Below, in pieces: positions 1-64,000 of a stretch of DNA of 64,000 nt. The DNA is from Nitrosarchaeum sp. (GTDB lineage Archaea > Thermoproteota > Nitrososphaeria > Nitrososphaerales > Nitrosopumilaceae). The stretch's first letter is position 1; the number at the start of each line of letters is the position of its first letter. The notes under the pieces were generated by a model. The model did no database searches and was not told the DNA's origin. It was given only the letters and a program-made list of their open reading frames with translations. The translations under genes and the position numbers were made by a program. Where the stretch lies: the NCBI RefSeq assembly GCF_025699065.1, contig NZ_JAILWF010000003.1, forward strand, positions 62,001-126,000. Reading direction: 5' to 3'.

Positions 1-359
1 CTCATGTGCATTCCATATGACTCATGACAACCGTAAGGGTCTGGAATCAACGAAACTGGTTTAGCAATGTGTTTTTCTAAATCATCTGGAAATCCTTCCG
101 GAATTTTTCTCAATCCGTCTAGATCATCTGAATATGCAATTAATTCTGATTTGAATCCATAATTTTCTAATGCAAGTTTTACTCCATATGCCCTAACTGC
201 ATCTCCTAAACTTCCTATATGTGGAACTCCTGAAGCACCAAGTCCGCTTTCAACTCTTAATAGTTCTAAACTTCTACCAAGAGTTTTTTCTCGCTCTAGT
301 AACTCATGAGCTAATTTATCTATCCAAGTTCCCTTGCCGAAAATTTCTTGTTCTGACAT
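1..359 (-). CDS. lysS: Lysyl-tRNA synthetase, class I (N-terminal part, cut by window edge)
   Basis: Charges tRNA-Lys with lysine in the cytoplasm. Reading back from the ATG at 359 gives MSEQEIFGKGTWIDKLAHEL, then the class I signature GVPHIGSLGDAVR with the HIGH-type HIG, and further on SELIAYSDDLDGLRKIPEGF. About 119 residues are inside the window; the rest, including the KMSKS region, lies to the left. The class I form of LysRS is typical of archaea, whereas most bacteria and eukaryotes use the class II enzyme. The gene starts 2 nt after the elp3 stop, so the two are very likely co-transcribed. Function is confident; only the truncation limits the call. Confidence 0.93.
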   Translation of the reverse strand, partial: MSEQEIFGKGTWIDKLAHELLEREKTLGRSLELLRVESGLGASGVPHIGSLGDAVRAYGVKLALENYGFKSELIAYSDDLDGLRKIPEGFPDDLEKHIAKPVSLIPDPYGCHESYGMHM

Positions 360-361
360 GT

Positions 362-1966
362 CTATTCTTTATTCAACGATTTTGTCATGTATGGCCCATA
401 TAACGAATACCCTATTTTCTGATAATATTCTCTTGTTCCTACAGCGCTAATTACTAGTAGTTTTGTAGCATCAAATTCTTCTTTGGAAATTTTTTCAGCC
501 TCTTTCATTAAATTTTTCCCCAATCCTGAATGCTGAATCTCATTTTCTCCTTTTTCACCAAGCTTCAATGATTTACCATAAACGTGTAATTCTCTTACAA
601 TGCAAGAATTATCTTCAATTTCTTTTCTATGTGCAAGGTTACTTGGTTTTCTTAATCTTAAAAATCCATAAATTGATTCATTTGAATCTTCATATGACAA
701 AAATACTTCTTTTCCTCCCGATGAATCGTAATTAATTCTGTTTAATTTAATATCTTGTTCACTAGTTTTTTTGTTTGACAAACCTGCCTCTCTACATCTA
801 ATGCATTTGCATGAAATACCTTGTTTGTTTAGATTTTGTTGTACTATCTGTCTGAGATTTCCTGATTTTGGGCCTGCTATGATCTCATTTGGTGATATCT
901 CTCTTTGAACTCTCATTATTCTGACCCATTTTGGAACATTTTTCTTTACTTCGGTTAAAACTTTGATCATATCATGATCCGAATATGGCGCGTATTTTCC
1001 TCGTTTGTATTCCTCATAGAGTGGTGTATTTTCAATTACTAGTGATGGGTAAATTTTCAACATGTCTGGTCTAAGTTCTGGGTCTTCAAACAATTTTTTA
1101 AAATCTGCAATATCTCCTTCTGGTGTCATTGTAGGAAGTCCGGGCATCATATGTGCTACAATTTTATATCCTGCATCTTTAGAAATTTGAAATGACTCTG
1201 TAACATCATTGTAATTATGCCCTCTGTTAACAATTTGGTATACTCTGTCTTGTAGTGATTGAACTCCTATCTCTATTCTAGTAATCCCGTAATATAACAT
1301 CGCATCAACATGTTTTTGCTTGCAATAGTCTGGTTTTGTTTCAATTGTAAATCCAACGTTTCTTATTTTTGCATGTTCATTGTTTAATTTAGCTTCTTCC
1401 AAATTTTTTGAATCAATTCCATTTAATGCATCATAGCAAGATTTGATAAAATTTTCTTGATAGTCTTTTGGCATGAACAAAAATGTGCCTCCTACAATTA
1501 CTATTTCCATTTTAGATGGATCATGTCCAAAAGCAATTAATTTTTCAATTTTTGATATTATCTGTAGTTTAGGATCATATTCATTTTGTATTGCGTTAAG
1601 TGTTGATGGCTCTTTTCCAGTGTAGCTATTTGGCGAATTGAATTCTATTCCGCCTGGACAATATGTACATCTTCCATGAGGGCATGCATAAGGTTTTGGC
1701 ATCAATGCAATTACTGATACTCCAGATGCCGTTTTGATTGGTTTCTTTAACAGCACTTTTTGTAATTTAAAAAAATCAGCATCTTTTACAGTTGAAAGAA
1801 TTTCATGATTTCTTGGAATTCTTTCTAGTGCGTATTTTGCACATATTTTTTTAATTTCTGCCTTTACTTGTTTTTTAGTTGGTTCTTTAATTGTCAAAAG
1901 GTTCTGTGTTATTTCAGTACACGCAGTTGAAAATAACACATCTAGTTTATTCATATTTGAAATCAT
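362..1966 (-). CDS. elp3: Elp3-type tRNA U34 carboxymethyl-modification enzyme (radical SAM + GNAT)
   Basis: Elp3 family enzyme, known to build the cm5 side chain on wobble uridine of tRNAs using SAM and acetyl-CoA. The radical SAM cluster motif is CPHGRCTYC (Cys95, Cys100, Cys103, spacing CX4CX2C). A central TIM-barrel region follows with IEIGVQSLQDRV. The C-terminal GNAT domain contains HSGLGKNLM (acetyl-CoA binding) and ends GTREYYQKIGYSLYGPYM. At 534 residues it is full length for archaeal Elp3. A second possible start is Met5 (1954). It lies directly upstream of lysS, linking two tRNA functions, including the charging of a U34-containing tRNA-Lys. No other Elongator subunits are visible, as expected in archaea. 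Confidence 0.96.
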   Translation of the reverse strand: MISNMNKLDVLFSTACTEITQNLLTIKEPTKKQVKAEIKKICAKYALERIPRNHEILSTVKDADFFKLQKVLLKKPIKTASGVSVIALMPKPYACPHGRCTYCPGGIEFNSPNSYTGKEPSTLNAIQNEYDPKLQIISKIEKLIAFGHDPSKMEIVIVGGTFLFMPKDYQENFIKSCYDALNGIDSKNLEEAKLNNEHAKIRNVGFTIETKPDYCKQKHVDAMLYYGITRIEIGVQSLQDRVYQIVNRGHNYNDVTESFQISKDAGYKIVAHMMPGLPTMTPEGDIADFKKLFEDPELRPDMLKIYPSLVIENTPLYEEYKRGKYAPYSDHDMIKVLTEVKKNVPKWVRIMRVQREISPNEIIAGPKSGNLRQIVQQNLNKQGISCKCIRCREAGLSNKKTSEQDIKLNRINYDSSGGKEVFLSYEDSNESIYGFLRLRKPSNLAHRKEIEDNSCIVRELHVYGKSLKLGEKGENEIQHSGLGKNLMKEAEKISKEEFDATKLLVISAVGTREYYQKIGYSLYGPYMTKSLNKE

Positions 1967-2052
1967 ATCTAATTGAACATAAATTCGTTAAATAATCTTG
2001 GGACGTTAGATGTCTAATTTTGTCTGAAAATTCATTCTTTTACTCTGTTTAT

Positions 2053-3297
2053 TTATGGCAGATTATTTGCTTGTGGTTCTGCTCCTTCTTGTCTCTGTTC
2101 TTTTTTATATTCTATCTTTAACCAGACTGGTGTTATGATTGTAGTTACTGCTACCATAATCACGATGGTAGAATACACACTTGATGTTAAAATTCCTGAT
2201 GCTACTCCTACTCCTGCCACAATCAAACCTACTTCTCCTCTTGATATCATACCTATTCCAACTTTCATTCCTTTTGATTTGCTTTTCAAAAACATCATTG
2301 CTGGAAGTCCACATCCTAGTAATTTTGTCGCAATCGCTATTGCAATAACTATTCCACTGAGATACAATATCTCTGCGTTTACCTGTCTAAAATCAACTTG
2401 CGCACCAATTATTGCAAAGAATAATGGTGCAAAGATTAATCCTATTTGATGTGCATAGTTCTCGACTTTTTCAAATACCTTGGTAGTTGATAATGCCATA
2501 CCTACTGCAAATGCTCCTACTATTGGTGACAGTCCTATGGATCCTGCAAGTGCAGCTGCTCCAAAAAATGATGCTGTTGCAATTCCTTCTACACTTCCTT
2601 TAGCTTTCCATAATCTTGGTGTGATGACTTTTGGCATAATCCAAACAGCTGCTATGAGCATTGCTGCAAAGAACCCTAACACTTGCAAAATTTTTATTGT
2701 TACATCTGAAATATCAATACTATCTACTCCCCCAGGACCATTTGCAATTGATATTACCACTGACAGTACTGCTATAGCTAAAATGTCATCAACTACTGCT
2801 GCTCCGATAATTAGACGTGCTTCTGTTGATTTGAGTTTTCCAAATTCGCTTAATACTTGAACTGAAATTGCGATACTTGTTGCTGTAAGTGCTGTTGCAA
2901 TAAGCATTGATTGCAACGCATCAAAACCAAACATCTGAAACACTATCAGTCCTACCGCAAATGGAACTACCACTCCTAATGTTCCAACTGTAAACGACGC
3001 TTTTCCGCCTTTTAGGAATTCCTTTGGAGTCATCTCAAGTCCAGCCATAAACAAAATTACTATTGCTCCGATCTCTCCTAGAATTTTTATCTCGTTGTTG
3101 ATGTTGACTAGTGATACTCCACCAGACCCAACAATGTATGCTCCGAGTGCAAATGGGCCAATTACCATTCCTGCTATTAATTCTCCTAATACAATAGGAA
3201 GTTTAAGCCTAAGAAACAACTCCGCCATTATTTTTGCGGCAAAGAGTAGGATTCCTACTCCTATGATCGTTTCAATAAAATGTGCTTCTGCTGCCAT
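2053..3297 (-). CDS. Cation/proton antiporter, CPA2 (Kef/NapA-like) membrane domain
   Basis: Predicted to exchange Na+ or K+ for H+ across the cytoplasmic membrane. The 414 residues form about 12 hydrophobic segments. Family signatures include LPIVLGELIAGMVIGP near the N-terminus, LFMAGLEMTPKEF in the third to fourth helix, and the unwound-helix region TATSIAISVQVL with AAVVDDILAIAVLSVV (the paired Asp ion site). No C-terminal RCK/TrkA-N domain is present; the protein ends in a short charged tail, so it is not a full Kef channel. It stands alone between elp3 and purM. Ion specificity cannot be read from the sequence. Confidence 0.9.
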   Translation of the reverse strand: MAAEAHFIETIIGVGILLFAAKIMAELFLRLKLPIVLGELIAGMVIGPFALGAYIVGSGGVSLVNINNEIKILGEIGAIVILFMAGLEMTPKEFLKGGKASFTVGTLGVVVPFAVGLIVFQMFGFDALQSMLIATALTATSIAISVQVLSEFGKLKSTEARLIIGAAVVDDILAIAVLSVVISIANGPGGVDSIDISDVTIKILQVLGFFAAMLIAAVWIMPKVITPRLWKAKGSVEGIATASFFGAAALAGSIGLSPIVGAFAVGMALSTTKVFEKVENYAHQIGLIFAPLFFAIIGAQVDFRQVNAEILYLSGIVIAIAIATKLLGCGLPAMMFLKSKSKGMKVGIGMISRGEVGLIVAGVGVASGILTSSVYSTIVIMVAVTTIITPVWLKIEYKKEQRQEGAEPQANNLP

Positions 3298-3371
3298 CTG
3301 TTCTCTATTTTTGTTGATATATTGCTAATATAAGGCGATATTTGGTTGAAAATTATTTCGTATTTGTCTAA

Positions 3372-4394
3372 TTATGTGATTTTTGATGAATTCACAAAAA
3401 CTCCTTTTTTGGATACTATTTCTCCTATTTCTTGAGTTGCAATTTTATATTTTTTAAAAATTGATTTTATTCTTGATACTTGATCTTTTGGAGATATGAT
3501 GCAAAACCCTATACCCATGTTAAATGTCTTGTACATCTCTTCTGGTTTTACTCCTTGCTCTTCGATTAATCCCATTATTGGAGGTATTTTTGGTAAACTG
3601 TCTATATTGTATCCTATTTTTTTGAGTCTCATTAGTTTTGTAAATGCTCCTCCTGTGATATGAGCTAATCCGTTAATCTTGCATTTTTGAATGCTTTCTA
3701 AAACAGGTTTTACATAAATTTCTGTTGGCGTCAATAATGCGTCCCCTATGGCTCCAACTCCCTTCACTTTGTCTTTTACAGAATATTTTGATAGCAGAGC
3801 TTTTCTTGCAAGTGAGTATCCATTTGAATGGATGCCACTACTGTTTGCTCCAATAATTACATCTCCTGGTTTTATTTTGTTACCCAACACAATATCTTTT
3901 TTTGAAACAAGACCTACTACCATTCCTGCTAAATCAAATGAGAATTCTTTTCCTGTAAGAACATCCGGCATTATTGCTGTCTCTCCTCCTACAATTGGTA
4001 ATGCTGACTTCTTTGCCCCATTAACTAATCCTTCTACAATTTTTTTAAAGATTATCTGATCATTTTTGTTTGCAGCAATATAATCTACAAATGAAACTGG
4101 AGTTGCACCGATACATATTATGTCATTTACATTCATTGCAACACAATCAATTCCTATAGTGTTGTATTTTTTCATCATATTTGCAATTACTACCTTTGTC
4201 CCTACGCCGTCTGTATGTGTAGCTAGTAATTGTCCTCCTGGAATCTCTACAATTCCTGCATAATGTCCAAAACCATGTGTTATCTTTGCCATTTTTTGGA
4301 GTTTGTGTGTGGATTCAATCAGTCTGCCTATTGCTGCCTGACTTTGTTTAATTTTGGTAATATCCACGCCTGCATCTTTGTAGGTTAAACCCAT
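3372..4394 (-). CDS. purM: Phosphoribosylformylglycinamidine cyclo-ligase (AIR synthetase)
   Basis: Fifth step of purine synthesis: ATP-dependent closure of FGAM to AIR. The product starts MGLTYKDAGVDITK and contains THTDGVGTKVVIA, IGIDCVAMNVNDIICIGATP and VGGETAIMPDVL, all typical of PurM. I chose the ATG at 4394 (340 residues, usual family length) rather than an upstream in-frame extension to 4484, because the extension has no homology-like content and would overlap the PAC2 gene. The gene follows the PAC2 gene by 49 nt on the same strand. Active-site loops look intact. Confidence 0.95.
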   Translation of the reverse strand: MGLTYKDAGVDITKIKQSQAAIGRLIESTHKLQKMAKITHGFGHYAGIVEIPGGQLLATHTDGVGTKVVIANMMKKYNTIGIDCVAMNVNDIICIGATPVSFVDYIAANKNDQIIFKKIVEGLVNGAKKSALPIVGGETAIMPDVLTGKEFSFDLAGMVVGLVSKKDIVLGNKIKPGDVIIGANSSGIHSNGYSLARKALLSKYSVKDKVKGVGAIGDALLTPTEIYVKPVLESIQKCKINGLAHITGGAFTKLMRLKKIGYNIDSLPKIPPIMGLIEEQGVKPEEMYKTFNMGIGFCIISPKDQVSRIKSIFKKYKIATQEIGEIVSKKGVFVNSSKIT

Positions 4395-4443
4395 AGTTTC
4401 ATGCGTATTTGCTGTGAATAAAAGAATTTGCCTGCCATATGGC

Positions 4444-5169
4444 TTACATGTACATTCCAGAAAATTCTTCTCTATGCTTGACATATTTTTGAGATAATTC
4501 GTTAAATTCAGAATGAATTCTCTCTTTTTCTTTCTCCAAACTACTAGTGTCTATTTTCATATCGTAGAATCTGTTTAATGCTTCTATCAATGTAGATGCC
4601 GCTATAGGATCCGGTGATGTTTTATTTGCTTTTGCAAGTAATGCCACTCCTTGAATTTTTCTTACAATACATTCGTTTAAAATTCCTCCTGGAATTCCAG
4701 TAATGAATCCTTGTGGGATCATGCTGATATCTTTATCTGCCATCATTCTTACCAAATCTTCTTTTGCTGCACAATATGCTTTATCATCATGTTCTTCACT
4801 TGGAATTCCATCAAGAATTACAATTTCTTTTGATCCTTTTTTTTCTGACCAATCTAAAATAGCTGAAACCAACGAATACAATCCCTCCATTCTTAATGTT
4901 ATTTCACAAATTATTGCACATATTGTTCCATCTTTATTTGCATAAAATCTAAAAGGATGACGCAGTCTTCCTTTCATAAAAACAGTTGATGGTGGAAGAT
5001 ATTTTGATCTCATCAATCCAATTTCTTCCATCTTTAATTCTTCGATGATGTGGCTGATTGAAAGTGATCCTACCAGACCTGCTCCAACAAATCCTGCAAA
5101 TATTATCGGACTGTTTAGTTCTACTTTTTTTATTTCAAATACTTCTGCTTCTGGAAATCCATCTGCCAC
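4444..5169 (-). CDS. PAC2 family protein (proteasome-assembly-chaperone fold)
   Basis: The 241-residue protein has the PAC2 pattern: PIIFAGFVGAGLVGSLSISH near the N-terminus, then IVILDGIPSEEHDDKAYC and a glycine-rich GFITGIPGGILNEC. It ends in a charged, probably coiled-coil helix (SSLEKEKERIHSEFNELSQKY). Archaeal relatives are called proteasome assembly chaperones, but their direct function is not settled. The ATG at 5169 lies 18 bp from the left copy of the 22-bp repeat that bounds the integrated element, so the insertion separated this gene from its former upstream neighbour, the winged-helix gene now at 20319-20666. Confidence 0.88.
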   Translation of the reverse strand: MADGFPEAEVFEIKKVELNSPIIFAGFVGAGLVGSLSISHIIEELKMEEIGLMRSKYLPPSTVFMKGRLRHPFRFYANKDGTICAIICEITLRMEGLYSLVSAILDWSEKKGSKEIVILDGIPSEEHDDKAYCAAKEDLVRMMADKDISMIPQGFITGIPGGILNECIVRKIQGVALLAKANKTSPDPIAASTLIEALNRFYDMKIDTSSLEKEKERIHSEFNELSQKYVKHREEFSGMYM

Positions 5170-5187
5170 TCTCTACGTCGATTATTC

Positions 5188-5209
5188 TGTCTAATTACTT
5201 TTATGAATA
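5188..5209. repeat. attL: left copy of 22-bp direct repeat
   Basis: Identical over 22 bases to 20316-20337; the inner core reads TAATTACTTTTATGAATA. It lies between the PAC2 gene start and the first cargo gene. The bases on both sides (C before, G after) differ from the other copy, so the match ends exactly at 22 bp. Read on the minus strand it is a fossil copy of the last codons and stop of the gene at 20319-20666. Confidence 0.88.
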
Positions 5210-5424
5210 GGGATCTTGTAACAATATTTTTAGACGTCTTTGATAATTAGAAATATCTGATTATAGTTTAATCTATCTAACTTTAATTGCTTTCGAACTG
5301 ATGTGATAGGTTATTTTTTAACCACAACCATGAAATCTTCTATCTTTTTAGGATTACATATTTTACACATGTAAAGTACTTGTTTTTTATACCCTAGATT
5401 CAAAACATAATTAGCGATAATACT

Positions 5425-6348
5425 TTGAAAAATAAAACTGCAACGAAATTTCTTATCATTACGGGCATTGTCCTAATTGGAATTGCAATTGTTTTTAGCT
5501 TTAATTCAAATGATGAAAAATCTGTGCCAGCAGACACAACAACTAATACAAGAATAGTAGAATGGCGCCATGTTCATGGATTAGGTGTCGATCCTATCGA
5601 TTCTAGTATTTTGTATATTGCAACGCATGGGGATTTTTACCAGAGCAGAAACGGTGCACCGCCAGTAAAAGTAGACAAATTAAGAGCAGATTACATGGCA
5701 TTTAATGCCCCACATGACAAAGATTCTCCTCTATATGCTAGTGGACATCCATCAACTGGTGGAAACACTGGATTAATCAAAAGTGTTGATGGTGGGATAA
5801 CTTGGCAATCTGTTGCCAAAATTTTAGAACCTCCTGTTGATTTTCATGCAATGACATTAAGCAAGAGTGATCCAAACTTGATTTTAGGTTTTGACAGTGG
5901 TGGAAGAGGGCTATTCAAAACCATTGATGCTGGAAAGACTTGGAAAACTTTAGAATATCCAGAATACATCTCTGCATTGACAATTTCTCCAACTGATTCT
6001 CAAACAATATTTGCAGGAACAGGAAATGGAATATTCAAGTCAGATGACGGTGGTAATACTTGGGCAAACATTGCATATCAGGGATTAGCCATATATGCTA
6101 TGAATTTTGATGATGATGGAATTTTATTTGCTTCAGTAAACACGTTTGGATTAGTTCGTTCAAATGATCTTGGAGTGACTTGGGAAGACTTGCCAAACAT
6201 TGATCTTACAATTACCAGTATTGCCTTTGATTCACCAAGCAAAATACTATACATAAGCGGATTTTCATCTGAAGGGTATCAGGAAGTTTACAAACTTTCT
6301 TACGATATAACACAGTATGAGATAATTGGCACTAACAAGGGACTTTGA
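5425..6348 (+). CDS. Secreted/anchored Asp-box beta-propeller (Ycf48/F510_1955-like)
   Basis: A 307-residue protein with an N-terminal membrane anchor or signal segment (FLIITGIVLIGIAIVFSF) followed by an extracellular beta-propeller. Four Asp-box motifs are visible: SVDGGITW, TIDAGKTW, SDDGGNTW and SNDLGVTW, each at the end of a blade. The opening WRHVHGLGVDPIDSSILYIATHGD matches the family named after F510_1955, often annotated as glycosylhydrolase. Such propellers bind or assemble other proteins at least as often as they cleave sugars, and I see no proof of catalysis. Start is TTG at 5425, with a TATA-like TTTTTTATACC about 35 nt upstream. First gene inside the left end of the element; no copy of the 18-bp box in its promoter. 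Confidence 0.8.
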   Translation: MKNKTATKFLIITGIVLIGIAIVFSFNSNDEKSVPADTTTNTRIVEWRHVHGLGVDPIDSSILYIATHGDFYQSRNGAPPVKVDKLRADYMAFNAPHDKDSPLYASGHPSTGGNTGLIKSVDGGITWQSVAKILEPPVDFHAMTLSKSDPNLILGFDSGGRGLFKTIDAGKTWKTLEYPEYISALTISPTDSQTIFAGTGNGIFKSDDGGNTWANIAYQGLAIYAMNFDDDGILFASVNTFGLVRSNDLGVTWEDLPNIDLTITSIAFDSPSKILYISGFSSEGYQEVYKLSYDITQYEIIGTNKGL

Positions 6349-6400
6349 TTGAATTAATTACTAATCTTTTACAGCGAATGTAAAATGATATGGTAGATGT

Positions 6401-6733
6401 CTATCTGGGAAAATAAAATATTACTGCAACTCCTACAAGAACAATTATCGAACCTATTATCTCAAACCTATCTGGCTTTTTCTTATCAATCCAATAACCC
6501 CAAACTATTGATGATACGACAAAAATTCCACCGTATGTTGCATAGACTTTACCAAAATTTGCAGGTTGCATTGTCATGACAATTCCATATGAAAACAAAA
6601 TCAATGCTCCAACCAACCCAAATATCTTTCCCTTGTGATCTCGCAATACTTTCCATATAAGATAACCTCCACCAATTTCCAATAACGATGCAAACAAAAA
6701 TAATCCCAAAGTAGAAAAGATTACTTCGACCAA
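6401..6733 (-). CDS. YnfA/UPF0060-type four-helix membrane protein, copy 2
   Basis: A 110-residue, four-helix inner-membrane protein with the YnfA signature: EIGGGYLIW in helix 1, [12 protein letters not shown] in helix 3, [17 protein letters not shown] before helix 4. Members resemble small multidrug resistance (SMR) transporters in size and topology, but their substrate is not established. Its start overlaps the end of the upstream YnfA gene by 13 nt, so the two are translated together. Pairs of adjacent, unequal SMR-type genes often work as heterodimers with opposite topology, so the same is plausible here. Confidence 0.88.
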
Positions 6734-7086
6734 ACCTTTTCTCCTTTTCTTGGGTAGTAGAAAATTATCAAGACGCCAATCACTGCAATAACAGTTCCAA
6801 TAATGTCATAGTTGTCAGGATTTATGCCGTCAATTAACCATCCCCAGAATACAGACATTACAATAAAGACTCCTCCATAAGCTGCATAGACTCTATGAAA
6901 ATGAGTTTTCTGAAATGTTGGAACAATTCCATACAAAAACAATACAAAACCACCAACTGCACCTAACATCCAGCTAAAGTCTTCACGTAACCAAAGCCAG
7001 ACTAGATACCCCCCGCCAATTTCACAGAGACCAGCTAGAAAAAATAATAGAATTGAAGTGAAAATATTTCTTGAATTATTGCCCAT
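6721..7086 (-). CDS. YnfA/UPF0060-type four-helix membrane protein, copy 1
   Basis: A 121-residue partner of the next gene. It carries the same landmarks at equivalent positions: [34 protein letters not shown] and [22 protein letters not shown]. The N-terminus is longer and more polar ([11 protein letters not shown]) and the loop residues differ clearly from copy 2, so this is an old duplication. ATG at 7086. Part of the element cargo; no 18-bp box in front of it. A role in export of small cationic or metal-bound compounds is only a guess from SMR-like architecture. Confidence 0.88.
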
Positions 7087-7142
7087 TTTACTACAGAAAT
7101 GGATGAAAGTTTCTATGCTATAACTACTTTAGAGAAAATAGT

Positions 7143-7250
7143 TTGGAATCAAAGAAAAAACAATTTTGTGGGTATTGTTCTGAGGATACATGCTTACTAG
7201 ATTGTGAAATATGCAATCCTAAAAAAGACAATGGTAGTAATTGTGACTAA
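7143..7250 (+). CDS. Small Cys-rich peptide (35 aa), putative zinc-binding
   Basis: From a TTG at 7143 the frame reads LESKKKQFCGYCSEDTCLLD then CEICNPKKDNGSNCD and a stop at 7250. Six cysteines include two CxxC pairs (CGYC, CEIC). Such dense Cys spacing in 35 codons is unlikely to be accidental, but the start codon is uncertain and the frame overlaps the convergent gene by 4 nt. Function unknown; it fits the series of tiny zinc-ribbon proteins in this element. Confidence 0.4.
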   Translation: MESKKKQFCGYCSEDTCLLDCEICNPKKDNGSNCD

Positions 7251-7765
7251 CATGTTGTATTTTCTCCATCATTTAACATGTTCCAAAAATCGAATGCAGT
7301 ATATTTCTCTGATACTGAATATGGAATTCCAATGATTGTTGTTTGAAAATGTGTTACCACATTCATTTTTCTTGGATCAATCCTAATCGTAGTATCACTT
7401 TCGCTAAATAGGTGATCAAAATGCATGAATAGGGTTTGAGAATATTCCATTGAATCTGAGACATATTTTCCATTTGATTCAAGTACTGAGTACGGGCTAA
7501 TACTTGCAGAATTAATTATGTATGTTCCTAAAAGTTTTTCCTCAAAATATATTGCTATATCTAATTCATTAAAATTTGCTGGAAAAAAAGAATTATTACA
7601 TACGTTGATTTTTCCATCTATTGTATTAAATGAAAAAAATCTAAAAAGATTATCCCTTCCACCAAGTTCCAGTTGGTCTAAAGCATATACATTTAGAAGT
7701 GAATACCCCACTGTCCCAATTATAATTAAAATTGCAATAATGCCTACTGTATTTTGTTTATTCAT
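7247..7765 (-). CDS. Membrane-anchored protein of unknown function
   Basis: Starts MNKQNTVGIIAILIIIGTVG, one N-terminal helix, followed by about 140 extracellular residues rich in beta-type segments (IDGKINVCNNSFFPANFNEL, LLGTYIINSASISPYSVLES). Two in-frame upstream starts exist (ATG 7777 and TTG 7789). I prefer ATG 7765 because a TATTAATATT element lies about 28 nt upstream, right for a leaderless archaeal transcript. I do not recognise a family with certainty; the fold could be a small Ig-like domain that sits on a membrane anchor. Confidence 0.65.
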   Translation of the reverse strand: MNKQNTVGIIAILIIIGTVGYSLLNVYALDQLELGGRDNLFRFFSFNTIDGKINVCNNSFFPANFNELDIAIYFEEKLLGTYIINSASISPYSVLESNGKYVSDSMEYSQTLFMHFDHLFSESDTTIRIDPRKMNVVTHFQTTIIGIPYSVSEKYTAFDFWNMLNDGENTTC

Positions 7766-7882
7766 TTTTAATACCATTGACAAACTCAAATATTAATAAT
7801 GAAATCATGCTGACAAAATCAACGCTGAGTTGTTTTTCTAAATTTGAATCAGTCAATTAACATCCTTAATTTCATATAAAAA

Positions 7883-9424
7883 TCAGATAACTTTGATTGT
7901 AACATAAGTGGATACTGATACATCTGGAATTTGGGTTCCTAGTAAAATCTTGTAGCTTCCTTGGTGGGCATTTTCGTCAACAAAAATAGTTACAGGTATT
8001 TGCATTGCTTGTTCTGAAATGTGTGTCGGTTCTAATTTTGTATTAATTTTAATCAGTTCAGAATTTGAGTTTCCAAATAAAACTACGTTCATACTTTGGC
8101 TTGTTTGAGGTGTTACAGTCACCAAAATTTCTTGTTGTTCTCCTTGTTTGATGACAATCTCCCCTTTTTCTGTTTCAAGTGAGATTGGAATTTTCACTGA
8201 GGTATCTAAGACTCCGATATTGTTTTCTACCCATTCTGTAAACCATACTTGTTTATCTTTAAAGGTAAATCCAAAACTTTGGGATATCCCACAATCAGTT
8301 AGCTCTCCACAATCTGACCAAGTGGGATTCTTTGATGGGATGTCATATTCAATTAATGATTCAGAATTTGGATTAAACACTGCCAATCTATTTCCTGTCT
8401 GCTGATTAAACCACAAGTTACCTTCTGAATCAAATGCATTCCAATATGGGCGAGTAATTGGAGTTTTAATCAATCCTGAAGCATTACCATAAGTCAAAAT
8501 GGACGGCTTTGAAGTGGTATACTCTAACACTTTTTTAGTGTCTGGACTGAATTTGTAAAATGAACTTCCTGCAGTATCTGCAATCCAAATATTCCCTAAT
8601 GATCCAACAGAAACACCATTTGGTGCTTGAATTGAATCTGGAAGAGTATGCTGTTCCACTTCTTGTGTGATGGAATTTGTTTTAACAAGAATTACCTCTT
8701 TTTGATATTTCCACATTACAAACCAAATGTTTCCTTTATCATCAATAACTGCTTGACTTGTAAAGAATCCTTCAGGAATTGAAATAGTAGCGTTAGTAAA
8801 TTTACCTTCATCTAATTTTTCATGATTTAAGATAACAATTTGGCTTCCTGTAAAATCATTAATCACAAAATTGTCATTATACAGTCCAATTTTCTGTGGA
8901 AATGATTTTTTTGTTTTTGCGGGAATTTGGAACTTTGAATATTTTTCTTCAGAGATTGAAAATTTCCACAATGATTCGTTTTTTTCATCAGTAAACCAAA
9001 TTTCATTATCTTCTGTATATGCTATCCCCCACATCATTGATGCACTATTTAATGACCATTGATCATTGTGATACTCTGTAAATAATTTTGATTCAGGATC
9101 AAACTTTGCAACTTTACCAGTATTTGTCTGAGTAAACCAAATTTTGCCTTCAGCATCAGAAATTATAGAAAGAGGCTGAGAACAAGGCGTGGGAATTTCA
9201 AACTCTTTGATATATTGATTTGTTTTTGCATCTGAACTTCCGCAATGTTGCAACCTTTCATTAGGACTGTAATTGTCCGCAGGAGTTCCAGTTAATTCTG
9301 GCATCACATTTGTTTCTGTTGTTTGTGAAATAGCCTCTTCAGGTAATTCATTAAAAACAATAATGACAAATAGGGTAGCAATCAAAAAAACTGTTCCTGC
9401 TACAAAATATAGATACTTTTTCAC
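7883..9424 (-). CDS. Membrane-anchored six-bladed propeller, streptogramin-lyase/NHL-like
   Basis: 513 residues: an N-terminal membrane helix (YLYFVAGTVFLIATLFVIIVF), then repeated blades with the Vgb-type pattern ISDAEGKIWFTQTNTGKVAKFDP, GNIWFVMW, LGNIWIADTAGSSFYKFSPDT, EGNLWFNQQTGNRLAVFNPN and KQVWFTEWVENNIGVL. A C-terminal Ig-like beta domain of about 100 residues follows (GEIVIKQGEQQEILVTVTPQ). Related propellers include virginiamycin B lyase, but antibiotic cleavage is not implied in this setting. Start is GTG at 9424. The promoter carries copy A of the 18-bp box (9463-9480), oriented toward this gene, with TTATAACTA 10 nt downstream. Confidence 0.78.
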   Translation of the reverse strand: MKKYLYFVAGTVFLIATLFVIIVFNELPEEAISQTTETNVMPELTGTPADNYSPNERLQHCGSSDAKTNQYIKEFEIPTPCSQPLSIISDAEGKIWFTQTNTGKVAKFDPESKLFTEYHNDQWSLNSASMMWGIAYTEDNEIWFTDEKNESLWKFSISEEKYSKFQIPAKTKKSFPQKIGLYNDNFVINDFTGSQIVILNHEKLDEGKFTNATISIPEGFFTSQAVIDDKGNIWFVMWKYQKEVILVKTNSITQEVEQHTLPDSIQAPNGVSVGSLGNIWIADTAGSSFYKFSPDTKKVLEYTTSKPSILTYGNASGLIKTPITRPYWNAFDSEGNLWFNQQTGNRLAVFNPNSESLIEYDIPSKNPTWSDCGELTDCGISQSFGFTFKDKQVWFTEWVENNIGVLDTSVKIPISLETEKGEIVIKQGEQQEILVTVTPQTSQSMNVVLFGNSNSELIKINTKLEPTHISEQAMQIPVTIFVDENAHQGSYKILLGTQIPDVSVSTYVTIKVI

Positions 9425-9462
9425 AAATCAAACTAGTATTGCCTAGTTATAACTTCTAATTA

Positions 9463-9480
9463 TGTTTGATAGTTCTACCA
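9463..9480 (-). promoter_or_regulatory. 18-bp promoter box, copy A
   Basis: On the minus strand it reads TGGTAGAACTATCAAACA, identical over 18 bases to copies B and C. A TATA-like TTATAACTA starts 10 nt beyond it, in front of the propeller gene (start 9424). The first 14 bases form an imperfect inverted repeat, TGGTAG-AA-CTATCA. Confidence 0.75.
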
Positions 9481-9501
9481 ATTTTAGTTATCAAGAATCT
9501 G

Positions 9502-9714
9502 TTAATATCTAGCTAAACATTCTATATCTTGATTTTTTTGATTATTTGATCTAGATCTTAAACGAAGCTTTGTCTGACAACATGGACATCGTAAATCTTG
9601 TGAAATTATAAAAATCGAGCATTGAGTACATCTTTTTTGTCCATTTCCGTATCTAGAACTTCCATTCATATGTCTTGATTTAAAATGTGAGCATATTCCT
9701 TTACACAAATTCAT
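9502..9714 (-). CDS. Small zinc-ribbon protein (70 aa), paralogue of 14730-14939
   Basis: Begins MNLCKGICSHFKSRHMNGSS and carries CTQCSIFIISQDLRCPCC: CxxxC at the N-terminus plus two further Cys pairs, then a basic tail (KLRLRSRSNNQKNQ). The layout suggests a treble-clef or zinc-ribbon that binds nucleic acid or protein. The protein at 14730 has the same order of motifs (CKGIC, GQKHCSKCSIFI, IRCPCC). Box B of the shared promoter motif lies 43 nt upstream, with TTAATTAAT at the TATA position. The family is common in thaumarchaea but, to my knowledge, without a known role. Confidence 0.8.
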   Translation of the reverse strand: MNLCKGICSHFKSRHMNGSSRYGNGQKRCTQCSIFIISQDLRCPCCQTKLRLRSRSNNQKNQDIECLARY

Positions 9715-9756
9715 GTTGAGTAATTCATCTCATTATCCATTAATTAATGCTAATCT

Positions 9757-9774
9757 TGTTTGATAGTTCTACCA
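9757..9774 (-). promoter_or_regulatory. 18-bp promoter box, copy B
   Basis: Minus strand TGGTAGAACTATCAAACA, followed after 9-10 nt by TTAATTAAT; faces the zinc-ribbon gene starting at 9714. On the plus side it sits just upstream of TTTTTAGTA, the best TATA candidate of the divergent gene starting at 9809, so it could also affect the sensor/regulator pair. Confidence 0.75.
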
Positions 9775-9808
9775 ATCATTTTTAGTAGGTGAAAAATTAT
9801 CTAATATC

Positions 9809-10192
9809 GTGCAAAAAACTACTCTTAATAATAAACAAAAATTCAATATTCTTATTTTAATTACTGGCGTGCTTATGGCAATTAGCATACCTGTCTTTTT
9901 GCCTCATTTTCTTCATGGTCATGGAGTTCATACAGGGATTCACCTAGCCAGCATCTCACTTGGTTCTTTTCTTTCTGTTATAGGAGTGATGACATATCTA
10001 GAATACAAAACAAAAAGATTGTTGTTAGTGTTTTTTGCATTTGCAACTATAACAATAGCTGAAACATTATCTGCACTAAATATCATATTTTTGTTTTGGG
10101 CATCTTATTCAAGTATTGACTCTGTAATTACCCATTTGCTGATACTTATGATGTTGACCTTTTTTTCTATAGGGATTTTTAAGAGAGATTGA
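9809..10192 (+). CDS. His-rich four-helix membrane protein (candidate sensor)
   Basis: 127 residues with four predicted membrane helices. The loop between helices 1 and 2 contains five histidines (PHFLHGHGVHTGIH), which would face the membrane surface and could bind a metal ion. GTG start at 9809. It ends 1 nt before the winged-helix regulator gene (10194), so the two form an operon. Pairs of a small four-helix protein with a winged-helix protein are common in archaea. The sensor role is inferred from that pairing and the His cluster, not shown. Confidence 0.7.
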   Translation: MQKTTLNNKQKFNILILITGVLMAISIPVFLPHFLHGHGVHTGIHLASISLGSFLSVIGVMTYLEYKTKRLLLVFFAFATITIAETLSALNIIFLFWASYSSIDSVITHLLILMMLTFFSIGIFKRD

Positions 10193-10193
10193 T

Positions 10194-10700
10194 ATGATGA
10201 TAAAATCACTCAAAAGAAAAACTATTCTGCAAATAGTGGAATCAAATCCAGGCGTGGGGTTTGTCGATATTCAAAAACATACAGGTTATGCTAACGGAGT
10301 TCTTAGTCATCATTTGAAAAGATTGGAAAATGAAGGACACATTAGGATAAAGCATGGAAAACGTAAGATTTGGATATTTTCTTCTATTGTGAATACTGAT
10401 AATGATAATCTTCTAATTTTTTTTAGAAAAGAAACATGTCAAAAAATTCTGCTTTTTCTTTTAGATGTTAAAATTGCAACCTTTAGTCAAATACGTGATG
10501 CAGTTGAAAAAAGTCCTAGTACAACTTCAGTTACTATGAAAATGTTGCTTGGAGAAAAATTGATAAGAAAAATTTATGGATTTCCTTTAAAATATGAATT
10601 AGAAAATTACGAAAAAACTTTACAAGTAATTGAAACAATAAAACCATCTAATGTTGATGTACTAAAAGACAGATTTGCAGATACTTTCTCTTATTATTGA
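10194..10700 (+). CDS. Two-domain winged-helix transcription regulator
   Basis: 168 residues. Domain 1 (about 5-70) is a classic winged helix: VDIQKHTGYANGVLSHHLKRLENEGHIRIKHGKRKIW, of ArsR/MarR-like type. Domain 2 (about 80-150) repeats the fold: LLFLLDVKIATFSQIRDAVE then SPSTTSVTMKMLLGEKLIRKIYG. No obvious metal-binding Cys cluster is present, so any signal more likely comes through the membrane partner encoded immediately upstream. It is the best candidate to bind the 18-bp boxes, four of which lie within 2 kb of it. The link is inference from position and from the dyad symmetry of the box. Confidence 0.85.
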   Translation: MMIKSLKRKTILQIVESNPGVGFVDIQKHTGYANGVLSHHLKRLENEGHIRIKHGKRKIWIFSSIVNTDNDNLLIFFRKETCQKILLFLLDVKIATFSQIRDAVEKSPSTTSVTMKMLLGEKLIRKIYGFPLKYELENYEKTLQVIETIKPSNVDVLKDRFADTFSYY

Positions 10701-10718
10701 TTTTTTAATTCCAATTAA

Positions 10719-10736
10719 TGGTAGAACTATCAAACA
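10719..10736 (+). promoter_or_regulatory. 18-bp promoter box, copy C
   Basis: TGGTAGAACTATCAAACA on the plus strand, identical to copies A and B, followed after 8-9 nt by ATATAATTT and then by the gene starting at 10777. It lies in the 76-nt gap after the winged-helix gene. Confidence 0.75.
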
Positions 10737-10776
10737 ACAGAGACATATAATTTAGTGATCTAGTAGATTGCAAACA

Positions 10777-11061
10777 ATGTCTGATTTTATAAAAAACAAC
10801 AAAACTACAATTCAAGTGTTTATTCTGATAATATCGATAGGGTCTGGTCTGCTTGTTTATCTTACATGGTATGTGTCACCTGACGAGATTACTGAAAGAG
10901 TTAGAGTAATTGCAAATACTGAAAATGGATGTATCGTTGAAACCATGGATAACTTTGCAATAAACATTGGTTCATGTGATGCACAATCTGGAGAAACCAT
11001 AGTTGCTACATATGATGCAAAAATTAAAGAACGCGCACTACTGATGAATCCTACAGGTTAG
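10777..11061 (+). CDS. Small membrane-anchored protein with Cys pair, unknown
   Basis: 94 residues from the ATG at 10777 (a TTG three codons upstream is the alternative). One N-terminal helix (TTIQVFILIISIGSGLLVYLTW) is followed by a compact outward domain with RVIANTENGCIVETMDNFAINIGSCDAQSGETIVATYDAKI. Two cysteines flank a beta-rich core and may form a disulfide outside the cell. Small proteins of this pattern are, from memory, seen in other thaumarchaea, without known function. Promoter contains box C. Confidence 0.72.
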   Translation: MSDFIKNNKTTIQVFILIISIGSGLLVYLTWYVSPDEITERVRVIANTENGCIVETMDNFAINIGSCDAQSGETIVATYDAKIKERALLMNPTG

Positions 11062-11119
11062 TTACATATTCAACATGAAATGACGTTCCAAATGTTGTTT
11101 TTTATAAAATATAACATAC

Positions 11120-11137
11120 TAGTAGAACTGCCAAACA
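11120..11137 (+). promoter_or_regulatory. 18-bp promoter box, copy D
   Basis: TAGTAGAACTGCCAAACA, differing from copy C at positions 2, 11 and 12. TTATTAAAG begins 10 nt after it and the cupredoxin gene starts at 11178. The same TTATTAAAG element occurs after copy E. Confidence 0.75.
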
Positions 11138-11177
11138 AACTGTATCATTATTAAAGTCATCTTAGAGTTTTATCATA

Positions 11178-12206
11178 TTGACATCTATTACACGTTTGAG
11201 ATTTTTTGGATTTGTGATATTGAGTGTTTTTGTGTTTATTATTTTTGATGCAAATTCCATTTCTGATTCTTACGCTGAAGAGATCACAATTAACATTCCA
11301 TTTGGAGCATATAGTCCCGAATTAAATACGCCTGCTGAGGTGTGGTATGATCCCCCAGTTGTATCTGCTACAGTTGGAGATACAATTACTTGGATAAATA
11401 ACGATAAGGAAGGTCATACTGTTACAAGCGGACAAGGTTCTGGAAGATTTGGTTGGATGAACAATGATTTTGGAATTTCTGATGGTTTGTTTGACAGTGA
11501 TAGATTCATGCCAGGTGAATCTTGGTCATACAAATTTGAAGAGTCAGGTACTTTTTCTTATTATTGTACAATTCATCCGTGGATGGATGGCGTTATAACA
11601 ATTAAAGAATCTGTATTAGATTATCCTCATGATGCATTTGGAAATAAGATAGAGTCATTTCCAGTTATCAAATTCACCCCTGACAATATTATTGAGGTAG
11701 ATCTTACGTGGGAACCAAATGTTATCAAAACACATGAAAAAGTACAATTCATCTATCAATTTTATAGTCGTGCAACAAATGCAAATCTTGCCAAAATGCA
11801 GTATGACTTTGTTTTAATTCAAAATGGCAAAGAGATCTATCGCGATACTGGACTTACACAGATTGGCGGGGACTATCGAAATTTTGTATTTGATAATACT
11901 GGCTCAATTATAATACGATTTGAGGGAATAGAAGGTACCGCAGGCACGATTAGTGATAAAACCATTGATGTCACCACATCAAAAGCTGCAAGAACTACTG
12001 AATTTTCTACTATTGTTTATGAGAACCAAGAAAAAATGGATCATGAGCAAATGCAAATCAAACCTGCACAGCGTTTGGAACTTTATTATGGATTGTATCC
12101 GATAATCATTTTAGTTCCAGGTGTGCTTTTTATTATCGCATTATTTTGGATGAAAAAATCAAAAAAGAATTCATCCCAGAACACATCTAGTTCCACACCG
12201 ATTTAA
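11178..12206 (+). CDS. Membrane-anchored cupredoxin (type 1 copper) with Ig-like C-terminal domain
   Basis: 342 residues. A signal or anchor helix (FFGFVILSVFVFIIFDA) precedes a plastocyanin-like domain (about 35-145). The type 1 copper ligands are visible: His80 in GHTVTSG, Cys130, His133 and Met136 in YYCTIHPWMDG. A second domain (about 165-270; VDLTWEPN, YDFVLIQNGKEIYRDTG, NFVF, IIRFEGIEGT) matches the last domain of the protein at 12890-14620. A C-terminal helix (YPIIILVPGVLFIIALFWM) anchors it again. Probable extracytoplasmic electron carrier or copper-binding protein. Start TTG at 11178; box D in the promoter; next gene begins 1 nt after its stop. Confidence 0.88.
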   Translation: MTSITRLRFFGFVILSVFVFIIFDANSISDSYAEEITINIPFGAYSPELNTPAEVWYDPPVVSATVGDTITWINNDKEGHTVTSGQGSGRFGWMNNDFGISDGLFDSDRFMPGESWSYKFEESGTFSYYCTIHPWMDGVITIKESVLDYPHDAFGNKIESFPVIKFTPDNIIEVDLTWEPNVIKTHEKVQFIYQFYSRATNANLAKMQYDFVLIQNGKEIYRDTGLTQIGGDYRNFVFDNTGSIIIRFEGIEGTAGTISDKTIDVTTSKAARTTEFSTIVYENQEKMDHEQMQIKPAQRLELYYGLYPIIILVPGVLFIIALFWMKKSKKNSSQNTSSSTPI

Positions 12207-12207
12207 C

Positions 12208-12885
12208 ATGGATAGTACACAAGAACTAAAAATTGTACGATGGAGTATCATCATTACAATCGTCATTAGTGTAATGAGTTTAGTAATTCATGATTTGATA
12301 TATTTTCAGACACATGAGAGTACTCCTTTAGATACCGCATTTATAGAATCTGGATTTGGTAAAATTTCATTTTCTAATAAGGTTCAAAGCTATTCGATCT
12401 CAAATGATATTTATCAAGACTATGAATTGGGATTTCAAATTTTAAAACCAAATGATGCTTGGAAAGTAATACCAATGTCTGATAGCATGAATGATGAAAG
12501 TATGGAGATTCTAAAAACTAAAGGTTTCCTTGATGGGATCTATTTGGAGCAAAATAACGAAAAGCATTTCATGATTGCTGTTTTTGATGTTTCACAAAAA
12601 TCATCTTTTGAACTGGCAAATTATGTCGATACACAAATTGAAACTATGAAAAATATCGCCGATGTGGATATTCAAATCAGGCAAGTATCTCAATCTAATG
12701 ATTGGGCTATTTTTGGAGCACATGCTCACTCTGAAAATATAGATGAATATGGCGAACAGCTTTTGTATTTAGAAAATAATCGACTATACATGCTTCAATA
12801 CACTGGTCTGTCTCCATCAGAGATGAAGACAGAAATAAAATCAGAATATCGCTCAATACTTGATTCTTTTAAAATACTGGGATGA
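12208..12885 (+). CDS. Membrane-anchored protein, PsbP/LpqN-like fold possible
   Basis: 225 residues with one N-terminal helix (WSIIITIVISVMSLVIHDLI). The outward part has DYELGFQILKPNDAWKVIP, then KSSFELANYVDTQIETMKNIADVDIQI and NNRLYMLQYTGLSPSEMKTEIKSEYRSILDSFKIL. This order (lipocalin-like start, helix, strand, closing helix ending in SFKIL) resembles PsbP-type or LpqN-type domains, but that is only pattern similarity. It lies 1 nt after the cupredoxin gene and 4 nt before the next gene, so all three are one transcription unit driven by box D. Confidence 0.7.
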   Translation: MDSTQELKIVRWSIIITIVISVMSLVIHDLIYFQTHESTPLDTAFIESGFGKISFSNKVQSYSISNDIYQDYELGFQILKPNDAWKVIPMSDSMNDESMEILKTKGFLDGIYLEQNNEKHFMIAVFDVSQKSSFELANYVDTQIETMKNIADVDIQIRQVSQSNDWAIFGAHAHSENIDEYGEQLLYLENNRLYMLQYTGLSPSEMKTEIKSEYRSILDSFKILG

Positions 12886-12889
12886 TTGT

Positions 12890-14620
12890 ATGTCCAAATT
12901 AGTAATGAAACATGCCTATTTTGGGTTGATTATGATATTGGTTGTAATATCTAGTATACCATCTCAAAATGTTTCTGGACATGGATTAGGAGGCGAGACT
13001 CATCCTCCAGTAACACTTGATGGACGTGATGTGACTTTGTCAATTAACATTTCCCCATCTACATTTGATCTCAATGATTTGGAAAGATACATCACAATTA
13101 ATCTAAATGAATCAAAAAGTCAAGGAGTAGTAGAACACGTTACCCTTATGTTTGAATTAAAAAAAGATGGCGAAAGAATTTTCAGAAGAATGTTTCATGA
13201 TGACTTGGGCAATCTAACCATTAAAGTAATTAATGATGGTTCAGATGAAATAAAAATCAAGGGAGATTTATCACCTGCTCTTGAATCATGGATGAGAACT
13301 GCAACAGAGCCAGTAACAATGACAGGTTCAGTTTTTAATTCAGGTGGGTTATATGAATACAAAATAGAAATCTTAACTGCTGATTCGGATTTTAATTTTC
13401 TTGACAAGAGACTAGAATTGATAGGGGCAATCAGTCTTGCTGAACACAATACGTATACAGTAGTTGATTCTGAACAAGCATCTCATATAGTAAATATAAT
13501 TTCATATTTTGATAAAATTGAAAACTTTGAGTTTAATTCAAACAAAATTTCATTTTCAATGCCTTTTGATTGGAATCAAGATCTTGAACAGATAAGTGTA
13601 GTACATCAAGAAGTTAGAATTCCAGAGGGGTTTTCGGAATTTCTCCATACAAAATATGATGTTAAAATAAATAATATTGTGATAAAAGATGATGCTGTAA
13701 CTATAGATGATTATTCATCAGACGGTAGAACAGTTCACGTTGTGATGAATCAAGAAGATCTAAAACAAATCAAAGAACAAGCAAAACAAAAATCAGATTC
13801 AGACATGTATTTTGAATTGGGTTTAAGCAATGATGTTGTTTTACCTTTGGTAGCAACCACTCCTGACATTAGATATCAGGCGTATCTATCTTGGAAGCCA
13901 GAAATAATCAGAGCTGGGGAGGATATAACCTTCTTTTTAGAAACAAAAGAACTGTTTACAGACAAATCTACCAAGAACATAGAATATGAGGTAGACATGT
14001 CATCAAACGGCACTTCTATCTATCACGAACGTATTTTTGGTTCTGTAAATTCTGAAACTTTAGATAAATTTCAATTCAAATTTCTTCCTGAACACATTGG
14101 AACCGTTAAATTAGATATATCAGACATTGGGGGAAATTCTCTTTCAGATGTTAATTTTTTGTTAGTTGTGAAGCCTCAAGAAATTACAAAATTTCCAATT
14201 ACATTGGAAAGTAAATCAAATACTTTGGATGGACAATATTTAGTTGATCTTACATGGTTTCCAAACACATTAGGTCTTGGAGAATCAGAATTTGTTATGA
14301 CCTTTTATGAAAAAGACTCCAAACTGCCAGTAAGAGGTGCAACGTATGATTTTGTGTTACTCAAAGATGGTTCTGAAATATATCGCAAATCTGGTATCGC
14401 AAATGCAGGTGGCACATTTGAAAACTTTGTATTTGTGGAAAAAGAAACAGGAGATCTTACCATAAGAATTGAAAATATTGCTGGAACTGATGAATATGTT
14501 GAAATTCCAATTAATGTTACACCAGAATTTCCACTAGGAATTTCAATTATGTTTATGATAATAATTTCAATACTAATGATATCAACAAAATATGTTAAAA
14601 ATTTTCAATATAATGTATAA
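12890..14620 (+). CDS. Secreted multi-domain protein with PEF-type C-terminal sorting tail
   Basis: 576 residues from ATG 12890. A signal peptide is followed by HGLGGETHPPVTLDGRDVTL and several Ig-like modules. The module YLSWKPEIIRAGEDITFFLE is repeated as YLVDLTWFPNTLGLGESEFVM with YDFVLLKDGSEIYRKSG and NFVF, which also occurs in the cupredoxin two genes upstream. The end reads VTPEFPLGISIMFMIIISIL plus a short basic tail, a tripartite pattern like PEFG/PEF-CTERM signals processed by archaeosortases; an archaeosortase-like gene lies at 60477. Third gene of the box D operon. Likely a surface protein that works with the cupredoxin; the exact role is unknown. Confidence 0.8.
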   Translation: MSKLVMKHAYFGLIMILVVISSIPSQNVSGHGLGGETHPPVTLDGRDVTLSINISPSTFDLNDLERYITINLNESKSQGVVEHVTLMFELKKDGERIFRRMFHDDLGNLTIKVINDGSDEIKIKGDLSPALESWMRTATEPVTMTGSVFNSGGLYEYKIEILTADSDFNFLDKRLELIGAISLAEHNTYTVVDSEQASHIVNIISYFDKIENFEFNSNKISFSMPFDWNQDLEQISVVHQEVRIPEGFSEFLHTKYDVKINNIVIKDDAVTIDDYSSDGRTVHVVMNQEDLKQIKEQAKQKSDSDMYFELGLSNDVVLPLVATTPDIRYQAYLSWKPEIIRAGEDITFFLETKELFTDKSTKNIEYEVDMSSNGTSIYHERIFGSVNSETLDKFQFKFLPEHIGTVKLDISDIGGNSLSDVNFLLVVKPQEITKFPITLESKSNTLDGQYLVDLTWFPNTLGLGESEFVMTFYEKDSKLPVRGATYDFVLLKDGSEIYRKSGIANAGGTFENFVFVEKETGDLTIRIENIAGTDEYVEIPINVTPEFPLGISIMFMIIISILMISTKYVKNFQYNV

Positions 14621-14654
14621 ACAAACAACATTTACAATAGATGTTTTAGAAAAC

Positions 14655-14672
14655 TAGTAGAACTACCAAACA
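14655..14672 (+). promoter_or_regulatory. 18-bp promoter box, copy E
   Basis: TAGTAGAACTACCAAACA, with TTATTAAAG starting 9 nt after it, upstream of the second zinc-ribbon gene (14730). Its dyad TAGTAG-AA-CTACCA is near-perfect. Confidence 0.75.
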
Positions 14673-14729
14673 ATCTATTGATTATTAAAGTTTAGAATTT
14701 TTTGTTATGTGTGGTGGAATAATCTAAAA

Positions 14730-14939
14730 ATGAATATGTGCAAAGGAATCTGTGAGCAATTCAAAGCCAAAGACTTCAAGGGAAAAATTAGATATGAAAT
14801 AGGTCAGAAACACTGCTCAAAGTGTTCTATTTTCATACTTTATCCAGAAATAAGATGTCCTTGCTGTAATTGTGTTTTACGCATAACGCCTAGATCAAAC
14901 AGATGTAGAAAAGATTTTCAGGAAAGAAAAAACAACTAA
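14730..14939 (+). CDS. Small zinc-ribbon protein (69 aa), paralogue of 9502-9714
   Basis: Starts MNMCKGICEQFKAKDFKGKI and continues GQKHCSKCSIFI and PEIRCPCCNC, then a basic tail. Motif order and spacing match the 70-residue protein at 9502-9714, so these are two diverged copies inside one element. I start at the ATG at 14730 to match the paralogue; an in-frame ATG at 14709 would add seven residues without similarity. Both copies have the 18-bp box in their promoters, which suggests that they serve the same response. Confidence 0.8.
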   Translation: MNMCKGICEQFKAKDFKGKIRYEIGQKHCSKCSIFILYPEIRCPCCNCVLRITPRSNRCRKDFQERKNN

Positions 14940-15008
14940 CATAACAAAAAGATACATGGAAATAACAAATAGAATTACTTTAATTCAAAACTCTATTAAA
15001 AAATAAGA

Positions 15009-15482
15009 TCATGGCATCATATTATTGCCCATCATATTTCCCATCATCGTTGAATTATTCATTCCCATCATGTTCATCATTTGTTGATTACTCATCATGT
15101 GGTTCACCATTCCTTGATTCTGCATCATCATGCCCATCATCTGATCTCTCATTGCAGGATCATTCATCATGTTATTCATCATTGGTTGCATCATGGTACT
15201 CATGTGCTGATTATTTCCCATCATCATGTTGTGCATCTGGGTCATAGATTGTGGGTCATTCATCATAGTACTCATCCATTGATTCATAGCATTTGGATCA
15301 TTCATCATGGTTTGATGCCATCGATTCATCATTGCAGGATCATTCATCATTTGTTGCATTTGCTGTGGGGTCATGTGCATATAGTTGAAAGTCGAGGTAT
15401 TTTGAGAAATACCATAACCAATTCCAATTCCTACTACTAACACACCAACAATAATCCCAATGATTACGTACTGACTTGTCAT
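15009..15482 (-). CDS. Membrane-anchored Met/Asn-rich low-complexity protein
   Basis: 157 residues with one N-terminal helix (YVIIGIIVGVLVVGIGIGYGI) and then an outward domain with about 45 methionines. The unit MMNDP occurs four times, mixed with MMGN, MMNN and single His residues. Methionine-rich segments outside the cell commonly bind Cu(I), and the neighbours are a cupredoxin operon and a CDF-like transporter. A copper-binding role is therefore a reasonable inference. The opposite strand shows long Ser- and His-rich open frames, which are shadows caused by the repeated CAT/ATG triplets. Confidence 0.75.
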   Translation of the reverse strand: MTSQYVIIGIIVGVLVVGIGIGYGISQNTSTFNYMHMTPQQMQQMMNDPAMMNRWHQTMMNDPNAMNQWMSTMMNDPQSMTQMHNMMMGNNQHMSTMMQPMMNNMMNDPAMRDQMMGMMMQNQGMVNHMMSNQQMMNMMGMNNSTMMGNMMGNNMMP

Positions 15483-15538
15483 AAAAAACCTGATGCACTC
15501 TCAAATATATGAAATTTGACGATATTCATTGTTGATTC

Positions 15539-16156
15539 TCACTTCACAGATTCTTTCATGTCATTTCTCGCGTCTTTAATTATTGAGAATGATGAATGAA
15601 GAAAGAGACTTGCAATTATGCCAGCTACTATGAGATCGGGGTATGATGTTCCTGTCAAAAATACAAAACCTGCACCAACTATCACCAAAATATTACCTAA
15701 CGCATCGTTACGACTAAAGAGCCATACTGCACGTACATTAGCATCACCTTTCCTATGTGGAAGTAATATGATAACTGCAATTACATTAATCAAAAGTGCA
15801 CCAAAGCCAAAGATCCCCATCAATCCAGCTTCAGGAACATGCAGAATTTGTGTGCGATATATTGTATAACCAAGTACTGCTATTCCCATTACACCAAGAA
15901 AAATTCCTTGTAGAAGAGCTGAGCGAGCACGCAATTTCAACCCCCAACCTATTGCAAGCAATCCTAAGAATGTGATTGAACCATCACCTAGAAAATCAAG
16001 TGCATCAGCTTTGAGTGCTTGAGAATCTGCTAAAAATCCCCCAACCATATCTGCAATGCCATATCCTACATTGAGTAAAACAACTAACCATAATGCCCTA
16101 CGATATGCAGGTGTTATATGGGAAAGATCTTTTGGTAAATCATCATCGTCTGGCAT
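15539..16156 (-). CDS. Cation diffusion facilitator-like transporter, short form
   Basis: 205 residues, about six membrane helices. The N-terminal GGFLADSQALKADALDFLGD corresponds to the CDF metal-site helix, with Asp residues spaced as DxxxD; a second site is SRNDALGN in helix 5. The usual cytosolic C-terminal metal-sensing domain of CDF proteins (about 80 residues) is missing; the chain ends soon after helix 6. Predicted to export a divalent metal ion in exchange for protons. Specificity is unknown, and the missing His in the helix 2 motif (KADALD) hints at something other than canonical Zn. ATG at 16156. Confidence 0.82.
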   Translation of the reverse strand: MPDDDDLPKDLSHITPAYRRALWLVVLLNVGYGIADMVGGFLADSQALKADALDFLGDGSITFLGLLAIGWGLKLRARSALLQGIFLGVMGIAVLGYTIYRTQILHVPEAGLMGIFGFGALLINVIAVIILLPHRKGDANVRAVWLFSRNDALGNILVIVGAGFVFLTGTSYPDLIVAGIIASLFLHSSFSIIKDARNDMKESVK

Positions 16157-16197
16157 TAATTTTCTCTCTCAAGATTTATAATATTTCAAAACTATTT

Positions 16198-16377
16198 TTA
16201 TCTCCATCTATGATGGCAATCATTACATTCCCATTTTTCATTTCTAGTCACAATACATCCGCCCAAAACAATCTCTTTTCTATCTAATCTCTCTTCAATT
16301 TCTCTCATATCTGCTGGCAATCCCCAAAGAATCTTTGCATGATTGATACTTTCACAATTAGGACACTGTCTTTTCAT
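16198..16377 (-). CDS. Small zinc-ribbon protein (59 aa)
   Basis: Starts MKRQCPNCESINHAKILWGL and ends EKWECNDCHHRWR, with the conserved centre DRKEIVLGGCIVT. It belongs to a small family of paired CxxC proteins found in many prokaryotes, mostly of unknown function. I use the ATG at 16377 rather than an upstream in-frame start at 16434, because 16377 is 2 nt after the stop of another small Cys protein on the same strand. Confidence 0.72.
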   Translation of the reverse strand: MKRQCPNCESINHAKILWGLPADMREIEERLDRKEIVLGGCIVTRNEKWECNDCHHRWR

Positions 16378-16379
16378 TT

Positions 16380-16517
16380 CTAGAAATGGATACCTTCTAT
16401 GGCATCGCCCTTCACAGACTTGCAAACAGGACAACTTGCGTTGTTTCTATTATTTGTCCTAGAAAATATACATCCACAATCTACACATGCCTTAACATCG
16501 GAACGTAAAACTACCAT
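16380..16517 (-). CDS. Small double-CxxC protein (45 aa)
   Basis: From ATG 16517 the frame reads MVVLRSDVKACVDCGCIFSR and later CPVCKS, then stops at 16380, 2 nt before the start of the next zinc-ribbon gene. The two Cys pairs (CVDCGC, CPVC) are spaced as in a zinc ribbon. Tight linkage with the following gene supports translation. Function unknown. Confidence 0.6.
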   Translation of the reverse strand: MVVLRSDVKACVDCGCIFSRTNNRNNASCPVCKSVKGDAIEGIHF

Positions 16518-16608
16518 GAATTAATTATGTGATTCTCAGTATTATGCATTTTTCTTGATTTCAAGGTGTAGCAGTTTGTTTGGTTGAGAAAATTTTGTCT
16601 CAAAATGC

Positions 16609-16857
16609 TTAGGAATCAGGACTGTAATTCCTATTTTTAATCTGCTGAATATCTGACTTGAACTGCAATAATCGAAGTTTTAGTTGTCTGTCTTTCTCCT
16701 CTTGTTGTAAGTCAAGATGGGAAAATTGTTTACACAGAGAACCATAGTATCCGATTTTTGTCCACTTACCTTCAATCCTTACGTATGCAGAAAGTGTAGT
16801 GCAGGAATCATCATCGCATGAATTGTTTTTTTCACAGTGATAATTTCTATAGACCAT
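16609..16857 (-). CDS. Small Cys-rich N-terminus/helical C-terminus protein, unknown
   Basis: 82 residues: MVYRNYHCEKNNSCDDDSCT, then a short beta segment (SAYVRIEGKWTKIGYYGSLC) and a charged helical tail (LQQEEKDRQLKLRLLQFKSD) that may form a coiled coil. Four Cys and one His could bind zinc. It overlaps the end of the upstream winged-helix gene by 11 nt, so they are co-translated. Part of a three-gene minus-strand unit (17985 to 16609). Confidence 0.7.
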   Translation of the reverse strand: MVYRNYHCEKNNSCDDDSCTTLSAYVRIEGKWTKIGYYGSLCKQFSHLDLQQEEKDRQLKLRLLQFKSDIQQIKNRNYSPDS

Positions 16858-17785
16858 TATTTGTCCTCTCTCCCGTGTAAATCGATGCTAAATTGCCTGC
16901 CAAATCTTTGTAGATTGTTCCTAAATTTGGTGTAGATGATTCTTTAAGATCAACAAGATACGCTTCAATTCTGTCTAATGTATTTGGCATGTCCACAATT
17001 CTTTGTGCCCCCTGAATGGTATGGACTTCCCAGTCAGCATCACGTCCCTTTGAGCGATTCATTATTGCGTTATCAAATCTAATCTGACTTGCACCTGTGG
17101 TGCTAAGAAGTGAAGATGCAATCGGAGATGGAATTGCAATTTCGGGTTTTCCAGTACAGTATCCGTCAGAAAGTTTTACTTTGAAATGGCGTTGTAGGTA
17201 CATAACAACCCCATATGCTTCAATCATTGCTCTGTGATATGCTTCATTAAGATCAATACCAAGCGTGTCTGTTATTGTTACTTCAAATTTGTAATCAGAT
17301 TTTCCTACTATCAAACGAGTGGAACGGAAATTCAGAATTGCATGGTAAATCTTTACATTGTTTCTTAATTTTTGTTTTTGAGATATTAGTTGTTCCTCTA
17401 GTAGACTACCGCCTTCTTCAACTAGAAATGTAACTTTCATGTTTTCAATGCGAATCAACTGTTTGTTTTTGTACCGCTCGTACTGGTCGTGAATTCTTTT
17501 ACCAGATTCAGTTAGGAAATAATTCCCTTTGGAAGGTTGTCTGAGAACTCCCTCTGCTATTAATTTCTTGAGCCAATAGGTCAGGTTTTGCTTGGAAATG
17601 CCCATGTCTATTGTTAGTACTTTAGGTGATGTCCCACCATAACGTATTGCAGATAGTAGTTTATACCCCTGATCTAAAATTTCACTCTTTAATTTTTTAC
17701 CATCTATGTTTTTCTTTTTTCTTATATCTTGAGATTTTACTAAAGATTGCTCTACATCTACACTGCTCACTGCCATCTTTTTCAA
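16847..17785 (-). CDS. Winged-helix DNA-binding protein of the element, unknown role
   Basis: 312 residues. The first 30 are basic (KKKNIDGKKLKSE); a winged helix follows at about 40-105 (SPKVLTIDMGISKQNLTYWLKKLIAEGVLRQPSKGNYFLTESGKRI). The remaining 200 residues have no family I can name; they contain VLEEGGSLLEEQ-like helices and a beta-rich core (LRNNVKIYHAILNFRSTRLIVG). The protein is flanked by two tiny Cys proteins with overlapping reading frames. It could control element replication, excision or copy number. It overlaps the upstream gene by 4 nt (ATGA). Confidence 0.7.
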   Translation of the reverse strand: MKKMAVSSVDVEQSLVKSQDIRKKKNIDGKKLKSEILDQGYKLLSAIRYGGTSPKVLTIDMGISKQNLTYWLKKLIAEGVLRQPSKGNYFLTESGKRIHDQYERYKNKQLIRIENMKVTFLVEEGGSLLEEQLISQKQKLRNNVKIYHAILNFRSTRLIVGKSDYKFEVTITDTLGIDLNEAYHRAMIEAYGVVMYLQRHFKVKLSDGYCTGKPEIAIPSPIASSLLSTTGASQIRFDNAIMNRSKGRDADWEVHTIQGAQRIVDMPNTLDRIEAYLVDLKESSTPNLGTIYKDLAGNLASIYTGERTNNGL

Positions 17786-17985
17786 GAAATAACCTCCATT
17801 GAAATCTCAAATTTTTTACTCTCTAGTTCATAGCAATCTTGACAATACTCTACTGTGAATTTCTCATTAAATCCACCATCATATACTACTCTGATTTGTT
17901 TTCTATTATTACAATCACACTCGTAAACTATTATTTCTGATGTGTCTGTTGTTACCTTTCTTGATTGTGACTCTCGCTGGTTCAT
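17782..17985 (-). CDS. Small Cys protein (67 aa), unknown
   Basis: MNQRESQSRKVTTDTSEIIV followed by YECDCNNRKQIRVVYDGGFN and EYCQDCYELESKKFE. Two CxC/CxxC pairs about 28 residues apart suggest one zinc site on a beta-hairpin scaffold. First gene of the unit that includes the winged-helix protein; start lies 40 bp from the divergent gene at 18026, so both promoters share a very short region. Confidence 0.68.
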   Translation of the reverse strand: MNQRESQSRKVTTDTSEIIVYECDCNNRKQIRVVYDGGFNEKFTVEYCQDCYELESKKFEISMEVIS

Positions 17986-18025
17986 TTACAAAGGTAATTA
18001 ATGTTAGTTCGTTGTATACTATTGA

Positions 18026-19108
18026 ATGGTTCAAATAGTACTCAAGACTGATGATTTATACGTAGAAGAACCAATTTTATGGGATAACATATTTCCTTAT
18101 GGCACAATTCCGATATTTGTAGGAAAAAAGAGAAAACATGTGATGGATCTCTTGTCTGCACTGGAATTACGTGGTGCATCTACTACAAGTGAACTTGCAC
18201 GTTTTGCTATAGAATCGCACTATTCAAAAGGTCAGATAAAAGAAATGGGGAAGTCATTGCTGACAAGACGTGGACATTATTATCTAAATCATCTTAGTGG
18301 TCGTGAAAAAAAGAAAATTGGAAAAAAAACTGTTGGGATGTATGCTAATCTTTTAAAAACAAATTATGTAAAGTTAATAGATTCGTCAAAATCAAATATT
18401 GGCGTTTATTTCCCAACCTTATTGACACATTTAGTGTCATTAGGTTATGTGTATACTTATGATGAAACATGTGCATTTATTAAAAATGCTTCTCGTAATA
18501 GTCTTTATTTTGCATTTCTTTATGATATAATGAATAAGACATCTTTTGCATTTGTCAAGGAATTCTTTCTTGATCCAATTAAAAAAATGATTAAACAAAA
18601 TAGAATACGGTTTGATGATGACTTTAGATTAAACTTTGATATTATTGCAAGTGCTACTGCACTAAAGATTATGGAAATCATTCAAAGATCAGAGTGGTGG
18701 ATACGTTCAAAAGGAGATACAAATTTGAAAACAGGTGATTTAAAATTACTAAAAGAGCTAGATGTTCTTATACAAAATACTTGGTTTGATTTGCAGAATT
18801 CAAAATTATTATCAAAATGGGTAGGGTTGTATTATCCAACAGAAGAACAAAAGTGGTTTTATTCACAACATAGTGACTTCTCTGATGCACAATTGATTTA
18901 CAAAGTAATGAGAGAAATTCATGTTAACTATTATGGCAGTTATGGGCAAAAAATTCCAACTAAATATCAACAAAAATTTCCATTCCCAATTAAGCGTAAT
19001 CGAAAAAAGAAAACAAAATCTACAAACTCTGCATTTCATAATAGCATGATGGCAAAAAAGTTACGCGATTCTCAATATGGCTCTAAAAATTATGACTGGG
19101 AAACCTGA
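18026..19108 (+). CDS. Element protein of unknown function (360 aa)
   Basis: I do not recognise a family. The N-terminal 100 residues resemble a helix-turn-helix region (VMDLLSALELRGASTTSELARFAIESHYSKGQIKEMGKSLL), then a helical middle with many aromatic residues (YFAFLYDIMNKTSFAFVKEFFLDPIKKMIKQNRI) and a lysine/arginine-rich tail (PIKRNRKKKTKS) typical of nucleic acid contact. No ATPase or nuclease motif is visible. It is convergent with the integrase gene and their coding ends overlap by 19 nt. Candidate functions are replication initiation or recombination support. Confidence 0.7.
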   Translation: MVQIVLKTDDLYVEEPILWDNIFPYGTIPIFVGKKRKHVMDLLSALELRGASTTSELARFAIESHYSKGQIKEMGKSLLTRRGHYYLNHLSGREKKKIGKKTVGMYANLLKTNYVKLIDSSKSNIGVYFPTLLTHLVSLGYVYTYDETCAFIKNASRNSLYFAFLYDIMNKTSFAFVKEFFLDPIKKMIKQNRIRFDDDFRLNFDIIASATALKIMEIIQRSEWWIRSKGDTNLKTGDLKLLKELDVLIQNTWFDLQNSKLLSKWVGLYYPTEEQKWFYSQHSDFSDAQLIYKVMREIHVNYYGSYGQKIPTKYQQKFPFPIKRNRKKKTKSTNSAFHNSMMAKKLRDSQYGSKNYDWET

Positions 19109-20271
19109 TTAGGCTTTTTCTTTAACCTGTTTATTTTCTCAATTCGTGCCTGCATTTTGATTATTTCTGTCTTCATCCAGTCCATTTCACTCTCTACTTG
19201 CTCTTTATCCAGTTTAGCTTGTTCTAATTCTGATTTTTCCTTTTCTATCTTTAGTTTCTCTACTCTTATTTTTTCAGTGTCATCTATTGTCAAATCCAAA
19301 ATTGCCTTTGAAAATTGCTCAAAACATTCTTCTAATGTTGGTTGCAGATATGCTCCATCTAATCCTCTTCTATGTGCCATTAGTTTTTCTGCGATGTTAG
19401 AGTTTACTTCATTGTTCATTTTGAGTTTCCCGTTGAATCTTTTTCTAAACATACGCATTGTTGCTTTGTCATATGTTGCGCCTTTTTTTGTTCGTTCAAT
19501 TCCTGCGTTTCTGATTGCTTTTTCTACCACTTTACGCAATCCCATCTCATCCATATGATCATTAGTTTTATTTTTGTAAAAATTTGCAAATATTGGAGTT
19601 TCATCACTGAATTCTTCTTTTCGCATCTCTTTTCTCCAAGAAAAATAATTGTTTAATGCTCTTGTTGCCTCTGGCGTTAAAAATGACCAGTATCCCTCCT
19701 TTGACTCGTCATAGATTTTAATTGCCATACATCCATGTGGCATATTCTTTAGATGCTTCATTCTTAGAATCGGGTCTGAAATTCCTGCAGGTCTTGCACC
19801 CGTACTTGCCATAAAGTGAATTATTGCTTTGTCCCTTGTGTGTTTTGCAGAGTCTATCATTCTTTTTACTTCATCATCAGTTACTGGTTTGTTTCCTGCT
19901 AATTCTTGTTCTTCTTTTTTGATTGTTCTTCTTACTAGTTTTCTGTGCCAGAATTTTCTATTCATGTCAAAAAACAATTCTGGTGATGCAAGCATTGTGC
20001 TAATACCTGATGTCTTTATTGTTTCATTTAGATTCATTACATATGCTTGCAGTAAATCTGTAATTTTTTCTTGATCAAAACCTACTACTATTTTGTATTC
20101 TTCATTATTTTCAATTTCTTTTCTTTCTACTAAAAAATCCATGAATCTTTTCATGTTGTATGCATATGTGGAACGAGTGGAGTCTGTCTTCATTCCTGCA
20201 AAGAATTTCTGATACTCTATACTCTTCTTTGATTGCTCCTTTGCATGGATTATCCACTTCTCCCGTAGCAT
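19090..20271 (-). CDS. int: Tyrosine recombinase (integrase) of the element
   Basis: 393 residues. An N-terminal core-binding domain (about 15-115; STRSTYAYNMKRFMDFLVER) precedes the catalytic domain. Catalytic residues: Arg160 in ASTGARPAGI, Lys191 in DESKEGYW, the RxxR form of the second box (Arg273 and Arg276 in RMFRKRF), His300 in MAHRRG, and nucleophile Tyr308 in DGAYLQ. The second box usually begins with His; Arg here is a known type of variation. The last 70 residues form a coiled coil (EKLKIEKEKSELEQAKLDKEQVE), a pattern seen in several archaeal integrases. It starts 45 bp inside the right repeat, consistent with it acting on those sites. Confidence 0.93.
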   Translation of the reverse strand: MLREKWIIHAKEQSKKSIEYQKFFAGMKTDSTRSTYAYNMKRFMDFLVERKEIENNEEYKIVVGFDQEKITDLLQAYVMNLNETIKTSGISTMLASPELFFDMNRKFWHRKLVRRTIKKEEQELAGNKPVTDDEVKRMIDSAKHTRDKAIIHFMASTGARPAGISDPILRMKHLKNMPHGCMAIKIYDESKEGYWSFLTPEATRALNNYFSWRKEMRKEEFSDETPIFANFYKNKTNDHMDEMGLRKVVEKAIRNAGIERTKKGATYDKATMRMFRKRFNGKLKMNNEVNSNIAEKLMAHRRGLDGAYLQPTLEECFEQFSKAILDLTIDDTEKIRVEKLKIEKEKSELEQAKLDKEQVESEMDWMKTEIIKMQARIEKINRLKKKPNQVSQS

Positions 20272-20315
20272 GTAACTGCTAATATGTGTCTAAATAAAAA
20301 GGTACATATTACATA

Positions 20316-20337
20316 TGTCTAATTACTTTTATGAATA
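20316..20337. repeat. attR: right copy of 22-bp direct repeat, within 3' end of winged-helix gene
   Basis: Identical to 5188-5209. On the minus strand it covers the last five codons (Ile-His-Lys-Ser-Asn) and the stop of the gene at 20319-20666, plus three bases. Because the repeat restores the same codons, recombination at this site keeps the gene complete. The integrase gene starts 45 bp away. Confidence 0.88.
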
Positions 20338-20666
20338 AACAGATTCAACATGGTTCTTCCTTTGTCTGTTATGGAATAGATCATGTTTGCTCCCACTGCT
20401 TCTTTTTGCACAAAGTTGTAATCTATACAAAGATGCAGATAATTCAGAAATGATTTTTTCATTCTTATCTTAGATTTTGAATATAGATCTGAAAACGTCA
20501 TTGGATTTCCTCTAAGTTGATATAATAATTTTAGAAGAGATAACGTGCTGTAATCTCTTGTTCTTGCTTTTACTGCATCTAGTATCTGGACGTCTCTTTT
20601 TATAATAAAATCTTCGAATTGGTCTGCTACTTCTACAGGTATGTATGTTAGTCTTGCTCGCATCAT
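20319..20666 (-). CDS. Small winged-helix regulator; target gene of the integration
   Basis: 115 residues beginning MMRARLTYIPVEVADQFEDF. The centre is a winged helix: LSLLKLLYQLRGNPMTFSDLYSKSKIRMKKSFLNYLHLCIDYNFVQKE, with the wing AVGANMIYSITDKGRTMLNLF. Probable DNA-binding repressor or activator. A perfect 7-3-7 palindrome overlaps the start codon and could be its own operator. Its 3' end holds the right attachment repeat. Before insertion this gene would have been followed directly by the PAC2 gene on the same strand. Confidence 0.82.
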   Translation of the reverse strand: MMRARLTYIPVEVADQFEDFIIKRDVQILDAVKARTRDYSTLSLLKLLYQLRGNPMTFSDLYSKSKIRMKKSFLNYLHLCIDYNFVQKEAVGANMIYSITDKGRTMLNLFIHKSN

Positions 20667-20682
20667 ACCGTATGGTACGGTA
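20666..20682. promoter_or_regulatory. Perfect palindrome at winged-helix gene start (candidate operator)
   Basis: TACCGTA-TGG-TACGGTA, two 7-base arms with a 3-base centre. It overlaps the first base of the minus-strand ATG at 20666 and extends upstream. Position at the transcription start suits autorepression by the encoded winged-helix dimer. Inferred from symmetry only. Confidence 0.55.
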
Positions 20683-20827
20683 CATTACCTTATTAATGTT
20701 CATCTCAAGCTTTGTTGCTCTATCTAGATGGTTTTTTTACACCATTTTCATGCCTATTGTTCTAATAATGCTCCTAAAATGTCAAAAACCAAACAACTTC
20801 AATATGACTGGAATTTTATTGAAACAA

Positions 20828-22099
20828 CTATGGTTTGTTGCTTCTTGGATTTTTATATCTAAATTTGTTAATTTTAATTAATTCTGCATATGATCCAAAT
20901 TTAGACGAGTCTGAAATTTTATCAAGCTCACCATCTGATTCATCATTCCCATCAAATCTTTTCAATATTTTATAATTCGTACTTCTTTCGGCAGGTATTC
21001 TTCCAATCTCTTTGACAAGTCTTCTAATTTCTTTTGGTCTGATCAATTGTCCGTGATTGGAACCAGCTGAAGTTGAAATGCTCTCATTGATTAGCGTTCC
21101 GCCAAAGTCATTTGCTCCCCACATTAACAATAACTGAGACATTTTCTGTCCTTCTTTTACCCAAGACATTTGAATATTGTCAATTTGATTATTCAGTAAA
21201 ATTCGTGCAATGGCATGTGTGAGTAATACATCTTTTCCACTTCCTCCCTCCCTTATCTCTTCATGTAGTTGATGTTTGTACATTGGAGCTTCACTGTGAA
21301 TGAAATTAAGTGGAACGAATTCTGTGAATCCTTTTGTTTCTTTTTGAATTTCTCTAATTTTTACAATGTGGTTTACTCTGTCTTCTAGAGTCTCAACATG
21401 TCCAAACATCATAGTTGACGTAGTGTTGATTCCAAGATTATGTGCAGTTTTGATTACTTCTATCCAGTCTTTCACACTGATTCTTCCTGGAGAAATTTTA
21501 TCTCTTAGTTTCTGATCTAAAATCTCAGCTGCAGTTCCAGGTAGTGTATTTACTCCTGCCTCCTTGAGCCTCTTTAGATATTCTCTAATCGTAGTCTTTG
21601 ATCTTGATGCTCCATAAAGTACCTCTTCAGGTGAAAATCCATGTATGTGAATATCTGGAATCTCTTTTTTAATCTCTTTACAAATATTCTCATATAGTTC
21701 TCCGTCCATATCTGGGGGAAGGCCAGCTTGGATACATACTTCGGTAGCTCCTAATTGCTGTGCTTCTTTTGCACGTCTGACTATTTCTTCGGTTGGAAGA
21801 AAATACCCTTCTTCTTCTCTAAAGTCTCTACTAAATGCACAAAAACCACATTGCTTAATGCATACGTTAGTGAAATTGATGTTCCTATTTACAACATATG
21901 TGACAGTATCTCCTACTCTTCTACTTCTAATTTCATCTGCTACTAATCCTACTAAATGAAAATCAATACCTGATGTATTATACAGCCTTAGTCCTTCTTC
22001 TGCTGATATCTCTTTGTCAGATAATGCCTTGTTCAAAATTTCAGAAATAGAAGAATCTGATTTTTTAAGTAGTGCATCTATGTTTGTATTCATTTCCAA
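20828..22099 (-). CDS. cofH: FO synthase subunit 2 (CofH)
   Basis: Radical SAM enzyme that joins 5-amino-6-ribitylamino-uracil to a tyrosine-derived fragment, first half of FO (F420 chromophore) synthesis. The cluster motif is CIKQCGFCAF (CX3CX2C), preceded by TYVVNRNINFTNV. Further family segments are GATEVCIQAGLPPDMDGELY, IHGFSPEEVLYGA and INTTSTMMFGHVE. 423 residues; the last 40 are charged and less conserved. Overlaps the cofG end by 10 nt, so both subunits are made from one transcript. Confidence 0.95.
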   Translation of the reverse strand: MEMNTNIDALLKKSDSSISEILNKALSDKEISAEEGLRLYNTSGIDFHLVGLVADEIRSRRVGDTVTYVVNRNINFTNVCIKQCGFCAFSRDFREEEGYFLPTEEIVRRAKEAQQLGATEVCIQAGLPPDMDGELYENICKEIKKEIPDIHIHGFSPEEVLYGASRSKTTIREYLKRLKEAGVNTLPGTAAEILDQKLRDKISPGRISVKDWIEVIKTAHNLGINTTSTMMFGHVETLEDRVNHIVKIREIQKETKGFTEFVPLNFIHSEAPMYKHQLHEEIREGGSGKDVLLTHAIARILLNNQIDNIQMSWVKEGQKMSQLLLMWGANDFGGTLINESISTSAGSNHGQLIRPKEIRRLVKEIGRIPAERSTNYKILKRFDGNDESDGELDKISDSSKFGSYAELIKINKFRYKNPRSNKP

Positions 22100-23259
22100 T
22101 AATCCTTCCTTACCATCCCTTCTTCATCTTCAATATTTTTCATCTTACCTCTTAACTCTTTGCCAATAAATGAAAAAAATTCTGGATAAATTGGAAATCT
22201 GCATTTTAATTCAAATCCTGCATTCTTTGAATCTTGTTCGACTTTTTTAATCTCTGGCCATGAAAATTCTGGATTTACATAATCTGGTGTAAGTGGTGAA
22301 ATTCCACCCCAATCATTAATTCCTAAAGATAGAAAACTCTGATATGAATTTGGAGACAAATTTGGTGGAATCTGTATGTTCATTTTTGGCATAATTACTC
22401 TTGTTAGTGCAACAATTATTTTGAAATAATTTTCATTTGCTGGGGGAAAATTCTTCATCTTAGTGTCTTGCTTTGGCTGAAAGTTTTGAATAATTACCTC
22501 TTGAATATTTCCATATTTCTCATGTAGTTTTTTTATTGCAATGATCGAGTCTATTACTTCAATTGGTGTTTCTCCAATACCTACAAGAATTCCTGTAGTC
22601 ATTGGAATCTTTAATTTGCCTGTGTTTTCTAATACTTCGAGTCTTGCTTTTGGCCTTTTACTTGCAGCTAGATAATGAGGCATGTCTTTTTTTATCAGTC
22701 TTTCACTAACGTTTTCAAGCATTATGCCCATTGACACATTGGTTTTTTGTAATTCTTTTAGCTCATCATAATTCAAATTTCCAGCGTTGGTGTGTGGGAA
22801 TAATCCTTCCTCTATTGCTAATTCTGATGCATGAATCAAATATTCTGCAGTCGAGTTGAATCCGTTTTCTTTTAGCCAATCCCTAGCTTCTTGATATCTC
22901 TGTTCTGGTCTTTCACCTGTCACAAATAATGCTTCTACACATCGATATTTTTTTGCAAGACTCAATAACTGTTTTATTTCTTGTTTTGACATCAATGATA
23001 TTTTATTTTCATTAGGTTCTGCCTTGTAAGTACAGTATGAACATGTATCTTTGCATAAATTTACAATATTAAAAAATGCTTTTTTTGAAAATGTCACTGA
23101 ATCTTTTTTAAATTTATGTCTTAGTTTTTGTGCTATTGAAAATAATTCTTTAGAATCTATTTTTGAATTTTGATATATTTCTATTATATTGTCTCTGGAA
23201 ATTATTTTATCTTCTAAAACACTGTTTAAACTCTCAGAGTTTAATACAAGCTCATTCAA
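22090..23259 (-). CDS. cofG: FO synthase subunit 1 (CofG)
   Basis: Second radical SAM enzyme of FO synthesis; it closes the deazaflavin ring. Motif CKDTCSYCTYKAE (CX3CX2C), then EALFVTGERPEQRYQEARDWL and IPMTTGILVGIGETPIEVIDSI, and QEVIIQNFQPK with INDWGGISPLTPDYVNPEFSWP, all CofG hallmarks. 389 residues. With cofH downstream and cofC/cofD at 44.1-45.7 kb, the window holds four of the core F420 genes. Thaumarchaea use F420 in redox reactions that are only partly known. Confidence 0.95.
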   Translation of the reverse strand: MNELVLNSESLNSVLEDKIISRDNIIEIYQNSKIDSKELFSIAQKLRHKFKKDSVTFSKKAFFNIVNLCKDTCSYCTYKAEPNENKISLMSKQEIKQLLSLAKKYRCVEALFVTGERPEQRYQEARDWLKENGFNSTAEYLIHASELAIEEGLFPHTNAGNLNYDELKELQKTNVSMGIMLENVSERLIKKDMPHYLAASKRPKARLEVLENTGKLKIPMTTGILVGIGETPIEVIDSIIAIKKLHEKYGNIQEVIIQNFQPKQDTKMKNFPPANENYFKIIVALTRVIMPKMNIQIPPNLSPNSYQSFLSLGINDWGGISPLTPDYVNPEFSWPEIKKVEQDSKNAGFELKCRFPIYPEFFSFIGKELRGKMKNIEDEEGMVRKDYWK

Positions 23260-23301
23260 TAGTTGGTGTTTTTGTCTAGAGGTATTTATGCTTGTATTGC
23301 G

Positions 23302-24444
23302 TTAATTTCCATTTGGTCGTTCATCTAGAGTAATTGTGATATTAGTTGTTCTACCGTCTCTTAGAACCTCTAAAACCATTTCATCTCCTACAGATTTTGC
23401 TCTCTGTAAATGAATTAAAATATCATCTATTTTTCTTACTTGATTTCCATCAACTGATAAAATAATATCTCCTCCGATTTGATACTTTATCCCATCGACT
23501 TCTATAGTCTCATTTGAACCATGAATCCCTGCTTTTGCAGCTGGGCTATCATCTACAACTGTAATTACTAGAAAACCTACCGCATCATTTAGATTCAAAA
23601 CTTTAGCTAGATCAGGATCAATATCTCTACCTGCTATTCCAATCCATGGGTGTGTGTATTTTCCATCTACAATTATCTTTGGAACAATTTTAGCTAAAGT
23701 TTGTGATGGTACTGCAAATCCTACTCCTGTAAATTCCCCTGTAGTTGATTGTATTGCAGTGTTTATTCCGACAATCTCTCCTCTCATATTCAATAGCGGT
23801 CCTCCTGAATTTCCAGGATTAATTGCTGCATCTGTCTGAATCACATCTGGAATAGAGTATCCTGCACCAGAAGGTAAGAGTCTGCCCAATTGACTAATAA
23901 TTCCTGAAGTCATAGACCCTGATAATCCAAATGGATTTCCTATTGCTGCTATTGGTTCTCCAACCTTGAGATTTGCTGAATCTCCTAGTGGCAATGGCTG
24001 TAATAACGATAAATCTGCATTAACCTTGATCACTCCTATATCTGTATATTGATCAGAACCCACAATTTCTGCATTATATGATCTTCCATCCAAAAATGTA
24101 ACTACTACTTTTTTTACATTCTTAACAACATGAGCATTTGTAATTATGTGTCCTTGTTTATCAAAAACAAAACCAGAACCTACCCCACTAGTTCCATTTG
24201 ACTGCTCTGCTCTCTGAACGTTAATTCTAACTACTCCTGGTTCTGATTTTTCAAATATTTCAATCAATGAAAGCTTTTTTGAGTAATCTGTAATTGTTGT
24301 TCCTGCTGCACTTGGAATTGATTTGTTATCTGAAATGACATTTGATTTTACTGCAGTTGGTGGCACTGCTAAAATTACTGCAAAAATTATTGCAACAATT
24401 GCTGCCCCACCTATAGCTCCGACAATTACTCCTGATTTATCCAT
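23302..24444 (-). CDS. HtrA/DegP-like membrane-anchored serine protease with PDZ domain
   Basis: 380 residues: an N-terminal helix (GAIGGAAIVAIIFAVILAVP), a trypsin-like domain with His105 (ITNAHVV), Asp135 (YTDIGVI) and Ser213 (NPGNSGGPL), then one PDZ domain (about 285-375; AVGFLVITVVDDSPAAKAGI). Predicted to degrade or refold damaged proteins outside the cytoplasmic membrane. It precedes the glycosyltransferase gene's stop by 37 nt on the same strand, so they may be co-transcribed. Confidence 0.93.
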   Translation of the reverse strand: MDKSGVIVGAIGGAAIVAIIFAVILAVPPTAVKSNVISDNKSIPSAAGTTITDYSKKLSLIEIFEKSEPGVVRINVQRAEQSNGTSGVGSGFVFDKQGHIITNAHVVKNVKKVVVTFLDGRSYNAEIVGSDQYTDIGVIKVNADLSLLQPLPLGDSANLKVGEPIAAIGNPFGLSGSMTSGIISQLGRLLPSGAGYSIPDVIQTDAAINPGNSGGPLLNMRGEIVGINTAIQSTTGEFTGVGFAVPSQTLAKIVPKIIVDGKYTHPWIGIAGRDIDPDLAKVLNLNDAVGFLVITVVDDSPAAKAGIHGSNETIEVDGIKYQIGGDIILSVDGNQVRKIDDILIHLQRAKSVGDEMVLEVLRDGRTTNITITLDERPNGN

Positions 24445-24481
24445 GCAAAATCGGTACCCAATTTTCTATCTAAAAGCATTG

Positions 24482-25687
24482 CTATACACTGATTGAGTTT
24501 TGAACATGATCTTTCATATAGTATTTTCGTCCTCTCCATGATACTGCACTATTTTTAGCTTGAAGCAACCCACTCAAAAATCCTAATACTACTACTAGGC
24601 TACCTATTGGGGCAAACAACGCATCAATTAATTTTAATTGCAATAATTTTTTGACTTCAATTATTGCTCCTATGTAAATCATTATTGTGGAAATAATTGA
24701 GGTAGCAAATAATAATGAAAACGATGTTGTTTTGAATGCTCCAAAAACTGAATATGCTAAAATTGGAAATGGCATAAATAATAAAAACAATACTGCAAAA
24801 AAACATCCAATTGCAATTTTTTTACTCTGTAAGTAAAGCGGAACCATTAATCTTTTCAATGCATTCCAAAGTGTACTTCTATCTCTAGCCCAAACTGCAT
24901 CAATTAGATGATCTCCCCTAACGATTTTCATTTTATGTCCTGATTCTTTTACTTTTTTCCCAAGGGCCCCATCTTCAATAATTTCATGCTTAACACCCTC
25001 ATGCATTCCAACTAATTCGTATGTTTTTCTTTTAATTATGAAAAAACTGCCAAAAAAATATGCTGTCTTCTTTGCAGGGTCATTTACTTTTAGCGCTGAA
25101 AACCTAGTGTGAAGAAAGACTGAAATCATTGGTAATGTGATTTTTGTCCAAAAATCAATTGCACGCATTTTTGGAATTGCTGATAATGCATCCAAATCAA
25201 AAGAGAGTAAATGTGATACTGCAAGAGAGATAACGTTTTGGGAATGTTTTGTGTCTGCATCAGAAAATAATAAAATATCTCCCGTTGCTTTTTTATATCC
25301 TTCCATACATGCCCAATTTTTCCCCATCCATCCCTCTGGTTTTGTCTGTGCACTTACTGGAATTATTTTTGAGTTTTTCTTTGCATATTCAAAAATAATT
25401 TTACTAGTTGAATCATCTGACGAATCATCTATCACAATTATTTCATAATTTGAATAGTTCTGTTCAATTAGTGAGTTTAGACATCTTCCAATGAATTCTT
25501 CTTCATTTCTTGCAGGAAGAATTATTGACACTTTTGGATTGTTATGCTCCTTTTTTTCAAAGTCTTCAATCTTTGGTGTAAATCTAGCAGAATCCATCAT
25601 AGTTTTTATTAGAAATGTCCATGCTGCTGAAATTCCAATTAAAATCGCAATTAATGAATAATTTAAAACATCTAAAATTAATTCCAT
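24482..25687 (-). CDS. Membrane-bound family 2 glycosyltransferase
   Basis: 401 residues. An N-terminal helix precedes the GT-A domain: KVSIILPARNEEEFIGRCL, YEIIVIDDSSDDST and the DxD-type LLFSDADTKH. GWMGKNWACMEGYK and EIIEDGALGKKVKESGHK resemble carotenoid/lipid glycosyltransferases (CrtQ-like). Three or four C-terminal helices follow. Probable substrate is a lipid or isoprenoid carrier; the sugar donor cannot be read. It ends 3 nt from the upstream SRPBCC gene, so both form an operon. Confidence 0.87.
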   Translation of the reverse strand: MELILDVLNYSLIAILIGISAAWTFLIKTMMDSARFTPKIEDFEKKEHNNPKVSIILPARNEEEFIGRCLNSLIEQNYSNYEIIVIDDSSDDSTSKIIFEYAKKNSKIIPVSAQTKPEGWMGKNWACMEGYKKATGDILLFSDADTKHSQNVISLAVSHLLSFDLDALSAIPKMRAIDFWTKITLPMISVFLHTRFSALKVNDPAKKTAYFFGSFFIIKRKTYELVGMHEGVKHEIIEDGALGKKVKESGHKMKIVRGDHLIDAVWARDRSTLWNALKRLMVPLYLQSKKIAIGCFFAVLFLLFMPFPILAYSVFGAFKTTSFSLLFATSIISTIMIYIGAIIEVKKLLQLKLIDALFAPIGSLVVVLGFLSGLLQAKNSAVSWRGRKYYMKDHVQNSISV

Positions 25688-25690
25688 GAA

Positions 25691-26119
25691 TTATCGCTCT
25701 ATCTCTTCTTTGATCTTCTGCAATGCTTGCTCAGTTCCACTTTGAATGTGTTTTTTTATCATTCCTGTAAACATTCCCATCATTCCAGACAGTTTGATAT
25801 CCCATTTTACATTCAGAATCGTTTTTTTATCTTTGGCAGTTAATGTAATTATCTTACTCCCTACTATGACTCCTTTTGTAAAGAGTGTCTCGATCTTTTC
25901 TTTTGGGTATAATTTTACCTCCTGCATGCATTTTTGATCTCTAAATGCTATAGTTATTTCTCTGTTTACGACATTGTCGTTTTTTGATATGTTCCTAATC
26001 TCTTTGGTCCCTTTCCAGAATTTCGGTTCATTATCTATATCTGAGACAATATGCCAAACATTGTCAATTTGGGAATTAATTTCTAGTGATACCTGAATTT
26101 CTGCCACGCCTTTCATCAT
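25691..26119 (-). CDS. SRPBCC (START-like) ligand-binding protein
   Basis: 142 residues starting MMKGVAEIQVSLEINSQIDN, followed by VWHIVSDIDNEPKFWKGTKEI and a long C-terminal helix (GMFTGMIKKHIQSGTEQALQKIKEEIE). This is the helix-grip layout of polyketide-cyclase/CoxG-like proteins that hold hydrophobic ligands. Tight coupling to the glycosyltransferase gene suggests a lipid substrate or chaperone role. Ligand unknown. Second Met may be the true start. Confidence 0.8.
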   Translation of the reverse strand: MMKGVAEIQVSLEINSQIDNVWHIVSDIDNEPKFWKGTKEIRNISKNDNVVNREITIAFRDQKCMQEVKLYPKEKIETLFTKGVIVGSKIITLTAKDKKTILNVKWDIKLSGMMGMFTGMIKKHIQSGTEQALQKIKEEIER

Positions 26120-26159
26120 TTCGCATTAAATATATTAGATTCCAATAACATAAGAAACC

Positions 26160-26238
26160 GACTGTGATGGGCAACATGCCTAAAATCCAGAACAGTAACT
26201 CCAGTTCTAACGGCAATTGCCAAACTTCCGTCACAGTC
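26160..26238. other. Nested inverted repeats: candidate structured RNA or 5' leader
   Basis: An outer stem pairs GACTGTGATGG (26160-26170) with CCGTCACAGTC (26228-26238), 11 pairs with one G-T. Inside lie GGCA-ACA-TGCC (26170-26180; its first G is shared with the outer stem), AGAAC/GTTCT (26189-26193 with 26204-26208) and the palindrome GGCAATTGCC (26212-26221). The whole block is unusually GC-rich for this genome. It sits in the gap between divergent genes, just upstream of the small gene at 26252. I cannot assign it to a known RNA class; C and D boxes are not both present. Confidence 0.45.
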
Positions 26239-26251
26239 AATTACACTAAAC

Positions 26252-26467
26252 ATGAAACCATCACGATATATGCCAAAAATTGGAACCTTTGACGGAGCGG
26301 GATTTTGGAAAAACGCCTATGCTCATCAACGTGGTAAGTTACTAAAAATGGTAAATGTACCTGATGATCAAATAATTGTTCTAGTGAATAAAAAATATGT
26401 TGAATTACCAGCTGCGCTGAAATATGAAATTGAAACAAGCGGTATTGATAAAAAAACACTGTCGTGA
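26252..26467 (+). CDS. Small conserved-looking protein, unknown (71 aa)
   Basis: MKPSRYMPKIGTFDGAGFWK, then NAYAHQRGKLLKMVNVPDDQIIVLVNKKYVELPAALKYEIE. Mixed alpha/beta with many basic residues; Met7 is an alternative start (26270). The ORF codes in good thaumarchaeal style and precedes the tRNA-binding protein gene by 41 nt on the same strand. Function unknown. A different open frame on the opposite strand covers the same bases and looks like a shadow. Confidence 0.55.
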   Translation: MKPSRYMPKIGTFDGAGFWKNAYAHQRGKLLKMVNVPDDQIIVLVNKKYVELPAALKYEIETSGIDKKTLS

Positions 26468-26508
26468 AATTTCGAAATCGATTTTAATGAGATGATTTAG
26501 TAATTCTT

Positions 26509-26835
26509 ATGTCTCATGTATCTTATGATGATTTTGCAAAATTAGATATTCGTGTAGCAAAAATCATTTCAACCGAACCAATTCCTGGCAAAACTAGAAT
26601 TATCAAAGGAATAATTGATCTTGGAAATGAAACAAGAAATGTGATAATTGGGGGAGCACAATATTACAAACCTGAAGATATTATTGGCAAAGTAGTGATT
26701 GTTATTGCAAACTTGGAACCTAAAACTATGGCCGGAGTTGAATCAAATGCAATGCTTTTGGCCGCTGATGTTGATGATAAACCATTTTGGTTAACCGTTA
26801 ATGAGGACGTACCTTTAGGAAGTCCCATAAAATAA
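26509..26835 (+). CDS. tRNA-binding OB-fold protein (MetRS beta/Arc1p-like)
   Basis: 108 residues matching the EMAPII/Trbp111-type OB fold: LDIRVAKIISTEPIPGKTRI, NVIIGGAQYYKPEDIIGKVV, VIANLEPKTMAGVESNAMLLAA. In many archaea this module is either the C-terminus of MetRS or a separate subunit that binds the tRNA outer corner. Here it is free-standing, so it is probably a MetRS beta-type subunit or a general tRNA-binding protein. ATG at 26509. Confidence 0.92.
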   Translation: MSHVSYDDFAKLDIRVAKIISTEPIPGKTRIIKGIIDLGNETRNVIIGGAQYYKPEDIIGKVVIVIANLEPKTMAGVESNAMLLAADVDDKPFWLTVNEDVPLGSPIK

Positions 26836-26860
26836 ATAAGAAAATAAATTCAATCTACGT

Positions 26861-27421
26861 TTAATCGTAGATCATTAGATTTTTTTCTTCTAGTAATGCA
26901 TGTAAGTTGTTAACTGATCTATATACATCAGGTTCTTTTTTAGCGCCTGTACAGACAAGTTTTCCAGAAGAAAATAACAAAATTACTGTTTTTGGGTCTA
27001 ACATTCTATGAATTAATCCTGGAAACTGTTCTGGCTCATACATACTTCTTGGCAATGTTCTTGCAGCTTGTTCTAGATGGATTTTGCCACCTAAGTTAAT
27101 CGATGCTACAATATTTTGAATTTCTACAGTGGCATCTTTTTTTACTTTTATCCCTCCTTTTCGAAGTTTCTGAACTACTGTTTTTACTGCCTTTCTTGCC
27201 ATTTCTTCTGATTTTGAACCTGTACACACCATCTTTCCTGATGTGAAAATCAAAGTTGCAGTTTTCGGACTCTTTAGTCTAAAGACTAGCCCAGGGAATT
27301 GATCTGGATGATATTCGACATCTGGGAATGTACGTGTAATTTCATTCAAGTCCATTTTCTGATCAACTGAAGCCGATGCTACAACATTTTCCACGCTTAC
27401 AATTGGCTTTGTTTGTGGCAT
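26861..27421 (-). CDS. tbp: TATA-binding protein (TBP)
   Basis: 186 residues with the two-fold repeat of TBP: FPDVEYHPDQFPGLVFRL, TLIFTSGKMVCTG in repeat 1 and SMYEPEQFPGLIHRM, ILLFSSGKLVCTGA in repeat 2. It binds TATA boxes and recruits TFB and RNA polymerase; a TFB gene is at 43.1 kb. The promoter shows CTTTTATTATAG about 30 nt before the start. Confidence 0.98.
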   Translation of the reverse strand: MPQTKPIVSVENVVASASVDQKMDLNEITRTFPDVEYHPDQFPGLVFRLKSPKTATLIFTSGKMVCTGSKSEEMARKAVKTVVQKLRKGGIKVKKDATVEIQNIVASINLGGKIHLEQAARTLPRSMYEPEQFPGLIHRMLDPKTVILLFSSGKLVCTGAKKEPDVYRSVNNLHALLEEKNLMIYD

Positions 27422-27571
27422 ATTCAGGTTGTTTCTATCCTAACTATAATAAAAGCACTCGCCATTTTTTTACCTTCAAGTAGACTATTTTTATAATTTC
27501 TATGAATTATTGAGATTTCCCTTCTTGAACATACGAATCATTTAATTTAGAATCTCGAATTTCTGTGTCTA

Positions 27572-28693
27572 TTGGATTTTACAGACATTGATTTCGATCA
27601 ACTCTTTGGATCAGGTGGGGATACTAATCCAATAATGATGTTGATCTGGATTATTCCTATTTTCATCTTTGTATTATATGGTCAAAGAATTCAATTGGCG
27701 GTAACTTCTGGCGAAATAAAAAAAGGAATAAAAAAACTTGAAGATTATAAAACAAAATCACGAACTGAATTAATTAATTATATTAAAAAAAATATGAATC
27801 CCACAGAAGATCCTACTAAAAAGATTGACCGCTTTTTGGATTATTTTACAATAATGCCAGTCGATATGGATCCTAATGGAATAGTTGGTAAAGTACGACA
27901 TATTGTTAGAGCAAGAGAGGATTATACTCGTGAACATGTTAAATCTATATCTCCACAAACAAGCGAGTTGGAATTAACTAAAATTCAAACACTGCTTGAA
28001 ATTGCCACTACTCTACAAATGATTCACAAAGTAATTAATCATATGTTCTTAACTGCCAAAAAACAAAACAACTATCCGTTAATTTTGCCACTTCAGATGA
28101 TTTTGCCTTTCATACTAGAAGAAGCAGAAGCAATGCACAAAGCAATTCCTGCTTTTAAAATGGGTCAACCCATAGGTGATGGCATAGGCCCTATGGTTGT
28201 AGGTAAAATGATGTTAGAGTCTAAAAAAGAATCGGTTGCTTTTCAAACTATATTAGGTGAAACTCAATATGATCAACGAAAATTATTACTACTAAAAGCT
28301 GAAGGTCCTGGTTCAACAGTGGGAAGACCTGGAGATGCAATGGATGTAATACTCTCTAAAAATAAACCCGATATTATCATCATGGTTGATGCTGCATTAA
28401 AAATGGAGGGCGAAGATTCTGCAACAATTGCACAAGGATTTGGTGCCGCAATTGGTGGTATTGGAACTGAAAGATTTCAAATTGAAGACATTGCAACAAA
28501 AAATAACATACCTATCTTTGCAATTGTCATAAAACAATCAGTCAAAGAAGCAATCACTTTAATGACTAAAGACATTGCTGACAAAGCTGACGATGTTCGC
28601 TCTCAAATATCTGAGATGATTCACGATAACACAAAGCCTGGCCAAACTGTTTTGTTAATTGGAGTTGGAAATACTATGGGGATCCCACAATGA
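27572..28693 (+). CDS. DUF1512 membrane-associated protein
   Basis: 373 residues beginning MDFTDIDFDQLFGSGGDTNP, one N-terminal helix (IMMLIWIIPIFIFVLYGQ), then a soluble part with RFLDYFTIMPVDMDPNGIVG and a C-terminal domain GPGSTVGRPGDAMDVILSKN with IIIMVDAALKMEGEDSATIA. The pattern matches the archaeal DUF1512 family, whose function is unknown. TTG start at 27572. Its stop overlaps the next ATG (ATGA), so the tiny zinc protein after it is translationally coupled. Confidence 0.88.
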   Translation: MDFTDIDFDQLFGSGGDTNPIMMLIWIIPIFIFVLYGQRIQLAVTSGEIKKGIKKLEDYKTKSRTELINYIKKNMNPTEDPTKKIDRFLDYFTIMPVDMDPNGIVGKVRHIVRAREDYTREHVKSISPQTSELELTKIQTLLEIATTLQMIHKVINHMFLTAKKQNNYPLILPLQMILPFILEEAEAMHKAIPAFKMGQPIGDGIGPMVVGKMMLESKKESVAFQTILGETQYDQRKLLLLKAEGPGSTVGRPGDAMDVILSKNKPDIIIMVDAALKMEGEDSATIAQGFGAAIGGIGTERFQIEDIATKNNIPIFAIVIKQSVKEAITLMTKDIADKADDVRSQISEMIHDNTKPGQTVLLIGVGNTMGIPQ

Positions 28694-28872
28694 TATTCTC
28701 AAAAGAAAAAATTATTCTTGAATATACTGTAGAAAAATGCCAAAAATGTAACTTGGAAAGAAAAAGAAAATATCATGAAGGTGATTTTCTTTTTACTGAA
28801 TCTTCAAAATGTGATTCATGTGATGGGATTACCGTAATTGAAAAAATCTTCGGCGAAACTATTGAGAAATAG
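28690..28872 (+). CDS. Small zinc-ribbon protein (60 aa)
   Basis: MIFSKEKIILEYTVEKCQKC, then KYHEGDFLFTESSKCDSCDG: two CxxC pairs about 25 residues apart, a single zinc ribbon. It overlaps the DUF1512 stop by 4 nt and the convergent methionine aminopeptidase end by 14 nt. The coupling suggests that it works with DUF1512. Confidence 0.78.
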   Translation: MIFSKEKIILEYTVEKCQKCNLERKRKYHEGDFLFTESSKCDSCDGITVIEKIFGETIEK

Positions 28873-29800
28873 TAGTTATTGTAACTCCGTTATCGTTTGG
28901 AATAAAAGTGTGTTCTGCTTGAGCTACTCTTTTCTCATTTATCTCAATTAAAACTGGGTATGCTTGTACTGCCTTTTTGTTGACAAGTAATTCTAATAAT
29001 TCTCGAGCTTTCTTTTCCTCCCATTCTTTTGTAATCCATCTAAGGGCAAAAGGCAACATGTTAAATTTCTCCCATATATAATCAAGCAGTTTATCTGCTT
29101 CATCGTTTTTTGTTTTCTTTCTAGAGTTTAATGCAAAAATGTTTTTTGTTTTTCCATTTCTTACAAAACCGCCTCCATCTTCTGTAGTGACAAACGGTTC
29201 ACATGCATAAGCTGTATCGCCCGCAAGTGTAAATCCACCAACTGACCAAATGTTTGGAATGGATCTGCCTGCGTGAATAGTGTATTGTCCTAAAGAATGA
29301 CCGCTAAGATTTGCAATTGGTTTGAATCCTGTTTGTTTTATTGTTTTTTCTATAATTCGTCCTATATCGCTTGCCTTGACTCCAACTTTTATCATTGACA
29401 TTGCATTGCTTAATGCTTCTTCTGCAGCTTGAATCAATCCTGTGTATTGCGGATCCTGACATACCGTAACTGCAGTATCTGCAATGTATCCATTAATTTG
29501 AGCACCAAGGTCAATTTTTAATAAATCTGATTCTGAAATCGTTATTGGATCATTTGGTTCTGCTGTGTAATGAGCAGCAATTTCATTAATGCTTGTATTT
29601 ACAGGAAATGCACATTTTGCTCCTCGTTTTTTAATTTGATTTTCTATCTCTTCACAAATTTCATAAACTGTTTTTCCAACCCAGTTTCTCTCTCTTGCCA
29701 TCTCTCTTACTTCTGATGCGATTTTTCCAGCTCTGATATAATCTTCGGATTGCAATGATTTTCTGTTCTTTTGACTGCCTTTAAAATGATTATCTGTCAA
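28859..29800 (-). CDS. map: Methionine aminopeptidase, type II
   Basis: Removes N-terminal methionine from new proteins. Metal ligands are visible in order: Asp in LLKIDLGAQINGYIADTAV (both Asp residues), His in SGHSLGQYTIHAG, Glu in ACEPFVTTEDG and Glu in QAEHTFIPNDNG. The insert of about 60 residues before the last block identifies type II (archaeal/eukaryal) rather than type I. 313 residues; the first 15 are polar and the start could be later. Confidence 0.95.
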   Translation of the reverse strand: MTDNHFKGSQKNRKSLQSEDYIRAGKIASEVREMARERNWVGKTVYEICEEIENQIKKRGAKCAFPVNTSINEIAAHYTAEPNDPITISESDLLKIDLGAQINGYIADTAVTVCQDPQYTGLIQAAEEALSNAMSMIKVGVKASDIGRIIEKTIKQTGFKPIANLSGHSLGQYTIHAGRSIPNIWSVGGFTLAGDTAYACEPFVTTEDGGGFVRNGKTKNIFALNSRKKTKNDEADKLLDYIWEKFNMLPFALRWITKEWEEKKARELLELLVNKKAVQAYPVLIEINEKRVAQAEHTFIPNDNGVTITTISQ

Positions 29801-29830
29801 GCTTAAATTGGGCGACTTTGGGGATTCACT

Positions 29831-29907
29831 GGGATCGTGGTCTAGCTTGGTATGATTCTGCGTTTGGGACGCAGAGGTCGTGTGTTCAAATCACGCCGAT
29901 CCCACCA
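29831..29907 (+). tRNA. tRNA-Pro (anticodon UGG), CCA encoded
   Basis: Acceptor stem GGGATCG pairs with CGATCCC; anticodon stem CTGCG/CGCAG encloses the loop TTTGGGA, anticodon TGG. The T arm GTGTG-TTCAAAT-CACGC pairs with one G-T. Discriminator A is followed directly by CCA. No intron is visible. It lies in the gap between methionine aminopeptidase and the gene at 30052, downstream of no attachment repeat, so it is not an insertion target here. Confidence 0.95.
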
Positions 29908-29949
29908 CTAATCATTATCTTATTATCAATTAACATTCTAAATTTATCG

Positions 29950-30018
29950 CCGAGCAATGAGGAAGAGTTAGAGTAATGAATTGATATGAAGTAAAATTAA
30001 TCGCTCTGAGCTCCGGCA
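29950..30018 (+). ncRNA. Candidate C/D box small RNA
   Basis: Terminal stem GCCG/CGGC and AGC/GCT (one bulged C) closes a 69-nt unit. A C box like AATGAGGA (29957-29964, one change from RUGAUGA) follows the stem and the D box CTGA (30007-30010) precedes the 3' arm. A C'-like TGATATGA lies near the middle. The layout is that of archaeal C/D guide RNAs, and placement after a tRNA gene is common. The weak C box keeps this tentative. Confidence 0.5.
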
Positions 30019-30051
30019 TGTTTTTATCAATTATGACTTGTTTTAATTTTA

Positions 30052-30297
30052 TTGAATTTTGAAAAACGTGACATAATTCTGATAGTGGGCCTTTTCTTTT
30101 TCATGCTGGGTTTGATTCCTTTTATGGCTCCATTTTATGCAGCTTTCATTGTCATTATCATGTATTTTGGAATCAAATTCTATGTGGCTAACAGGAAAAA
30201 AGCAATCAAGAAAGATGTAGGCGAAGGCATTTGTGCTGAGTGTGGTTCTTCAATATTTAATAAAAAATGCCCAAATTGTGACTCTGTTAGGGAATAA
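30052..30297 (+). CDS. Two-helix membrane protein with C-terminal zinc ribbon
   Basis: 81 residues: two hydrophobic segments (IILIVGLFFFMLGLIPFMAP and FYAAFIVIIMYFGIKFYV), a basic stretch, then CAECGSSIFNKKCPNCDSV with two CxxC pairs on the cytoplasmic side. TTG start at 30052. Function unknown; it may tether another factor to the membrane. Confidence 0.72.
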   Translation: MNFEKRDIILIVGLFFFMLGLIPFMAPFYAAFIVIIMYFGIKFYVANRKKAIKKDVGEGICAECGSSIFNKKCPNCDSVRE

Positions 30298-30432
30298 CTT
30301 CTACGTATTACTTAAAACGATAAAAATCCTATATTTTGTAATGATATTAAGATATATGACTTTCACAACTAGCTCAACTTTTGCTCAATTCAATTCTAAA
30401 ATGAGGCTATTAGGCACCCTATATTGGACATC

Positions 30433-33400
30433 ATGAAAAATATTCTAGTTTTATTTTCCATTTTGCTACTTGGTGGTTTAGCAGTTACAGCAAGTGCTCA
30501 ATCTAGTACTAATCATGTTGTAATTAATGAAATTGATATTAATCCACCCGGGGATGATTCTAAATCTGTTTTAGAATGGGTTGAGATTTACAATCCGACA
30601 AGTTCTAAAGTAGATATCAGTGGTTGGCAAATTGCTTCAACCACTGCATTGAAAAAAACAATGACTATTTCATCTGGTACTTTTATTGAACCCGGTAAAT
30701 ATCTGACATTTTCATATCAAAGTTTGTGGTTTGCTGATTCTAATGAATTAGTAGAATTAAGAGACAAGAATGGAGTTGTTATAGATAAAACTCCATTACT
30801 GTCTGATCCTAAAAATGATTTGACTTCTTGGCAACGAATCTATGATGGATATGACTTTGATAATTCTAACGACTGGAAATTTGCAATTCCTACAGCTGGT
30901 TCATCTAATGGAAAGGTAACTACTACTGAAACCAAAACAGACGTCACTGTAACTGTATCTACTAATAAGGAATCATATCTGTTTGGTGAAACTGCATCTA
31001 TTACCGGAAAAATCTCAAAACAAGTATTCATCACTGCGCCATATTTTCATGCTGATGAAATATCCGTAAAGATTACTGGACCTAAATATGATAAAACAAT
31101 TTCACTTTACCCTGATCTTAATTTGAATTATAAGACTTCGTTGAATCTTCAACAAGTTCTTGGTATAAACAAAGGAGTTTACTTGGTTTCAGTTACATAT
31201 GGTGGAGCAACTTCACAAACAAGCTTTACGGTAGGGGATGAAGTAATTCCAGACGTTGTTGTAAAAAATAATACTCTTAGTATTGTTACTGATAAATCAC
31301 AATATCTTCCGGGCGATACTTTATCTTTGACAGGAATTACTACTGAGGCAATTCCATTTGAAGGCTTGAAATTTAACATCAAGGATCCCAATGGAAAAAT
31401 AATTTCAACAGGAAGTTTGTATCCTACTAATGGAAAATTCTCAACAAACGTGTATATCACTCCTGTGAATCCGGCATTTGGCACCTATCAGATCACTGCC
31501 GAATATTTTGACAAATCTGCACTTACATTTTTTGAAGTAGTCAAAGACACCAAAGAGGAAAAAGCAATTTCGATATGGACCGACAAAGATGCATATGCTT
31601 TAGGAGAAACTGTTACAATTACTGGTAGACTCAACAATGTATGGGTTCAATTTATGAACCTAGAAATATTACAAACAAAAAATACAGCACTTGCTACTGC
31701 TGCTCTTGGTGGTGGTAATTCTGGTTTTAAAATATTAGATACCATAAAAATATCTGGTGACGGAACTTTTTCATATTCTTTTAAAATTCCAGATAGCAAC
31801 GTTCGATTAGGAGATTATAAAATCTCTGTATCGCAAAGTCTTGGATCTGCATCAAAAACTATTCACGCTGTAGCAAATCCTGATGACTTTATTGTAAGTA
31901 GTAATCCTATCTCAATTTCCACAGACAAGCTGATCTATAATTTAGGTGATACCATGACAATTAGTGGTTATGTTAAAAATCCTGTGCTTAGCTCTACTTA
32001 TCAAACAGCTTCAGTAGTAATTTCAATATCTCATGAGGATGGACGCCCTTTAGAAATTGTTGCACAGGCACCAAATGCTAAAACTAGATTGAATAATGGA
32101 TTGGTTGTTGCCTATGAATTTACTGCAACTCCTGACCCTTCTGGAAAATTCTCAGTTCAAACAAAAGTTTTGAAAAATGCATTTGCTGAAGGAAATTATA
32201 AGATTAAAGCAGAATATCGTGGTCTAACAACATCCGCTTCAGTTGGAATTTTGGATCCTCTGAAATTATCTAGTGGTGCACTAATCTCTCTAAATAAACA
32301 GGTATACGGATTAGGCGAACCAGTTGTTTTATCTGGAATTCTTCCTCCAACAGGGGCCAGTTCTGTAACCATTTCACTCACAAAACCTGATGGAAGTATA
32401 GTAAATTCAGGCGCAACAGTGGATAATCAGAGATTTTCTTGGTCTTGGATGACTCCTATCACAGAAAAACCGCTTACTATAAAAACTGATGATCGTTCTG
32501 TTACTAAATCAAATTATGGAATTTATAAAATTCGAGTATCTATAGCATCTGCTGGTACTGATGTTTTCTTCAAAGTTTCATCTGATCCTGCAAATGACTC
32601 TTTGACACTGGTTCCATTATATGTTACCACTGAAAAATCTCTCTACAAAGCAGGAGAGAAATTAAAGGTAATTGGAAATATCATTAAGCGCGATCAAGGG
32701 TCTGAAGGATTAGTAGTTCCAGATAGAGTAACAATACGCGTACTTGATAACAAGACTCCTTTCAAACAAATCAGTGAGGCATCTGTTTATCCTGATCAAG
32801 GAGGAAATTTCCAAAGCTCATTTGAATTACCAGTAACTGTTTTCAAAGAAGGTGAATATAAAATCAAAGCACTGTATTCAGGAAAGCAATCCGAATCTGT
32901 ATTTACTATAGCTAATGATTTTTCTATTGGTTCATCTGACAAATTATCGCTTTTACTTGCTACTGACAAGTCTGATTACTATCCAGGTGATACTGTAACT
33001 GTCTCTGGTAAACCAAACAAGCTAATTTATCTTGAAAAATTTGATGTTAGTGTAATTCAGAAAAAAGAAGGTGAGATAACATGTGGTACATTTTATTGTG
33101 GTAAACATGTAGGTAAAGTTACTACAATTCGACCAAGCTCATCCGGTTCATTTTCACATGAAATAATAATTCCTAACATGCCCTCAAGTATTGGTTCATA
33201 TGAAATTACAGTAGATGCTGGATTTCAGACAAAATCTATAATGTTTAATGTTATAGAGAAACCAGTTGTTGTTGAGCCTGTAAAAGTTCCATCAATCTTA
33301 ATCGATAAGGTAAATCGAATATCAGAGGATAAAATATCTATTATTACAAACGAAAAAACTGTTGATGATAAACAGGCATTTCCACGCGTGTTATCTGGTT

Positions 33401-33723
33401 CATTACTTTCTTCAAAAGTTGATCAATCTAATGTGAATCTGAGAATTACTTCTGAATCTGGAATTTGCATTATAGGTCAAGATGTAGATTGTCTTGTACA
33501 GAATTCTACTAGAAAACCTGGACAAATCTACGATGTGGTATCTGTAGATGGAATTGAACTAAACGTCAGATACAGTGGGCCAGACGTATATCTTGAGAAA
33601 TTTGATATTCTTCCTGTATCATCAGATGGATTTTTGCCTAATGCAAACTGGAATGTGGATATAATCAAAGAAGATCAAATATCGAGATTTTACTACAAGA
33701 TTAACTACAAAATGGTAGAGTAA
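30433..33723 (+). CDS. Large secreted protein: lamin-tail domain plus seven Ig-like repeats
   Basis: 1096 residues from ATG 30433. A signal peptide (ILVLFSILLLGGLAVTASA) is followed by a lamin-tail domain (HVVINEIDINPPGDDSKSVLEWVEIYNPTS, about 30-160). Then come seven repeats, each opening like TDKSQYLPGDTLSLTG, TDKDAYALGETVTITG, TDKLIYNLGDTMTISG or TDKSDYYPGDTVTVSG: Ig-like, MG2-type modules of about 100-120 residues. The end is beta-rich without a transmembrane or sorting tail. Likely a surface or extracellular matrix protein. A promoter signal is not clear in the 135-nt gap upstream, in which I see no other feature. Confidence 0.85.
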   Translation: MKNILVLFSILLLGGLAVTASAQSSTNHVVINEIDINPPGDDSKSVLEWVEIYNPTSSKVDISGWQIASTTALKKTMTISSGTFIEPGKYLTFSYQSLWFADSNELVELRDKNGVVIDKTPLLSDPKNDLTSWQRIYDGYDFDNSNDWKFAIPTAGSSNGKVTTTETKTDVTVTVSTNKESYLFGETASITGKISKQVFITAPYFHADEISVKITGPKYDKTISLYPDLNLNYKTSLNLQQVLGINKGVYLVSVTYGGATSQTSFTVGDEVIPDVVVKNNTLSIVTDKSQYLPGDTLSLTGITTEAIPFEGLKFNIKDPNGKIISTGSLYPTNGKFSTNVYITPVNPAFGTYQITAEYFDKSALTFFEVVKDTKEEKAISIWTDKDAYALGETVTITGRLNNVWVQFMNLEILQTKNTALATAALGGGNSGFKILDTIKISGDGTFSYSFKIPDSNVRLGDYKISVSQSLGSASKTIHAVANPDDFIVSSNPISISTDKLIYNLGDTMTISGYVKNPVLSSTYQTASVVISISHEDGRPLEIVAQAPNAKTRLNNGLVVAYEFTATPDPSGKFSVQTKVLKNAFAEGNYKIKAEYRGLTTSASVGILDPLKLSSGALISLNKQVYGLGEPVVLSGILPPTGASSVTISLTKPDGSIVNSGATVDNQRFSWSWMTPITEKPLTIKTDDRSVTKSNYGIYKIRVSIASAGTDVFFKVSSDPANDSLTLVPLYVTTEKSLYKAGEKLKVIGNIIKRDQGSEGLVVPDRVTIRVLDNKTPFKQISEASVYPDQGGNFQSSFELPVTVFKEGEYKIKALYSGKQSESVFTIANDFSIGSSDKLSLLLATDKSDYYPGDTVTVSGKPNKLIYLEKFDVSVIQKKEGEITCGTFYCGKHVGKVTTIRPSSSGSFSHEIIIPNMPSSIGSYEITVDAGFQTKSIMFNVIEKPVVVEPVKVPSILIDKVNRISEDKISIITNEKTVDDKQAFPRVLSGSLLSSKVDQSNVNLRITSESGICIIGQDVDCLVQNSTRKPGQIYDVVSVDGIELNVRYSGPDVYLEKFDILPVSSDGFLPNANWNVDIIKEDQISRFYYKINYKMVE

Positions 33724-33756
33724 GTTCAAAATACCATTCATTTTCTATTTTATTAG

Positions 33757-34251
33757 ATGAATCTCCAAGTTTTGATGTTTTATCAGGATGATCCAAAAAA
33801 ATGTACAGCTGCAAAAATGGTAAAATTTGGAATTGCAAAAAGCATTAAAAAAATTGGAAATAAAGGACTGGTTTTGGATCCTTTTTCTGAAAAAACTCTT
33901 ATACCAAAAGACAAATCTCTGATAAATTCAATAGTTGGAATTGACTGTTCATGGACTCTAGCTGACCAAGCATTTTCAAAAAAATTTAGTGGAATTACTA
34001 GAAAACTTCCACCGTTACTAGCTGGCAATCCAGTTAATTATGCAAAGCTTAACAAACTTACTACTGCTGAGGCATTAGCTGCATCATTATTTATTTTGGG
34101 TTTTAAAGATGATGCACTTGCAATACTTGATAAATTCAAGTGGGGACATACGTTTTATGATTTAAATCAAAATCTCCTAAACGAATATTCTAAATTGGAA
34201 TCTGAAGATCAAATTGATATTATTTTAAAAGAATACGGGTTATCTGAATAA
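33757..34251 (+). CDS. tsr3: 16S rRNA aminocarboxypropyltransferase, Tsr3 (DUF367) family
   Basis: 164 residues with the Tsr3 pattern: YQDDPKKCTAAKMVKFGIAK, VLDPFSEKTLIPKD, IVGIDCSWTLADQAF, RKLPPLLAGNPVNYAKLNKLTTAEALAASLFILGF. The enzyme transfers the aminocarboxypropyl group of SAM to a modified base in small-subunit rRNA. Ends 1 nt before the convergent binding-protein gene. Length is normal for the archaeal form. Confidence 0.93.
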   Translation: MNLQVLMFYQDDPKKCTAAKMVKFGIAKSIKKIGNKGLVLDPFSEKTLIPKDKSLINSIVGIDCSWTLADQAFSKKFSGITRKLPPLLAGNPVNYAKLNKLTTAEALAASLFILGFKDDALAILDKFKWGHTFYDLNQNLLNEYSKLESEDQIDIILKEYGLSE

Positions 34252-34252
34252 T

Positions 34253-36709
34253 TCATTTCTTTCTTTTCTTAATGTAAATTGTAGTTGCTATGCCAATTAT
34301 TATGGGGATAAGTAACCATGCAAATTCAAATGAATTGTTTTGATTATATTCTATGTTGTTCTGATTAAGATCTGATAATTCTCCGTTGTTTTCAACTATT
34401 AAGAAACTAGATGAATAGTAATCTGGTTTTAGAACTGAATTTGAAATTGCAAATATCTTTAAATCTTTAGCACCAATTCCTAATTCTTTAATTTTTTCAG
34501 CATCGATTATAATTTTAGTGGAATTATTATCTATGTTAATTAATTCTGATATTGAATTATTACTACTATCAGTCAAAAAATAAAGAATGGAGTCGGCTTT
34601 TTTTGTATCTATGTCAATCTCTAATCGTGTCTCTTTTTGAATCATGTCTGGTAAATTTACGTTTGTTATTTTTGGGAATTCTGTTTTTTCAAATTCTGAC
34701 CAATGTCCAAGCTTGAAAGGATAAGTCTGATCATCAAAAGCATTTACGACTATTGTTCGTGATTCAGGTGAGTATGAACTGAGATAAAATGGTCCATTGC
34801 TAATCACTGCATGATTGTATGATTTGACCCACTCTGACGATGCCATATATCTCTCATCGAAATATTTGATGTCTTTTTCAAATATTTTTAATGAATTTGG
34901 AATATACTTCTTTTCACTAAATTCATTCAAATAACTTTGTACCATTTGAGCGTCATTAGGAATTATCAACGAAATCCAATTTACATTTTTATTAATTGCT
35001 CCAGATCTTGAAAATGAAACTTTTCCGTCTAACACTGCTTGTTCCATGGCTGCTGAAATTTCCCATGGCATTGAACTCCACAATGAGGCCCATTCTGCAA
35101 TTTCATCATTATCAAAATGCCAGTAATTTACATACACCTCAATTGTATCGTCATCAATCACTTCTATTCCAATAATTGTTTTTACAGATTGTGATGCAAT
35201 AGATGTGAATTCTACATCATAAGTCTTATCGTTTTCATCTGTTTGAACTCCCCACTCCATTACAAAATACAATGAATACAAAATATCATTCATATCCATT
35301 TTTTGGCCGTTGTGCCAATTACTAAACTTCAAATCATATCTAACTTTGCTTGTTGCTTGAGTTCCATGTTCTACTTTCTTCCATTGGTGTGTGATGGGGT
35401 CCCACATAATTGCATCATCAGATAAAATTATTTTTCCGTTGGGTCCAGCAGTCTCTACATTCCAATCTGCTCTGACTGGAAATGTTTTTCCAGTAAATGG
35501 ATGCTTAAACGTAATTGGATCTGAAATTATACCCCAAATCTGTCTACTATATGTATCACTTAATCCCATAACTGGATTCCAGGAACCTTGATAGATCTGT
35601 TTCACTCCGATAACTAATTCGCTTTCTCCATTTCTTGAATTAATCGGTGTAAATCTACTTGGAACACCGGCTCCTAAATCATTTACGATTCCTTCCATTT
35701 TTTCATTTGCTACAAACTGATCAATTTTACTTGCTATGAAAATTCTAACTGATTGGTCTACTCCTTCTGCAATTGCATCTTGAATCAATCTGACTCTTTC
35801 TTCTTCAGATTCAAAATCTCCGGTGTATATTTTCTGAGTTATTTCATCGAGTTTATCATTTTTGTAATTCCAATATGATGGATCGTTTGAACCCGGCATG
35901 TTTGAGAACCATGGAGAATACATCTGCGATAATCCCACTGAATCGTATCTTACGAATGCTGATCTTGACCAGCCTTCTGTGTATAGACTCCATTTTAGCT
36001 CTGCTGGATTGGAACCGTATACAACAACATATGCTTTATTCAAATCCCCGTAGTCTTTTTTTACTGTGAATCCTATTTTTTCTAATTCAGAAGCCAATAT
36101 TTCCCCGATAGACTTTCTTACCTGATCATCACTTCTTATGAAAATTGTAATCTCTATTGGTTTTTGATTAATTTCCCATCGTCCGTTTGATTTTATTGCA
36201 CCCTTTTCTTTTAGTGCATTTGAAATCATTTCTTCAGCTAGTGCTGGATTGTATCTGAAATTGAATGTCTCTAATTGTTTAATTATTGTAAGGTATTCTG
36301 GGTCAGACGGACTATAGTTTGAGATCATTGGTGCACCATAACCTCCCATCAATTCGTTTACAATCAATTTTCTATCTATTAGATAGTTTAATGCAAATCT
36401 GATATCTTTAAGCGAAAATGGATTGAATTCATTTGATTCTGCAGGATTTACCAATATACTATAGGATCTCCCTGTTGAATCAAAAACCTCTAATCTTTCA
36501 CGTAATTTGGGATTTTCTAGTCTGTCTGATGAAATTCTGTCATAGTATATATCCAAATTTCCATTTCTAACTTCTTCAAGTGCAGTATTTTCATCCAAAT
36601 ACTGGATAAATTTTACAGAATCAAAATATGTGCTTTTTTCTGCAAATGATTCATTATTGATTACATATACTATTGCAAGAGCTAGTATGAATACTAGCAA
36701 TAATTTCAT
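34253..36709 (-). CDS. Oligopeptide-type ABC substrate-binding protein, membrane-anchored
   Basis: 818 residues, family 5 solute-binding protein (DppA/OppA-like). Signal peptide (LLLVFILALAIVYVI), then DIRFALNYLIDRKLIVNELMGG and a second lobe with DLKFSNWHNGQKMDMNDILYSLYFV. A C-terminal helix (FEFAWLLIPIIIGIATTIYIKKRKK) anchors it. It is larger than usual (500-600) because of a C-terminal beta domain of about 110 residues. No permease or ATPase gene is adjacent, so the transporter must be elsewhere, or the protein works without one. Confidence 0.88.
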   Translation of the reverse strand: MKLLLVFILALAIVYVINNESFAEKSTYFDSVKFIQYLDENTALEEVRNGNLDIYYDRISSDRLENPKLRERLEVFDSTGRSYSILVNPAESNEFNPFSLKDIRFALNYLIDRKLIVNELMGGYGAPMISNYSPSDPEYLTIIKQLETFNFRYNPALAEEMISNALKEKGAIKSNGRWEINQKPIEITIFIRSDDQVRKSIGEILASELEKIGFTVKKDYGDLNKAYVVVYGSNPAELKWSLYTEGWSRSAFVRYDSVGLSQMYSPWFSNMPGSNDPSYWNYKNDKLDEITQKIYTGDFESEEERVRLIQDAIAEGVDQSVRIFIASKIDQFVANEKMEGIVNDLGAGVPSRFTPINSRNGESELVIGVKQIYQGSWNPVMGLSDTYSRQIWGIISDPITFKHPFTGKTFPVRADWNVETAGPNGKIILSDDAIMWDPITHQWKKVEHGTQATSKVRYDLKFSNWHNGQKMDMNDILYSLYFVMEWGVQTDENDKTYDVEFTSIASQSVKTIIGIEVIDDDTIEVYVNYWHFDNDEIAEWASLWSSMPWEISAAMEQAVLDGKVSFSRSGAINKNVNWISLIIPNDAQMVQSYLNEFSEKKYIPNSLKIFEKDIKYFDERYMASSEWVKSYNHAVISNGPFYLSSYSPESRTIVVNAFDDQTYPFKLGHWSEFEKTEFPKITNVNLPDMIQKETRLEIDIDTKKADSILYFLTDSSNNSISELINIDNNSTKIIIDAEKIKELGIGAKDLKIFAISNSVLKPDYYSSSFLIVENNGELSDLNQNNIEYNQNNSFEFAWLLIPIIIGIATTIYIKKRKK

Positions 36710-36810
36710 AACCGTTTATTTGATTAGTTGTAATAAAACCTATTTCATAATAACCAGTTTAGTATAATCTCCTAAAACCTATATCATCTAAACTATCAAA
36801 GAAAAACAAT

Positions 36811-37443
36811 ATGAAATTCACTCAAATAATGTTATCTGGATTAAAAGGAATTATTCCTGGTGGTATATCTGTGGAAGATTTTAGTGTAGTTATAAAATCA
36901 AACATTGTTGATTCACAGAATATCTTGGATGGCTATGTGAAATATGGAATTGGAAAAAAACAGGATGATATGTATTATTTTGAAGATGGCGACAAACTAA
37001 AAGCTGCTATCCAATTGATAAAAAATGGTGGTCCTCTTGATGAGATATCTGTTCTACTTGATTGGAAAGATTTTGAAGGGTTGGTTGCTGAAATTCTATT
37101 CTCAAAAAACTTTGCGATTATTAAAAATCTGATTTTGACAAAACCTCGAATGGAGATAGATGTTATTGGTATTAGATTGGGCGTTGCTATGTTAATTGAT
37201 TGTAAACATTGGAAAAGATATAGTTCTTCTGCATTATCATCTGCAGTAAAAAAACAGATAGAAAGAACAAAACATTACATCTCTAAAACTCCTGGTGCTA
37301 TGGCTGTACCTGTAATTGTAACTCTGTACCAAGATAAGATTGATTTTATAGATCGAGTGCCTATAGTTCCAGTTTTCCAATTTTCATCATTTATTGATGA
37401 ATTTTATGGAAACCTTGATCAAATGAATACTTTAGAAACATAA
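36811..37443 (+). CDS. Mrr/HJR-like PD-(D/E)xK nuclease domain protein
   Basis: 210 residues. The N-terminal 80 form a helical domain (SVEDFSVVIKSNIVDSQNIL); then DWKDFEGLVAEILFSKNFAII and EIDVIGIRLGVAMLIDCKHWKR give the PD-(D/E)xK core (Glu/Asp, then Asp-Cys-Lys). Such domains occur in Mrr restriction enzymes and in archaeal repair nucleases. No methyltransferase neighbour is present, so this looks like a house-keeping or repair enzyme rather than a restriction system. Confidence 0.82.
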   Translation: MKFTQIMLSGLKGIIPGGISVEDFSVVIKSNIVDSQNILDGYVKYGIGKKQDDMYYFEDGDKLKAAIQLIKNGGPLDEISVLLDWKDFEGLVAEILFSKNFAIIKNLILTKPRMEIDVIGIRLGVAMLIDCKHWKRYSSSALSSAVKKQIERTKHYISKTPGAMAVPVIVTLYQDKIDFIDRVPIVPVFQFSSFIDEFYGNLDQMNTLET

Positions 37444-37503
37444 GTCGCCTATCTGCTCTCTCTAGTCTATGTTAATTTTATGTTAACTAGTAGTTGATAC
37501 GTG

Positions 37504-37641
37504 ATGAATAAAATCATTAAAATTTATTTATCTTGTAAAATGGTCATGAGAAACAGAATAATCTGTAAAGAATGCCATTTGGAATTAGAAACACGTTCTG
37601 AACGAAGCATGAAGAAATGTGAAGGTTGTCAACTTCAATAA
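37504..37641 (+). CDS. Small zinc-knuckle peptide (45 or 31 aa)
   Basis: ATG at 37504 or 37546; the latter gives MRNRIICKECHLELETRSER then SMKKCEGCQLQ and a stop. The two CxxC pairs are separated by about 16 residues, as in a minimal zinc ribbon. Lies between the nuclease gene and DUF2070. Function unknown. Confidence 0.55.
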   Translation: MNKIIKIYLSCKMVMRNRIICKECHLELETRSERSMKKCEGCQLQ

Positions 37642-37664
37642 TTCTAAATTGAATTATTTTTTGT

Positions 37665-39404
37665 TTATAGAAACAAGGTAATTATGAATAATGTGACACT
37701 TCCAATCATAAATCCTTTTGTTAATTTCAGAGATTTATCTAATGCTTTGGAATAATCTTCGTAAATGCCTTGACCCATGACTTTTACATCTGCTTCATTT
37801 TCCAAAATTTCAAATTTTGCTGAAGATACTTTTGATTCTGCTTCATATGCAATTTGTAAAAACCACTTGGTTAGTTTGTCCGCGCCAGTAATGAGTCCTA
37901 GTTGATAGTATCCGTTTCTGTTTCTAGCTTTGACTGGAGCATAATGTGTGTCTGATGTACAAATTTCTAATAATTGACGTCCTTGTTTTGCAAAGTTCTC
38001 AACTATTTTTTCTCTTACTCCATTTTCCATATTGTTTGCATCTGCCCATCCAAGAAAGAATTTTTTACCATTAATCTTTAGACATACTACTCCTAAACCT
38101 CCCATTGCTAAATCTTCAGTCCATACATCCATACTGTCAGAATTTGCGTATCCAAATTCTATAGGGTAGCTATCTTTTGTAATTAGTGAATCCAAACATG
38201 ATTTTGCTGCCTTTAACATGTCTTCGCCATCTTCTTTTGAAATTTCCTCACCCATTGCATTATGACAATCAACTATCAGTGTTCTGACATAGTTTCTGTT
38301 TTTAGCATATTGCTCAATCTCCTTTTTCATATAATTTGGAATATCTTCCATCCCATGTGGTGATAATGAGAGAAACAACAAGGGATTATTTCCAAAAAGT
38401 AAACCTGTTACACGTGCTTTGTTAATTTGAACTGTTACTGGCTCTGTACATACTAATCCTTCCTCTTTTACTATACTGGCATCTAGATTTTTTAAATAAT
38501 TTTCTACTTCATTTTTTGATGGAAGGTTTAATGAGTGATCTGAAATGCTATGCATGATCATTGCTGAAGACTCTAAATTTTTGTACATCAAATATGGGAT
38601 ATTGCTTCCTCCCACTGGATGATATGGACCTGGATGAATTTCAGGTAACACCATTCTGAATTTCATATTTCCATCTGATGCACTTAATCTAATTTGTGAT
38701 GTGGATACTTTTGTTTTAAATGAACGTTGTTCAATTATCGCCTCTGCTTCTGTAAAGTCATTACCTTGTGACGCCAAGTATGCTTGTATTGTTTTATGTG
38801 TACTCTCCATACCTGGTCTCCCAGCTCTATCTGTTAATACTGACCATACACTTGCAATTATTAGAAATACTGCACCAAACCCTATTGCCAATGGATTTGT
38901 CAAAGTTGAATACCACATATCAAATGGTATCATTACTAAAAACATGGCAAGTGGTTGAACCATGCAAATTGCCCAAGCTTTTTTGATACTTGCACCTAAT
39001 GTAGTTGTAAAAATTCCTATTCTGAAACTTGCAAATAGAAACATTCCATATGTTACAAAAAATAATGATGCCTCTTTTACTAAGACTACACTTGCAAGTA
39101 ATCCCATTAAGACTACTGCAATCCATAACATATTTCCAAAAAGAGATGCATGTAGCGATTTTGAATATTCTTTTTTTCTGGTGAATCGTGTGTCGATTAA
39201 CTGGGATAATGCTAATATCCCAATTACCATTGGAATCCTAAACCAATTTTCGTTTGTTTCCATATAGCCCAAATAAACTATAGATGTGATTACTGCAGAA
39301 ATTACTAAAGATCCAGCTAGAGAAAAATAATGTGACGCTGGATTGATTAATGTAAGTGAAAATCTATTGTGTATGTTTGAAACATCATCTGAAGATTTTT
39401 CCAT
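37665..39404 (-). CDS. DUF2070 family membrane protein
   Basis: 579 residues: seven or so N-terminal helices, a large soluble domain and a short C-terminal helix. Conserved-looking blocks are LPEIHPGPYHPVGGSNIPYLMY, SPHGMEDIPNYMKKE and TLIVDCHNAMGEE; the Asp/His-rich second half may bind metal. DUF2070 is widespread in archaea and has no assigned role. Its ATG is 3 nt downstream of the Sec61 beta stop, pointing to co-transcription and possibly to a link with protein export. Confidence 0.9.
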   Translation of the reverse strand: MEKSSDDVSNIHNRFSLTLINPASHYFSLAGSLVISAVITSIVYLGYMETNENWFRIPMVIGILALSQLIDTRFTRKKEYSKSLHASLFGNMLWIAVVLMGLLASVVLVKEASLFFVTYGMFLFASFRIGIFTTTLGASIKKAWAICMVQPLAMFLVMIPFDMWYSTLTNPLAIGFGAVFLIIASVWSVLTDRAGRPGMESTHKTIQAYLASQGNDFTEAEAIIEQRSFKTKVSTSQIRLSASDGNMKFRMVLPEIHPGPYHPVGGSNIPYLMYKNLESSAMIMHSISDHSLNLPSKNEVENYLKNLDASIVKEEGLVCTEPVTVQINKARVTGLLFGNNPLLFLSLSPHGMEDIPNYMKKEIEQYAKNRNYVRTLIVDCHNAMGEEISKEDGEDMLKAAKSCLDSLITKDSYPIEFGYANSDSMDVWTEDLAMGGLGVVCLKINGKKFFLGWADANNMENGVREKIVENFAKQGRQLLEICTSDTHYAPVKARNRNGYYQLGLITGADKLTKWFLQIAYEAESKVSSAKFEILENEADVKVMGQGIYEDYSKALDKSLKLTKGFMIGSVTLFIITLFL

Positions 39405-39407
39405 GTC

Positions 39408-39578
39408 TTATTTCGGAACTAAAAATATATCAATTAACCAAGAAACCACAATCAAGCTAATGGGAACGGAAACAACAATTCGTGGATCTACTTTGAATCC
39501 TTTGGTTTCGTCCTCAAAGAATCTCATGAGGCCTCCACTTGATGCTGGTAGTGGTGCTCCCTTCTTCTTACTGCTCAT
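39408..39578 (-). CDS. secG: Preprotein translocase Sec61 beta subunit
   Basis: 56 residues: MSSKKKGAPLPASSGGLMRF, then FEDETKGFKVDPRIVVSVPI and the tail-anchor helix SLIVVSWLIDIFL. The polar basic start, the GLMRFFEDE motif and the single C-terminal helix are the full hallmarks of archaeal Sec61 beta (the SecG analogue). Start ATG at 39578. Easily missed because of size. The 230-nt gap between it and the divergent DUF389 gene holds repeated ATGCCT motifs. Confidence 0.95.
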   Translation of the reverse strand: MSSKKKGAPLPASSGGLMRFFEDETKGFKVDPRIVVSVPISLIVVSWLIDIFLVPK

Positions 39579-39690
39579 TGCTACTTTTCAAAGCTTGAAT
39601 TTTGACATAAATACTTTATTCCTTAACAAAATTGGTATTGTTTCTTAAAATAAGATGATTTAAGACTATTTTTATCAAAATTTAGCATAA

Positions 39691-39746
39691 ATGCCTAAAA
39701 TGCCTCATCTAATTGAAATTATTCATTAATTTCCCATCTATGCCTA
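39691..39746. promoter_or_regulatory. Repeated ATGCCT motifs in the Sec61 beta/DUF389 intergenic region
   Basis: ATGCCT at 39691, 39700 and 39740 on the plus strand, the first two only 9 nt apart. The reverse complement, AGGCAT, recurs in front of nre (58992-59021). This may be an operator class used at more than one locus; evidence is the repetition only. Confidence 0.3.
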
Positions 39747-39808
39747 AAAATACACCTTGAGATGTCAGTGAAATTATTAATTAGTATTTTTGAAATATAA
39801 TCGATTAA

Positions 39809-40807
39809 TTGAAACGAATTGAATTAACTTGTTTTGAACAACAAGCACCAAGTATCGAATACATATTGAAAAAATACAAGGTTTCCTACAATTTAAAATT
39901 GGCAATGATTGATGATCATAAATTAATTCATTACAATGTAATAGTTCCTGATATCATTTCAAGAAATGTCATAAATGCTTTAAGTGATGTTCTTGATACT
40001 ACTATCAAAGAGATTTATCTTATTAGTCAAACATTGGACTCTGCAATTTCTGATTATTCTGATAAATTACATGAAGAAGAGAAACTAAAAAATGTAAAAA
40101 AAGATAAAAAAACAACTGAAGAATTTAAATCACTTACAGAACCTTCTGTGGAATTAAAGAAAAATTTATTATTTATGATAGCGATTGCATCTTCAGTAGC
40201 TCTAGTTGGTTTGTTTGCAAATAATGCATCTTTGGTAATTGGAGCAATGTTGTTATCTCCTTTACTTGGTCCGATAACTGCATTCTCTTTTAACGCCGCT
40301 GTTGGTCAACCGAAAAAAATGTACAAGGCTGCAAAATCTGGATTAGTTTTAACCCTAGTAATAATTGCAATAGGTGCAGGATTAACTGCGATTGCATCCT
40401 CATTTATCGAATTAGAAATTACACCTGAAATTCTTGCAAGGACTGAAATGACTCCTGTATTTCTAGTGGTTGCAATTCTTCTAGGATTAGCTGGCGGTAT
40501 TGCAATGTCTTCCGACATTCCAGGTATTCTTGTAGGTGTGGCAATTGCCGCAGCCCTAGTTCCACCTGCTGTCGTTACAGGCATATCTATTGCCATGTTA
40601 GATTATGACATGTTCATTAATTCACTTACATTAACTGTAGCAAATATTCTGGGGTTGGTATTGGGTACTATGATTGTCTTTTTTGCACTTGGTATAACTC
40701 CTAGAAAATATCATGAACAAGAACAAGCAAAAAAATATCAATCATATACTATTGTCGTCTTTATTGTGATGAGTGTGGCATTAGGAATTTTGACATTTTG
40801 GATATGA
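39809..40807 (+). CDS. DUF389/TIGR00341 family membrane protein
   Basis: 332 residues. The N-terminal 110 form a soluble regulatory-like domain; a charged linker (EEKLKNVKKDKKTTEE) leads to five or six helices containing SLVIGAMLLSPLLGPITAFS, ILLGLAGGIAMSSDIPGILV and AAALVPPAVVTGISIA, signatures of the DUF389 family. Function unknown; members often stand near stress genes. TTG at 39809. The following universal stress gene begins 33 nt downstream. Confidence 0.9.
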   Translation: MKRIELTCFEQQAPSIEYILKKYKVSYNLKLAMIDDHKLIHYNVIVPDIISRNVINALSDVLDTTIKEIYLISQTLDSAISDYSDKLHEEEKLKNVKKDKKTTEEFKSLTEPSVELKKNLLFMIAIASSVALVGLFANNASLVIGAMLLSPLLGPITAFSFNAAVGQPKKMYKAAKSGLVLTLVIIAIGAGLTAIASSFIELEITPEILARTEMTPVFLVVAILLGLAGGIAMSSDIPGILVGVAIAAALVPPAVVTGISIAMLDYDMFINSLTLTVANILGLVLGTMIVFFALGITPRKYHEQEQAKKYQSYTIVVFIVMSVALGILTFWI

Positions 40808-40840
40808 ATAATCTTAATAAGATATAATTTTATTTAAATT

Positions 40841-41275
40841 ATGTTTAAAAAAATTGTTGTTGCATTTATCACAAAACAATTTGAGAATAAATCCTTCCTA
40901 ATTGGTTTAGATATTGCACAAAAATTCAATGGAAGTCTTACTGTTGTTGACTGTGTTTATAAAAAACCCTCTAAATTTGTTTTTTTTGAAACTAGTCATG
41001 ATAAAAAATCATATGCTAAAACCAAAGAAAAAATTTTAAAAAATCTTGAAAAATTTAAAAAAATTGCAAATGATAAAGATATTCCAATTAAAACAAAAGT
41101 TGCATTGACTGATTCCATTTCTGATTGGATAGTAGACTTTGTAAAAGAAAAAAAAACTGATCTTCTGATAATTGATCATCCTCATTTGTCTGAATTTGAA
41201 AATGATCACTATGAATTTATAATAAAATCGATAACTGATAGCGTTAAAATTCCAATATTGTTGTTACGTTCCTAA
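40841..41275 (+). CDS. Universal stress protein (UspA family)
   Basis: 144 residues with the Usp fold: FKKIVVAFITKQFENKSFLI at the start (KILVA type), WIVDFVKEKKTDLLIIDHPH in the middle, and SVKIPILLLRS at the end. The usual ATP loop G-x2-G-x9-G-(S/T) is absent (DHPHLSEFEND at that place), so it belongs to the group that does not bind ATP. Same strand as the DUF389 gene, probably co-transcribed. Confidence 0.88.
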   Translation: MFKKIVVAFITKQFENKSFLIGLDIAQKFNGSLTVVDCVYKKPSKFVFFETSHDKKSYAKTKEKILKNLEKFKKIANDKDIPIKTKVALTDSISDWIVDFVKEKKTDLLIIDHPHLSEFENDHYEFIIKSITDSVKIPILLLRS

Positions 41276-41625
41276 GATTGTTGTTTTTTTGGGGTCTGAT
41301 TATTTTTTAATTTTTCTATTGTTTCAATGATTGAATTAATAGACTTTAGAATTTGTTGTTGTTTTTCATGATTTGTTTCTTGTTCTAATTCCTTAGATAA
41401 TTTAGAGAGTTTTTTTTCTAACGTTATTTCTATACTTGTTTTTTCAGTTTGGTGTTTCGTTTCAATTGGGATCTCTTTTTTCTCTGGTTCTCTTCCACAA
41501 TTAATGCATAATGCATGCCCTTCTTTCATCACTCTTACTCCTGAACAGTATGGACATGGTTCACTCAGCAATGTTGCTCCATTCAACAGCATTTCTGCTG
41601 CTTTTTTTGTAAGATCTTTTGACAT
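41272..41625 (-). CDS. SSSCA1/Mis12-type zinc-ribbon protein (autoantigen p27 family)
   Basis: 117 residues from ATG 41625. MSKDLTKKAAEMLLNGATLL is followed by CPYCSGVRVMKEGHALCINCG, the archaeal/eukaryal p27 zinc ribbon. The rest is a charged coiled coil (SIEITLEKKLSKLSKELEQE). Role in archaea unknown. Overlaps the Usp gene end by 4 nt. I use Met4 of the open frame because the family starts there. Confidence 0.85.
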   Translation of the reverse strand: MSKDLTKKAAEMLLNGATLLSEPCPYCSGVRVMKEGHALCINCGREPEKKEIPIETKHQTEKTSIEITLEKKLSKLSKELEQETNHEKQQQILKSINSIIETIEKLKNNQTPKKQQS

Positions 41626-41728
41626 GTGGATCATTATGATTTCTCTTTAAAAAATACAATTATTTTGTAATTTGTTTTTATATCAAACAAGGCTTAATAG
41701 TGCGTAAAATTGAATTAATTTAGAACGT

Positions 41729-42037
41729 ATGGCAGTAATTTGTAATACTTGTGGTCTACCAGAAGATCTTTGTGCATGTGGTGAACTTGCTAAAGATAGT
41801 ACAAAAATTATAATTCGTTTAGAAACCAGACGATTCAAGAAAAAGGGAACCATGATTGAAGGATTGGATCCGAAATTAAATAATCTGGAAATAGTTGCAA
41901 AAGAATTAAAAAACAAGTATGCTTGTGGAGGAACAGCAAAAGACGGGTACATATTTCTTCAAGGTGATCATCGGGATACAATCAAGGAAACCCTTATTCA
42001 TTTAGGCTTTCCTGAAGCTAGCATCGAACTTCATTAG
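41729..42037 (+). CDS. Translation initiation factor aIF1 (SUI1)
   Basis: 102 residues: a zinc-like N-terminus (ICNTCGLPEDLCAC), then IIRLETRRFKKKGTMIEGLD, NKYACGGTAKDGYIFLQGDH and IKETLIHLGF, the SUI1 fold that checks start codon pairing on the small subunit. Full length for archaeal aIF1. ATG at 41729. The CPBP protease gene begins 7 nt after it. Confidence 0.96.
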   Translation: MAVICNTCGLPEDLCACGELAKDSTKIIIRLETRRFKKKGTMIEGLDPKLNNLEIVAKELKNKYACGGTAKDGYIFLQGDHRDTIKETLIHLGFPEASIELH

Positions 42038-42044
42038 ATATACG

Positions 42045-43037
42045 TTGCAATCTCCAAACAAAATACTCCAAATGGTAGGGATTCCCCATTTGGCACTTCT
42101 TTCTGTCATATTTGGTATGATGTTACTATCGTTTCCAATTGGATTGTTTACTGTATTTAATACTGATATTGGAAATGACATTAATTTTGAATATCCTCTA
42201 AAAGACCTTGATATTTTTAAAACAATTGAATTTCTAATTCCAAATAGCATTGAAATAGGCGATGTCTTTATTGTCTTGTGGTCAATTTATGCATCTCTTT
42301 TTGCAATAGCTATGTTTGGGCCTAAATCTGGATTTCTGAAAATACTTTCTCTGAATTTATCTCGTGGAAAATTTGAAACAAAATCTAACTATATGATAAC
42401 AATTACTAAATGGTTTTCAATAATTATTTTGCTCTCGATTGTTATTGATTATGTTCAACAATTCTTTGGAATTCCAACTGTTCCCCCACCAATAGATAAT
42501 AACCTGACTCAATTTTTGTATGTAAGTCTATCTCCTATCATTGAAGAGTTTGGATTTAGAGTTATACTTATTGGGTTACCGCTCTTTGTATTTTATTCCC
42601 ATAAATTATCTTTCAGTCATTTTTTTAAATCCCTTTGGAGTCCTAATCATTACTTACATATTTCTGATCATAAGAAATCATTATTTTTGATAGTTTTTGT
42701 TGGTGTGTTTTTTGGACTAGCTCACATAATGACTGGTGAACCGTGGAGCGAAGGTAAACTTGTACAGGCTAGTATGAGCGGAATAATTCTTGGATGGTTA
42801 TATGTTAGATTTGGTCTGATAACTGCAATTCTCGTTCATTGGGGAACAAATTATTTCATATTTTCTTATGCAAATTTTGTTTCTCAAATAAATGAAATCG
42901 CAATTGATGTTGCATTTTCTCATTCTCTTCTCAATACTATGGAAATCCTATTTTTTATTTCTGGTGCATTTTCAATTTTGGTAGTCTTGCTTGATTATTT
43001 TAATTCAAAAAAAGAACAAAAGTTAAAAATTGAATAA
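42045..43037 (+). CDS. CPBP-family intramembrane metalloprotease
   Basis: 330 residues, about eight helices. The catalytic motifs are EEFGFR (EExxxR), FFGLAH (FxxxH) and HWGTN (HxxxN/B), all present. These proteases cut membrane or prenylated substrates; archaeal targets are unknown. TTG at 42045, immediately after aIF1; an ATG nine codons later is a possible start. Confidence 0.88.
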   Translation: MQSPNKILQMVGIPHLALLSVIFGMMLLSFPIGLFTVFNTDIGNDINFEYPLKDLDIFKTIEFLIPNSIEIGDVFIVLWSIYASLFAIAMFGPKSGFLKILSLNLSRGKFETKSNYMITITKWFSIIILLSIVIDYVQQFFGIPTVPPPIDNNLTQFLYVSLSPIIEEFGFRVILIGLPLFVFYSHKLSFSHFFKSLWSPNHYLHISDHKKSLFLIVFVGVFFGLAHIMTGEPWSEGKLVQASMSGIILGWLYVRFGLITAILVHWGTNYFIFSYANFVSQINEIAIDVAFSHSLLNTMEILFFISGAFSILVVLLDYFNSKKEQKLKIE

Positions 43038-43086
43038 ATTTTATTTGTTATCTATTTGAATTATTTTTAATATTATCTAAAAACCG

Positions 43087-43995
43087 TTAAAGATTTAAAG
43101 CAACTTTCAAACCTTTGTATCTGTTTCTTATTGTAACCTCAGTTACCCCAGCTGCTTCTGCTACGTCTCTCTGAGTTTTATTTTCACCATTTGTAACACA
43201 TGCCACATAAAGTGCAGCAGCTGCTAATCCCATAGGATCTTTTCCTGCAGATATTTTTTGTTCTTCAGCTGTTTGAAGAATTTTAGTAGCTGCTCTTTTT
43301 GTTTTTTCAGACAATCCTGCTTTACTTGCTATTCTAGAAATACATTTTACAGGATCTACTACAGGCATTTTCAAATTAAGTTCTCGTAATAACAATCTAT
43401 AACATCTTGCAATGTCTTTTCGTTTTATGTTGCTAGCATGTCCTATGTCTTTTAGAGTTCTTGGCGTTTCCGTATCTCTACATGCAGCGTAAAGTGCAGA
43501 TGCAATCAATGCTGAAATTGAACGACCCCTTACAAGTCCTTTTTCTAATGCTTTACGATAAATATATGCGGCCTTTTCAATAACTGCATCTCCTACTGCT
43601 AATTTATCTTTTAATCTATCAAGCTCACTAAATGCCTGCCTAAAGTTTCTGTCAACTGGTTCATGAACCTGACTTCTACTGTCCCATGTTCTTAACCTCT
43701 CTATTGTGCTTTTCATTGCAGATGTGAGAGGTTTGCCTGTTGCATCTCTATTTTGAGGATTGATGACTGTTGCCAATCCCATGTCGTGCATTGCTAAGGA
43801 AGTTGGCACCCCTGCTCGACTTTTATTTTCACCCTCATTTGAAAATGATCTCCATTCTGGTCCTGACTCATCTACTTTATCTGTGATTACAAAACCACAT
43901 TTCCCACAGAAATTTTCACCTGTAGTTGCATCTGTAACTAATGTGCCCTGACCGCATCTTGGGCATCTGTCTTTTGGATTTACATTTTTAACCAT
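43087..43995 (-). CDS. tfb: Transcription initiation factor B (TFB)
   Basis: 302 residues from ATG 43995. Zinc ribbon CPRCGQGTLVTDATTGENFC...CGKCG, the B-finger/linker region EWRSFSNEGENKSRAGVP, and two cyclin folds (ALEKGLVRGRSISALIASAL and LAAAALYVACVTNGENKTQ). An in-frame upstream extension of 13 residues is not conserved-looking. Recruits RNA polymerase to TBP-bound promoters. Thaumarchaea often have several TFBs; this looks like a standard one. Confidence 0.97.
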   Translation of the reverse strand: MVKNVNPKDRCPRCGQGTLVTDATTGENFCGKCGFVITDKVDESGPEWRSFSNEGENKSRAGVPTSLAMHDMGLATVINPQNRDATGKPLTSAMKSTIERLRTWDSRSQVHEPVDRNFRQAFSELDRLKDKLAVGDAVIEKAAYIYRKALEKGLVRGRSISALIASALYAACRDTETPRTLKDIGHASNIKRKDIARCYRLLLRELNLKMPVVDPVKCISRIASKAGLSEKTKRAATKILQTAEEQKISAGKDPMGLAAAALYVACVTNGENKTQRDVAEAAGVTEVTIRNRYKGLKVALNL

Positions 43996-44113
43996 ATTTT
44001 TTTCCTTCAAAATTTTATTCTGATATATAACCATTGCTGAATTATTTCTTATAAACTTGCTGGTGATATTTGTTAAAAAAATATTTGATCTACAAAAAAT
44101 ACAATATTTTTTC

Positions 44114-44752
44114 TTATTTCAAGTCTAAAATGCCCTTAATTTTCTTTGAAATTTCCGGTTTTTCATTTTGTTCTAAGAGGAATTTCAAATCCTCCATATT
44201 ATCCACATCTAACATTATTCTTTTTACAAAAACTAGAGCTACATTTCTTGTAACCTCTTTTGCTGTATTCATATGAATTTTGTAACTATCTTCATCGTAA
44301 TGTGTTATCATCAAATCAATTGGCATTCTTACTAAGGCGTTTGTACCATCAAATCTTCTAGATGGTACCACTATGGCAAAATTAGGCGGTATCTTGTAGT
44401 TTAACATAAAATCAATATCTTGAGTTTTGATAAATGGTATATCCTGAGGAAAAACTATTGATGCATCAAATTTATTTTCTAGTAGATATTTGTCAGCCAA
44501 TGCAACCGCATTGTTTACACTTTTTTCTTCATTATCTGATATGATAACTGCATTGTACTTTTTAGCAAGTTCAATTGCTTTTGACTCTTTAGTAACAATT
44601 ATTGTTTTATCAATTTGTGGTGAAATTGATAAAATGTGTAAAATTTCTTCTAACATAATTTTACAAAGTTCTTCTTTTTGATGTGATGATAAGTCTAAAC
44701 GTGTTTTTGCTAATGAGAAAGTCTTTACAGGAATAATCGCTGCAATTTTCAA
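44114..44752 (-). CDS. cofC: Phospholactate guanylyltransferase (CofC)
   Basis: 212 residues: MKIAAIIPVKTFSLAKTRL at the start, KTIIVTKESKAIELAKKYN, NNAVALADKYLLENKFDAS and SIVFPQDIPFIKTQDIDF, typical of CofC, which activates phospholactate (or a related compound) with GTP for F420 assembly. TTG start 1 nt after the cofD stop; the two form an operon. TTG use with no leader is usual here. Confidence 0.92.
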   Translation of the reverse strand: MKIAAIIPVKTFSLAKTRLDLSSHQKEELCKIMLEEILHILSISPQIDKTIIVTKESKAIELAKKYNAVIISDNEEKSVNNAVALADKYLLENKFDASIVFPQDIPFIKTQDIDFMLNYKIPPNFAIVVPSRRFDGTNALVRMPIDLMITHYDEDSYKIHMNTAKEVTRNVALVFVKRIMLDVDNMEDLKFLLEQNEKPEISKKIKGILDLK

Positions 44753-44753
44753 A

Positions 44754-45674
44754 TTATACGTGTATTTGTTTAAGAATAAAATTTGCTAATGCGTCTTCAG
44801 CTAATTTGTTATTCATAGTAATTTTTGTTTCGTATACTTTCATATCTAAACTTTGGATTTTCTTAACAAGTAGCCTGTCTTTTGTATCTACTACGATATT
44901 TGAACAGACATCCGAATACATTTTTGCAAGACCATATGCGTTTGTTTCAATTCCAGCTGCTTCCATATATTTTGCAGCAGGTCCGCTAACTGCTTTGTCT
45001 CCTATGAGCGGACTGACTGCAACAACTTTCTTTTTAATTTTTGATAGTTCTTTTCTGATTCCTTTAATTTGTAACATTGGACCGATAGATGTTAACGGAT
45101 TTCCAGGCGCTAAAATTATCATATCTGCATCATGAATTGCATTTACTGCTTCGGGATTTGGGCGTGCTTTATCAGCTCCAATATATTGAATTCCTTCTAC
45201 AGGGTCTCTTCCACGATGTTTTACCCAATATTCTTGAAGATGCAATTCTCCTTTGTCTGTGGTTATTCTTGTTTCAATACTGTTATCTGTTACTGGAATT
45301 ATGTTTGCACTAACTGCAAATTTTTCACACATCCATTTTGTAATATCGCTTAAATTTTTACCATTTTTTAACATATTAGTTCTAATCAAATGTGTTGCTG
45401 CGTCTCTGTCTCCAACTCTAAACCATGTCTCTTCACCAAATACTTCCATTTGTCTTAGAAAGTTGAACGTGTCTTTTTTGATTCCCCATCCTCTTTCTTG
45501 ATCTAATAAATCTGCAAGACCATAGATTATAGTATCAATATCTGGACATACATATAGTCCGTAAAGCCAATAATTGTCTCCTACGTTAGTTATTACGTTG
45601 ACTTTGGATTCTTGTGATACTAATCCTCTAACTAGCTTTACCGAACCTGTTCCACCTGCTAATACTGTAATCAT
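44754..45674 (-). CDS. cofD: Phospholactyl transferase (CofD)
   Basis: 306 residues from the ATG at 45674 (MITVLAGGTGSVKLVRGL); a GTG at 45713 would add 13 residues. Family blocks: VITNVGDNYWLYGLYVCPDID, RDAATHLIRTNML, IILAPGNPLTSIGPMLQIKG, and VAVSPLIGDKAVSGPAAKYM. Transfers the phospholactyl group to FO. With cofC, cofG and cofH the window covers FO formation and F420-0 assembly. cofE, which adds the glutamate tail, is not in the window. Confidence 0.95.
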   Translation of the reverse strand: MITVLAGGTGSVKLVRGLVSQESKVNVITNVGDNYWLYGLYVCPDIDTIIYGLADLLDQERGWGIKKDTFNFLRQMEVFGEETWFRVGDRDAATHLIRTNMLKNGKNLSDITKWMCEKFAVSANIIPVTDNSIETRITTDKGELHLQEYWVKHRGRDPVEGIQYIGADKARPNPEAVNAIHDADMIILAPGNPLTSIGPMLQIKGIRKELSKIKKKVVAVSPLIGDKAVSGPAAKYMEAAGIETNAYGLAKMYSDVCSNIVVDTKDRLLVKKIQSLDMKVYETKITMNNKLAEDALANFILKQIHV

Positions 45675-45790
45675 TCCATTTTCTCCTAAAACCGAAAAGT
45701 CATTTGCCGTCACTACATATTACTTTTTCAGAAATTCGCGATCTTATTTTTGAGGATAAGTTTATTACTAATTAGTGATCGATTTTATTC

Positions 45791-47146
45791 GTGTCTAGGA
45801 CTTTATTCTTGGCAGTTTTAGTTGCAGGTTTATTTGTAATTGGTTCAAGTTCTTATGTTTGGGCCGCTCAGGTGGATGCTAAAATCAATCCTAATAGTAA
45901 TGAATCCCCCTTTACTTACAGTTATTTGAAAACCATCTTTATTGAATATCCAAATGGTGGAAAACTTTTTGATGAATTACATACTAAAGAATGGACAGTA
46001 AGTGGAACTGCAGATGCATCAAATCCTGGTGTTCAAAAATTAATTGCTAGCCTTAATAAAAAAATGCAAAATGATGGAAGTCATGCCCGTATTTCTGATC
46101 TAAATGTTGCTTATGATTTTCATCTCAAAGGTAGAAATCTGCAAACATCTGTTGATTACAAAGTAATTCTAAAAGGAACTCTAACTGACTATGTAATTAC
46201 TAAAGATCAAGTTCGAACTTTAGTTGATTTGGGTTGGAGAGGCATGGGCACTAATGACTCTATTGTGATTGATGGTGTGGAAATTAACATCCCTCTTTCT
46301 TTGTTAGAGACTAAAGAACCAGCAGTTTATGAAATACTTCAAAACACTGAAGCTGATTCAATATTGTCAAAAGGTCTACTTAATGCCGATTTCATTTTAC
46401 AACAACCAATGTCTAATTGGCACTTCTTATTTGATCCTACTGGAATCAATGTAGATGCTGGTACATTTGGATTAGACCAATCAATCTCAGGATTCGTTGT
46501 ATCTAGTTGGACAATGGGAGAAAGTAGTCTCAGAGAAGGTAGACAAGTAGAAAGAATTTTTGAAGCAAAAGTAGCAGCTGATCAAAATTATGTTATTCGA
46601 AGTGTTCAATCCGCTGATCAAGGAAATATTGCAGCCATTGGATTCGGTGCATTGGATGTACTTGACGGATTGGAGATTGTAGGACTTACTCCAACTCCTC
46701 CAAAAGATTATGGTACAACTTCTACAGGTGGATTCCCAATTGCAATTGTTTATGGAATGGCTGGTATGGCCGCAATTGGTGGTGTTGCATTTTTCATTTT
46801 TAGTAACCGGGCACTAAAGAAACAAACAGTTGGTCAACAAGGTATTGATCCAAGTAGATTGGTAAGTTATCAAACCAGTGCTTCTTCTGGTGGTTATCAA
46901 ACAAACAGGGGTGAAGCATATCTTGCAGATACCTCTGATTATGAACAAACTAGAAGTGTCTACGAAGACCAAAAACAAAGCCCTCCGCCTGCAGTTACTA
47001 ATCAAGAAGAGGCTGCATGCGGTTGTGCAGCATCTGCTGAAATTGGTACTGAATGTGATTGCGTAATGCATGGTTCATGTTTGTGTGATGCAACCTGCAA
47101 ATGTAGTGCAGACCTTTGTAAAGAGCAAGCCTCATCAATGAGTTAA
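45791..47146 (+). CDS. Membrane protein with secreted domain and Cys-rich cytoplasmic tail
   Basis: 451 residues: signal peptide (LFLAVLVAGLFVIGSSSYVWA), an outward domain of about 290 residues without a family I can name, one helix (AIVYGMAGMAAIGGVAFFIF), and a cytoplasmic tail. The last 45 residues hold nine Cys in pairs (CGC, CDC, CLC, CKC and C): CGCAASAEIGTECDCVMHGS then CLCDATCKCSADLC. The tail resembles metallothioneins and could bind a metal ion or a cluster. GTG start at 45791. Confidence 0.78.
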   Translation: MSRTLFLAVLVAGLFVIGSSSYVWAAQVDAKINPNSNESPFTYSYLKTIFIEYPNGGKLFDELHTKEWTVSGTADASNPGVQKLIASLNKKMQNDGSHARISDLNVAYDFHLKGRNLQTSVDYKVILKGTLTDYVITKDQVRTLVDLGWRGMGTNDSIVIDGVEINIPLSLLETKEPAVYEILQNTEADSILSKGLLNADFILQQPMSNWHFLFDPTGINVDAGTFGLDQSISGFVVSSWTMGESSLREGRQVERIFEAKVAADQNYVIRSVQSADQGNIAAIGFGALDVLDGLEIVGLTPTPPKDYGTTSTGGFPIAIVYGMAGMAAIGGVAFFIFSNRALKKQTVGQQGIDPSRLVSYQTSASSGGYQTNRGEAYLADTSDYEQTRSVYEDQKQSPPPAVTNQEEAACGCAASAEIGTECDCVMHGSCLCDATCKCSADLCKEQASSMS

Positions 47147-47180
47147 ATACGTAAAAATTTAAAATTGTTAAAAAAATTAT

Positions 47181-47462
47181 GTGTGCTGGGAGTAACCCTC
47201 CTTCTGTTTTCACGATATTACGCTTTGCAGCCTACCTGAACTTGGTACAGGATCCTATAGTTCTGTTTGGCTTTGCTCCATGTGGGACGTCTTTTTCATT
47301 CCTTCTCTGGAAATCTCAGGTTTTGCCATCATCGTGCGCCAGGTTAGATTCTTTTCTGCATCGTTGCCAATCATCTCTGATTATCCATCTCCGGATCACA
47401 TTTCCTGTATGGAGGGAGGAGTTTCCTCTGCCGTAGCAGTGTATCGTGCTCCAGCTCACACA
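47181..47462 (-). ncRNA. rnpB: RNase P RNA
   Basis: Reverse strand of an otherwise unassigned 330-nt region. The 5' end GTGTGAGCTGG pairs with the 3' end CCAGCACAC (P1). CR-I like GAGGAAACTCC occurs about 30 nt from the 5' end, followed by TCCCTCCATACAGG; ACAGAACTATAGG lies near the 3' end, where the conserved ACAGAA of RNase P RNA belongs. Size of 282 nt suits archaeal RNase P. The open frames that cross this region on both strands are shadows. Confidence 0.75.
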
Positions 47463-47481
47463 TCTTAGTCCTATTTTTGAT

Positions 47482-48123
47482 TTAATTTGAAGATTGTCTT
47501 TCTGGTTTTTTACCTATGATAAATAACGTTCCAAATTCTCGTTTCCACTTTTTCTTATTTTTTAAATCTTTTACTTGTTTTGTTTTAGTTTCAAATCCTG
47601 CTTTTTTGAAGAAATTTATCCACTCTTGCTTTGAATGCAAATGCATTTGAATTTTCATCATCTTTGCCCATTTTACAGTTGCTTTATTATCTGAATAAAA
47701 GTCTGTTCCGCAAAAAAATTTTCCTCCTGGTTTTAATAATTTGTATATTTTTTTCAGAGCCAATTCAATTGAATCCACATAGTATAGAGATTCCATTGAA
47801 AATATTATGTCAAATTTGTTATTGAATTTAAAATTTTCAAGATCTGTGTTGATGTATTCTTCATTGTTATTGATTTTCTTCTTATTAGCTTCTATGATCA
47901 TATTTTTACTCTTATCTATGCCGACTGCTTTTTTACAAAAAGGATCTTTGGAAATTCTTCTAACTACCCATCCATTACCACATCCAAAATCTAAAAACAG
48001 AAATGGTCTGTCAAAAGAAATTGTTTTTAAAATTTTTATCACATTTTTTCCGTGTTCTTTTTCCATTAAATCCGCTCTCCCATTTTTGGCCCATTTATCA
48101 AAGGTTTTACGAACAGAATCCAT
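47482..48123 (-). CDS. Class I SAM-dependent methyltransferase
   Basis: 213 residues. Motif I is FLFLDFGCGNGWVVRRISKD, then GIDKSKNMIIEANKKKINNN, FDIIFSMESLYYVDSIELAL and LKPGGKFFCGTDFYSD, the typical class I order. The substrate is unknown; the C-terminal part (KKAGFETKTKQVKDLKNKKK) is basic. Stands alone next to RNase P RNA. Confidence 0.88.
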   Translation of the reverse strand: MDSVRKTFDKWAKNGRADLMEKEHGKNVIKILKTISFDRPFLFLDFGCGNGWVVRRISKDPFCKKAVGIDKSKNMIIEANKKKINNNEEYINTDLENFKFNNKFDIIFSMESLYYVDSIELALKKIYKLLKPGGKFFCGTDFYSDNKATVKWAKMMKIQMHLHSKQEWINFFKKAGFETKTKQVKDLKNKKKWKREFGTLFIIGKKPERQSSN

Positions 48124-48230
48124 CGTTTTTTATTAGTGATTTCTAAATATAATCTTCTTACTGATCTTTACTATGAACGACTTGTACGTTTTCTTTAAAT
48201 TCAAATTTTTAATTGATATTTTGAAAGTAA

Positions 48231-48440
48231 ATGCCTGACGAATCATGTCGTAGTTGTGGTGGAATGTTGATTGAATACACTAAATGTGCACATTGCAATA
48301 AAATAATTCAGTTTGTCTGTTCTTGTTGCAGTGCCAGAACCCTAGAACAATACCATAGTCTTTGTGTCTTTAGGAGATATGTCTCTGATCATATGAATGA
48401 AAATCGTCAAAATTCCTCTATTTTGACAACTATCGCTTGA
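48231..48440 (+). CDS. Small zinc-finger protein (69 aa)
   Basis: MPDESCRSCGGMLIEYTKCA, then HCNKIIQFVCSCCSARTLEQ: CxxC, CxxHC and CSCC pairs, one or two zinc sites, and a helical tail (YVSDHMNENRQNSS). Function unknown. ATG at 48231; it precedes the big secreted protein gene on the same strand by 69 nt. Confidence 0.75.
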   Translation: MPDESCRSCGGMLIEYTKCAHCNKIIQFVCSCCSARTLEQYHSLCVFRRYVSDHMNENRQNSSILTTIA

Positions 48441-48509
48441 CAAGTTAAGAAATTACGCGTATTATTGTTTCCCAAATTTTAAGTATCATGAATTTTAGAG
48501 TTGATCCTT

Positions 48510-51476
48510 ATGAGTCGAGCAGGTACTGTTTTAGGGCTAATTTTGCTATTGCTTATGCCTGTTTATGCAGATGCTCAGAGTCCGGAACGAATAAGCATAA
48601 TTGATAATTTTGGAAATTTTGATAGAGGCGAATCTCTTTTTATTTATGGGCAAGTTGCTTCTATTCAAAATGATTCTTTTTTGATTATGCAAATAATTAA
48701 TCCTGAAGGTGATTTATGTCAGATACAACAGCTCGTTCCATTACCTAATGGCGAATTTATGACTGATGCAATCCCATTAAAAGGTAGAATATGTGGAATT
48801 GTAGGTGATTATGAAGTTAAATTGTTTTATGGTACTTATTCAACAACTGCTAATTTTCAAGTAACAAGTAAAGTGTTTTCAGAATTAGATTCTGAAATGC
48901 TAATTACATCTGCAAAAAATTTACTTTCAAAAACTCTATTTGTACTAGATGAACAATTTGAACTTGATCAATCCTTTGTAAATAATGTGGACAATGCTCT
49001 CTTGTCTGATGATTTACCAACGATAGAAAATACATATGTTGATCTTCTAGATGAATTTTATTCTGATGATTTTAGTTCTGAAATAACTCCTGTCATCAGA
49101 CCTGCCATTACCTCATCTTTAAACTCTGTATCTCAAATGGTGATTGACGGAGAAATTTCATTTGATAATGCAAAATCCATTAATCGAACTATTTTTTCAT
49201 CTATATTTTATTATGAGATAAATGATAAACGTAAATCTATTGATTTATTGTCTGATGTATTTGTTGAGATTAGAAACATTAATCCGACAAAAACCCCTTC
49301 TGCAAAAATTCTTACTTTTGATGAACTTGAAGAAACTCTTCTAAACTTGATGAAAAAATCTGATACCGTAATGAGTAGATTTGTGAAAGAAGAAGTTGCT
49401 TTTATTTTTGCTAGGGGAACTGCACCAGTACATGTACAAGAAATTTCAGATCTAGTTGATTTATTATCTGAGGCTAGATATCTTGATATTGTTTCAAGAA
49501 AACAAAGTGATCTTTATCGGTTAATTCAAAATGATTGGGAAGGAACAAAAATATCGCTTGAAAGTAAGGAATCTTTAGAAGACTTGCTTGCTTCTGGAGA
49601 TAAAGTACATCAGCTTCATCAGGCAGCTCTTCTGCTACGAGAATTAGAAGATGTGGACCGCTTTATTTCTTCAAATTCTGAAGAAAATTCTGAACTTGCA
49701 AATTTATTGATGCCTGATTGGAATAATCTTAAATCTAATCTAGAGTTCGCATCATCTCCAAACGATATCATTGAATCTGAAATTCAAATAAAACAAATGA
49801 AACAGATTATTGATATTTCTTCTAGAATAAGTAAGGCCGTGGAAATTACACAGTCAAATGAAATTGATTCTAGTCTTGTATCTGATTGGAAATTCCTTTT
49901 AGAAAAAATTGAAAATGCTAAATCTACTGATGAAATCCTGTCTATTGTTTCTGAATTTGATCATACTATGACTGAATTGAGAGAGAAAAGAAATCCTTTG
50001 ACAGTTTTAAAATTCGAATATCAAACAATGAAACAAAAAGCAGAACTCCAAGCTGACTATGATAATCTATATTTGATTGATAGTGCACTGAAAATTCTTA
50101 ACACTGCAGAACAAATGGAATCTGGAAATCCATCAATTATGAGAATTGATAGAATAGAGGTCTTATTGACATGGGTAAGTGAACAAGCCCCTAAAATAAA
50201 ATCTGATTTGAATTCATATGATTCTGATGCTTTTAAAATTAGAGCAAGCGATATTTTACAAAGAGCAAAATCTATTGAAAATTTAGTTGAATTGGGATTA
50301 CGTACCAATAAATTTTTGCCTGGATATATAGAATTTACATCTTCATTTAATGAAAAAATAGACAATGTTAGAGATCTTGTAATAAAAAATGATCTTGACG
50401 AAGCTGATAAATTAGTTAGGATTTTGTTTACTGAATGGAATCAAGTTTCAAAAGCATATGCTGATGATCCATATGGCTCAAATGTTGGTTATAGTGGGGA
50501 TGAAATCAAACGAATTGATTATCGTGAGAGACTAAATAATTATTCCAACATGGTTACTAAATTCTATAACAGTGAATTTTCTCAATATGCTAGTGAGTAT
50601 GATGAAATGATTTCTGATGCTTATTCATTAATTGATTATGGCAATTTTATTGATGCTGAATCCAAAATTTTGGAGATTGGTGAATTTTTAAGTGATCATC
50701 TAATTTTGAATAATCCAAGAATAATCTATGATATATCTTATGATCAAGAAAAAAATATTTGGATAATTCAAGGTGCCGTGGAAAAATCTCTTTTTGATAG
50801 ACGATCTCCATTATATGTTACTGTTTTCAATATGGATGGCAGTACTCATAGTACCTTGGAATTTACAGATACAAAATTTGGTGATTTTTACACTCAATGG
50901 ATCGCTCCAACAGATCCTGGTCTTTATGTTGTAATGCTTCAATATCAGGATTCTAAAGCAACTCAGATAGTCAATGTAAAAGAACGATTTGAAAACATTT
51001 ACACTCCCTCTGATCTAAGTATGGTTGAACTTGCACGTGATTTTGAAGAACTAAAGACATTCATTGAAAAATTTGGTCGATCCAATAATGACTCGTATTT
51101 TTCTTCAACAATTAATGAAATAAAGGTAGGTTTGACAAGCAAGGATTCGAAAAAAGTTAATGAAAAATTAGGCGATTTAAGATATTTGATTGAAAAATAT
51201 CTTCCAACACGTTCAAGGTCAGCTATAGTTGAAGTTCAGTACAGTGATAATAGCCTTGTTGTTTCAGGTGCAGTGCAAAAAACCATCGCCTTTAGAGAGG
51301 ATTTGTTTGTTGATGTTTTTGATCAAAGAGGTAACCTGATAGAGTCTATCATTCTCAAAGATAACTCGTCTGGTCTCTTTAATGAAGTTATTACTAGGCC
51401 ATTTGATTCTGGAGTTTATGTTGCTCAACTCCAATATCACGATGTCATCGTTACTGATTTCTTTACTGTTAGATAA
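48510..51476 (+). CDS. Very large secreted helical protein with three terminal beta modules
   Basis: 988 residues from ATG 48510. Signal peptide (VLGLILLLLMPVYADA), then a beta module (RGESLFIYGQVASIQNDSFLIMQIINPEGD), about 650 residues of helical, probably coiled-coil spacer (LEDLLASGDKVHQLHQAALLLREL), and two related beta modules at the end (IWIIQGAVEKSLFDRRSPLYVTVF; SLVVSGAVQKTIAFREDLFVDVF). The first module resembles the two last ones, giving a dumb-bell layout. Probable surface or adhesion protein; no membrane anchor or sorting tail is visible. Confidence 0.78.
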   Translation: MSRAGTVLGLILLLLMPVYADAQSPERISIIDNFGNFDRGESLFIYGQVASIQNDSFLIMQIINPEGDLCQIQQLVPLPNGEFMTDAIPLKGRICGIVGDYEVKLFYGTYSTTANFQVTSKVFSELDSEMLITSAKNLLSKTLFVLDEQFELDQSFVNNVDNALLSDDLPTIENTYVDLLDEFYSDDFSSEITPVIRPAITSSLNSVSQMVIDGEISFDNAKSINRTIFSSIFYYEINDKRKSIDLLSDVFVEIRNINPTKTPSAKILTFDELEETLLNLMKKSDTVMSRFVKEEVAFIFARGTAPVHVQEISDLVDLLSEARYLDIVSRKQSDLYRLIQNDWEGTKISLESKESLEDLLASGDKVHQLHQAALLLRELEDVDRFISSNSEENSELANLLMPDWNNLKSNLEFASSPNDIIESEIQIKQMKQIIDISSRISKAVEITQSNEIDSSLVSDWKFLLEKIENAKSTDEILSIVSEFDHTMTELREKRNPLTVLKFEYQTMKQKAELQADYDNLYLIDSALKILNTAEQMESGNPSIMRIDRIEVLLTWVSEQAPKIKSDLNSYDSDAFKIRASDILQRAKSIENLVELGLRTNKFLPGYIEFTSSFNEKIDNVRDLVIKNDLDEADKLVRILFTEWNQVSKAYADDPYGSNVGYSGDEIKRIDYRERLNNYSNMVTKFYNSEFSQYASEYDEMISDAYSLIDYGNFIDAESKILEIGEFLSDHLILNNPRIIYDISYDQEKNIWIIQGAVEKSLFDRRSPLYVTVFNMDGSTHSTLEFTDTKFGDFYTQWIAPTDPGLYVVMLQYQDSKATQIVNVKERFENIYTPSDLSMVELARDFEELKTFIEKFGRSNNDSYFSSTINEIKVGLTSKDSKKVNEKLGDLRYLIEKYLPTRSRSAIVEVQYSDNSLVVSGAVQKTIAFREDLFVDVFDQRGNLIESIILKDNSSGLFNEVITRPFDSGVYVAQLQYHDVIVTDFFTVR

Positions 51477-51477
51477 T

Positions 51478-52701
51478 TCACTTGTTTTTACTTTTTACTA
51501 AATTGAATAACTGTCTAACTGCTAACTTTGGGTGATGAGTTGCCAATTTTATCATGTTTGTCAATCCAAACTCTGCTTTGATAAAGTCTAAAAATTCTTC
51601 AGGTCTTAATTCTTTAATTATGTCTAATTCTTTATCCCATTCTTCATCTGTTAACCCAATCCATCTGTCTTGCACTTTTCCAGCTGACTTGATTTTTCCT
51701 TGAATCTCTTTTTTCCAAGTTTCTTCATAAGGATACAATGCGCTTTCATCAGTAATTCCTGATTTTATTGCTGTAGCTGCTACTTTTCCTGCAACTCGTC
51801 CGTATTTTATAGCGTATCTAATCCCTTCTAATACTAATGGGTTAGCTTGACCTGCAGAATCTCCTACTAGAATCAAATTATTATAAACTGTTTTTCTTGA
51901 CAGTCCGTCATTTGGAATTAATCCATAATGAAATTCAATTGGTGTGATCTTTCCTAATTTTTTAATTGGGCCTATTTTTGAATCCATCAACTCTTTTAAT
52001 CTCTCAGTTGGGTCTACTGATGACTCTGGTTTACCTATGCCTACTCCTATTCTTACAATATTTCTTCCAACAGGAAAAATCCATGCATATCCTGATGGGG
52101 AATATTTCTGACCTACCATGAGCCACCATGTCTCAGAATCTACATTTTCTGCACTTACTTCGTACTCTGCTCCTACTCCAAATCTTTCCCACTGAGTAAC
52201 AAAACCCATATCTTTTGAAATAGTTGAAGAAAATCCGGTTGCATCAATTATTATTTTTGCATAAAATATAATCTCTCCCTCTTTGGTTGTTCCACTTACA
52301 CCAATGATATCTCCTTCTTTGTTTTTTATTGCATTTTTGATACTAGTCTTAAGAAAAATATTCACTCCTTCATTTTTTGCTTGCTCAGCTAACCATCGAT
52401 ATGTTTTTCTTACATCTAAAACTGCTGCGTGTGAAACAGTATCTGAAATAGTGACTTCGTTGTTTGGTGAACAGAATGAGTAATTTTTAATTGGATTATA
52501 GCAATCATCTGGGATCCCAAATTCTTTTATGTTTTGTATCCAAGTTACTCCGCTTGTTCTAACTGAATGTGCAATTGTCTCTTCTTTTTCTATTAGTGCT
52601 ACCTTTATTCCATTTTTTGATGCTTCAAAAGCTGCAGATGAACCAGCGGGTCCGCCTCCAACTATAACTAAATCATAGTAATACTCTGAAGCCAACTTCA
52701 A
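51478..52701 (-). CDS. Geranylgeranyl reductase-type flavoprotein
   Basis: 407 residues. FAD-binding YDLVIVGGGPAGSSAAFEAS, later YAWIFPVGRNIVRIGVGIG and LVGDSAGQANPLVLEGIRYA (the GGR-type second FAD motif). Such enzymes saturate isoprenoid chains of archaeal lipids. TTG start at 52701. It starts on the minus strand and converges with the large secreted gene. Confidence 0.9.
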   Translation of the reverse strand: MKLASEYYYDLVIVGGGPAGSSAAFEASKNGIKVALIEKEETIAHSVRTSGVTWIQNIKEFGIPDDCYNPIKNYSFCSPNNEVTISDTVSHAAVLDVRKTYRWLAEQAKNEGVNIFLKTSIKNAIKNKEGDIIGVSGTTKEGEIIFYAKIIIDATGFSSTISKDMGFVTQWERFGVGAEYEVSAENVDSETWWLMVGQKYSPSGYAWIFPVGRNIVRIGVGIGKPESSVDPTERLKELMDSKIGPIKKLGKITPIEFHYGLIPNDGLSRKTVYNNLILVGDSAGQANPLVLEGIRYAIKYGRVAGKVAATAIKSGITDESALYPYEETWKKEIQGKIKSAGKVQDRWIGLTDEEWDKELDIIKELRPEEFLDFIKAEFGLTNMIKLATHHPKLAVRQLFNLVKSKNK

Positions 52702-52751
52702 TTGTTAGTTGAACCTAGGATATAATTTTGAGGTCTTGACTTTTTTGATTA

Positions 52752-52961
52752 TTATTTCTTTAAAATTGGATTACCTACTCCGTCATTTTCTCTTTCGGGA
52801 TCAAACGTACTCATATGTCCAGGATCTCTATGCATAAAGCTCTGGGTTTCTCCTTGCTTTTTTCTACAGAATTTTCCGTGAATTGTTTCTTCTATTTTTA
52901 ACGTATCTTCATTTTCATGAAATAAACGCTTTCCACAATCAGGACATATTAATTCCGGCAT
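52752..52961 (-). CDS. Small single zinc-site protein (69 aa)
   Basis: MPELICPDCGKRLFHENEDT, with KFCRKK and a polar tail (RDPGHMSTFDPERENDGVGN). CxxC and a later Cys with His residues could bind zinc. Possibly conserved in thaumarchaea; function unknown. Confidence 0.65.
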   Translation of the reverse strand: MPELICPDCGKRLFHENEDTLKIEETIHGKFCRKKQGETQSFMHRDPGHMSTFDPERENDGVGNPILKK

Positions 52962-53070
52962 GAAAGTTCTTTATATCAAATCTATTTAGATGTTTCAGAA
53001 ATATTGAATTTTATTTTATTGTCATGTTTTTAAACCGAAACTTTAGATTCCTATTTTACTTATGTAATGT

Positions 53071-53190
53071 GTGCTAGAATCGGATGTGATTTCTTTTGTA
53101 ATTTGGTCTGCTGTAACGGCAATAATTATGGGGGTAACCGGCTTTGTATACAAATCTTATATTTTGAGAAGAAAAAATCGTTTATTCTGA
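53071..53190 (+). CDS. Single-helix membrane peptide (39 aa)
   Basis: GTG start: VLESDVISFVIWSAVTAIIM then GVTGFVYKSYILRRKNRLF. One membrane helix with a basic cytoplasmic end. An overlapping +2 frame from ATG 53068 also stays open but looks less protein-like. Size too small for strong support. Confidence 0.45.
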   Translation: MLESDVISFVIWSAVTAIIMGVTGFVYKSYILRRKNRLF

Positions 53191-53202
53191 TCTAAATAAC
53201 AA

Positions 53203-53964
53203 CTATCCTTCTGAAGCCGTTTTTCCACCATCTACATTGAGGATGGTTCCGGTAATCCAATTGGCTTCATCTGATGCTAAGAATAATGCAGCATTTGCTA
53301 CATCTACAGGTTCCCCTATTCTTGCTAATGGTAGTCTTTCTTCTAAAACTTTTCTTGCTTGAGGTTGATCTAGATAGGGCTTTATCATTCCAGAGTTAAT
53401 TATTCCTGGATTTACACAATTACATCTGATATTTTTTCTTGCGTATTCTACTGCAATTGATTTTGTGAACATTGTTATTGCAGCTTTAGTTGCTGAATAT
53501 GCTGCTAGGTGAACCCTTGGTATTGCTCGTTCACTTGAGATTGATCCAATGTTTACAATTACTCCTTTTTTAGTATCTGACATTTTATTTAACACAGCTT
53601 TTGTAATATGAAAAATTCCAAATAAATTAATGTCAATTAATTTTCTGATTTCTGAATCTTGCATTTCATGAAAGTGAACTGGATCATTGATGGCACCTGC
53701 ATTATTCACCAAAATATCTATTTTTCCATAGGTGTCCATAATTTGATTAATCGTTTGCATCACTTGTGACTCGTTAGTTAGATCACATGACATTGATGCT
53801 GTGGACTTTTCATGTCCTATCTCTTTTCTTGCTTTTTCTAAGCCTTCTAGATTTCTTGCAATGAGAACTACTTTAGCTCCTTCTTCAGCAAATCTTTTAG
53901 CAATTCCTTTTCCAATATCGCTTGAAGCCCCAGTTACAATTGCAACTTTATCTGCAAGTCTCAT
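53203..53964 (-). CDS. Short-chain dehydrogenase/reductase (FabG-like)
   Basis: 253 residues: [20 protein letters not shown] (TGxxxGxG), [12 protein letters not shown], the catalytic Ser in [10 protein letters not shown], and [11 protein letters not shown] (Tyr-x3-Lys). Ends [17 protein letters not shown]. Reduces a ketone or oxidises an alcohol with NAD(P). Substrate unknown; gene stands beside a beta-hydroxyacid dehydrogenase on the same strand. Confidence 0.93.
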
Positions 53965-54031
53965 ATTGAGATTTTATTGTTGTAGCTTATAGAATTTTTG
54001 GTAAATCTTAGTCGTAATTCTTAATTATTAT

Positions 54032-54949
54032 CTATCGATCATTTATTTTTCTAATATGTGCTAAGATTCCTGTATAATCTATATCTCCAAATCCTTGCGT
54101 TAATGCGTTTTGGTATACCTGTTCAGCTTTTTTAATCATTGGAAGATTGATCCCAAGTGATTTGCTGGTTTTTGTAATTGTGCTTATGTCTTTTTTCAAA
54201 TTAGCAAGAGTGAAAGTGGGATTAAACTCATTTTGTATCATTTTGTATGCTTTTTTCTCACTCATTCCTGTTTTAAAATACGTTGAATTTAAAATGTCTA
54301 GAAATACTTTTGGATTTGCCTTTGAACTTCTTACTAATGTAATCCCCTCTGAAAGTGCAAGAGCAAGCATTGTAATTTGTAGATTCATTGCAAGTTTTAC
54401 TAGATGGGCTGTTCCAGAATCTCCTAAATAAAATATCTTGTTTGCAATTTTCTCAAAAACTTTTTTGAACTTGTTAAATGTTCTTTTATCTCCTGACACC
54501 ATTAACACCAGTTCTCCAATAATTGCCACGTTGGGTCCACCCATAACTGGTGTGTCTAATTTTATTATTTTATGTTCTAGAAACTTCTTTGTAATTTCTT
54601 TTGATTCTATTGGACTTATTGTGCTCATATCTGCCACTACTAATCCATTATGATTTCCAAACCTGATTCCGTTTTTTCCAAATGCAATTCTTTTCACTGC
54701 ATTTGCGTCTTTTATGATTATTATCACTAAATCTGAATTTTCAGCTACTATCTTTGGTGATTCAGCAATTTTAGCGCCATGTTTTTTTAATTCATTAGTT
54801 TTTTCTTTAGTGCGATTGTAAACTGTCACATTGAAACCTGATTTAAGTAAATTTAATCCTACTGCATTTCCAAGAATTCCTGTACCTATAATTCCAATTT
54901 TTATATTTCCATTTTTTTTATTAGGTATTTTTTTAATGTCTTTCTTCAT
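54032..54949 (-). CDS. Beta-hydroxyacid dehydrogenase family (3-hydroxyisobutyrate dehydrogenase-like)
   Basis: 305 residues. NAD(P) motif GIIGTGILGNAVGLNLLKSG, substrate motif DTPVMGGPNVAIIGELVLMV, and catalytic Lys in AHLVKLAMN. C-terminal all-helical domain. Reaction is reversible oxidation of a small hydroxyacid or semialdehyde. Overlaps the upstream unknown gene by 17 nt (54933-54949), so they are one unit. Confidence 0.9.
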   Translation of the reverse strand: MKKDIKKIPNKKNGNIKIGIIGTGILGNAVGLNLLKSGFNVTVYNRTKEKTNELKKHGAKIAESPKIVAENSDLVIIIIKDANAVKRIAFGKNGIRFGNHNGLVVADMSTISPIESKEITKKFLEHKIIKLDTPVMGGPNVAIIGELVLMVSGDKRTFNKFKKVFEKIANKIFYLGDSGTAHLVKLAMNLQITMLALALSEGITLVRSSKANPKVFLDILNSTYFKTGMSEKKAYKMIQNEFNPTFTLANLKKDISTITKTSKSLGINLPMIKKAEQVYQNALTQGFGDIDYTGILAHIRKINDR

Positions 54950-55319
54950 TTTTTACCTCCCATTCTCCTTTTCCAAATCTTGATGCTTCAAATTCTATCT
55001 GTCCTATTGTTTTTTCATCCTTTCTAATTTTTGCATAATCAAATTTTTTCATTCGGAATATTCTTTCTTTTGGTTTATACCCTCCTTCAATCACTTTAAT
55101 CTTGAATCTTTTACTAGCTTTATTGATCATTTTTCTTGCAATCTGCACATCGCCAATCCATGAAAACATTTCAAAATCTCCAAAGTTTTTTGTGGATACT
55201 ATGTACCCATATAGCCTTGCCTCTAATTTAGAACCATTTGCTTTAGCTTGTTCATTTAACCATTTGACTACTTCTTCACCATGTCCTTTCTCTATTCCAA
55301 ATGTTTCTGAATCTCCCAT
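54933..55319 (-). CDS. Conserved-looking small protein, unknown (128 aa)
   Basis: MGDSETFGIEKGHGEEVVKW at the start, then EARLYGYIVSTKNFGDFEMF and KFDYAKIRKDEKTIGQIEFE. Alpha/beta with many Lys. I recognise no family. Its coding end overlaps the dehydrogenase start. Confidence 0.7.
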   Translation of the reverse strand: MGDSETFGIEKGHGEEVVKWLNEQAKANGSKLEARLYGYIVSTKNFGDFEMFSWIGDVQIARKMINKASKRFKIKVIEGGYKPKERIFRMKKFDYAKIRKDEKTIGQIEFEASRFGKGEWEVKNEERH

Positions 55320-55394
55320 CTGTGAAAAATGATTATCTCAAACTATTATAATCATTATCACCAATTTGTTAAACTAAAATATTGTTCTTTAGGT

Positions 55395-55769
55395 ATGTTT
55401 AGTATGCTTACTGTTGACTGTAGAGATGTTGAATCTATAAAATCTGAATTGGTGGTCTATGTCTCTGATCAAGTTGCGGCAATCCCTACTCTGAAAAATC
55501 ACGCCTTTATGCTATCTTCATTAGATGATGAAATTATCGATAAAGATATTGTAATAACATCAATCAAAGAGTTTTTGGGGTCAATTGGTGAAGGGAATAA
55601 CTTTGCTGTAATTTCTAATAATGATATTATCTCGATCAAGTCAATCTATGGGAAAACAATTGAACGTGATTCACTTCCTAATTCAGACATGTTTTCATGT
55701 ACTCATTGCGGTTTTCTTACTAGGTATGAAGTAGAATTACAAAATCATATGAAATTGCATTATCTATGA
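55395..55769 (+). CDS. Protein with C-terminal C2H2 zinc finger
   Basis: 124 residues from ATG 55395 (MFSMLTVDCRDVESIKSELV). The first 95 residues are alpha/beta without a named family; the end is FSCTHCGFLTRYEVELQNHMKLHYL, a standard C2H2 finger (CxxC, then HxxxxH). Eukaryote-like C2H2 fingers occur in small numbers in archaea. An upstream extension of the frame looks untranslated. Confidence 0.7.
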   Translation: MFSMLTVDCRDVESIKSELVVYVSDQVAAIPTLKNHAFMLSSLDDEIIDKDIVITSIKEFLGSIGEGNNFAVISNNDIISIKSIYGKTIERDSLPNSDMFSCTHCGFLTRYEVELQNHMKLHYL

Positions 55770-55908
55770 TCTATTATTTCAATGATGAGTCATTATTTTA
55801 AAAAAATCCTATTTTATTCGAAATATACTCTCAAAATAATCGTAAATGAGATTTTCATTTTGCGATTTTTAACAAGATCTTTATAAGATCTGATTATAAA
55901 ACGTATAT

Positions 55909-56109
55909 GTGGCAGATTTTTCTTCTAAAAATAATATTGCAAAAGTTTACTGTGTAAAATGCGATGTGATCTTTAATTCTAGAAAAACCTTTGAAAAACA
56001 TTTAGTGAGACACTCGTCACCTGTTCAATGTGAAATCTGCCCCATTGATATTGCAATTTCAAAATTTGTAAACATATTCAAGAAAAAATTCTCACATAAT
56101 CTAGAATAA
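55909..56109 (+). CDS. Small C2H2 zinc-finger protein (66 aa)
   Basis: GTG start: MADFSSKNNIAKVYCVKCDV then IFNSRKTFEKHLVRH, a C2H2 finger with the usual CxxC-x12-HxxxH spacing, followed by CEICPIDIAISKF with another CxxC. A mini DNA- or RNA-binding protein. It lies 140 nt after the previous C2H2 gene on the same strand. Confidence 0.75.
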   Translation: MADFSSKNNIAKVYCVKCDVIFNSRKTFEKHLVRHSSPVQCEICPIDIAISKFVNIFKKKFSHNLE

Positions 56110-56141
56110 GTTTTTTAAACAAATTTTTAATACATATTATT

Positions 56142-56804
56142 GTGGCTAGAACAGGAATTTTGTTTGGTATTGTAGTATCTATAATTGCTGTTGGTGTGAT
56201 TCTAATCTATTCTACGTCTTCAGTTGAAACTGCAAATACCGATGTACGACTACATGGTACTATCTCTACTACTACTGGCTCACCTATTATTGGATCCCCG
56301 TCTGCACCAATCACTATTGTTGAATTTGGTGACTATCAATGTCATCAATGTTATAATTGGTTTCATAATACGAAACCCTTTATTTTTCAAAATTATGTTG
56401 ATACTGGTAAAGTTAATCTGGTTTTTGTTGATCTTGCTTTTTTGGGTAGGGATTCTCCAAAAGCAGCTCAAGCATCATACTGTGCGGAGGACCAAGGAAA
56501 ATATTGGGAATATCATAACCAACTATACATTTCTCAAGAATCCAAAATAGATAATGGCTGGGCAAATTCTGAACGCTTAAAATCATTTGCATTTAGTTTA
56601 GGTCTTGATCCAAAATTGTTTGATAGTTGTCTTGATTCAGGAAAATATGCCAAAAGGGTTCAATCCAATATCGCCGAGGCAAAAAAGTTCGGTGTGAGTG
56701 GAACTCCAACATTTTTCATCATTGGTCCTAACGGACAACAAGAAAAGCTAGTTGGTGCACAACCTTATTCTGTTTTTACACAAGTGTTGGATTCAATGAT
56801 TTAG
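56142..56804 (+). CDS. DsbA-family membrane-anchored thiol-disulfide oxidoreductase
   Basis: 220 residues: N-terminal helix (ILFGIVVSIIAVGVILIY), thioredoxin fold with VEFGDYQCHQCYNW (Cys67 and Cys70, CxxC), a helical insert, and FGVSGTPTFFIIGPNGQ (cis-Pro loop). Acts on disulfides outside the membrane. GTG start. The next membrane protein gene follows after 1 nt, so the two are likely partners. Confidence 0.92.
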   Translation: MARTGILFGIVVSIIAVGVILIYSTSSVETANTDVRLHGTISTTTGSPIIGSPSAPITIVEFGDYQCHQCYNWFHNTKPFIFQNYVDTGKVNLVFVDLAFLGRDSPKAAQASYCAEDQGKYWEYHNQLYISQESKIDNGWANSERLKSFAFSLGLDPKLFDSCLDSGKYAKRVQSNIAEAKKFGVSGTPTFFIIGPNGQQEKLVGAQPYSVFTQVLDSMI

Positions 56805-56805
56805 C

Positions 56806-57282
56806 ATGACTCATGCACTAAAATTTGTTTTTTCAAACTATGCATATCTTGTTTTAGCATCTGTGCTTTTCATTACAATGCTTTTTGGATTGTTGTTTCT
56901 TTCAGAGTATATTTTTTTGGAGCCTTATCTCATTGGGCATATTGCACCTGGAATGGAATTGGGATTTACTTTGATTGTCATACTTACTACATTATCTGCA
57001 GTGGTAATTCCTATGAATATTTACAGAATCAATATTTTGAAAAAATCTAAAAGAAAAATCACTGGCAGTGTTTTTGGTTCATTTATTGGTTCTGCTGCCG
57101 GTGTCTGTAGCTGTGGTCCAATCGGATTTGCAGTCTTCTCAACATTTGGTTCTATAGGTGCAACTGGGTTTGCATTTATTACAAATTATGAACTTCCAAT
57201 AAGGATTGTTGCAATAGTATTGTTAGTAATTACTTATTTCACTACTGTAAAATCACTAAAAATTGAGTGTAAGATCATTTAA
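56806..57282 (+). CDS. Four-helix membrane protein with conserved CxC, partner of DsbA
   Basis: 158 residues with four helices. The loop GSAAGVCSCGPIGFAVFSTF carries a CSC motif next to helix 3; it could be the redox site that reoxidises or reduces the DsbA-like protein, in the manner of VKOR or DsbB, though it is not a known member of either family. Immediately after the DsbA gene. Confidence 0.72.
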   Translation: MTHALKFVFSNYAYLVLASVLFITMLFGLLFLSEYIFLEPYLIGHIAPGMELGFTLIVILTTLSAVVIPMNIYRINILKKSKRKITGSVFGSFIGSAAGVCSCGPIGFAVFSTFGSIGATGFAFITNYELPIRIVAIVLLVITYFTTVKSLKIECKII

Positions 57283-57356
57283 AATTCTAAAATTATATCT
57301 TAATATTTTTCATTATGAATTCATTCGTTAATATGGATGTGCAAAAAATCTAATAC

Positions 57357-57449
57357 ATGTTAAATGTCAAAGTTGGATTGAGTTTCTTTATTCCATTTGC
57401 AATACTGACAGTAATGATTGCTGTGGATACTTATCATTCTATTCAGTAG
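57357..57449 (+). CDS. Possible single-helix peptide (30 aa)
   Basis: MLNVKVGLSFFIPFAILTVM then IAVDTYHSIQ. One hydrophobic helix, plausible membrane peptide, in a gene-free region. Small size and lack of other evidence keep confidence low. Confidence 0.35.
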   Translation: MLNVKVGLSFFIPFAILTVMIAVDTYHSIQ

Positions 57450-57647
57450 TACTTGAAATATTTTTTTAAAATTTATTTATAGGAAAATCGGCTCTAATGA
57501 CTTTTAACTAAATAATGAAGTTATCATATCATAAATTGTACCAAATATTGAACTTAGTACATTTGTCATTTCTTATATTTGTAAAATTTTGATTTAAGCT
57601 TGAAGCTTAGAATAATTTACTAAATTTTGTCCTGTTCATCTACTGTG

Positions 57648-57752
57648 TCATGTACTATCTAATATTGCATTTACCTCTTTTTTGTGCTCAATACAATATG
57701 GCGGACTTTTTTTGCATTCTGGGCAGTTTAGATATTTTCTAAAATCAATCAT
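57648..57752 (-). CDS. Possible Cys peptide (34 aa)
   Basis: MIDFRKYLNCPECKKSPPYC then IEHKKEVNAILDST. A CPEC pair, another Cys and a His in 34 residues look like a mini zinc site. The region is otherwise gene-free. Confidence 0.42.
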   Translation of the reverse strand: MIDFRKYLNCPECKKSPPYCIEHKKEVNAILDST

Positions 57753-57927
57753 GAACTTGCTTTGATTCTGACTTAAAAGATCTTACGTATGAATTATCAG
57801 TGTTTGCAAATACTCGATCAATCTTTCAAATTGGTTTATTATGATTATTTCTTTGTTTAAAAGATACACCAGAAGGACAAATTTTTAAAACCTTGAACTC
57901 TATTTTGTAGAAAAATCTAGGAACTTT

Positions 57928-58005
57928 GTGTCTATAATATATGTCCCAATTAGACCTGGTAGAAGAAATTCTGAATATGATGAATTAGATGACACTGATG
58001 AGTAA
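57928..58005 (+). CDS. Possible short peptide (25 aa), tentative
   Basis: GTG start: VSIIYVPIRPGRRNSEYDEL then DDTDE. The frame has a protein-like sequence with a basic centre and an acidic end, but nothing else supports it. It stops 1 nt before the convergent gene at 58007. Confidence 0.25.
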   Translation: MSIIYVPIRPGRRNSEYDELDDTDE

Positions 58006-58006
58006 T

Positions 58007-58930
58007 CTATTTTATCTGTAAAAATGAATTCTCAGGCACATTTAGGTTCAAAAAAGTATTTGGTTGAATAATTTTCGCTAATATTTCTAGTCCTATTATT
58101 GTTCTAATGCTTGGTTTACTGAAATATGAGTTTGCATCTACTGCAAACACTTTTCCGTTTCTAATTGCTTTTAAAGAATTCCATGATTTATTATTCTTCA
58201 ATGTTTTGTTATATTCTGATATTGTACGATATGTGTCAAAACCACATGGCATCATGATGATAATATCTGGATCTGATTTTGTGATCTCATCAATGCCTAT
58301 CTTCCTTGACCGTTCTCCGTCTTTGCTTATCATATTTTCTCCACCAGCATTATTGATCATTCCTGGTATCCAATGACCCGATGTAAAAAATGGGTCAATC
58401 CATTCTAGTGCAAGAACTTTTTGTTTTATTGTTGGTATGTTTTTTTTAATATGTTCTATTCTACTTGTGAGTGATTCTGTGATTTTCATTGCAATATTTT
58501 CTTTTTTTATTACTCTGCCAATTTCATTTACTGATTTAACAATTTCATCTAAATTATGTGGATCCATAGAATGAATCATTGGTTTGTTTTGTAAAATTTG
58601 AATTGCCTTGTTGACTTGATTATTATGTGCAGCACATGCCTCACATGTTTCTTGAGTTATTATTAGATCTGGATTTGCTTCTATCATGTTTTTTTCATTT
58701 AATACAAAAATCTCTTTTCCTTCACTCAGTAACTGACATGTTTTTGTATCTATTTCATTACTTGATAGTTCTTCTGAATTTATTATCGAACTAATTACTT
58801 GCAATTTTGTTTTTGCGTTTTCTGGATATTTGCATTCATGTGTGACCCCAAATAGAATATCATCTGCCTCAAGCTCATATAGTAACTCCGTGGCGCTAGG
58901 CAAAAAAGAGACTATTCTCTTTACTGACAT
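58007..58930 (-). CDS. Periplasmic-binding-type protein, cobalamin-binding (BtuF-like), without signal
   Basis: 307 residues: RIVSFLPSATELLYELEADD, then THECKYPENA, NPDLIITQETCEACAAHNNQ, and GGENMISKDGERSRKIGIDE, as in BtuF-like cobalamin-binding proteins. It starts directly with the domain (MSVKRIVSFLPS) and has neither signal peptide nor membrane helix, so it may act in the cytoplasm or be misassigned. No transporter genes nearby. Family assignment is good; function less so. Confidence 0.82.
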   Translation of the reverse strand: MSVKRIVSFLPSATELLYELEADDILFGVTHECKYPENAKTKLQVISSIINSEELSSNEIDTKTCQLLSEGKEIFVLNEKNMIEANPDLIITQETCEACAAHNNQVNKAIQILQNKPMIHSMDPHNLDEIVKSVNEIGRVIKKENIAMKITESLTSRIEHIKKNIPTIKQKVLALEWIDPFFTSGHWIPGMINNAGGENMISKDGERSRKIGIDEITKSDPDIIIMMPCGFDTYRTISEYNKTLKNNKSWNSLKAIRNGKVFAVDANSYFSKPSIRTIIGLEILAKIIQPNTFLNLNVPENSFLQIK

Positions 58931-58991
58931 ACTTTATGTCATAATTTGTTCTTTAAACATTATACGTTAAGCCCTAGTCAAATATGATGAT

Positions 58992-59021
58992 TAGGCAACT
59001 TAATAGGCATATTTTAGGCAT
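58992..59021. promoter_or_regulatory. Three TAGGCA repeats overlapping the nre promoter
   Basis: TAGGCA at 58992, 59004 and 59015, spaced 12 and 11 nt, one helix turn apart; the last two read TAGGCAT. The nre TTG start is at 59030, so the array covers the core promoter. The reverse complement, ATGCCTA, recurs in the 39.7-kb intergenic region. Could be a repressor site; inference from repetition only. Confidence 0.42.
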
Positions 59022-59029
59022 AGTTTTCA

Positions 59030-60187
59030 TTGTCTTCTAACTCTCAGGATATTCGAAGAGCAATTTTAGCAAAATGGCATGAGAATTTATCAAAATATGG
59101 AAATTTATTTTCTTCAGATTCTATTAGTGGAACCAGCCCTCCATCTGTGTTTGTAGGATCATATAATTATCCAAAGGTTTTCGTTGGACCCATGGTTCCA
59201 CCAATACATGGTAACACAAGCATCCTTGACAGTCCTGAAAAATGGAAAGGTAAATCACTTGAAGAGATTGTTAATTTTAGATTAAATTTAATTCGTGGAA
59301 TACAAAAAATTTCAATAGATCAAACAGAAGGTCGTTATATAGAAAACTTGCAAGAAATTACAATGTCTTCTAAACCTACTGATTCTGATTTACAATTTAC
59401 TAAAGCTACATCTGTAAGTGTCTCACTTGATGGTGAGAGCGCTCCATTTGGGCCTGTAGGTGAAATCAAATCTGCAAAATTTTATGACACAAGTGCAACA
59501 AAGCCTATAGAAAAAATCTATTATGATAAAGATCTTAATGCGCAAGATGCTGTCCTAAATTTATATAATTCTGGCATTGACATTTCTAAAATCCAAAAAT
59601 GTTTTAGTATTGGCATGCTAGGACAAAAAAGAAAACTTGTCCCTACTAAATGGAGCATCACTGCAACCGATGATATCATATCTAAATCTCTTGTCAAAGA
59701 AATTTTGGATTATCCGTTAATTGATTCGTATAGAATTTTTACTTATGGCCATCTTGGAAATTTGTTTTCTGTAATTTTATTTCCCCATAGGTGGATCTAT
59801 GAAATGATTGAGGCATGGTATTCAAATGGTATTTTGGGATTTGGTTATGATTTTGAGGATGCACGAGGAGTCGATCACCCTCCTGCAATAGATGGCGCAT
59901 ATTTTGCAGCTAAATTAGGCGTATTAGAATATCTTATGAAAAATAAAATTCAGGCCGGGGTTATAATACTGCGTGAAATTAGACCTGAATATGCCATTCC
60001 AGTAGGTGTATGGCAGGTAAGAGAAGGAGTTCGTTCTGCAATGAGTCATTCTCCTATATTTGGTGATTCTTTTGATGACGCACTTGCATTGGCTTCAAAT
60101 AAAACTAGTATTAGTAAACTTGAATGGATCTCAAAAGGAAATATTATGAAATTAATTCGTCAAAAAACAATTGCGGATTTTTTCTAA
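59030..60187 (+). CDS. nre: Nre-family DNA repair protein with PCNA-binding tail
   Basis: 385 residues of the archaeal Nre family (two linked domains; PPSVFVGSYNYPKVFVGPMV, SVSLDGESAPFGPVGEIKS, YFAAKLGVLEYLMKN). The last residues QKTIADFF fit a PCNA-interacting (PIP) box. Family members help the repair of DNA damage together with PCNA. TTG at 59030. A TAGGCA repeat array lies in the promoter. Confidence 0.92.
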   Translation: MSSNSQDIRRAILAKWHENLSKYGNLFSSDSISGTSPPSVFVGSYNYPKVFVGPMVPPIHGNTSILDSPEKWKGKSLEEIVNFRLNLIRGIQKISIDQTEGRYIENLQEITMSSKPTDSDLQFTKATSVSVSLDGESAPFGPVGEIKSAKFYDTSATKPIEKIYYDKDLNAQDAVLNLYNSGIDISKIQKCFSIGMLGQKRKLVPTKWSITATDDIISKSLVKEILDYPLIDSYRIFTYGHLGNLFSVILFPHRWIYEMIEAWYSNGILGFGYDFEDARGVDHPPAIDGAYFAAKLGVLEYLMKNKIQAGVIILREIRPEYAIPVGVWQVREGVRSAMSHSPIFGDSFDDALALASNKTSISKLEWISKGNIMKLIRQKTIADFF

Positions 60188-60282
60188 TTACTTTCTACTA
60201 AAAACCACGCCTAAATTTTCTAATTTTGGTCTTTTTGGAACATTACATCCTATTTCTAAAGTATGTTTTTATCCAAAAAATT

Positions 60283-60432
60283 ATGATGGATACTCTAAGA
60301 TGTGTTAAATGTAGTAAACCCATACCAAAAACTGCTAATTATGCAATAACTGTGTTTTTAGTCAAGGGTAAGTTATCTGATCCATTTTATGAGCACCTTT
60401 GTTGTCCTGAGAAATTATTTATTCCATGTTAA
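60283..60432 (+). CDS. Small Cys peptide (49 aa)
   Basis: MMDTLRCVKCSKPIPKTANY, then AITVFLVKGKLSDPFYEHLC and CPEKLFIPC. A CVKC pair and a later CC plus His suggest a zinc site. An in-frame extension to 60226 looks untranslated. Function unknown. Confidence 0.6.
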   Translation: MMDTLRCVKCSKPIPKTANYAITVFLVKGKLSDPFYEHLCCPEKLFIPC

Positions 60433-60476
60433 TATAATCTTGATCTATTTATTGACCATTTTTTAATTCAATTTTA

Positions 60477-61421
60477 GTGCAAAATAAGAACTTGTTAATT
60501 GGAATTGCTATTATTGCTAGTCCAATTGTTTTTGCCATTATTGCATTTCCTGATAGCTTTAGTCTCAGTTGGAATCAAGGTCGAGGTGGATTTATTTTTG
60601 CACTAGTATTTGTTGTTGCAGAATTAATTGGTCTAAAAATTATTATTTCTAAAAAAAGATTACTATCTGTAATCCCAATAGCTGGTGTTGTAATAGCATA
60701 TCTTGTAGGATTAGAATATGGACTAAGAGATTTTATTTTATCTGGTGAAGAATTATTTAATGTCCAATTAATTTATTCTTGGACATGGATGTGGGATTTT
60801 ATCATCATGAGCATTTTTGTTGTAGTTGCACTGAGTATATTTTTTGGTAAACGTTGGATTCGAATCGCTCCTGCAGGTCCAATATTTCTTGCTGGCAGTG
60901 CAATAATCCTTTCATTGGATGCATTTTTTCCATATGACTCACTTGGTCCGCTACAATACGTTGTACCTTATTTGGTTCAAACCAATGTTTGGCTGATAAA
61001 TGTCCTTGATTTAGGAACTGCTACTGCTCGAGATAACATCATGTTCTTAAAAGGTGATTTTGGACCGATGGTACTTCAAGTGTTTTGGCCATCCGCTGGC
61101 GTACATAGTGTAATTATCTATTCGTTGGTAATGGGAGCATTTTTGCTAAAAATGAATATTCATAGAAATAGGAAATTGATTTACTTTGGAATAGGAATTG
61201 CAGGTACTATAGGTGTAAACATGATTAGGATTTTTTCTCTATCATGGTATGCGCTCAAAGTTACTACTGATGCTAAACAATGGGAGGAATTCCATTCAGT
61301 TGCAGGTGAGATCATGTTTTTGCCTTGGCTGTTTGTATTTTTATTGATAGTAATTATTATAGAAACAAGAAGACTAAAAAAATCAGAATCTGAAGGAAAA
61401 ATTAATCCTAAAAATAATTAG
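60477..61421 (+). CDS. Archaeosortase-like protein (thaumarchaeosortase), serine variant
   Basis: 314 residues, about eight membrane helices. In place of the catalytic Cys the motif is VFWPSAGVHS (Ser206); the other two catalytic positions are Arg251 (NMIRIFS) and His273 (EEFHSVAGE). The whole protein contains no cysteine at all. Archaeosortases cleave C-terminal sorting tails such as PEFG-CTERM and join the protein to a membrane lipid. The cargo protein at 12890-14620 ends in a PEFPLG-type tail, a possible substrate. GTG start at 60477. Confidence 0.85.
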   Translation: MQNKNLLIGIAIIASPIVFAIIAFPDSFSLSWNQGRGGFIFALVFVVAELIGLKIIISKKRLLSVIPIAGVVIAYLVGLEYGLRDFILSGEELFNVQLIYSWTWMWDFIIMSIFVVVALSIFFGKRWIRIAPAGPIFLAGSAIILSLDAFFPYDSLGPLQYVVPYLVQTNVWLINVLDLGTATARDNIMFLKGDFGPMVLQVFWPSAGVHSVIIYSLVMGAFLLKMNIHRNRKLIYFGIGIAGTIGVNMIRIFSLSWYALKVTTDAKQWEEFHSVAGEIMFLPWLFVFLLIVIIIETRRLKKSESEGKINPKNN

Positions 61422-62502
61422 TAATGCTACTTTGACCTCGTATTTCTGCAAGTTCTGAAACTTTTACCCCTAATCGTCTGATTGTACTTTTTTGCTCCTC
61501 TAAAGATTCTTTTAGTAGCAACAATGCATTTTTCTGTAATTCTTCCAAACTAGAAGTGTGATTTTTTAACATTCTAGATTTTGTCTTATTTGTTAAATCT
61601 GATTGAATAAATTGTATTCCTACTGATTTGAATGTTTTATTATTTTTTTTAATTATTCCGTGTAACTCTTTGCATAACTCAATAATATTTGCTGCAAGAA
61701 ATTCATAATCAATTGAATCTTTTTTTAGTGTAGAAAGTTTACTGTATTGTATGCTCGCCTCTCTTTCTTTTACTGGGTCAATGTCAATTCCTCTAACTGC
61801 ATTGAATATGTAGGTTCCATGTTTTCTCCCAAATTCTTTATTCAAAGTAAACACATCTAATTTTTTAACATCCTTGATTGTTTCAAAATTCATTTCAGTA
61901 AATCTCGCCTCTGTTTTTTTCCCAATTCCTGGAATCACTCTGATCTTTAACTGTTCTAAAAATTCTTCAATTTTTTCTGGTGATACAATTGTTAATCCGT
62001 CGGGTTTTCTAAAATCTGATGCAATTTTGGAAATTAATTTGTTTGAGGAAACTCCTATTGAACAACTAAGTTTTAATTTTTCTCTAACTGCGTTTTTGAT
62101 CTGTTGTGCTAAATGACTAGCTGTGTCAAAATTTCCATCTACTCTATCTGTGACATCTAAATATGCTTCGTCTTTTCCTACATATTCAAAAATGTCTGCA
62201 CTTTTCTTAATAATGTCCATAGCCTTTTGAGACATCTCTTCATAATAATCAAAATCGACTGGAAGAAACATTGCATCTTTTCTTTCTTCTAATCTTTTTT
62301 TTGCAAAAATAATTGGTATTCCTGATCTTACCCCAAATTTTCTAGCTATGTAATTTGCAGTTGCAATTGCTCCACTATCCCCTCCTCTATCTGAAAAAAC
62401 ACAAACACATACTGGTTTTGATTTTAAATCTGGCGTTCTTACCTCCTCACACTGTGCAAAGAAATAATCAAAATCTATATGGAAAATTATTCTAGACTCC
62501 AA
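61408..62502 (-). CDS. dinB: DNA polymerase IV (Y-family, Dpo4/DinB)
   Basis: 364 residues. IIFHIDFDYFFAQCEEVR holds the first Asp, YVGKDEAYLDVTD the second metal-binding pair. Later GVSSNKLISKIASDF and IPGIGKKTEARF (helix-hairpin-helix). The end, QSSITNYF, is a PIP box for PCNA. Copies damaged DNA. Overlaps the archaeosortase end by 14 nt (convergent). Confidence 0.96.
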   Translation of the reverse strand: MESRIIFHIDFDYFFAQCEEVRTPDLKSKPVCVCVFSDRGGDSGAIATANYIARKFGVRSGIPIIFAKKRLEERKDAMFLPVDFDYYEEMSQKAMDIIKKSADIFEYVGKDEAYLDVTDRVDGNFDTASHLAQQIKNAVREKLKLSCSIGVSSNKLISKIASDFRKPDGLTIVSPEKIEEFLEQLKIRVIPGIGKKTEARFTEMNFETIKDVKKLDVFTLNKEFGRKHGTYIFNAVRGIDIDPVKEREASIQYSKLSTLKKDSIDYEFLAANIIELCKELHGIIKKNNKTFKSVGIQFIQSDLTNKTKSRMLKNHTSSLEELQKNALLLLKESLEEQKSTIRRLGVKVSELAEIRGQSSITNYF

Positions 62503-62568
62503 TATGTTCCTCCTATGATTATCTTTCTATTGTGTATCATCTAAATATTGAACATTTTTAACAATATT

Positions 62569-62820
62569 ATGACTTATCCTATTTCATCTGATGAAAATGG
62601 TATTAACATAAAGCCAGAATTGATGGAAAAAGAAAAACTATATCATTTTGTGTTCAAAGATAAAGTTCTATTGCTGTTCAAAGATTCCCAAGATTTCCTA
62701 AATTGTTATGAGATTGAAGAAGAAGAATTAGTAAATCAAGTAAAGAATAGCGAAACTGATGAGGAAGTTGAAAAAATCTTTGAAAAATACATCCAACGTG
62801 ATGACCCAAAAATTAAATAA
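62569..62820 (+). CDS. Small acidic protein, unknown (83 aa)
   Basis: Starts MTYPISSDENGINIKPELME; continues KEKLYHFVFKDKVLLLFKDS and ETDEEVEKIFEKYIQRDD. Mixed alpha/beta, highly acidic. Met8 of the longer open frame is used as start because the upstream residues look untranslated. Followed by the Alba gene on the same strand. Confidence 0.65.
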   Translation: MTYPISSDENGINIKPELMEKEKLYHFVFKDKVLLLFKDSQDFLNCYEIEEEELVNQVKNSETDEEVEKIFEKYIQRDDPKIK

Positions 62821-62857
62821 AAGACAATGAAGATTTTGTTATTAAAGGAACAATAAA

Positions 62858-63433
62858 TTGAGTGAATCAAAAAAATCTAAAGACGCGGAAGACATTTTGT
62901 CTGAATTTCATGACACTCATGTATCCTCTGAACCAGAACCAGCATTATCTTCACCAGAACCAGAACCAGCATTATCTTCACCAGAACCAGAACCAGCATT
63001 ATCTTCACCAGAACCAGAACCAGCATTATCTTCACCAGAACCAGAACCAGCATTATCTTCACCAGAACCAGCATTATCTTCACCAGAACCAGCATTATCT
63101 TCACCAGAACCAGCATTATCTTCTCAAAATGCTTCATCCACTGAAAGTAAACATGATCCTGAAGAACGAGATGTAATTTTTGTTGGCAATAAACCCATAA
63201 TGACATACGTCTCAGCTACTTTAACACAACTTTCAACAAGACATACAGTTACCATTAAAGCTAGAGGCAAAAAAATTACACAGGCAGTTGATGTATCTCA
63301 AATGATTGTTAAAAGAATGAATACTGTGGGATATGTTATTAGTGATGTACGAATATTATCTGATTCACTTCTTTCTCAAGATGGTAAATTACGTAATGTT
63401 TCTACAATTGAAATTGACATTACAAAAAATTAA
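62858..63433 (+). CDS. Alba nucleic-acid-binding protein with N-terminal tandem-repeat tail
   Basis: 191 residues. The C-terminal 90 are a full Alba domain (VIFVGNKPIMTYVSATLTQL, VTIKARGKKITQAVDVSQMI, VRILSDSLLSQDGKLRNVST). Before it lie about 65 residues of PEPEPALSS and PEPALSS repeats, an acidic, flexible tail that is not part of the usual 90-residue Alba. Alba packs DNA and RNA in archaea. TTG at 62858; the repeat array may vary in length between strains. Confidence 0.93.
   Translation: MSESKKSKDAEDILSEFHDTHVSSEPEPALSSPEPEPALSSPEPEPALSSPEPEPALSSPEPEPALSSPEPALSSPEPALSSPEPALSSQNASSTESKHDPEERDVIFVGNKPIMTYVSATLTQLSTRHTVTIKARGKKITQAVDVSQMIVKRMNTVGYVISDVRILSDSLLSQDGKLRNVSTIEIDITKN
62930..63123 (+). 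repeat. In-frame coding tandem repeat (27- and 21-bp units)
   Basis: One partial and four full 27-bp units (PEPEPALSS) are followed by three 21-bp units (PEPALSS), nearly identical at DNA level. Short units of this kind can gain or lose copies by slippage without breaking the frame. Confidence 0.9.
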
Positions 63434-63656
63434 AACTATTAGAACATTATTCTTAATATCTGCAGGCATTTCTGCTGTTATCTTGTTATTGGGATTTATC
63501 TTATCTTCTTGTGGGATACAACATATTATAATTATTAATGATTTAAAATTGTATGAATCTTCTTTTGATCCTGAATTTTGTGATGGTTTAGTTGAAAGAA
63601 TTAATTTATTTAATGTTGAATGTGAACCTAAAGTTGAAATTGTAGATTGTGGTTAA
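63414..63656 (+). CDS. Small secreted/anchored protein with Cys, unknown (80 aa)
   Basis: From TTG 63414: LTLQKIKTIRTLFLISAGIS, a membrane helix (AVILLLGFILSSCG), then about 40 outward residues with FCDGLVERINLFNVECEPKV and a final Cys. Overlaps the Alba end by 20 nt in another frame. Unknown function. Confidence 0.55.
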   Translation: MTLQKIKTIRTLFLISAGISAVILLLGFILSSCGIQHIIIINDLKLYESSFDPEFCDGLVERINLFNVECEPKVEIVDCG

Positions 63657-64000
63657 ATAATATCTGATATGAATGATATTCCAAAATAAATTAACATAGA
63701 ACTCAAGACAATCATTAAAATTTTATAATTTCTGCTAGAAAGAATTTTAACACTTTTAGATGCAAAATATGCTATTGAATACAACCATGCAAAATCCATC
63801 CAAATATGTAACGCAAAAACAATTAGTATTCCTGCAAATGCCCATATTAGCATTGCATCTGAAATTAATTTAAAACCAATACTTAACCACCAAATAATAA
63901 AAAATGGGTTTAATGCACTAAGAATAATTCCTGAAAATATCGCTCCGTGTTTTGGACTGAATTGTTTTGTATCTTTTCTTTGTAATGTTGTTTTAATCTG
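63653..64000 (-). CDS. LysE-family exporter (C-terminal part, cut by window edge)
   Basis: 116 codons lie inside the window, reading in from the right edge: QIKTTLQRKDTKQFSPKHGA, then the LysE-type helix SALNPFFIIWWLSIG, then further helices to the stop at 63653. Exports amino acids or similar small molecules. The N-terminal half is missing. Convergent with the gene ending at 63656. Confidence 0.82.
   Translation of the reverse strand, partial: QIKTTLQRKDTKQFSPKHGAIFSGIILSALNPFFIIWWLSIGFKLISDAMLIWAFAGILIVFALHIWMDFAWLYSIAYFASKSVKILSSRNYKILMIVLSSMLIYFGISFISDII

Follow-up and report, generated by a model that had tools for sequence, protein, structure and literature searches.

A dyad box shared by five promoters in a Nitrosarchaeum gene cluster, and a membrane protein and double winged-helix regulator that may act through it

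In a 64,000-nucleotide stretch of DNA from Nitrosarchaeum sp. (GCF_025699065.1 NZ_JAILWF010000003.1:62001-126000; hereafter the window), a short dyad box precedes five promoters, and the question is which protein reads it and in response to what signal. The energy metabolism of ammonia-oxidizing archaea depends on copper proteins, and the regulation of their Cop genes has been termed an open question (PMC7785015). An earlier note, made from the sequence alone, had proposed that one regulator co-ordinates the genes behind the boxes.

Genome-wide box counts were obtained by pattern searches. The five copies (Table 1) lie where the earlier note had placed them to within 1-2 bases, each facing its gene; three are identical, over 17 nt, and the two divergent copies, described as having three changes or fewer, have three (11120) and two (14655). 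The inverted repeat around AA is present as the dyad TGGTAG-AA-CTATCA but is imperfect, with 5 of 6 pairs matching. Exact matches to the core GTAGAACTRYCAAAC occur at these five sites only in the whole genome (1,598,099 bases, 11 contigs), where 0.009-0.015 (about 0.01) would be expected, so that the by-eye statement of no further copy in the window now holds at genome scale, and the many scattered copies that had been named as counting against a common regulator are not found. Five uniformly placed sites would all fall within 5.2 kb with a probability of ~6e-10. When two mismatches were allowed, matches genome-wide equaled those of the reversed-pattern control in number; the lone one-mismatch match elsewhere in the genome (C4:98923) is within coding sequence and was set aside. 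Since the flanks are unlike between most copies, the boxes are not one duplicated segment; the two minus-strand copies (boxes 1 and 2) alone share a longer stretch, of 45 nt at 78%.

Table 1. Boxes, TATA-like elements and genes of the cluster (positions counted from the first nucleotide of the window)
Feature	Position	Strand	Sequence or remark
Exported propeller, Vgb-lyase family	7883..9424	-	
TATA-like element of propeller	9446..9453	-	GTTATAAC
Box 1	9464..9480	-	TGGTAGAACTATCAAAC; faces propeller gene
Zinc-ribbon protein 1 (70 aa)	9502..9714	-	homologues in relatives
TATA-like element of zinc ribbon 1	9740..9747	-	TTAATTAA
Box 2	9758..9774	-	identical to box 1; faces zinc ribbon 1 and, reversed, the regulator operon
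TATA-like element of regulator operon	9778..9785	+	ATTTTTAG; 3 nt past box 2; in conserved block
Four-TM membrane protein (mem; 127 aa)	9809..10192	+	proposed sensor
Double winged-helix regulator (wHTH; 168 aa)	10194..10700	+	proposed box binder
Box 3	10719..10735	+	identical to box 1; precedes small anchored protein
TATA-like element after box 3	10744..10751	+	CATATAAT
Small anchored protein	10768..11061	+	start likely ATG 10777
Box 4	11120..11136	+	TAGTAGAACTGCCAAAC; precedes cupredoxin operon
TATA-like element after box 4	11147..11154	+	ATTATTAA
Cupredoxin with C-terminal anchor, operon gene 1	11178..12206	+	
225-aa anchored protein, operon gene 2	12208..12885	+	
586-aa exported protein, operon gene 3	12860..14620	+	similar proteins in copCD clusters
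Box 5	14655..14671	+	TAGTAGAACTACCAAAC; precedes zinc ribbon 2
TATA-like element of zinc ribbon 2	14681..14688	+	ATTATTAA
Zinc-ribbon protein 2	14709..14939	+	start likely ATG 14730

A TATA-like octamer begins 8-10 nt past each of the five boxes, which is the distance originally given. Start codons follow the box by 39-43 nt in four cases (39 for the propeller) and by 58 nt in the fifth, and at these distances most transcripts probably have little or no leader. Box 2 sits between divergent genes. It faces zinc ribbon 1, as had been recognized, but the reverse-facing operon 9809-10700 had been overlooked: read in that direction, the box is 34 nt before 9809 and ends ~3 nt before the TATA-like stretch of the mem-wHTH operon.

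The two zinc ribbons are 54% identical, and the repeated domains of the 586-aa protein have a homologue in the C-terminal domain of the cupredoxin (38% identity, one stretch). Elsewhere in the window are a Met/Asn-rich MMNDP repeat protein (15009-15482, minus strand), a possible metal binder that is much expanded in a relative (L063:5069-6466); a cation diffusion facilitator-like transporter (15539-16156, minus strand), kept beside the cluster in several relatives; and tandem, related small membrane proteins of 110 and 121 aa (6401-7086, minus strand), which relatives have too.

Conservation was followed through the orthologues of the wHTH protein, which form a sharp group (E <1e-64, versus 1e-44 for the next relatives); 16 loci of this group, other than that of the window's nearest relative, were examined. 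In the region upstream of mem-wHTH in eight species, the box and TATA element, as the block GTTTGAnnGTTCTACCAATnTTTTTTATTA, are the best conserved stretch (0.92 versus a mean of 0.70), and the conserved side of box 2 is the one that belongs to this operon. Boxes recur in relatives before mem, the anchored protein, the cupredoxin operon, the zinc ribbons and the propeller. They also stand before a gene for an 88-aa TrmB-like wHTH protein, which is followed by an EamA transporter; here they form tandem arrays with an exact spacing of 23 bp (four in L065:8656-8741, two in L063:8921-8960). When 17 loci were scanned with a matrix, the sites reached scores of 13-32, against a null maximum of 11.8 over 515,652 positions; most of these sites precede genes for mem, wHTH, the anchored protein, cupredoxin, zinc ribbons or the propeller. 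In six loci (L066, L068, L070-L072, L074), mem and wHTH differ in order, spacing or orientation. Note also that L074:7568-8311 encodes a regulator orthologue fused to an extra N-terminal wHTH that resembles the 88-aa protein.

Across 200 genomes of the family, the strict box is found in 8/8 that carry a close wHTH orthologue and in 9/192 that do not (P=4e-10); with the reversed pattern as control, all genomes together gave 2 matches. Matches in G087, G192 and G153 are within coding frames, and those in G122 and G137, without clear relation to the regulon, were taken as chance. Distant orthologues (~40% identity) are accompanied by altered boxes, TTAGTACAACnATAAAAC and TGGTAAAATnnYAAAAC, at genes of the same kinds; of these variants, TTAGTACAACnATAAAAC is mostly limited to the cluster within its own genomes. 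With its exclusivity in the genome, its recurrence at the same genes across species and its linkage to the 10194-10700 protein, the proposal of one co-ordinating regulator is well supported.

That protein has a conserved tail, DRFADTFSY (modeled with low confidence), in addition to its two winged helices. It matches Pfam HTH_5 with 38.1 bits, above the cut-off of 22. Its scores are below the cut-offs for the NCBIfam metalloregulator model NF033788 (27.9 bits versus 55), the SdpR model (17.5 versus 100) and the MsvR model (35.7 versus 220, over the first 55 residues only), and by those cut-offs it is outside all three families; a structure search with the wHTH model returned generic winged-helix matches only. 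For all regulators whose recognition helix has SHH (14/14), TGGTA is followed by G or T; for those with another sequence, the base at this place is A or C in 25/31 and G or T in 6/31 (Fisher 2e-7, on hand counts that ignore relatedness). SHH occurs in two separate groups, the close orthologues and most Nitrosotenuis-like paralogues, and among the latter a change from SHH to SHY is accompanied by a changed box. This covariation is the best computational evidence that the 10194-10700 protein, and not another, would be the one that reads the box.

The partner gene encodes a protein predicted to be a four-helix bundle (pLDDT 90.6). His45, Glu85 and His109, one each in TM2, TM3 and TM4, are invariant in 29 members and, judging from helix positions, would lie at similar depth towards the outer side; this orientation is the one suggested by charge, and the metal site is putative. 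In many members the first outer loop carries a His cluster as well, PHxxHGHGxH, which several orthologues have lost. No SdpI domain was among the matches listed for the membrane protein, DUF7471 matches it weakly, and the search of the PDB with its model gave no convincing relative. The window's pair fits the group as defined here, namely a neighboring four-TM gene with the three invariant residues and a double wHTH.

In Nitrosotenuis-like genomes, the exact box is ~40 nt before a gene fusing CopC, CopD and a Vgb-lyase propeller into one protein of 905-928 aa (L076:5233-7950, L189:10001-12787); the C-terminal part of this fusion and the window's propeller fall into one Pfam family. In addition, many ammonia-oxidizing archaea have a paralogous mem+wHTH pair 2-8 kb from copCD. 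The box of this pair is approximately TTCGAnnnTTGWACCAnT in most Nitrosopumilaceae; the ACCA half-box was present upstream of the paralogous mem gene in all cases checked (30/30), and most copCD genes have a box of the TTGGTACAAA..CGAA type. In the window's genome the paralogue box TTGGTACAAATTTCGAA has an exact match once only, before copCD, and for this reason the two paralogous systems there appear, from their sequences, to use separate operators.

In N. viennensis, a motif obtained from a copper-limitation experiment, TTCSGSMTTTGWACYANT, precedes NVIE_014290/014280 and NVIE_014310, genes that rise under copper limitation, and occurs on either strand (PMC7785015). In G256, which we take from gene order and the motif, among others, to be N. 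viennensis, this motif is found ~37 nt before mem (locus L186, at 7898) and twice before copCD. Because the published motif thus precedes the paralogous mem and copCD, the window box is its counterpart at the paralogous cluster. The earlier note had recognized neither this link nor the paralogous copCD system, nor the pairing of the regulator with a membrane protein. Copper-limitation responses need not be alike: in N. maritimus, copCD reportedly falls, opposite to N. viennensis, so that sign and ligand may not be transferable. The literature searched held no expression report on N. maritimus genes near the cluster (the copper-limitation study cited in PMC7785015 lies outside that search).

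We consider it likely that the box is the operator of a membrane-sensor and double-wHTH module. Sequence gives us the box itself, with its exclusivity, conservation, linkage and covariation; binding, sequestration, ligand and activation are what we infer from it. As proposed, the 10194-10700 protein would bind the box and work with the four-TM protein of the same operon, which would serve as a metal sensor on the outward side of the membrane. Gain or loss of the metal, through the His-Glu-His set and often the outer-loop His cluster as well, would cause the regulator to be held or released; by analogy with SdpI, which holds SdpR at the membrane, control of the DNA-binding protein by the membrane protein is most likely. 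Once released, the regulator would bind the dyad directly upstream of BRE/TATA at the five promoters and recruit the transcription machinery, the targets being exported copper-type proteins (the cupredoxin operon and the CopCD-type propeller) and small zinc ribbons. From box 2 it would also control its own operon through a site abutting TATA.

Several other readings were weighed against this one. That the boxes are non-regulatory, arising as repeat-element copies or by coincidence, could draw on the three identical copies and the 45-nt stretch shared by two of them; we regard it as scarcely credible, given flanks that otherwise differ, sites at a fixed distance before promoters, boxes that persist in species with ~50-60% protein identity and the absence of an Rfam match. 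A more substantial alternative, which we still judge improbable, has the 10194 gene as merely a target, with the box read by the copCD-linked paralogous wHTH, by the 88-aa TrmB-like wHTH of relatives or by an unlinked protein. The tandem boxes at the 88-aa gene would suit this, as would four Nitrosotenuis-like genomes that carry this box at copCD without a close wHTH orthologue. An SHH-helix paralogue could account for three of those four, and in the other a regulator was looked for and not found. However, the copCD-linked paralogue in the window's genome has a different box, exact only at copCD, and the strict box both tracks the close orthologue over 200 genomes and covaries with its recognition helix.

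The sign of control and the nature of the signal leave more room for disagreement. ArsR-type wHTH proteins are mostly repressors, and a wHTH protein that blocks BRE/TATA access at every site and is freed on sequestration by the membrane protein, in the manner of SdpR/SdpI (where SdpI sequesters an autorepressor), would agree with the ~3 nt between box 2 and the TATA element of the regulator's own operon. We think repression throughout unlikely, though not to the same degree as the readings above, since the five forward boxes stop 8-10 nt before TATA, upstream of BRE, which is the usual archaeal activator site, and tandem upstream arrays better match activation. The earlier suggestion of activation rather than blocking is plausible for the five forward promoters, where the position of the box just upstream of BRE/TATA makes activation the probable mode; at the regulator's own operon, a box that abuts TATA would fit autorepression equally well. 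As to the signal, copper could be replaced, within an otherwise genuine regulon, by zinc, by redox or oxidative stress, or by a cue from a surface or biofilm. A CDF transporter lies in the cluster along with the zinc ribbons, the copCD region of N. viennensis, with NVIE_014290 in it, is also up in biofilms, and the N-terminal wHTH shows a weak resemblance to MsvR, which is a redox sensor. Repeated linkage to cupredoxins and CopC/CopD and the origin of the matching motif in a copper-limitation experiment argue the other way, and we rate a non-copper signal as rather unlikely. The operator module would respond to copper or another metal, most likely copper.

With this analysis, an operator and a regulator can be named and a candidate for the membrane sensor put beside them, all conserved in lineages ranging from soil to sea; a transcriptomic motif of one species that had lacked an explanation is now tied to a pair of genes. 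An earlier paper describes a motif of this class in that one species and names no binder or sensor for it (PMC7785015). For NVIE_014290, termed a putative cation channel (PMC12448741), this would mean a role as the sensor that partners a regulator. The literature searched made no mention of conservation across the order, of the regulator-sensor pair, of the second, paralogous regulon or of covariation in the operator, and the regulator, its pairing with a sensor and the order-wide conservation appear to be undescribed so far. A broader proposal, which we put forward tentatively and with less than even confidence, is an order-wide copper-sensing system of ammonia-oxidizing archaea, unlike described metalloregulators, in which a small four-TM His-Glu-His sensor and a double-wHTH factor with a diverging dyad operator would through duplication have given rise to paralogous regulons insulated from each other (copC-copD and the window's cupredoxin cluster).

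Among known systems, SdpR/SdpI of Bacillus subtilis is similar in pairing an ArsR-like regulator with a polytopic membrane protein in a self-controlled two-gene operon; it differs in that the window protein has two wHTH domains rather than one and that the Bacillus ligand is a peptide toxin. ArsR/SmtB metalloregulators (SmtB, CzrA) share the wHTH fold, with HTH_5 above its cut-off, whereas the window regulator has two tandem wHTH domains and its proposed sensor is a separate membrane protein. The likeness to MsvR of methanogens is in the N-terminal wHTH, with a match far below the cut-off. EarA (PMC13286277) and other archaeal activators also have their site just upstream of BRE/TATA, a comparison of positions alone. 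The N. viennensis motif, like the window box, precedes a mem+wHTH operon (NVIE_014290/014280), at 37 versus 34 nt from mem. The two are of similar length and their right halves are alike (TTCTACCAAT versus TTGWACYANT), whereas the left halves differ (GTTTGA versus TTCSGS); the window box does not match the published consensus over its full length, agreeing in the TACCAAT-side half only, with one change. The window box also differs from the N. viennensis motif in the genes that it serves, which form a second, paralogous cluster comprising the cupredoxin, the propeller and the zinc ribbons.

Follow-up and report, generated by a model that had tools for sequence, protein, structure and literature searches.

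A candidate copper-linked pair of a membrane protein and a double winged-helix regulator in AOA, with an 18-bp box upstream

We describe two adjacent genes, retained together in several groups of ammonia-oxidising archaea (AOA), that encode a four-helix membrane protein and a double winged-helix DNA-binding protein, and an 18-bp box that precedes both the pair and a handful of its neighbours. We propose, with about even confidence, that the pair is a self-controlled, kinase-free, copper-linked sensor-regulator module of AOA that tunes copper-related cell-surface proteins. The window, by which we mean the whole 64,000-nucleotide stretch of Nitrosarchaeum sp. DNA analysed here, belongs to a 1.6-Mb genome of the AOA family that holds Nitrosarchaeum and Nitrosopumilus.

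Results

Organization of the locus

According to the ORF calls, the two genes lie on the same strand and are separated by a single base (Table 1). The sequence TTTGATAGTTCTACCAA, with up to three mismatches allowed, occurs six times in the window, where 0.56 occurrences would be expected, and none of 100 shuffles reached six; a profile scan of the 64 kb also gave six sites, at 16.5 bits or more; the profile was built without six of 29 upstream regions that had no clear site. Five of the profile sites are intergenic (Table 1), and the sixth, at 35302, falls within an 818-aa ORF and was therefore set aside. Both the arrangement described in the earlier note (two genes 1 nt apart amid boxes) and the 18-bp box at the pair are thus confirmed. 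The boxes end 32-44 nt upstream of the annotated starts of the pair and of the genes for a cupredoxin, a Vgb-type propeller, two Cys-rich proteins and a 97-aa membrane protein; at five of these promoters the box is reversed and the TATA-like sequence is further off. An own box was also sought before the 586-aa exported protein, and none was seen.

Table 1. Features of the pair, its boxes and its neighbourhood in the window
Feature	Position	Strand	Remarks
Four-helix membrane protein, proposed sensor	9809..10192	+	127 aa; GTG start; His loop 32-45; conserved H45, E85, H109
Double winged-helix DNA-binding protein, proposed regulator	10194..10700	+	168 aa; conserved C-terminal tail KDRFADTFSY
Box TTTGATAGTTCTACCAAT	9759..9776	+	32 nt 5' of the pair; 44 nt 5' of the divergent 70-aa gene
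Box identical to that at 9759	9465..9482	+	40 nt 5' of the - strand propeller gene
Box TTTGATAGTTCTACCATT	10717..10734	-	precedes the 97-aa gene
Box TTTGGCAGTTCTACTAGT	11118..11135	-	precedes the cupredoxin gene
Box TTTGGTAGTTCTACTAGT	14653..14670	-	precedes the second Cys-rich gene
Vgb-type beta-propeller, predicted target	7883..9424	-	513 aa; resembles the propeller portion of CopC-CopD-Vgb in N. viennensis
Cys-rich protein, predicted target	9502..9714	-	70 aa
Single-helix membrane protein, predicted target	10768..11061	+	97 aa; recurrent neighbour with its own box
Plastocyanin/azurin-type cupredoxin, predicted target	11178..12206	+	342 aa
Exported protein	12860..14620	+	586 aa; N. viennensis homologue (25%, E 1e-35) near the homologous pair
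Cys-rich paralogue of 9502-9714, predicted target	14709..14939	+	76 aa

The two Cys-rich paralogues, each behind a box, are 54% identical over 57 aa, match no Pfam family and are possible metal-binding proteins; the true start of the second is probably the Met at residue 8. A Met-rich membrane-anchored protein with MMN repeats lies close to the cluster at 15009-15482(-), and a similar one adjoins the regulator gene in locus L042. Further away, an ORF at 19090-20271(-) resembles a tyrosine recombinase on inspection by eye and has small winged-helix-like ORFs next to it; this region is possibly an integrated element.

Conservation of the pair

When an alignment of the membrane protein was the only query, 180 of the 275 genomes of the order had a match. 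AmoA, the marker of ammonia oxidation, was found in 200 of the 275, with groups f1, f10, f11 and f13 among the matches listed; the membrane-protein matches are strong in these four groups and weaker in the other groups listed, the best of the latter being 1.2e-13 in one f14 genome. The pair is ancient, and it is not present in all AOA. Around the best membrane-protein matches, within a flank of 1.5 kb, the regulator adjoins the membrane gene in 29 of 30 loci, and only L146 has no regulator within this reach. The two genes run in the same direction in 26 of the 30, with a gap of -23 to +3 nt in 25 of these and a called gap of -116 nt, due to an upstream start codon, in the other one; they lie on opposite strands in three. 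The set anchored on the regulator contained both genes in 28 of the 30 fetched loci (L032-L061), and the best matches in six genomes of other AOA groups or families were in tandem with the regulator in every case. Both protein trees, one of which was rooted at the midpoint, split off the same 19 rows of the Nitrosopumilaceae branch (support 99 and 97), and the pairwise distances of the two proteins correlate with r 0.86, much of which would be yielded by common descent alone. The window genome carries a second pair (G000:C4), which belongs to the other branch and lies nearer to its CopC/D.

In L068 (11-806) and L085 (11100-11983) there is also a second, smaller pair, in which a winged-helix gene is followed by the gene for a membrane protein of 98-100 aa, weakly related to ours and without the His residues; it suggests that a wider class of such pairs exists. 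A plasmid search with the 98-aa relative returned no match.

The membrane protein

The AlphaFold2 model of the membrane protein (pLDDT 84, pTM 0.80) consists of four long helices, residues 8-35, 39-66, 69-93 and 103-125. The five-His loop to which the earlier note drew attention is present, as the peptide PHFLHGHGVHTGIH of residues 32-45 (His 33, 36, 38, 41 and 45), but it is not constant: among 45 non-redundant relatives, His occupies position 33 in 29, position 36 in 28, position 38 in 21 and position 41 in 36, and the loop is largely lost in the sub-branch with the membrane gene and the regulator on opposite strands. As only H45 is invariant (45/45), we rejected the loop as a metal site defining the whole family; judged from the alignment, it is an accessory that varies between members, and conservation is seen at H45, Glu85 (41/45) and His109 (42/45). 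By the positive-inside rule, which would place the basic turn YKTKR between helices 2 and 3 and the C-terminal FKRD inside, both ends of the protein should be inside and the loop with H33, H36, H38 and H41 outside. With this topology, and going by the limits of the modelled helices, H45, E85 and H109 are predicted to sit in helices 2, 3 and 4, all about 6-8 residues beneath the outer surface, and could together make up a single metal site.

No convincing solved fold for the membrane protein came out of Foldseek, VIA-align or PDB sequence searches, and Pfam and NCBIfam assigned no family. The profile of the membrane sensor domain MASE3 matched the N. viennensis homologue alone, and weakly (E 0.015; 15.4 bits, with the cut-off at 31). 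Because the protein matches no solved fold, its proposed receptor role is argued from its anatomy.

The regulator

The model of the regulator (pLDDT 83.5) contains two winged-helix units, at about residues 6-63 and 68-136. Pfam hits above the cut-off (HTH_34, HTH_5, HTH_24 and HTH_HVO_0163_N) concern winged helices, and Pfam revealed no other domain, which agrees with the earlier description of a pure DNA-binding protein with two winged helices. A kinase or receiver domain was sought by Pfam in both proteins of the pair and found in neither. The model aligns to CadC, CzrA and SmtB, and each half scores Z of about 11 against the ArsR/SmtB and MarR fold. Across 55 non-redundant relatives neither a Cys nor a His is invariant (nine of them have Cys at position 82), so we rejected the idea of an ArsR-type metal sensor, the conserved ligands being absent. 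Since the protein has neither an invariant Cys or His nor a ligand-binding domain, its input should come from elsewhere. Through its conserved C-terminal tail it may touch the membrane partner or the transcription machinery.

In one sub-branch the regulator bears an additional N-terminal winged-helix-like part and reaches about 242-260 aa in total (L071 1792-2520, L046 1198-1980, L070 7740-8477); by eye this part resembles a separate 88-aa gene. The membrane gene is convergent in this sub-branch, and its His loop is degraded. L070 is on a contig labelled as a Planctomycetota MAG that bears the AOA genes of this cluster, so the label is probably a binning error.

The box across relatives

De novo motif search recovered the box, in the form TTTgAtanTTgTACCAat and just 5' of TATA, before 23 of 29 non-redundant membrane genes. 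The ungapped search of these 29 upstream regions returned gTTTgAtanTTgTACCAa with an LLR of 206, compared to 57-63 in four shuffled sets, a control that overstates the significance because the input sequences are related by descent. In these 23 regions the site is mostly 48-61 nt before the conserved protein core; it lies further upstream in members from Nitrososphaeraceae and f13, where the called proteins have longer N termini. CCA is at the same place in all 23 sites and is followed at a fixed distance by TTA or TTTA in 16. Family-wide, the palindromy of the box is weak, at 6.6 of 18 against 5.1 (sd 0.5), and within the range of the shuffles. The motif search missed the box before L081, L048, L056, L050, L090 and L069. 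In L081 and L048 it is present in the opposite orientation, and three others (L050, L056, L090) belong to genus g19, where the gap between the membrane gene and the regulator is wider and Q/D replace E85/H109 (as seen in rows L050, L090 and L059, the last of which is almost identical to L056).

Near-exact copies of the box (at most one mismatch) amount to 27 sites in 18 of the 250 genomes of the family, and 19 of them are within 1.5 kb of the pair. Of the others, three (L117, L118, L121) stand 34-41 nt before recurrent types of exported or membrane proteins, four are inside ORFs or at an ORF 5' end, and one has no nearby ORF. In genus g17, a near-exact box precedes the pair of the other branch, whose regulator is only about 31% identical, which ties the box to the family and not to one locus; the form of the box differs between sub-branches of the regulator. 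In the window genome near-exact copies are rare genome-wide, as counted by pattern searches. Ten of the 30 own-genome sites were inspected outside the three pair-adjacent boxes (L005, L006, L016, L020, L021, L023, L024, L026, L030, L031): eight overlap ORFs, L016 is the box at 14653, and L023 has no ORF nearby.

Boxes also occur in other settings. In L079 (7657-7743; L065 8514-8600 is the same genome) four stand in a row with a 23-bp period, TTTGAAGGTTATACTAAT three times and then TTTGACAGTCATACCAAT, before a separate 88-aa winged-helix gene, and L077 has two at the same spacing. Exported proteins that start with AHK..Y..EVGW and match no Pfam family are repeatedly found behind boxes (L085 10114-10641, L117 1558-2178, L118 250-1200).

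The link to copper

We take genome G332 to be N. viennensis, as its gene order matches the description of NVIE_014280-014310 in PMC7785015. Its locus L162 comprises the regulator (10934-11452(-)) and the membrane protein (11454-11861(-)), 1 nt apart, with a box at 11898(-); beyond the pair are two proteins with CopC and CopD, the longer of which has a Vgb propeller and two boxes upstream. The two window proteins are each 27% identical to this pair (E 5e-21 and 8e-14). According to the accessible text of Reyes et al. 2020 (PMC7785015), genes of N. viennensis induced by copper limitation have the motif TTCSGSMTTTGWACYANT 35-70 nt upstream; it occurs twice before copC/D_b and also before NVIE_014290, with which the "ArsR" gene NVIE_014280 is presumably co-transcribed. 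A profile built from Nitrosopumilaceae only (18 of the 23 sites) scores TTCSGSMTTTGWACYANT at 11.8, compared to -18.2 (sd 6.3) in 3000 column permutations, one of which scored as high; the window boxes are a divergent form and not exact matches to the published consensus. Thirty genomes, selected for having the membrane protein and few contigs, were compared by hand: in 21 a large CopD-bearing ORF lies no further than about 8 kb from a membrane gene of this family, and in the other nine none lies so near.

Copper is likely, by analogy, to be the signal of the window's own pair, and we do not put it more firmly, since this pair sits in a branch restricted to Nitrosopumilaceae and the copper data concern the N. 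viennensis homologue. The window pair may instead have a related role, e.g. the control of blue copper proteins.

The pair had been called possibly new in the earlier note, which has to be qualified: the motif, its link to copper limitation and the N. viennensis operon were published in 2020 (PMC7785015). The pairing, its breadth and the sensor-regulator assignment appear to be new: in the accessible literature that our search returned, the two genes are nowhere presented as a conserved sensor-regulator pair, and the box is not described for marine-type AOA.

Discussion

Functional model and alternatives

In the mechanism that we propose, the double winged-helix protein would bind the 18-bp box just 5' of the TATA of its own operon, as well as the boxes at about five neighbouring promoters. 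The four-helix protein would provide the input, probably reading outside copper or a copper-dependent state through H45, E85 and H109, which in many members the His-rich outer loop would feed. This state would be passed to the regulator by direct contact at the inner face, via the conserved basic turn between helices 2 and 3 and the C-terminal end, so that copper shortage would switch the box promoters on. We slightly favour activation over loss of repression, because the forward box stands at a fixed distance from TATA. The kinase-free receptor-regulator reading in the earlier note is supported in part: the genes are paired in 29 of 30 loci, the regulator is purely DNA-binding, kinase and receiver domains are missing, and the box travels with the pair and its neighbours. 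The direct hand-over from membrane protein to regulator, like the binding of the box and the sensing role, is something that we infer.

It is tempting to go further and to regard the pair as the founder of an AOA-wide class of kinase-free copper-shortage sensors. Here an unclassified four-helix receptor, bearing its His/Glu/His site within the membrane, would exert direct control over a soluble double winged-helix activator, and in Nitrosopumilaceae a duplication would have given two modules, each with its own set of targets. This broader proposal is tentative, and we think it somewhat more probably wrong than right.

A different reading makes the membrane protein a target, i.e. a small carrier of copper or another cation, and leaves the regulator to cytoplasmic copper or some other input. 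NVIE_014290 is indeed named a putative cation channel in the accessible part of PMC12448741, the outer His-rich loop and the membrane-embedded His and Glu residues would suit transport too, and the membrane gene is opposite in strand to the regulator in one sub-branch. However, the two genes are retained one to one even where they are not co-transcribed, their trees run in parallel, the regulator itself lacks a conserved metal ligand by which it could sense, and a transporter fold was searched for and not found, so that we regard a carrier as unlikely. We think it still less probable that another factor reads the box and the regulator is merely one more box-controlled gene. Such a factor could be the pair NVIE_030040/030060, put forward as a possible CopRS two-component system for copC/D in the accessible text of PMC7785015, where the control of the cop genes is treated as an open question, and self-control of our pair is deduced from the position of the box; the concentration of near-exact boxes at the pair and the variation of their form with the regulator sub-branch argue against it. 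The least probable of these alternatives, and to us a rather improbable one, is that the box is not an operator but a promoter element, an extended BRE recognized by one of the numerous TFB paralogues that these archaea have. The CCA-ending half-site at its fixed distance from TTA/TTTA, beside TATA, would fit such an element, and the available part of PMC12448741 reports TFB changes in AOA biofilms; yet 18 bp exceeds the length of a BRE, the box is reversed and further from the TATA-like sequence at five window promoters, and near-exact copies are scarce in the genome.

Relation to known systems

A literature search on the haloarchaeal family DUF7521 returned no papers. CsmR of Haloferax was set aside as a relative because it is Lrp/AsnC-like, according to the accessible part of PMC13286277. 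The closest counterpart of the sensor-regulator module proposed here is the NVIE_014290-NVIE_014280 operon: it has the gene order and the 1-nt gap in common with the window pair, its proteins are homologous, and a box of matching form precedes its first gene. The N. viennensis pair adjoins CopC/D genes, whereas the window pair, in its Nitrosopumilaceae-only branch, has a cupredoxin and a separate propeller as neighbours; in the accessible text of PMC7785015 the regulator is termed "ArsR" and neither a pair nor a sensor is described. With the ArsR/SmtB and MarR proteins the window regulator has in common the winged-helix fold of each half and an HTH_5 match above the cut-off, but it carries two winged helices per chain and lacks a conserved Cys/His metal site. 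As in CopRS-type two-component systems, there is a membrane part, a DNA-binding part and copper-linked targets, but the window pair has no Pfam kinase or receiver domain. ToxR and CadC are membrane-bound one-component regulators that relay a signal through the membrane to DNA and need no phosphorylation for it. The window pair would resemble them in this respect, with the difference that its membrane and DNA-binding parts are separate chains encoded by two ORFs.

AOA rely on copper enzymes and are the dominant nitrifiers over much of the ocean and soil. Our analysis names a likely regulator of their copper genes, its DNA site, a probable membrane input and three candidate residues. An archaeal membrane receptor that controls a separate transcription factor without kinase chemistry would be an unusual signalling design. 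If the pair does found an AOA-wide class of copper-shortage sensors, the regulation of copC/D and related genes would be explained, a question that is left open in the accessible text of Reyes et al. (PMC7785015).
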